Source: a virus. From it: 20,142 nucleotides of DNA. Positions 1 to 20,142 of this stretch are shown here, one piece after another. Location: positions 1 to 20,142 of the IMG/VR virus record IMGVR_UViG_3300028007_000010, one strand, 5' to 3'. Position 1 is the stretch's first letter, and each line of letters starts with the position of its first letter. Position numbers and translations under genes: made by a program. The notes below the pieces were generated by a model that saw only the letters and a program-made list of their open reading frames with translations, had not been told where the DNA came from and searched no databases.

Positions 1-17
1 TACCACACGTGCGCCCG

Positions 18-50
18 AGGCCCGCCGTTGTGCGGGCCTTCGTCGTTTCT
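18..50 (+). terminator. Rho-independent terminator upstream of the late operon
   Basis: A perfect 8-bp stem (18-25 pairing with 32-39, AGGCCCGC with GCGGGCCT) encloses a 6-base loop and is followed by a T-rich tail (TCGTCGTTTCTT). This is the usual form of an actinobacterial intrinsic terminator. It probably ends an upstream gene outside the window and insulates the packaging genes. Its tail runs into the TTG taken as the HNH start, which makes that start less certain. Confidence 0.75.
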
Positions 51-430
51 TGCCCCGACTCACGCTCACACCCGACGGGACCTTGGTCCCCCTCGGCACG
101 CGCCCGCCTGACCGCCGTGACCGGACCGCGCAGGCCGACAACGCTTGGCGTCGCACGTGGGCATGGAAGCGCCGGGCGAAGGCGCAGACGATGCGCGAGC
201 CGTGGTGCGCGATCTGCGGCAGCGAGACGGACCTGACCGCGGACCACGTCACGCCCGTCGCTGCAGGCGGTGCGATCGACGGGCCGCTTCGGACGTTGTG
301 CCGGCCGTGCAACTCCTCGCTGGGCGCCACGGTGCGTCGCGGCCAGGGGGGGGTCGACGATCAGGCGCGCGCGCAGTCCCCCGTTGTCACCCTTTTCGCG
401 ATGCGTACGGGATGGCAGGACGAGGCCTAG
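50..430 (+). CDS. HNH endonuclease, packaging-associated
   Basis: A 126-residue protein with a zinc-finger HNH nuclease fold. Cysteine pairs C53/C56 (CAIC) and C84/C87 (CRPC) would hold structural zinc. D65-H66 (DHVTP) supplies the general base and N88 the central Asn. HNH proteins next to terminase genes are known partners of the packaging motor in HK97- and cos-type phages, where they aid cleavage of the concatemer; the terminase small subunit starts one base after this stop, fitting that role. The start is uncertain: TTG at 50 is used here, the frame is open to the window's left edge, but the terminator at 18-50 argues against a start further upstream, and TTG 83 or ATG 191 are alternatives. 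An 8-G run (346-353) lies in the C-terminal part, after the catalytic core, so a base-call error there would alter only the tail. Confidence 0.8.
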   Translation: MPRLTLTPDGTLVPLGTRPPDRRDRTAQADNAWRRTWAWKRRAKAQTMREPWCAICGSETDLTADHVTPVAAGGAIDGPLRTLCRPCNSSLGATVRRGQGGVDDQARAQSPVVTLFAMRTGWQDEA

Positions 431-431
431 C

Positions 432-920
432 GTGCCCGGACCTCCGCCCAAGCACCCCTCCCAGCGGCGCCGGCGCAACGCCGACGGCGCGGCCGCGCTC
501 GGCGTCACCCGGCTCCCGCGCGAGGGCCGCAGCGAGCGCAAGCCCGCACTGCCGAAGCGCCGCCCCGACGGCAAGGCGTGGTCGGCAGTAGCGCGCTCGT
601 GGTGGCGCACGGCCTGGTCGTCGCCGATGGCCGCTGTCTGGATCGAGGCCGACGTACCCTCCCTGCTGCGCCTGGCGATGCTGGTCGACGACCAGGCCAA
701 CGGCGTCGAGGTAGTGGACGGCGAGGGCGCGGCCCACGTGGTGCCGGTCGCCGTGACGGTGCTCGGCGAGATCCGCCAGCTGGAAGACCGATTCGGGCTC
801 TCACCGCTCGCGCGTCGGCGCCTGCAGTGGGAGATTGCCCAGGCTGAGAAGGACGAGGGCGCGGTCCTGTCACCCACCACCGCCCAAGCGGAGCGATGGC
901 TGCGGGTCGCGTCCGATTGA
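432..920 (+). CDS. terS: Terminase small subunit
   Basis: A 162-residue protein read from GTG 432, one base after the HNH stop. The N-terminus PGPPPKHPSQRRRRNA (residues 2-17) is the hallmark opening of the P27-like terminase small subunits of actinophages: a proline stretch followed by an Arg cluster. The middle carries the family pattern WWRTAWSSPMA (57-67) and EADVPSLLRLAMLVDD (72-87), and the end has FGLSPLARRRLQWEI (121-135). It would recognise the packaging site and hand DNA to the large subunit as a ring-shaped oligomer. An open frame continues upstream to 270 but overlaps the HNH gene, so GTG 432 is preferred. It overlaps the large-subunit gene by 25 bases, indicating translational coupling. 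Confidence 0.88.
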   Translation: MPGPPPKHPSQRRRRNADGAAALGVTRLPREGRSERKPALPKRRPDGKAWSAVARSWWRTAWSSPMAAVWIEADVPSLLRLAMLVDDQANGVEVVDGEGAAHVVPVAVTVLGEIRQLEDRFGLSPLARRRLQWEIAQAEKDEGAVLSPTTAQAERWLRVASD

Positions 921-2452
921 ACCGGACGCTCGGGCCGCACGTGGTCGCCTGGATCGAGGCGAACCTGTGCCACGGGCCCGGGGACGTGCAAGGCGAGCCG
1001 GTCGTCCTCGACGACGAGCAGGTCGCCTTCGTGTTCGCTGCCTACGAGATCGACGACCGTGGTCGGCGGCTGCGGACTCGGGCCGTCTACTCCCGGCCGA
1101 AGGGGCGGGCGAAGTCGGAGCTGGCGGCGTTCCTGTGCTGGGCCGAAGCCCTGGGGCCGGTGCGCTTCGGCGGGTGGGTCGACGGCGACCCCGACAAGGG
1201 CCCGGTCGGCATCCCCGTCCGCGCGCCGTTCATCAAGTGCTGCGCCACCGAGGAAGGCCAGGCCGGCAACACCTACGGCGCCGTCGAGTTCATCGGCCGC
1301 CACGGTCCGATCGCCGAGACGCCGGGCCTCGACGTGGGCATCACGCGCACGCTGCTGCCGGGCGGCGGCGAGATCCGCGCGGTGACCGCGTCGGCCGCGT
1401 CCAAGGACGGCGGCAAGGAGACGTTCGTCGTTTTCGACGAGACGCATCTGTACGTGCTGCCCGAGCTTCACCGCATGCACGCGACCCTGCGGCGGAACCT
1501 GGCCAAGCGCAAGATCGCCGAGCCGTGGTGCGTCGAGACGACCACGATGTACGCCCCGGGCGAGGGGTCGGTGGCCGAGAGCGCGCACAAGCTCGCCCGC
1601 GCCGTGCAGGCCGGCAAGGTCAAGGACCGCGGCCTCCTGTTCGATCACGAGGAAGGCTGGGACCCGGACGAGTTCGACTTCTCTGACGACGACCAGCTGC
1701 GCGCGGCGCTCATGCGCGCCTACGGCGAGGCGTCGGAGTGGATGGACTTCGAGCGCCTGGTGGCGGAGGCCCGCGAGGCGGAGGCGGAGGGCAAGCGCGA
1801 CGAGTGGATCCGCTACTTCCTCAACCGGCCGGTCGAGCGCGAGGACAAGTGGATCACGACCGCCCGGTGGGCCTCTCTCGGCTCGCCCGACGCCGCCATC
1901 CCCGAGGGTGCGCAGGTGGTCATCGCCCTGGACGTCGGCATCGTGCAGGACTCGACCGCGATCGTCGCCGCGCACGCCCGCGAGGACGGCCGCGTAGCCG
2001 TTCGCGCCCACGTCATCGGCGTCCGCGGGGCCACCTGCCACGAGCTCGCCGCGTCGGGCCGCGTGTCGCTGCGCCGCGTCGAGGACGTGGTCCGCGACTG
2101 GTGCGACCTCTACGACGTGGGCGAGGTGGTCTACGACCCCCGCTTTGCCGAGGCCCTTGCGGAGAACCTGTCCGAGGACGGCGTGACGGTCGTCGAGCTG
2201 CCGCAGAACTCGGCGGCCATGGCTGACGCCTACCAGCGGTTCTACGCCGCCGTCTCCGAGGGCACCGTGTGCCACGACGGCGACCCGGTCCTTGCCGATC
2301 ACATCAACTCCACAGTCGCCTCGGCGACGAACCGCGGTTGGCAGGTCCGCAAGGTCAAGAACACCAAGCGCATCGACGCCTGCGTCGCCGCTGTCATGGC
2401 CCACTACCGGGCCCAGGCCGTCCACCCCTCGCCGTTCGTGGAGGCGTGGTAG
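896..2452 (+). CDS. terL: Terminase large subunit (ATPase and nuclease)
   Basis: A 518-residue packaging motor of normal length. The N-terminal ATPase has a variant Walker A, SRPKGRAKS (66-74), typical of phage terminases, and a Walker B, TFVVFDE (177-183 region), ending in the catalytic Glu. The C-terminal RNase H-like nuclease shows three acidic positions on the expected strands: D346 in IALDVG, D414 in VVYDPRF and D494 in RIDACVAA. It pumps DNA into the prohead through the portal and cuts the concatemer. Start: ATG 896 has a GGAG just upstream and overlaps terS by 25 bases. TTG 917 would make a 4-base TTGA overlap and shorten the protein by seven residues; both are plausible. No frame break is seen. 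Confidence 0.95.
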   Translation: MAAGRVRLNRTLGPHVVAWIEANLCHGPGDVQGEPVVLDDEQVAFVFAAYEIDDRGRRLRTRAVYSRPKGRAKSELAAFLCWAEALGPVRFGGWVDGDPDKGPVGIPVRAPFIKCCATEEGQAGNTYGAVEFIGRHGPIAETPGLDVGITRTLLPGGGEIRAVTASAASKDGGKETFVVFDETHLYVLPELHRMHATLRRNLAKRKIAEPWCVETTTMYAPGEGSVAESAHKLARAVQAGKVKDRGLLFDHEEGWDPDEFDFSDDDQLRAALMRAYGEASEWMDFERLVAEAREAEAEGKRDEWIRYFLNRPVEREDKWITTARWASLGSPDAAIPEGAQVVIALDVGIVQDSTAIVAAHAREDGRVAVRAHVIGVRGATCHELAASGRVSLRRVEDVVRDWCDLYDVGEVVYDPRFAEALAENLSEDGVTVVELPQNSAAMADAYQRFYAAVSEGTVCHDGDPVLADHINSTVASATNRGWQVRKVKNTKRIDACVAAVMAHYRAQAVHPSPFVEAW

Positions 2453-2692
2453 GTGCCGTGGTGGCTGTCCCGCTTCGGGTGGCTGCTGAGGCGCAAGCGG
2501 CTGGTTCGCCTGCACCTGGAGGTCGCCGACGGCCGGCCGGACACGGTCGAGGGCGTGCGCCTCGGCGTCTGGGGCGGGCACTACGTCCTTGCGCTGCCGA
2601 AGGTGCTGGAGGCCCAGGACCGCACCCACGCCCTGCAGGGCGTGCTCGAGGTGCCCCGCTCGCGGGTGATCTTCTGCCAGGTGCTCGGGTGA
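2453..2692 (+). CDS. Small protein between terminase and portal, function unknown
   Basis: A 79-residue protein starting with GTG 2453 directly after the terL stop; a GGAGG at 2440-2444 gives good spacing. It opens with a Trp-rich, basic stretch (PWWLSRFGWLLRRKR, residues 2-16) and continues as a short beta-rich domain with VRLHLEV, EGVRLGVWGGHYVLALP and a final RSRVIFCQVLG. The opening might touch membrane, but it is short and no full membrane span is evident. Small proteins in this slot are common in actinophage head operons and have no assigned function that I know. The last codons overlap the portal start as GTGA, so the two are probably translated together. Confidence 0.75.
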   Translation: MPWWLSRFGWLLRRKRLVRLHLEVADGRPDTVEGVRLGVWGGHYVLALPKVLEAQDRTHALQGVLEVPRSRVIFCQVLG

Positions 2693-3969
2693 TCCTCGCC
2701 ACCCGGGGCGGCCAGGACCGCGAGCTTCGCGCCGCGAACTTCCGCCTGCCCGGCCGCACGACCGCCTACGGGTCGGCGGTCTACGTCTCCCCGGACACGG
2801 CGCAGGGGATTCCTGCCTTCGACGCCGTCATCGCCCAGGCGTCCCAGGCCGTGGCGTGCCTTGCCCTGCGCGTCTGGCGCGGCGTCAAGGTGAACCGCCA
2901 GGAGGTCACCTCGACCTGGCAGGCGCGCCTGTTCGCCTCGCCGCCGAACCCCCGCCAGACCTGGTTCGAGTTCTGGGAGACGGCCGAGGCGTCCATGACC
3001 GCCCGCCGCAACGCCTTCGTCTGGCGCACGCTGGAGAACGGGCGCCCCGTGGCCCTGTGGGCCCTCCACCCGGACCAGGTCTACGTGCTCGCGTCCTCGA
3101 CCCGTGGGGCCACCTACAAGGTCGCCGTCGGCGGCGGGTGGCTCGACCCCACTGGCCAGGACAAGGCGCGCCAGGTCGAGGTCGACGAGGGCACGATCCT
3201 GCACGTCAAGGGCCCCGGCGGCGGCGGCCGCCTGACCGCGCCCTCGCCCATCGAGATCCACCGCCACGCCCTCGGCGCCGCAATCGCCCAGCAGCAGTAC
3301 CAGGAGGGCTTCTACGCCAAGGGCACGCAGGTCGGCCTCGCCGTGCTGCTGCCGCGCGAGATGAACCAGACCCAGGCGCAGACCTGGCGCGAGATGTGGC
3401 AGGCGACCTACGGCGGCCCGGAGAACGCCGGCAAGACGGCGGTCCTCGGCGGCGGCGCCAGCATCGAGAAGATCGGCATGTCCCAGCAGGACGCCCAGTA
3501 CGTCGAGTCGGCGCAGATGACGATCGACGACGTGGCCCGGATCCTCAACTGGCCGGCGAGCCTGATCGGCGGGGCGAAGGGCGTCGGCGCCGGCGGCGGC
3601 CCGATCAGTCCCGAGCACGAGCTCACCCGCATGGTCCGCTACGCCCTCGCGCCGCGGCTCGCCCGCTGGGAGGCGGCCCTGGCCGCGGACCCCTACCTGT
3701 TCGGTCCCGGGTCCCGGGACTACCCCGGCTTCGACCGCGAGGGCCTCATCCGCGCCGACGTCGCCACCCAGACCGACGCCGACGTCAAGAACGTGCAGTC
3801 GGGGATCCTGCTCGTCGACGAGGTCCGCGCCGAGCGCGGGCTGCCGCCGCTGCCGGACAACCTCGGGCAGATCCCCCAGATCATCCCCGTCGGCGGCTCG
3901 CCGGCGGGCGTCCCCACCGCAGGCCAGCCGGCCGCGGTGCCCGACGACACCGACTCCCCGGAGGAGTAG
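2689..3969 (+). CDS. Portal protein, HK97 family
   Basis: A 426-residue portal subunit; twelve copies would form the ring at the unique capsid vertex through which terminase loads DNA and onto which the connector docks. Family signs are the early helix AVIAQASQAVACLALRVWR, the FWETAEASMTARRNAFVW segment, the wing region around EGTILHVKGPG, the clip/stem helices with AAIAQQQYQEGFYAKG, the motif ILNWPASLIGG (about 285-295), and the late LVDEVRAERGLPPLP segment. The tail after that is Pro/Ala-rich and probably disordered. The frame is open far upstream, inside terL, but GTG 2689 forms a 4-base GTGA overlap with the preceding small gene and gives the usual HK97 portal length, so it is the best start. 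The protease gene follows after three bases. Confidence 0.93.
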   Translation: MILATRGGQDRELRAANFRLPGRTTAYGSAVYVSPDTAQGIPAFDAVIAQASQAVACLALRVWRGVKVNRQEVTSTWQARLFASPPNPRQTWFEFWETAEASMTARRNAFVWRTLENGRPVALWALHPDQVYVLASSTRGATYKVAVGGGWLDPTGQDKARQVEVDEGTILHVKGPGGGGRLTAPSPIEIHRHALGAAIAQQQYQEGFYAKGTQVGLAVLLPREMNQTQAQTWREMWQATYGGPENAGKTAVLGGGASIEKIGMSQQDAQYVESAQMTIDDVARILNWPASLIGGAKGVGAGGGPISPEHELTRMVRYALAPRLARWEAALAADPYLFGPGSRDYPGFDREGLIRADVATQTDADVKNVQSGILLVDEVRAERGLPPLPDNLGQIPQIIPVGGSPAGVPTAGQPAAVPDDTDSPEE

Positions 3970-3972
3970 CCC

Positions 3973-4773
3973 ATGCCCGCCCTGACCGTGCCGGCCGCGA
4001 CGCCGGTGATTCACCGTGCCTTCGCACCGCTGGTCGGCGTGGAGCTGCGCGACGCCTCCGCCACCGGCGACGGCTCGTACACCTTCTCCGGCTACGCCGC
4101 GGTCACCAACACCGAGACCACCCTGTACGAGGGGCGGTCCTGGGTGTGGCGCGAGCGGATCGCCCCCGGTGCGTTCGCCGACGTCCTCAGCCGCGTCGCC
4201 TCCGGCGAGGCCGACTACCCGGTGGTGCTGAACCACGAGCACGACAACCGGGCTGCCATGGCGTCGACCGACGTCCCCGCCTCGCAGCCTTATGGCCTGG
4301 AGCTCTCCGAGGACGGCCTCGGCCTGCGGGTGTTCGCCCGCCTCGACCCCCAGGACGCCGACGTGCAGCGGGTCGTGCCGAAGATCCGCGCCGGGGCCCT
4401 GTCGCAGATGAGCTTCGCGTTCCTGCCCGACGAGTGGGAGACGCTGTCCACCGAGGATGAGCAGGGGCGCATCGTCGAGGTGGACACGATCCGCTCCCTG
4501 CGCGCCCTCTACGACGTGACGGTGTGCGCCCACGGCGCCTACCCCACCACCACCGCAGACGTGCGCGGCCTTCTGGCCGCGTCCGGTCGCTCCGGCTTCG
4601 ACCCGGAGGGCCACCAGGAGGCCGAGCGTCGCGCTCCCGCGGGCGCCGAGCCCCCGACCCCCGTCGCGCCACAGGCGGGCGGTGGCGACCACGACCGCAC
4701 ACGGCGGCTGGCCCTGGCACGGGCACGCCTCCGGGCAGCGGTCGCCACCCACGGCACCAAGAGGTACACCTGA
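3973..4773 (+). CDS. Prohead protease, HK97 gp4-like (peptidase S78)
   Basis: A 266-residue maturation protease that would cleave the N-terminal scaffold of the capsid protein after prohead assembly. The core fits peptidase family S78: GYAAVTNTETTLYEG with RERIAPGAFADVL (about 41-73), the catalytic-His motif VVLNHEHD (H88) and the catalytic-Ser motif GALSQMSFAF (S144 or, more likely, S147). The core ends near residue 200; the last 65 residues are Pro/Ala/Arg-rich with a basic helix and look like a flexible tail, perhaps removed by self-cleavage. A GGAG near 3961 precedes ATG 3973 at good spacing. The stop overlaps the capsid start by one base (TGATG), tying protease and substrate production together. 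Confidence 0.92.
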   Translation: MPALTVPAATPVIHRAFAPLVGVELRDASATGDGSYTFSGYAAVTNTETTLYEGRSWVWRERIAPGAFADVLSRVASGEADYPVVLNHEHDNRAAMASTDVPASQPYGLELSEDGLGLRVFARLDPQDADVQRVVPKIRAGALSQMSFAFLPDEWETLSTEDEQGRIVEVDTIRSLRALYDVTVCAHGAYPTTTADVRGLLAASGRSGFDPEGHQEAERRAPAGAEPPTPVAPQAGGGDHDRTRRLALARARLRAAVATHGTKRYT

Positions 4774-6119
4774 TGCCAACCCTTCTGGAGCGCCGCCGCG
4801 AGGCCTACGAGGCCGCGCAGGCGCGCTCGACCGAGACCCTGGCCGCCCTGGACGATGTCGCCGACGACGCCGACCTGGACGCCCTGACGGCGGCCGCCGA
4901 CGAGGCCGCCGCCGAGCTCGAGCGCACGCGCGCCGCGCTCGACCAGGCCGAGGCCCTGGAGCGGGCCCGCGCGGCGCACCCGGTCCCCGAGGTCCGCACG
5001 CCCGACGTGCGCGTCACCGACGACCGAGCCGAGCTCACCTACCGGCACGGCGACCCCTCGCGGTCGTTCTTCTCGGACATGTACCGGGCGCGGTTCATGT
5101 CGGACCCCGAGGCGCAGCAGCGGCTGCAGCGCAACGCCCAGGAGCAGCACGTCATCCTGCGCGAGCGCGGCACCCAGTACCGCGACGTCGCCACGTCGGC
5201 CTTCGGCGGCCTGATCCCGCCGGTCTACCTGACCGACATGTACGCGCCGCTCATGCGGGCCGGGCGCCCGTTCGCCGAGGCCGTGCGGCGCCTCCCGCTG
5301 CCGTCCACCGGCATGAGCATCGTCATCCCGCGCGGCACGACCGGCGCGGCGACGGCGATCCAGGCGTCGGAGAACGCGGCCATCCAGGAGACCGACCCGG
5401 CCGTCACGGACCTCACCATCCCGGTGCGGACCATCGCCGGCCAGGTCGACGCCTCGCGCCAGTCGCTGGAGCGCGGCGAGGGGGTCGACGAGATCATCTT
5501 CGCGGACCTGGCCGCGGACTACGCGGTCAAGCTCGACGCCGGGCTCCTGTCCGGCGCCGGCACCTCCGGCACCCACCTGGGGATCCTGAACACCAGCGGC
5601 ATCATCACGGTCGCCTACACGGACGCCTCGCCGACCGTGCCGGAGATCTGGCCGAAGATCCAGGACGCCGCCCAGCAGATCGCCGCGGGCCGCTACCTGG
5701 CCGCGACGGCGCTGGTCATGCACCCCCGCCGGTGGGCCTGGTTCCAGGCCGCGCTCGACACGGCCAACCGGCCGCTGTTCCCGAGCAACGGCCCCATGAA
5801 CGCGATGGGCACGCCGGGCGCCGCTGTCCCGGGTGCGGTCGGCCAGCTGGCCGGCTTCCCCGTGATCGTCGACGCGAGCCTGCCGACCAACCTCGGCGTG
5901 GGCACCAACCAGGACCCGATCCTGCTGGTGCGCCTCGACGACATCCTGCTGTGGGAGGAGGGCGACGGCGTGCCCCGGCAGATGCGCTTCGAGGAGCCGC
6001 TGATCAACACCCTGACGGTGCGCCTCGTGGTCTACGGCTACTCGGCGTTCTCGGCCGGCCGCTACCCGCTGGCGACCGCCGTCATCAACGGCACCGGCAC
6101 CGTCCCGCCCACCTTCTAG
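4773..6119 (+). CDS. Major capsid protein, HK97 fold
   Basis: A 448-residue precursor. Residues 1 to about 70 form a highly charged Ala/Glu/Arg-rich coiled coil (PTLLERRREAYEAAQAR, then AADEAAAELERTRAALDQAE), the delta-domain scaffold expected in HK97-type capsids that lack a separate scaffold gene. The mature shell domain probably begins after a linker near residue 100-130 and shows typical HK97 features: GGLIPPVYLTDMYAPLMRAG, the E-loop-like GTTGAATAIQASENAAIQE, IAGQVDASRQSLERG, VMHPRRWAWF and FPVIVDASLPTN. ATG 4773 overlaps the protease stop by one base; the open frame further upstream is a shadow inside the protease gene. No separate scaffold or decoration gene of known type is seen nearby. 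Confidence 0.95.
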   Translation: MPTLLERRREAYEAAQARSTETLAALDDVADDADLDALTAAADEAAAELERTRAALDQAEALERARAAHPVPEVRTPDVRVTDDRAELTYRHGDPSRSFFSDMYRARFMSDPEAQQRLQRNAQEQHVILRERGTQYRDVATSAFGGLIPPVYLTDMYAPLMRAGRPFAEAVRRLPLPSTGMSIVIPRGTTGAATAIQASENAAIQETDPAVTDLTIPVRTIAGQVDASRQSLERGEGVDEIIFADLAADYAVKLDAGLLSGAGTSGTHLGILNTSGIITVAYTDASPTVPEIWPKIQDAAQQIAAGRYLAATALVMHPRRWAWFQAALDTANRPLFPSNGPMNAMGTPGAAVPGAVGQLAGFPVIVDASLPTNLGVGTNQDPILLVRLDDILLWEEGDGVPRQMRFEEPLINTLTVRLVVYGYSAFSAGRYPLATAVINGTGTVPPTF

Positions 6120-6135
6120 GCCCGGAGGCATCCCT

Positions 6136-6609
6136 ATGGACCTCAGCACCAACCAGGGCGCGGACGACCGCCTGGTCGCCGACCCGGTCGCCACGGAGGC
6201 GACCCCGTCGGTGGACCGCGGTGCGCCGATGCCCGACGTCGAGCCCGGTCACAAGGGCTACGAGCTCAACCCCGGCGAGGTGTTCGACCCGAACGCCGCG
6301 CTTCGCAACGCCGAGGGCCGCGGCCCCGGCCTGCAGGACTCGGAGATCATCTCGCCCGCCCACTGGGTTCAGCCGGTCGGGGGCGTCGTCGTCCCCGGCG
6401 GCGCTAAGGGGCAGCTCGAGGCGCTGCGCCGCGAGCGGGAGATGTACGAGCGCGGCGGCACGGACGAGCAGAAGGACCGGCTCGGCCAGATCGACGAGCA
6501 GATCCGGTTCTACGAGCAGCAGCTCAAGGACGAGCAGAAGGCGGCCGGCCGGCCGAGCTCCCAGACCGGGCCCGATCCGGTGACCACCAAGGCCAAGGAC
6601 AAGGCCTGA
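6136..6609 (+). CDS. Hypothetical protein with charged helical C-terminus, downstream of capsid
   Basis: A 157-residue protein with a strong ribosome site (GGAGG near 6124) before ATG 6136. The N-terminal half is acidic and Pro/Gly-rich, with PMPDVEPGHKGYELNPGEVFDPN; the part around LQDSEIISPAHWVQPVGGVVVPGG looks like a short beta element. Residues about 95-135 form a charged helix, QLEALRREREMYERGG then IDEQIRFYEQQLKDEQK, and the end is Lys-rich and disordered. The helical motif recurs in the next gene. Its place right after the capsid gene suggests a head accessory or capsid-binding protein, but this is inference from position; I do not recognise a named family. A strong hairpin follows its stop. 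Confidence 0.75.
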   Translation: MDLSTNQGADDRLVADPVATEATPSVDRGAPMPDVEPGHKGYELNPGEVFDPNAALRNAEGRGPGLQDSEIISPAHWVQPVGGVVVPGGAKGQLEALRREREMYERGGTDEQKDRLGQIDEQIRFYEQQLKDEQKAAGRPSSQTGPDPVTTKAKDKA

Positions 6610-6620
6610 ACGCACCACCT

Positions 6621-6644
6621 GCGGGGCGCCTCCGGGCGCCCCGC
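6621..6644 (+). promoter_or_regulatory. Perfect 10-bp hairpin between head genes
   Basis: GCGGGGCGCC at 6621-6630 pairs with GGCGCCCCGC at 6635-6644 around a TCCG tetraloop, with no mismatch. It lies in one of the few non-coding gaps of the window (6610-6671). No T-tract follows (GGCCGTTCC), so it is not a classical terminator. It could be a partial terminator that lowers expression downstream of the abundant capsid transcript, or a 3'-end stabiliser for that transcript; the sequence alone does not decide. Confidence 0.6.
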
Positions 6645-6671
6645 GGCCGTTCCAATGACCAGGAGCAGCAC

Positions 6672-6872
6672 ATGACCGAGGAGCAGATGCGCTCGCTACT
6701 CGCCGCGCTGGAGCGCGAGCGCGCCGGGTACGAGCGCAGGCGCGACCACGCCCCCGACGGTCACCGTGACCGTGAGGTGATGCCGCGTCGCATCGCCGAG
6801 GTCGACGAGCAGATCAACCGCCTGCGGCCGCCGGCGCAGACGCGCCTTCGCCGCGGCGCCGAGACCAGGTAG
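6672..6872 (+). CDS. Small charged helical protein, function unknown
   Basis: A 66-residue protein preceded by AGGAG at 6660-6664. It is almost wholly charged and helical, with LLAALERERAGYERRR in the first third and RRIAEVDEQINRLRPP near the end, then a basic tail. The pattern (LxALxRERxxYERR, a short loop, then xxIxEVDEQIxRL) matches the C-terminal helices of the preceding gene at about 95-135, so the two appear to share a domain by duplication. Such helical hairpins are found in structural gene clusters of actinophages, often without known function. A role in binding the capsid or anchoring the fibres encoded just downstream is a guess from position. Confidence 0.72.
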   Translation: MTEEQMRSLLAALERERAGYERRRDHAPDGHRDREVMPRRIAEVDEQINRLRPPAQTRLRRGAETR

Positions 6873-6876
6873 CGCG

Positions 6877-7164
6877 GTGGTCGCGACCCTGATCCGCCGC
6901 GGGCCTCCCGGCCCCTCCGGTCCGCCGGGGCCCGTTGGCCCCGCGGGTCCGCCTGGAGAGGGCGGCGATCTCAGCTACACGCACCAGCAGATGGTCCCCG
7001 CCGCGGTCTGGACCATCACCCACAACCTGGGCAAGCGCCCGTCGGTCGACGTCTTCGACTCAACCGGCCACGGGCCCGTCTTCGGCGACGTGGAGCACGT
7101 CTCCGACAACCAGCTGGCCATCACGTTCGGCGCCGCATTCGGCGGCGTCGCCTACCTCAACTAG
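6877..7164 (+). CDS. Collagen-like fibre protein with phage C-terminal domain
   Basis: A 95-residue protein starting at GTG 6877, four bases after the preceding stop. Residues 9-27 are an uninterrupted Gly-X-Y run (GPPGPSGPPGPVGPAGPPG), which should form a short collagen-like triple helix. Residues 32-95 form a beta-rich domain with YTHQQMVPAAVWTITHNLG, a central VDVFDSTGHGPV and the closing FGAAFGGVAYLN; this pattern recurs in many phage tail and fibre proteins. The protein is therefore probably a trimeric spike or fibre tip on the virion. Its position between capsid and connector genes leaves open whether it decorates the head or the tail. Start alternatives are few because the repeat begins at residue 9. 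Confidence 0.82.
   Translation: MVATLIRRGPPGPSGPPGPVGPAGPPGEGGDLSYTHQQMVPAAVWTITHNLGKRPSVDVFDSTGHGPVFGDVEHVSDNQLAITFGAAFGGVAYLN
6901..6957 (+). repeat. Collagen-like Gly-X-Y coding repeat
   Basis: Six consecutive in-frame Gly-X-Y triplets plus a closing Gly, rich in Pro at X and Y, encoded near the 5' end of the fibre gene. The codons vary between triplets, so this is a protein-level repeat and not a perfect DNA tandem repeat; slippage-driven length change is less likely than in perfect arrays. Confidence 0.8.
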
Positions 7165-7179
7165 TACGGGAGACGACGC

Positions 7180-8349
7180 GTGCCGACCTACCTCGTGCCG
7201 CTCGACCTGAGCAAGCAGGAGCTCAGGAACGCGCGGATCCACAACCTGGCCTCGGCGCCGCCTTCGCCGGTCGCGGGCCAGGTCTACTACGACACCACCA
7301 ACAACGCGCTCTACGTCTACAACGGCTCGACTTGGGTGTCGTCCTCGGGTGGCGCGCCGGCGGACGCGACCACCTCCAGCAAGGGCATCGTGCAGCTTGC
7401 CGGTGATCTCGGCGGCACCGGCTCCAGCGCGGCCGCTCCGGTGATCTCGGACGGGGCGATCACGGCCGCGAAGATCAGCGGGGCCCTGAAGCCCTCGGGG
7501 TCGGCCGGAGCGGGCACTGAGGCGCTTCGCGCGCTCGGCACAGCCGCGGGCACGGCGATGGCAGGTGACACCCGCCTGGATCAGATCGCCGCGCCGACGT
7601 CCTCGGTCAGCCTGAACAGCCAGCGGATCACGAGCCTGGCGGATCCGAGCGCCGCGCAGGACGCCGCGACGAAGGCGTACGTGGATGCGATCGCCGCCGG
7701 CTTCGACATGAAGGCCTCAGCACGCGCGGCCACCACGGCCAACATCACGCTCTCGGGCACCCAGACGATCGACGGCGTCGCCGTCGTCGCCAACGATCGC
7801 GTCCTTGTCAAGAACCAGTCGACGCCCGCACAGAACGGCATCTACGTCGTCGCGGCGGGTGCGTGGTCGCGGGCGACGGACTTCGACGCGTGGACCGAGG
7901 TCCCGGGCGCCGTCGTCGCGGTCGAGGCGGGCACCGTGAACGCCGACACCGTTTGGCTCTCGACGGCCGACCAGGGCGGCGCCCTCGGCACCACGGCCAT
8001 CGCCTTCACGGGCTTCTTCAATCGGGCCGCCGACCTCACCAACGTCACGGGCACGCTTGGGGTCGCGAGCGGTGGCACCGGGCAAACGACTTCGAAGGCT
8101 GCCCGTGAGACGGGCCTGGGCGCCGCCGGCTACTACTCGTCGGCCACCCACGGGGCCGGCACCAGCATCACCGTGACCCAGGCCACGCACGGCCTGCGGT
8201 CGTCGCGAGGGATCCTCGTACAGGTCCAACTGGAGTCGTCCGGTGAGGTCGTGGTCGCTGACGTCGCCGTCGCGGTCAACGGCGACGTCACCGTCACCTT
8301 CGCCGCGTCGCAGTCGGCGAACACCATCCGGATCACCCTGATCGGCTGA
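7180..8349 (+). CDS. Phage fibre / appendage protein
   Basis: A 389-residue protein from GTG 7180, with GGGAGA at 7169-7174 as ribosome site. The N-terminus has QVYYDTTNNALYVYNGSTWV (about 44-63), a motif of fibre-attachment regions, followed by SSKGIVQLAGDLGGTG. The middle has SLNSQRITSLADPSAAQDAATKAYVD, very common in tail-fibre proteins, and a domain with TIDGVAVVANDRVLVKNQ and GIYVVAAGAWSRATD. Near the end is ASGGTGQTT, another fibre signature, before a beta-rich tail. Repetitive beta structure and low charge fit a trimeric fibre. It would be a virion appendage that contacts the host surface; whether on head or tail cannot be told. Some such proteins sit at the tail tip, but here the gene lies well upstream of the tail genes. 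Confidence 0.85.
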   Translation: MPTYLVPLDLSKQELRNARIHNLASAPPSPVAGQVYYDTTNNALYVYNGSTWVSSSGGAPADATTSSKGIVQLAGDLGGTGSSAAAPVISDGAITAAKISGALKPSGSAGAGTEALRALGTAAGTAMAGDTRLDQIAAPTSSVSLNSQRITSLADPSAAQDAATKAYVDAIAAGFDMKASARAATTANITLSGTQTIDGVAVVANDRVLVKNQSTPAQNGIYVVAAGAWSRATDFDAWTEVPGAVVAVEAGTVNADTVWLSTADQGGALGTTAIAFTGFFNRAADLTNVTGTLGVASGGTGQTTSKAARETGLGAAGYYSSATHGAGTSITVTQATHGLRSSRGILVQVQLESSGEVVVADVAVAVNGDVTVTFAASQSANTIRITLIG

Positions 8350-8351
8350 CC

Positions 8352-9335
8352 GTGCCGAAGTGGCTCGCATCCCCTCCGCCGGTCTGGGCGAACGGCGGGG
8401 GGCGGGAAATGGTCTCCACGGTGCCGGCGGCCGGCACGTCGCTGCTGCTGGACCTGGCAGCGGGAAACGTGTTCGACGTCACCCTGGATCAAGCGACGTG
8501 CGCGCTCACCCTCGCCGGCGCGCTGAACGGGTACGCGTGCAGCGCGACCGTCTATCTGCGGCAGGGTACGGGCGGGTCGAAGGCAGTCACCTGGCCGGCG
8601 TCGGTGGCGTGGCCGTACGGAAACGAGCCCCTGCTGGCGACGGCAGCAGGGGCCCTCGACGTGATCACGCTGGTGACCCTCGACGGCGGCACCACGTGGG
8701 CGGGGTTCCACTCGACGACAGTCCCCGCGGAGGCCGACCCTGGCGGGCAGTGGATCAACGGCGGTGTGGAGACGATGCGCCGCCTCGACAAGAATGCGTC
8801 GTCGCTGGTCACGTCATCGGGACGCGTCAACCTCACCTACTTCACGTGCTGCCGGACACAGACGATCACGAAGATCGCCATCCAGTGCGGCGGTACCGCG
8901 GTGGCGGCGACACCCACCCTGGTCCGCTTCGGGTTCTATCAGGTGGCCGCAAACGGCGACTTGACCCGGGCGTGCGCCACGGGCAACGTCGCATCGTCCG
9001 GCTGCACCGAATACGACAACAGCGGCACCGTCACGGCGTCGAACGTCCGGTACGGGGGAACGACCTTCCGCGAGTACCAGGCGCCCCTCGCCGGTGACCT
9101 GGGGCTGCCGACGTCGTACACGTTCATCGCGGGCCGCCGGTACGCGGGCTCGCAGATACAGGTCAGTGGCGCGACGCTGGGCGCGTACTACGGCAACAAC
9201 GCCGGGTCGCCTGACCTGCGCCACCCCCCGCGCATGGCAGGCAGCCGCGATTCGCAGACGGACCTGCCGGCGTCAATCACTGCCGCGCAGGTGCTGGGCA
9301 CGAACGCGTGCATCTACATGGTCGGGTTGGCCTAG
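8352..9335 (+). CDS. Fibre-like protein with C-terminal beta-sandwich, possible receptor binding
   Basis: A 327-residue protein from GTG 8352, two bases after the preceding stop and without a clear ribosome site, so probably coupled. Residues about 25-120 form a recurrent phage appendage module: SLLLDLAAGNVFDVTL, then YACSATVYLRQGTGGSKAVTWP and a closing ITLVTLDGGTTWAGF. Residues about 160-327 form a second beta-rich domain with TQTITKIAIQCGGTA and ATPTLVRFGFYQVAANGDLT, similar in style to jelly-roll domains in phage tail proteins that may bind sugars. Seven cysteines, including a vicinal pair C166-C167, is high for a phage protein in this window and might mean disulfides in the particle. It lies directly before the GH26-like hydrolase and may help hold it or bind the same glycan; this is inference. 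Confidence 0.78.
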   Translation: MPKWLASPPPVWANGGGREMVSTVPAAGTSLLLDLAAGNVFDVTLDQATCALTLAGALNGYACSATVYLRQGTGGSKAVTWPASVAWPYGNEPLLATAAGALDVITLVTLDGGTTWAGFHSTTVPAEADPGGQWINGGVETMRRLDKNASSLVTSSGRVNLTYFTCCRTQTITKIAIQCGGTAVAATPTLVRFGFYQVAANGDLTRACATGNVASSGCTEYDNSGTVTASNVRYGGTTFREYQAPLAGDLGLPTSYTFIAGRRYAGSQIQVSGATLGAYYGNNAGSPDLRHPPRMAGSRDSQTDLPASITAAQVLGTNACIYMVGLA

Positions 9336-10373
9336 ATGCGCGGCGGTGTGCGCGCTGGTGCTGGGCGCCGGGGCGCCCGCATCGTCCCCACGACGGGCGT
9401 GCCAGCAGGCATCCTCACCGGGGCATACATCAAGGGCAACCAGTACGACCCGACCTGGTCGGATGCCCCCTGGGACGCTCGCACGATCAACGCGTTCGAG
9501 GCGAACGCCGGCAAGGCGTGCTCGGTCATCCACTGGGGGTCGTCGTGGGGCCACCAGACGGGCACGCAGACCAACGCTAACCAGCGGCCCTTCTATCCGG
9601 GCGACTCCAACATCGCTCGCAACCGCGGCTCCTACCCGATGATCGACTGGTCGCCGTCGAACTACACGAAGTACCCGGGCACCCAGACGCAGCCTGAGTA
9701 CGCCCTGTCCGCCATCGCGGGCGGGTCCTTCGACGCCTACATCGACTCGTGGGCGGGGCAGGTCGCGGCATGGGGCCACCCCCTGTTCGTGCGACCAATG
9801 TGGGAGGCCAACGGCACCTGGTTCCCCTGGTGCGTGGGCCAGAACGGCAACACCGCGGCGCACTTCGTGAGCGCCTGGCAGCGCATCGTCTCCCGCGCCC
9901 GCGCTGTCGGCGCCAACAACATTACCTGGCACTGGTGCCCCAACATCATCTACTCAGGTCAGTCGGCCACGTTGGCCGCGATCTACCCAGGCGACGACTA
10001 CGTCGATTGGGTGGGCTGCGACGGCTACAACGGTAACAACGCCGGATACATCGGCTTCCATGATCTATTCAAACCGACGTATGATGCGATCTACGCTCTT
10101 GCCTCACCAACCAAACCCTTCATGCTCGGCGAGTACGGCTGCGCAGCGGACCGTAACAAGGCGTTTTGGTTCACTGAGGCGTTCGCGAACGTGCATCTCT
10201 GGTTCCCACGCATGCGGGCTATGATCTATTTCAACTGGTCCGAGGCCTCGACCTGGCGCATCGAGGACCCTGAGGCAGCCCGGGCCGCTTACGCCGCCGG
10301 GATCTCCCCCGCCCACTTCCAGGCCGCGACATTCGCCGCAGCCGCGACCTCGCCTATCCCGGCGCCCGCATGA
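9336..10373 (+). CDS. Glycoside hydrolase resembling family GH26 (virion depolymerase candidate)
   Basis: A 345-residue protein whose ATG 9336 directly follows the preceding stop. From residue 25 it shows a (beta/alpha)8 glycosidase pattern. FVRPMWEANGTWFPW (151-165) matches the GH26 acid/base strand, with E157 as proton donor, and PFMLGEYGC (261-269) matches the nucleophile strand, with E266; their 109-residue spacing is normal for the family. Other barrel pieces are TGAYIKGNQYDP, YPMIDWSP and DYVDWVGCDGYNG. GH26 members include beta-mannanases and related endoglycanases; the residue before E157 is Trp where GH26 enzymes usually have His, so the substrate may differ. There is no signal peptide; the N-terminus is basic and Gly/Arg-rich. 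In this context it probably degrades a host surface polysaccharide during adsorption. G+C falls to about 50-55 % at 10021-10140, suggesting acquisition. The stop overlaps the next start as ATGA. Confidence 0.85.
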   Translation: MRGGVRAGAGRRGARIVPTTGVPAGILTGAYIKGNQYDPTWSDAPWDARTINAFEANAGKACSVIHWGSSWGHQTGTQTNANQRPFYPGDSNIARNRGSYPMIDWSPSNYTKYPGTQTQPEYALSAIAGGSFDAYIDSWAGQVAAWGHPLFVRPMWEANGTWFPWCVGQNGNTAAHFVSAWQRIVSRARAVGANNITWHWCPNIIYSGQSATLAAIYPGDDYVDWVGCDGYNGNNAGYIGFHDLFKPTYDAIYALASPTKPFMLGEYGCAADRNKAFWFTEAFANVHLWFPRMRAMIYFNWSEASTWRIEDPEAARAAYAAGISPAHFQAATFAAAATSPIPAPA

Positions 10374-11248
10374 GCATCCAGGTGCGAGCGGGCGAGCCGT
10401 TCGAGGCGAGCGTCCAGGGCTTCGACCCGGGGCTGGTGGGTGTCATCGGCGTGCGCGTGGACGATGGCCAGGGGGGGGCTGCGGTGATACGCACCGCCGC
10501 TGGCATCGTCGAGACGGCGAACGTCGACGGGTTGTCGACGTACACCGCAACGATCCCCGCCGCGCCGCCTGTGCCGGGTCAATACTGGATCGTCTGGGAC
10601 GACGGCACCGACTCTGCGACGGAGTCGCTCGTCGTCATCCCAGCCGGCTTCGACCTCTGCACCCTTGCGCAGGTGCGCCAGTGGCTGCAGAAGGCGCCCG
10701 CGGACACGTCTCAGGACGCTGCGATTCAGTCGGCGATCTCGCGTGCCTCGAGGGCGATCCTGACCTACGCCGAGCGCGAGTTCGTTCCGATGGTCGGCAA
10801 CCCCGCCACTCGAACCTTCATAGTGGGTGGGGCCTGGAAGACGGGCGTCTTGCGGATCGGAGACCTGGCGGCCGCACCGACCGCTGTGGTGGTGCGCACC
10901 CGCTCCGGACAGACCGTCGCCACGCTCAGCGTCGTCACCGACGTCGAGCCCGGTCCGGCAGTCCGTTGGCCTGGAGAGCCGATCACCGAGCTCACGGTGC
11001 TCGGCGGCGTCAACCTCGACGGCAGCCACCGGGTCGCCGTCACAGGTACCTGGGGCTTCCCCTCGGTCCCCGAGGACGTGCAGCAGGCCGCGATCGTGAC
11101 CGCTGGCAACTGGGTCCGCCGCTACGTCCAGGGCCGCGGCACCGGCACGCTCGCCTTCGATGGCTCGCCCGACGACGGCGTGGTCGAGTCCCTGCCCGCC
11201 GCCGCCCGGGCGCTGCTCGCCCCCTACCGGATGCCGGTGCTCGCGTGA
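10370..11248 (+). CDS. Head-tail connector, gp6-like, with N-terminal beta domain
   Basis: A 292-residue protein whose ATG 10370 overlaps the hydrolase stop by four bases. Residues about 95-292 match gp6-like head-tail connectors: DLCTLAQVRQWLQKAP opens the helical bundle, ISRASRAILTYAEREF follows, and VTGTWGFPSVPEDVQQAAIVTAGNWVRR is the typical late segment before the final helix. It would form a ring under the portal. Residues 1-92 are an added beta-rich domain (EPFEASVQGF, STYTATIPAAPPVPGQYWIVW) that looks Ig-like; many gp6 connectors are only 100-200 residues, so this is an extension or fusion. An 8-G run at 10471-10478 lies in that domain; if miscounted, the domain and connector could be separate genes. 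Confidence 0.82.
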   Translation: MSIQVRAGEPFEASVQGFDPGLVGVIGVRVDDGQGGAAVIRTAAGIVETANVDGLSTYTATIPAAPPVPGQYWIVWDDGTDSATESLVVIPAGFDLCTLAQVRQWLQKAPADTSQDAAIQSAISRASRAILTYAEREFVPMVGNPATRTFIVGGAWKTGVLRIGDLAAAPTAVVVRTRSGQTVATLSVVTDVEPGPAVRWPGEPITELTVLGGVNLDGSHRVAVTGTWGFPSVPEDVQQAAIVTAGNWVRRYVQGRGTGTLAFDGSPDDGVVESLPAAARALLAPYRMPVLA

Positions 11249-11727
11249 AGTTCCAGGTCAAGGTCGACGACGCGGCCCTGCACGCCGCCATGCGGTCCAC
11301 CCGCCGCGAGCTGGGCCAGGACGTCAAGCGGGCGTTCCTCACGGTGGGCCAGGAGGTCGTGCTGCCCGCCGCCCGCCGCAACGCCCCCGTCAAGACAGGC
11401 TGGCTGCGGCGCAACCTCATGATCGGAGCCACCACCACCCGGGGGTTCGTCCAGGTCAAGACGCGCACTCGCAGGGAGCGCGGCCGGGTCGCGCTCCTTG
11501 AGTTCGGCGGCACCCGGCGCGACACGATCCGCCCGCGCACCGCGGGCAACGTCCTTCGCATCAACGGACGCTTCGCCCGGTACGTCAGGACCGTGCGCCG
11601 CTACGAGGGGCAGCACTTCATGGAGCGGGCCGTGGACGGCCAGCAGCCGCGCATCCGCGCACGGCTGACCGACGAGCTCACCAAGGCGATCCAGGCGCAC
11701 GTCGACCGGGCAGGCGCGGGGCTCTAG
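11245..11727 (+). CDS. HK97 gp10-like head-tail joining protein
   Basis: A 160-residue protein from GTG 11245, which overlaps the connector stop by four bases (GTGA). It shows the gp10-like pattern: an N-terminal beta strand KFQVKVDDAAL, a helix with LGQDVKRAFLTVGQEVVLPAARRNAPVKTGWLRRNL (the APVKTGWLR turn is the family hallmark), a strand region VALLEFGGTRRDTIRPR, and a final HFMERAVDG with a C-terminal helix. Members sit at the neck and help attach the tail to the head. The protein is very basic (many Arg), which may help at the DNA-filled neck. The frame is open well upstream but only as a shadow of the connector gene. The tail terminator gene begins two bases after its stop. Confidence 0.85.
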   Translation: MKFQVKVDDAALHAAMRSTRRELGQDVKRAFLTVGQEVVLPAARRNAPVKTGWLRRNLMIGATTTRGFVQVKTRTRRERGRVALLEFGGTRRDTIRPRTAGNVLRINGRFARYVRTVRRYEGQHFMERAVDGQQPRIRARLTDELTKAIQAHVDRAGAGL

Positions 11728-11729
11728 CG

Positions 11730-12191
11730 ATGCCGACCCCGGATCTTGCGGCCATCGCCAGCGCGGCGAAGGCCACGATCGAGGCTGCCTCGGTGACGCT
11801 GAACGGCCAGGCGCTGAAGGTCTACGGCTACGAGCCCGCCTACACCGACGCCCTGCCCGCGGCGACCATCCGCCTGGCGCGGTTCACCCGCCGCGACCTG
11901 GACGACGGCGAGCTGGAGCTCGGCTCAGCGTTCTGGGACCTCACCTACGAGGTGACCCTGGTCGCCGACCTCGACCGCCTGGACGCCGGCCAGAGCGCCA
12001 TGCAGGCCGTGCTCGCCCAGGTGATCGACGCCTTCGACGACTCCCCCGACCTCGGCCGCCCGTCCGACGTGGACGACGCGGTCCTGGCCTCCGGCGAACA
12101 GTCCTTCGTCGTGCCGGACGACGACAACCCCGACGCGCGTCCGCTGGTCGTCGTGACCTGCGATCTGCTCGTGCGGGCCAAGAGCACCTGA
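11730..12191 (+). CDS. Tail terminator / tail completion protein
   Basis: A 153-residue protein from ATG 11730. It has the size, position and pattern of siphovirus tail terminators: an N-terminal helix (PDLAAIASAAKATIEAA), an alpha/beta core with VYGYEPAYTDALPAATIRL, a strand WDLTYEVTLVADL, a helix QSAMQAVLAQVIDAFDDSP and a final strand PLVVVTCDLLVRAKS. Such proteins form a hexameric ring that ends tail-tube growth and joins the tail to the neck. The protein is markedly acidic, in contrast to the basic gp10-like neighbour, which would suit contact between them. Family assignment rests on fold pattern and synteny, as sequence similarity among these proteins is low. Confidence 0.78.
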   Translation: MPTPDLAAIASAAKATIEAASVTLNGQALKVYGYEPAYTDALPAATIRLARFTRRDLDDGELELGSAFWDLTYEVTLVADLDRLDAGQSAMQAVLAQVIDAFDDSPDLGRPSDVDDAVLASGEQSFVVPDDDNPDARPLVVVTCDLLVRAKST

Positions 12192-12207
12192 CCGAGAGGA
12201 GAACCCA

Positions 12208-12567
12208 GTGGGACAGTCCAAGGCCGAGCACCACGGCCTTCGCCTCAGCCTGCCCGGGGCGCCGGCATCGTGGCACCACGTGCCGGACCTGGGCTACTGG
12301 TTCCACCCCGAGCACGTGACGCCCGTCGGCCAGCCCGGCGAGCCCACGCTCGAGCAGGCCCGCGCCTGGGCCAAGGACGATCGCTACCACGTGGAGCTGG
12401 TCGACGACCACCACCACCGCAAGTCCCGGCAGATCTACGACGACTTCATCCAGGACACCCGCGGGCAGGCCCGCCGGATCCTGGCCTCGGCCGAGGGCGA
12501 CGAGGAGCTGATCGCCCAGGCCCAGTCCGCGCCCGCGACCGTGTCCATCCCTGGCGAGAAGGAGTAA
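12208..12567 (+). CDS. Histidine-rich hypothetical protein before the major tail gene
   Basis: A 119-residue protein from GTG 12208 with a clear ribosome site (AGAGGAG near 12195-12201). I do not recognise a family. It contains ten His residues, in EHH, WHHVP, FHPEH, YHVEL and DDHHH, mostly in the first 75 residues, next to Trp and Tyr (LGYWFHPEHVTP). The part after that is helical and charged (KSRQIYDDFIQDTRGQARRIL, then EELIAQAQ). The His/Asp pattern could bind a metal, but no known metal-site motif is plain. Its location between tail terminator and major tail genes suggests a minor structural or assembly role in the tail, or a DNA-mimic-like accessory; this is position only. Confidence 0.72.
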   Translation: MGQSKAEHHGLRLSLPGAPASWHHVPDLGYWFHPEHVTPVGQPGEPTLEQARAWAKDDRYHVELVDDHHHRKSRQIYDDFIQDTRGQARRILASAEGDEELIAQAQSAPATVSIPGEKE

Positions 12568-12570
12568 CCC

Positions 12571-13598
12571 GTGCCCCTCGCATACGCCCAGGTCCGGCGC
12601 GAGGCGGCGCCGGGCAACGAATCGGTGACGCCGAGCTACGCCACCAAGGTGCTCTACCCGCCCGCGACCTCGGTCACGGCGGTCCCCAACCCGTCGCACC
12701 TGATGCGCGACGACGAGATCCGCAACATCGACGAGCCGCTGGCAGCGCTGCCGGAGATGTACGCGCCGACCTGGTCGCTGGAGTCGCGCCTCTACCCGGA
12801 CACCGTCGGCATGCTGCTGAGCTGCATGCTCGGCCCGCCGGTGACCACCACGGGCAACGGCGTCATCACCGACCCCGACACGACCGCGATCCCGACCGGT
12901 GCCTTCCGCCACGTCTGGACGGCGCCCTTCGGTCCGGCGGGCGCGAGCCCGCAGACCGCCGACCTGCGCCTGGCCTACCGCGACCAGGGCGTCTACTTCC
13001 AGGTCAAGGGCGCAGCCACGGACACGATGGCGATCACACCGCCCCTGAGTCCGGCGGCGCGCGCGTCTCGGTCTCCGGCCCGGCCCTGCACATGGCGCGC
13101 ATCGCGGACCCCGCGCTGGCGCCGGCCTTCGAGGCCCTGACGGTGCTGCCGTTCATGCGGCGCAACCTCACCCTCACCTGGCTGTCGGGCTCGGCGACCA
13201 CCGAGGACTTCTCCCTCAGCGTCGCCAACCCGGTGGAGACGGTGCGCTCGCTCGGCATCGCGTCCGCCTTCCCCGACATCGTCGAGAAGGCCGAGGGCCC
13301 GGTGACCTTCACCGGCTCGATCCCCAAGCGCCAGCTGGACCCGGACGACTACGACGCCCTCATCAACGCGACCGGGTTCGCCGCCACCGCGCGATTCGTC
13401 TCCACGGCCATCATCGCCAGCGGCTACCCGTTCAAGCTCTACTTCGCCTTCACCAACGTGCAGTACGTGGGCGGCTCGCCCGGGGCCCTGGAGAACCGCC
13501 GCCGCATCGGCGCGTCCTTCGACTGGAAGGCGTCGACGACCGGGGCCGCCGGCCACGCGACGATCACCCTCGTCAACGCGACCGCCTCGTACGCGTAG
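12571..13598 (+). CDS. Major tail (tube) protein, reading frame broken near 13042
   Basis: Two adjoining frames together encode one tail-tube protein of about 342 residues. The first part starts at GTG 12571 (AAGGAG at 12559-12564) and runs PLAYAQVRREAAPGNE ... SVTAVPNPSHLMRD ... GVYFQVKGAATDTMAIT; past about 13040 that frame turns into a Pro/Arg-rich nonsense tail and stops at 13140. The second part, one frame back, continues sensibly with ESGGARVSVSGPALHMARIADP, WLSGSATTEDFSLSVANPVE, FTGSIPKRQLDPDDYDALI and a final ATITLVNATASYA. One extra C in the run at 13042-13045 would restore a single frame. The tail tube is essential, so this is more likely a missing base in the assembly or a recent lesion than two genes; ATG 13092 could start the second part alone. 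Position before the chaperones and tape measure supports the call. Confidence 0.78.
13036..13050 (+). other. Frame break in the major tail gene
   Basis: Around the CCCC run at 13042-13045 the sensible reading passes from the frame of GTG 12571 to the frame one base back. Reading five Cs instead of four gives a continuous protein (MAITPPPESGGARVSV). The site does not look like a standard X-XXY-YYZ slippery heptamer, and it lies mid-gene, so programmed slippage is the weaker explanation. Confidence 0.6.
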
Positions 13599-13602
13599 GC
13601 CG

Positions 13603-14112
13603 GTGACGTCCCCCGCCTGGCAGCCCAACGAGGTTGCCCACACGTTCACGACCGGGCGCACCATGGTCATCCGCCGCGCCATCCCGGCCGTGTGGCTGGC
13701 CTCGCACGCCATCCGTACCGGCGGCGCCGAGGACGAGTCGGCCGAGGCCCTGGCCGCGCTCATGTCCGGCGAGACGGCGCCCAACCGCCTCGCCGCCCTT
13801 GACCTCATCGCGACGCTGGTCGAGACCATGTTCCTGCGGCCGCGCGTGGTGTGGGACCCAGAAGGCGTGCCCGATCCGCCGCGCGACCAGGCGGGCGAGC
13901 TGGTGCTCGACGCCAACGGGTTCCCGCCCGTCATCTGGGCGGGCGACCTGCACCAGCCCGAGATCGACGAGGTGATCGACCTCGGCCTCAAGGGGGTCGC
14001 CGACGCGAGCACCTTTCGCGGAGACGACTCTGGCAATGGACATGGCCCGGACGGCGCGGGCGTGGGGAACACGCCCAAGCGTCGTACTCGGGCTGCCGCC
14101 GGCAAGCGTTGA
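13603..14112 (+). CDS. Tail assembly chaperone, G-type (upstream frame)
   Basis: A 169-residue protein from GTG 13603, five bases after the major tail stop and before the tape measure, the standard slot for tail assembly chaperones. The body has AWQPNEVAHTFTTGRTMVIRRAIPAVWLA, a helical middle (EALAALMSGE, RLAALDLIATLVETMF), then the Trp-containing VIWAGDLHQPEIDEVIDLGLKGV. The last 35 residues become Gly/Arg-rich and disordered (GDDSGNGHGPDGAGVG), typical of the zero-frame end beyond a frameshift site. It would coat the tape measure before tube polymerisation. A second frame overlapping its 3' end (to 14263) encodes the T-type extension; +1 slippage near 13993 or 14014 would give the longer GT fusion. 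Confidence 0.82.
   Translation: MTSPAWQPNEVAHTFTTGRTMVIRRAIPAVWLASHAIRTGGAEDESAEALAALMSGETAPNRLAALDLIATLVETMFLRPRVVWDPEGVPDPPRDQAGELVLDANGFPPVIWAGDLHQPEIDEVIDLGLKGVADASTFRGDDSGNGHGPDGAGVGNTPKRRTRAAAGKR
13990..14020 (+). other. Candidate programmed +1 frameshift window in the tail chaperone genes
   Basis: The T frame is +1 relative to the G frame and is open only from 13976, so slippage must occur between 13976 and 14112. Two sites allow +1 re-pairing without mismatch: GGG followed by G (13993-13996, in AAG GGG GTC) and TTT followed by C (14014-14017, in ACC TTT CGC). TTT is a rare codon in such G+C-rich genes. Either gives a fusion reading ...PFAETTLAMDMARTARAWG or ...TFAETTLAMDMARTARAWG. 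Confidence 0.5.
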
Positions 14113-14263
14113 CGCCTACCTCGTCGACCGTGTCCTCGCCGCGCGGCTGGCAGACGAGGACCATCGCGAGCCGGTGCCGGCCGAGGGCGACCTGGACCGG
14201 CCTCGCATCATGGGCTCGCCGCCACCGCCGGACGGCGTTCCCTGGGCGCCGGGTGAGGGGTAG
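14036..14263 (+). CDS. Tail assembly chaperone, T-type extension (downstream frame)
   Basis: An overlapping frame encoding 75 residues from ATG 14036 (or ATG 14042), or more likely read as the C-terminal part of a G-T fusion by +1 frameshift. The sequence MARTARAWGTRPSVVLGLPPASVDAYLVDRVLAARLADED is a compact helical segment of the kind seen in actinophage T parts (a basic start, then RPSxxLGL, then a helix with DxxLAxRL). The tail of the protein is Pro-rich (IMGSPPPPDGVPWAPGEG). In lambda-like phages the T part binds the major tail protein and recruits it to the tape measure, while G binds the tape measure. It ends three bases before the tape measure ATG. No strong ribosome site precedes ATG 14036, which favours the frameshift reading. 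Confidence 0.72.
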   Translation: MDMARTARAWGTRPSVVLGLPPASVDAYLVDRVLAARLADEDHREPVPAEGDLDRPRIMGSPPPPDGVPWAPGEG

Positions 14264-14266
14264 CTG

Positions 14267-17029
14267 ATGGCCCGCGGCGCCGTGCGCATCTCCATGCTGG
14301 CCGACGCCTCGGGCGTCCGCAGCGGCACCAAGGACGCCGAGCGCCACATCTCGCGCCTGGAGTCCTCGGCCTCCCGGTCGTTCGGCGCGATGAAGACCGC
14401 CGCCCTCGGCTTCGGGGCGGTAGTCGGGGGCGCCGCGGTCCTCGGCATGAAGCAGGCGGTCGGCGCCGCCTCCGACCTGGAGGAGCAGCTCGGCAAGAGC
14501 CGGGTGGTGTTCAAGGGCGCGAGCGACGAGGTCGTCGCGTTCAGCAAGACGTCGGCTACCTCCATCGGCATCTCGCAGCGTGCGGCCCTGGAGGCCACGG
14601 GCACGTTCGGCAACATGCTGGTGCCGATGGGCATCGCCCGCGACCGCGCCGGCGAGATGTCGACGCGGATGGTGAAGCTCGCCGGCGACATGGCCAGCTT
14701 CAACAACGCCTCCCCCGAGGAGACGCTGGAGGCGATCCGATCGGGCCTCTCCGGCGAGCAGGAGCCCCTGCGCAAGTTCGGCGTGTTCCTGAACGAGGCG
14801 ACCATCCGGCAGGAGGCGCTGAACCTCGGCCTGGTCAAGGGCAAGGAGGAGCTGACCGCGGCCGCCAAGGCGCAGGCGGTCTACAGCGTGATCCTGAAGC
14901 AGACCAAGGACGCGCAGGGCGACTACGCGCGCACCTCCGGCAGCCTCGCCAACCAGCAGCGGACCCTTGCCGCGCAGTGGGAGAACGTCTCGGCCAAGCT
15001 CGGCATGGCGCTCATGCCCGCGCTCGCCGACCTGATGGCGTTCGTCAACCGCAACATGCCTCAGATCGAGCGGGCCTTCATGCGGGTGCGCGACACCATC
15101 TCCGGCGTCGTCGAGTTCGTCCGGGCCGTGATCCGGGACGACTGGGACAAGGCGATGGACCTGCTCGGCCGCGGGGCCGACAAGGCGATGACCTTGTTCC
15201 TGCGCATCATGCGCGCGGCGATCCCCAAGCTCGCGCGGTTCGCGTATGAGCTGGGCGCACGCCTCGTCGCGGAGCTCGCCAAGGGGGTGGACGCCGGCCT
15301 TGCCCGGGTGCCCGGCTCGGGCGCCCTACGCCGCCTGCTGGGGTTCGGCCCTGCGGGCAACACCGAGACGCTGGTGCTGCCGATCATCATCCGCGTCAAC
15401 ACCCAACTCGACTCCGCGTCCTCTCGCATCCTCGGCGGGGTGGGGGACTTCTCGGCGACCTTCGGCGGGCGCCGCGCCTCGGGCGGCTACGTCCCGGGCG
15501 ATCCGTCCGCCGGCGACGTGGTGCCGATCCTCGCCACGGGCGGGGAGGTGGTCCTGAACGAGGGCCAGCAGTCCATGCTCGGCCGCTCCCGGATCATGGA
15601 GGTTCTGCGCCGCACGGGCGGTGTCCTCGGCGGTCGGCGCTTCCAGCGCGGCGGCGTCGTGGCGGGCGCTCAGAGGTTCGCCGAGCAGCAGGTGGGCGAG
15701 CCCTACGTGTGGGGCGGCGGCCACTCCCTGGGCGACTCCTACGGGTGGGACTGCTCCGGATTCGCCACCAACGTGGCCGCCCGCGTGCCGGGCTACAAGG
15801 GCGGCATCAACACGACGATGGGCCTGTGGGGCAAGATGCGCCGCGCCTCCGGCACCGAGCCCGTGGTGTTCGGCTTCTCCGGCATGGAGACGAGCGACCC
15901 CCGCAAGCAGCACATGGGCATCCGGGTCAACGGCGTCTGGTACGACGCGGGCTCCGGCGGCGTGCAGCGTGGGCGCACCCGCTGGCCGTCGGGCCTCTGG
16001 ATCCCCCCGGGCCTGGAGAACCTGAGCGTGGGCGGGGCCGTCGGTGGCGGCTATGACATGGGCAACCCCACCACGCGCGAGGCGCCGCCCGACTACTCCG
16101 AGATGGACGTGGAGGCGATCGGCGGCGGGCGGTTCCTGGTCAACGGGCGACGGCGGACGCCGCGTAACGCCGCCGATCGGCGGGCGCTGGGCAACGCGGC
16201 CAGGCGCACCGAGTCCCGCCGCGCGCGCGACTTCGCCACCGGGGCGGCGCTCTCCGGCCCGGTCCCCCGCCGCGGGCGCACGCTGTCGGAGGTCATCGAG
16301 GGGCGCCACCGCGACGACTCGCTGCAGGACGAGCGCACGGGCGACGACGTCGAGCGCCAGTGGCGAGCGGGCGGGGTCACCAACGACGCCTACATCTCCC
16401 TGCGCCGCGAGGAGGCCATCAACAAGGTCCGCACCGACGAGCTGAAGGCGGACCGCGAGGACACGCTCAGTGAGCTGAAGCGCATCCAGCGCCGCCGCGT
16501 CGCCCGGCAGGGGCAGCTGCGCAAGATGCTCGGCCAGCTCGTGCGGGCGCGCCGGCCGGAGGTGCGCCGCGCGATCCTCGAGCGCATGGCCCAGGCGCGG
16601 CAGGACATCGCCGAGATGTGGGACACCATCATCGACCTGCAGCGCGACATCGCCGACATCGACCAGCAGCTGGCCGAGCTCGGCTACCGGGCGAGCGAGA
16701 TCACCGACGAGCTGACGCGCACGCCCACCACCGACTCCGACGCCACCACGGCGAGCACCAGCACGGACCCCACCACGGCCGCCGAGCTCGACCGGTCCAA
16801 CGCCCAGCTCGCCGCCGCGCGCAACTCGGCCACCCTCGCGGACGAGTTCATCCGCACCGCCTTCGGCCCCGGCGACCTCGGCCCGGGCGCGGGCTCGGCG
16901 ATCGGCGCCGCCTCGGGCGGGCGGTGGGTGCCCATCCGCGTGGAGGCCGACTCGTTCTCGGCGGCGGCCCTCTCCGCCTTCGGGCACCAGGGCTACGTCG
17001 GCGCCTCCTTCGTCCCGTCGGGAGCGTGA
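14267..17029 (+). CDS. Tape measure protein with internal NlpC/P60-type peptidase
   Basis: A 920-residue tape measure protein from ATG 14267 (GAGGGG upstream), three bases after the chaperone frame. Residues 1-330 are typical: a helical start, a hydrophobic segment at about 44-68 (TAALGFGAVVGGAAVLGM), then ASDLEEQLGKSRVVFKG, SLSGEQEPLRKFG-like and SGSLANQQRTLAAQWENV motifs. SGGYVPGDPSAGDVVPILATGGEVVLNEGQ (about 404-433) is a known late tape-measure motif. Residues about 465-570 form an NlpC/P60-like cysteine peptidase: PYVWGGG, YGWDCSGF with C496, then QHMGIRVNGVWYDAGS with H549 and a possible third residue D560. It should cut host peptidoglycan during DNA entry. Residues about 710-820 form a charged coiled coil; a Thr/Ser/Asp-rich linker and a short globular end (WVPIRVEADSFSAAAL) follow. 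It sets tail length; some 138 nm would be an upper bound if all were helical, less given the enzyme domain. Confidence 0.92.
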   Translation: MARGAVRISMLADASGVRSGTKDAERHISRLESSASRSFGAMKTAALGFGAVVGGAAVLGMKQAVGAASDLEEQLGKSRVVFKGASDEVVAFSKTSATSIGISQRAALEATGTFGNMLVPMGIARDRAGEMSTRMVKLAGDMASFNNASPEETLEAIRSGLSGEQEPLRKFGVFLNEATIRQEALNLGLVKGKEELTAAAKAQAVYSVILKQTKDAQGDYARTSGSLANQQRTLAAQWENVSAKLGMALMPALADLMAFVNRNMPQIERAFMRVRDTISGVVEFVRAVIRDDWDKAMDLLGRGADKAMTLFLRIMRAAIPKLARFAYELGARLVAELAKGVDAGLARVPGSGALRRLLGFGPAGNTETLVLPIIIRVNTQLDSASSRILGGVGDFSATFGGRRASGGYVPGDPSAGDVVPILATGGEVVLNEGQQSMLGRSRIMEVLRRTGGVLGGRRFQRGGVVAGAQRFAEQQVGEPYVWGGGHSLGDSYGWDCSGFATNVAARVPGYKGGINTTMGLWGKMRRASGTEPVVFGFSGMETSDPRKQHMGIRVNGVWYDAGSGGVQRGRTRWPSGLWIPPGLENLSVGGAVGGGYDMGNPTTREAPPDYSEMDVEAIGGGRFLVNGRRRTPRNAADRRALGNAARRTESRRARDFATGAALSGPVPRRGRTLSEVIEGRHRDDSLQDERTGDDVERQWRAGGVTNDAYISLRREEAINKVRTDELKADREDTLSELKRIQRRRVARQGQLRKMLGQLVRARRPEVRRAILERMAQARQDIAEMWDTIIDLQRDIADIDQQLAELGYRASEITDELTRTPTTDSDATTASTSTDPTTAAELDRSNAQLAAARNSATLADEFIRTAFGPGDLGPGAGSAIGAASGGRWVPIRVEADSFSAAALSAFGHQGYVGASFVPSGA

Positions 17030-17033
17030 GCCC

Positions 17034-19547
17034 GTGCCGATGACCCTCACGCTCACCGCTTACGACGCCGCCTCCCCCTCGTACGCCCTCATCACCGGCG
17101 CGGCCGCCGACCCGTGGAAGCTGGTCACCGCCAACTGGGGCAACGCCGTCTGGGACGTCCTTTACTCCGGGCCGCGCGGCACCCTCGGCGCCCGGCCCAC
17201 GTCCTCGACGGTGCAGAACCGGCAGGTGGCCCTCGGCCTGCGCCTGCTGCCCGCCTCGGTCATGGCGGGCGCGGGCCACCAGAGCGACCTCAACGAGATC
17301 GTCGACCTGATGCGGCGCTATGGCGGGCGGTTGACGGTGCGCCACGACTCGCAGACCTACCGCCAGCACCTGGAGGTGCTGGCCGGCACGGCGGCCCTCG
17401 GAGACTGGACCAACCGCGCCGAGTGGCGCGGCCGCGTCGACTACGCGCTCACCTTCGTGGCCGAGCCCTACGTGCGCGGCGACCCGATGGAGGTCGACGA
17501 CGGCTTCGACACGGACACCCGGGCGAACTACACCTACGACTCGGGCGCGTCGAGCCAGCACACCGTCTCTGGTGGGGAGGTTTCCTCCTCGACCACCTCC
17601 ACCATTTTCCGCGTCTTCCACTCGCTCTACGGCTACTCCTACGGCGACGTCCACGCGTCTGTCACCGGCACCGTCGGATCTTCGCTGACCAACTTCCGGC
17701 TCGGGGTCAGGCTCAAGCGGACCGCCGCCGACTCTGGGCTCGATGCCCACGTCCTCGACGACGGCACCAACTCCATCCTCTACATCGTGGGACGCCAGGC
17801 GGGGGCCCAGACGACGCTCGCCCAGACGACCCTGACCCGGCTCACCGCGGGACAGCGCATCCGGGTGTCCGCCTACATCGTGGGCAACACGGTCGTCGCG
17901 CAGTACTGGAACGGCGCGGCGTCCGAGGAGATCTACGCGAGCACCCCCACCTCGACGACGAGCGTGGTCCTCTCGTCCGCCGACGCCGCCCTTTACGGGC
18001 GCAACGTGACGGCCCCGAGCGGATACGTGTGGGCAGCGGCGGCCAGCGACGCGCGCCTGGATCGCTTCACCGTCTACCCCTACACATACCTGTCGCGCTC
18101 GATGCCCGAAGTGCTGACCATGCACGGCGCCATCCCTGGCGACGCGCCGGCGGCCTGCGACGTCGAGGTCTACGGGTCGGGGATGTTCGCGATGCTCGCC
18201 TGGTCGCGCCGTCCGCAGGGCGAGAACTGGGCCGCGCACGGCGACCTCGACGACTACCCCAACTCCGTCTCGTCGGACCCGACCGACCCGTGGTCGAACG
18301 CTGCCGTATCCGGCGTCACGGGCGCCGCCACCTCGAAGGCCGTCGCGCGGCCGGGCTACCGCTCGCGCAACGCCCTCCAGGTGGTCGCGCCAGCCACGGC
18401 CAACACGGGCGCTAGCCTGCGGATCGGGCGGCGGTTCCGGGCCGGTGTGAGCTACACCGCGAGCGCGTACCTGCGCGCCGCCTCGGGGACGACCAACGCG
18501 CGCATCCGCCTCGGCATCTCAGGCGACATCGCGTCCTCCACCGCCGTGGCCCTGTCGACCACCTGGACCCTGCACACCCTCACCTGGACGCCGACCGCCG
18601 ACCGCGACCTGGCCTGGTTCGCCGCGGAGATCACCGCCGCGACCGCCACCACGTTCCAGGTCGATCAGGTCATGGTCTACGAGACCGACCAGGCGGCGGC
18701 CGCGCTCGCCATCCCGTCCGGCCGCGGCGGGCGGGCGGCGCTGGCGGTGCTTGAGGCCGCCGACGGCTCGTCGCGGGTGCCCGGCGGCAGCGCAAGCCTC
18801 ACGTACACCACGGGCCTTGGCGCCGGCTACCGCTACGGGGATGCCCTGCGGCAGACCAACTCGACCGCCGGCATCCGGGTCTACTGGCCGCTCGACCCTG
18901 ACCTGCTCGATCCCGACCCCCACGCGACGGCGACGGACATCGAGATCTGGGCCCGCGTGGTCACGCCCGCCTGGGGCTCGGCCAATGGCGCGATCATCGG
19001 CTTCGTCTCCTCGCCCCCGGATGCGAGCGGCAACGCGAACCTCATCTACACCCGCGAGTACGGGGCCTCTGGCCGAACCCTTCCGTTCTCGCAGACGCTG
19101 CTAACCCGCGTGGGCACGGTGAGCGTCCCGCACCAGCGGGGCATCGGCGCCGCCGCCCGGCTGCTGGTCGGCGTCCAGATCGCTGCCCCGACGCTGGCCG
19201 GCAACGTGGACATCGACTACCTGATGGTCGTCCCCGCCCGCTCGCGGGCGCTGTCGCCCACCGGCAAGAGCGCGACCGGCTATCCCGAGTTCATCTACAA
19301 CCTGGGGTTGAAGCGGGCGACGGCCGACCTTCGCGGCTACCTCTACCGCGAGGCCGCCGTGGGGTTCTCCCCCTCGACGGGCCTCGGCGGGTCGCTGATC
19401 GAGCTGGACCCAGGCATCAACCAGTTCCTCGCCACGCTGCGGCCCATCCCCGACCGCACGGACGCCAACCCGGCCGACACCGCGACGGCGACCATGGGCG
19501 TGCGCTTCATCCCGACGCCGCGCTGGCACCAGCTGCGGGACGCCTAG
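17034..19547 (+). CDS. Minor tail protein, Dit-like with carbohydrate-binding-like modules
   Basis: An 837-residue protein from GTG 17034 (GGAG at 17021-17024; ATG 17040 also possible), the first gene after the tape measure, where siphoviruses encode the distal tail protein. Residues 1 to about 152 fit a Dit-like N-terminus (WKLVTANWGNAVWDVLYSGPRG, VDLMRRYGGRLTVRHDSQTYRQHLEVL, GRVDYALTFVAEPYVRG). Residues about 155-350 form a LamG-like beta-sandwich pattern (DDGFDTDTRANYTY, QRIRVSAYIVGNTVVAQYWNG, DARLDRFTVYPY). About 440-552 resembles a CBM4/9-type module (RNALQVVAPATANTGASLRIG, YTASAYLRAASGTTNARI, TTFQVDQVMVYETD). More beta-rich segments follow, ending with a Dit-like return (NQFLATLRPIPD, GVRFIPTPRWHQLRD). 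It would form the tail-tip ring and bind host glycans. It is much larger than simple Dit proteins (around 250-300 residues), by insertion of these modules. Confidence 0.85.
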   Translation: MPMTLTLTAYDAASPSYALITGAAADPWKLVTANWGNAVWDVLYSGPRGTLGARPTSSTVQNRQVALGLRLLPASVMAGAGHQSDLNEIVDLMRRYGGRLTVRHDSQTYRQHLEVLAGTAALGDWTNRAEWRGRVDYALTFVAEPYVRGDPMEVDDGFDTDTRANYTYDSGASSQHTVSGGEVSSSTTSTIFRVFHSLYGYSYGDVHASVTGTVGSSLTNFRLGVRLKRTAADSGLDAHVLDDGTNSILYIVGRQAGAQTTLAQTTLTRLTAGQRIRVSAYIVGNTVVAQYWNGAASEEIYASTPTSTTSVVLSSADAALYGRNVTAPSGYVWAAAASDARLDRFTVYPYTYLSRSMPEVLTMHGAIPGDAPAACDVEVYGSGMFAMLAWSRRPQGENWAAHGDLDDYPNSVSSDPTDPWSNAAVSGVTGAATSKAVARPGYRSRNALQVVAPATANTGASLRIGRRFRAGVSYTASAYLRAASGTTNARIRLGISGDIASSTAVALSTTWTLHTLTWTPTADRDLAWFAAEITAATATTFQVDQVMVYETDQAAAALAIPSGRGGRAALAVLEAADGSSRVPGGSASLTYTTGLGAGYRYGDALRQTNSTAGIRVYWPLDPDLLDPDPHATATDIEIWARVVTPAWGSANGAIIGFVSSPPDASGNANLIYTREYGASGRTLPFSQTLLTRVGTVSVPHQRGIGAAARLLVGVQIAAPTLAGNVDIDYLMVVPARSRALSPTGKSATGYPEFIYNLGLKRATADLRGYLYREAAVGFSPSTGLGGSLIELDPGINQFLATLRPIPDRTDANPADTATATMGVRFIPTPRWHQLRDA

Positions 19548-19548
19548 C

Positions 19549-20142
19549 GTGCCCCAGACCACCGTGCGCATCCGGCCGCCGGGTGGCACCTGGGAGGTGC
19601 TCGGCTCCGACCAGGCTGCGGGCGTGGTGCCCGAGGGACTGTCGGTGTCGGCAACAGAAGCCGGCCCGGACACCTGCAGCTTCACCCTGCGGCGGGACGC
19701 GACCCTGCCGTGGCGCGACCTGCTGCCGTTCGCCGAGGTCGACGTGGAGGTGGCGGGCGCGGGCCTCGTCTGGTCGGGCCGGGTGTGGGACACCTCCTAT
19801 GCCGACGCCGACACCATCGGTGTGACGTGTCGCGGCTGGCAGTACGCCCTCGATGACGACCTCGCCGTGCGCAAGCTCTACGTGCGCCAGGCGATGGACG
19901 GGTGGCGCAACATCCGCGAGTGGCCGACGGCGAGCCTCACGGTCTACGGGCCCAACCTGCAGCAGAACGGAGGGACTCAGCCCGCCTTTCAGCTCGGCGC
20001 CAACGTCTCCCTGCCGGCCGCCTTGGCGGGCGGCCGCGCGGGGATCTACATCGACGGCGGGCACGCGGGCGCCATCGCCCGGGTCGTCATCGTCTGGACG
20101 AGCGCCAATAACACCTCGGCGCTTAACACCTACGAGTCCGAG
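19549..20142 (+). CDS. Minor tail protein, tail-tip hub candidate, partial (cut by window end)
   Basis: An open frame of 198 codons from GTG 19549, one base after the preceding stop, running off the window without a stop. It begins PQTTVRIRPPGGTWEVLGSD, has a strand-rich segment VSATEAGPDTCSFTLRRDATLPW, and then FAEVDVEVAGAGLVWSGRVWDTSYAD followed by IGVTCRGWQYALDDD; this alternation of strands with WSGRVWD is typical of the hub (Tal/gp27-like) domains of siphovirus minor tail proteins. From about residue 130 a beta-rich, perhaps glycan-binding, segment begins (TASLTVYGPNLQQNGGTQPAFQLG, GRAGIYIDGGHAGAIARVVIVW). The site after the Dit-like gene supports a hub or adsorption role. The C-terminal part, total length and any enzyme domain are outside the window. 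Confidence 0.78.
   Translation, partial: MPQTTVRIRPPGGTWEVLGSDQAAGVVPEGLSVSATEAGPDTCSFTLRRDATLPWRDLLPFAEVDVEVAGAGLVWSGRVWDTSYADADTIGVTCRGWQYALDDDLAVRKLYVRQAMDGWRNIREWPTASLTVYGPNLQQNGGTQPAFQLGANVSLPAALAGGRAGIYIDGGHAGAIARVVIVWTSANNTSALNTYESE

What the first reader, a model, noticed from the sequence alone, without database searches (positions are those of the whole stretch)
9336..10373. GH26-like glycoside hydrolase encoded inside the virion operon
The sequence shows both catalytic strands of a GH26-type barrel (E157 in RPMWEANG, E266 in MLGEYGC) in a gene set between fibre-like genes and the connector, with an ATGA overlap to the connector, so it is expressed with structural genes and has no signal peptide. 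GH26 enzymes cut beta-mannan and related polymers; a virion copy would be a depolymerase for a host surface glycan of an actinobacterium. Trp replaces the usual His before the acid/base Glu, hinting at a different substrate. This is the strongest candidate for uncommon biology in the window.
Basis: partly seen in the sequence, partly recalled or inferred. Interest (0 to 1): 0.75.

Follow-up and report, generated by a model that had tools for sequence, protein, structure and literature searches.

The report
Sugar-cutting enzyme in phage structural genes
A phage that probably infects actinobacteria carries, among the genes for its own particle, a complete sugar-chain-cutting enzyme of the GH26 family, and relatives in other phages are fused to neck, tail and baseplate parts, so the enzyme probably rides on the particle and cuts the host's surface polysaccharide.

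Summary
ORF 9336-10373 (345 aa) is a GH26-type enzyme: 48.6 bits against Pfam PF02156 (cut-off 20.2), a confident TIM-barrel model (pLDDT 92.9) that superposes best on the lichenase CtLic26A (rmsd 1.7-1.9 A), with E157 and E266 on that enzyme's acid/base E109 and nucleophile E222.

The virion reading is well supported indirectly but not proven. The gene sits between capsid-decoration/fibre genes and the head-tail adaptor, with no gap upstream and an ATGA overlap downstream. A two-gene unit (fibre 8352-9335 plus GH26) recurs, 40-41% identical, in an otherwise different phage. Related viral GH26 domains are fused to a head-tail adaptor, tail proteins and baseplate-wedge-like domains.

Two corrections. 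The His-to-Trp change is real but not phage-specific: 19 of 54 cellular relatives sampled have it. The nearest characterised enzyme is a mixed-linkage beta-glucanase, not a mannanase; a beta-glycan of the host surface is the best guess, unproven. Caution: two sister phage copies (L009, L011) have signal peptides, so export or release at lysis remains a live rival.

Verdict: new variant of a known kind (virion-borne depolymerase), moderate interest.

The parts
9336..10373 (+). GH26-type glycoside hydrolase, 345 aa; residues 24-345 form the barrel domain, residues 1-23 are a low-confidence, basic, probably flexible N-terminus
   Evidence: Pfam PF02156 48.6 bits; model pLDDT 92.9; Foldseek CtLic26A
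9801..9806 (+). codons of W156 and E157: Trp in place of the usual His, and the acid/base Glu
   Evidence: Aligns with H108-E109 of CtLic26A; E157 invariant in 71 aligned sequences
10131..10133 (+). codon of E266, the nucleophile
   Evidence: Aligns with E222 of CtLic26A; Glu in nearly all relatives
8352..9335 (+). fibre protein, 327 aa, probable partner and anchor of the GH26; its stop TAG touches the GH26 start ATG in the same frame
   Evidence: phrog_9017 tail fibre 2e-24; 41% identical homologue directly before GH26 in L010; part found in a Gordonia phage minor tail protein
10370..11248 (+). head-tail adaptor, start overlaps the GH26 stop (ATGA)
   Evidence: phrog_442 1.5e-19; junction
7180..8349 (+). 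capsid decoration or fibre-type virion protein
   Evidence: phrog_2647 head decoration 3e-47; 9nx3 capsid decoration protein 1.4e-11 over residues 179-389
6877..7164 (+). short collagen-like fibre-type protein, 95 aa
   Evidence: Collagen-like stretch (Pfam, below cut-off) and PHROG fibre/virion matches
4773..6119 (+). major capsid protein (context)
   Evidence: Pfam Phage_capsid; phrog_2263
11245..11727 (+). tail completion or Neck1 protein (context)
   Evidence: phrog_5 5.8e-13

Best explanation
The gene encodes a catalytically competent GH26-type glycosidase made with the structural proteins and carried on the virion, most likely attached through the fibre protein encoded just upstream, on the capsid/neck fibre set near the head-tail junction. 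During adsorption it would hydrolyse a beta-linked surface polysaccharide of the host, probably an actinobacterium, and so open a path to the cell wall. Shown by computation: family, fold, catalytic pair, operon position, recurrence of the fibre-GH26 unit, and fusions of related viral GH26 domains to virion proteins. Inferred: presence in the virion, attachment through the fibre, location at capsid/neck rather than tail tip, and a mixed-linkage glucan or other bacterial beta-glycan as substrate.
For: Family and fold. Catalytic residues kept. Slot between capsid/fibre genes and head-tail adaptor, tightly coupled on both sides. The same fibre-GH26 pair (41% and 40% identity) in L010, whose capsid protein is of another family. 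Both genes share atypical codon usage. L009/L011: GH26 directly after a homologue of a solved phage virion fibre protein (8jou; Pfam Gp80). Fusions in one ORF: SU10 head-tail adaptor (L012), tail protein (L023) and tail-fibre end (L014), baseplate-wedge-like domain (L117, L120). No signal peptide in the window copy or in L010.
Against: No proteomic evidence. L009 and L011, in the same clade, have signal-peptide-like N-termini. The fused examples are from other branches of the tree. The window protein itself has no recognisable virion-attachment domain. The fibre model was too poor to test an interface.
Confidence: 0.65

Rival explanations
1. A soluble late enzyme: made with the structural proteins but not attached to the virion, released by lysis (or exported in relatives with signal peptides), where it thins surrounding exopolysaccharide so that progeny can spread and re-adsorb.
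For: L009 and L011 of the same clade have signal-peptide-like N-termini. The window protein has no clear anchor domain.
Against: Window copy and L010 lack a signal peptide, are paired with a fibre gene, and many viral relatives are fused to virion domains.
Confidence: 0.22
2. An auxiliary metabolic gene: the enzyme degrades plant or environmental polysaccharide to feed the infected host, as soil-virus surveys have assumed for viral GH26 genes.
For: Viral GH26 is listed among auxiliary CAZymes in soil virus surveys (PMC6460857, PMC10127799). A viral GH5 had endomannanase activity (PMC6786970).
Against: Position inside the structural operon and no export signal, so the product cannot reach external polymer before lysis.
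Confidence: 0.07
3. A catalytically dead or purely binding GH26 fold used as a structural or receptor-binding module.
For: The His of the HE motif is replaced by Trp.
Against: Both catalytic Glu and R153, N159, G160 and W165 are kept; the Trp form is common in secreted-type cellular enzymes, and the HE His is reported as not conserved in GH26 xylanases either (PMC6556568).
Confidence: 0.05

Closest known systems
CtLic26A (endoglucanase H GH26 module of Clostridium thermocellum, PDB 2bv9/2cip), a GH26 lichenase
   Same: Same fold over about 270 residues (rmsd 1.7-1.9 A) and same catalytic glutamates
   Different: About 28% identity; Trp instead of His before the acid/base; encoded in a phage structural operon, not a cellulosomal enzyme
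GH26 beta-mannanases (for example BoMan26A/B, CjMan26A) and GH26 xylanases
   Same: Same family and barrel
   Different: Much more distant (TM about 0.6, 16-18% identity); HE motif of the mannanases absent
Virion-borne phage depolymerases, especially the phi29 gp12 collar appendages
   Same: Works-like comparison: an enzyme near the neck that digests a surface polymer of a Gram-positive host (gp12 per PMC9863714)
   Different: Different fold (GH26 barrel rather than gp12's own fold) and a separate gene next to a fibre gene; virion location of the GH26 not shown
GH26 genes of other uncultivated viruses (L009-L014, L023, L117, L120)
   Same: Same enzyme family in virion gene contexts or fused to virion domains; L009-L011 form a supported clade with the window copy
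   Different: Different anchors: adaptor, tail protein, fibre end, baseplate-wedge-like or LamG domain; L009 and L011 have signal peptides
Viral GH26 'auxiliary CAZymes', including Caudovirales GX15bay
   Same: Viral GH26 genes reported in soil (PMC6460857)
   Different: In GX15bay two GH26-type genes lie among glycosyltransferase genes, not in the structural operon, with 25% identity

Membership tests
Glycoside hydrolase family GH26 (clan GH-A) | Sequence profile match above curated cut-off | tested here: met
   PF02156 48.6 bits against 20.2
Glycoside hydrolase family GH26 (clan GH-A) | (beta/alpha)8 barrel | tested here: met
   Model with eight barrel strands, pLDDT 92.9; Foldseek hits are GH26 first
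Glycoside hydrolase family GH26 (clan GH-A) | Two catalytic Glu at strands 4 and 7 | tested here: met
   E157 and E266 align with E109 and E222 of CtLic26A and sit after strand 4 and on strand 7 of the model; their distance could not be measured
Glycoside hydrolase family GH26 (clan GH-A) | His before the acid/base Glu (HE motif) | tested here: not met
   Trp instead. This motif is not universal in GH26: reported absent in the xylanase branch and in a branch of unknown function (PMC6556568), so it does not exclude membership
Glycoside hydrolase family GH26 (clan GH-A) | Hydrolysis of a beta-glycan with retention | not testable with these tools
   Needs enzyme assay
Lichenase subgroup of GH26 (CtLic26A-like) | Nearest characterised relative is a lichenase | tested here: met
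Lichenase subgroup of GH26 (CtLic26A-like) | Activity on beta-1,3-1,4-glucan | not testable with these tools
   Needs enzyme assay
Virion-associated depolymerase | Gene within the structural operon | tested here: met
Virion-associated depolymerase | Virion-attachment domain in the same protein | tested here: inconclusive
   None recognised in the window protein; present in fused relatives; a fibre gene adjoins it
Virion-associated depolymerase | Present in purified virions | not testable with these tools
   Needs virion proteomics
Auxiliary metabolic gene | Gene placed outside the virion module, product able to act in host metabolism | tested here: not met
   Inside the structural operon, no export signal

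The most novel reading that the evidence does not exclude
GH26 enzymes of the lichenase-like branch have been recruited more than once as exchangeable virion modules. In the window's lineage the enzyme is displayed on capsid/neck fibres next to the head-tail junction rather than at the tail tip, so that GH26 genes listed as soil-virus auxiliary metabolic genes are often host-entry enzymes.
Probability: 0.4. Interest if true: 0.62.

Novelty: new variant of a known kind. Interest (0 to 1): 0.5.

Why it matters
Phage depolymerases against surface glycans of actinobacteria are poorly known. If this GH26 branch is a recurrent virion enzyme, it supplies a defined, expressible set of candidates, points to a beta-glycan as a phage barrier in these hosts, and warns that viral glycosidase genes counted as carbon-cycling auxiliary genes may be entry enzymes.

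Tried and rejected
Single-protein scans of viral contigs with the GH26, fibre and adaptor proteins found nothing; an alignment query was needed for GH26. The fibre alignment scan found only the L010 contig. Two 'phage' records with GH26 (MT836699, MT836656) were set aside as Bacteroidota-type DNA: their ORFs look like SusC/SusD and mannan-utilisation genes (judged by reading the translations). Trp as a phage-specific adaptation: rejected. All nearby viral GH26 as one clade: rejected, AU test p 0.004. The C-terminal end shared by the window copy (SPIPAPA) and L010 (GPITAPA) as a virion anchor: rejected, because a GH26 of an actinobacterial MAG ends in SPIPAP too (L034). The fibre model (pLDDT 38) was too poor to use, so no fold search was made with it. 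BFVD held no close GH26 match. A host search with the capsid protein in one phylum gave one unnamed 37% match; not decisive. Read-through of the TAG between fibre and GH26 was considered: adjacency puts them in one frame, but nothing supports read-through, and the junction in L010 is an out-of-frame ATGA.

Full report
What is there. The window is a whole 20,142-base virus record. ORF 9336-10373 encodes 345 aa. It passes the Pfam GH26 cut-off (48.6 against 20.2 bits). The best solved relative is CtLic26A, a lichenase (phmmer 2e-31 over residues 52-324). In that alignment E157 falls on E109 and E266 on E222; that these two are the acid/base and nucleophile of CtLic26A is prior knowledge of that enzyme, not tested here. 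A model from 71 aligned relatives has mean pLDDT 92.9 and pTM 0.89, with eight barrel strands; E157 follows strand 4 and E266 sits on strand 7. The first seven Foldseek hits are CtLic26A structures or a construct of the same protein (rmsd 1.7-2.2 A, target TM 0.88-0.92); other GH26 xylanases and mannanases follow at TM about 0.6.

Neighbourhood. Upstream lie terminase, portal, prohead protease and capsid protein, a short collagen-like protein (6877-7164), a protein resembling a solved capsid decoration protein (7180-8349) and a fibre protein (8352-9335). Downstream are a head-tail adaptor (phrog_442), a Neck1-type protein and a tape measure protein, and an 837-aa protein with a carbohydrate-binding-like domain. 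The fibre stop codon touches the GH26 start codon, and the GH26 stop overlaps the adaptor start. The fibre and GH26 genes have low GC3 and a codon usage about twice as divergent as that of genes of similar length (0.145 and 0.140 against 0.05-0.08 per codon), which fits joint acquisition. The terminase resembles those of Streptomyces, Arthrobacter, Mycobacterium and Gordonia phages at up to 38%, so the host is probably an actinobacterium.

Relatives in viruses. A scan with an alignment found 25 viral contigs with relatives, and a second scan added more. L010 has a 41% identical fibre gene directly before a 40% identical GH26 gene with the same Trp, although its capsid protein is of another family. 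L009 and L011 have GH26 right after a homologue of the podophage GP4 fibre I protein (L009: Pfam Gp80, and solved virion protein 8jou; both: phrog_240). L009 also has an adaptor of the window's family further downstream. In L012 the GH26 domain and an SU10-type head-tail adaptor form one ORF. In L023 GH26 is fused to a tail protein and in L014 to a tail-fibre end; in L117 and L120 to a baseplate-wedge-like domain. In L013 and L120 a LamG domain precedes it. These fusions are the strongest indirect evidence that viral GH26 of this branch is virion-borne. They come from other lineages than the window's, so they support the class rather than prove the case.

Tree. The window copy, L010, L009 and L011 form one supported clade (96/94) among cellular enzymes. 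Holding all nine viral sequences of that tree together is rejected (AU p 0.004), so viruses probably took up this enzyme more than once.

The Trp. Trp precedes the acid/base in 10 of 16 viral and 19 of 54 cellular relatives in the alignment, the cellular ones mostly from Chloroflexota and Solirubrobacterales, many with signal-peptide-like starts. The scan pattern allowed both His and Trp, so the proportions depend on the sample. [quoted passage not shown] The Trp therefore marks a widespread uncharacterised group rather than a phage novelty.

Substrate. Nothing here fixes it. Two clues point to bacterial surface polysaccharide rather than plant mannan. The closest cellular relative lies on a 4-kb contig of an actinobacterial MAG that carries two GH26 genes in tandem after a UDP-glucuronate decarboxylase gene. 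GH26 genes also sit beside a cellulose-synthase-like GT2 and a UDP-glucose dehydrogenase in a Curtobacterium plasmid and two Actinacidiphila genomes. Only a few of the 80 cellular loci show this. Bacterial mixed-linkage beta-glucans exist, including in a Gram-positive species (PMC10374906, PMC5567048).

Caution. L009 and L011 begin with signal-peptide-like segments, while the window copy and L010 do not. Export or release at lysis is thus a real rival for the clade. No tool here can show the protein in particles.

Known or new. Viral GH26 genes have been listed as auxiliary CAZymes of soil viruses (PMC6460857, PMC10127799). The literature searches run here found no report of a GH26 virion enzyme, within an open-access library only. 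Enzymatic collar appendages are known from phi29 (PMC9863714) and neck fibres from cyanophage A-1(L) (PMC10966104). This is therefore rated a new variant of a known kind.

Noticed in passing
L012:3-2006: One ORF (open at its 5' end) joins a GH26 domain to an SU10-type head-tail adaptor domain, and the next gene is a virion structural protein with an amidase-like part.
   Followed up: partly
L117:8380-10323 and L120:8320-10341: GH26 domains fused to a C-terminal baseplate-wedge (gp25-like) domain; in L120 a tape-measure-like stretch lies just upstream.
   Followed up: partly
L009:7199-8182 and L011:7929-8524: GH26 genes coupled to a head/tail-fibre gene in structural operons, yet with signal-peptide-like N-termini (in L009 with a lipobox-like LLGC), suggesting export from the infected cell.
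   Followed up: partly
L034:1-4078: Actinobacterial MAG contig with two GH26 genes in tandem behind a UDP-glucuronate decarboxylase gene; these are the closest cellular relatives found.
   Followed up: partly
L008, L082, L111: GH26 next to a cellulose-synthase-like GT2 and a UDP-glucose dehydrogenase in actinobacteria: a possible beta-glycan synthesis and trimming cluster.
   Followed up: partly
L005 and L006 (MT836699, MT836656): Records deposited as 'Bacteriophage sp.' whose genes look like Bacteroidota polysaccharide-utilisation genes, so probably bacterial DNA.
   Followed up: partly
window 17034-19547: 837-aa protein after the tape measure gene with a CBM_4_9-like carbohydrate-binding domain at residues 416-533; no other family match.
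   Followed up: no
window 9333-9338: The fibre stop TAG is followed at once by the GH26 ATG in the same frame, so a single amber codon separates the two proteins.
   Followed up: partly
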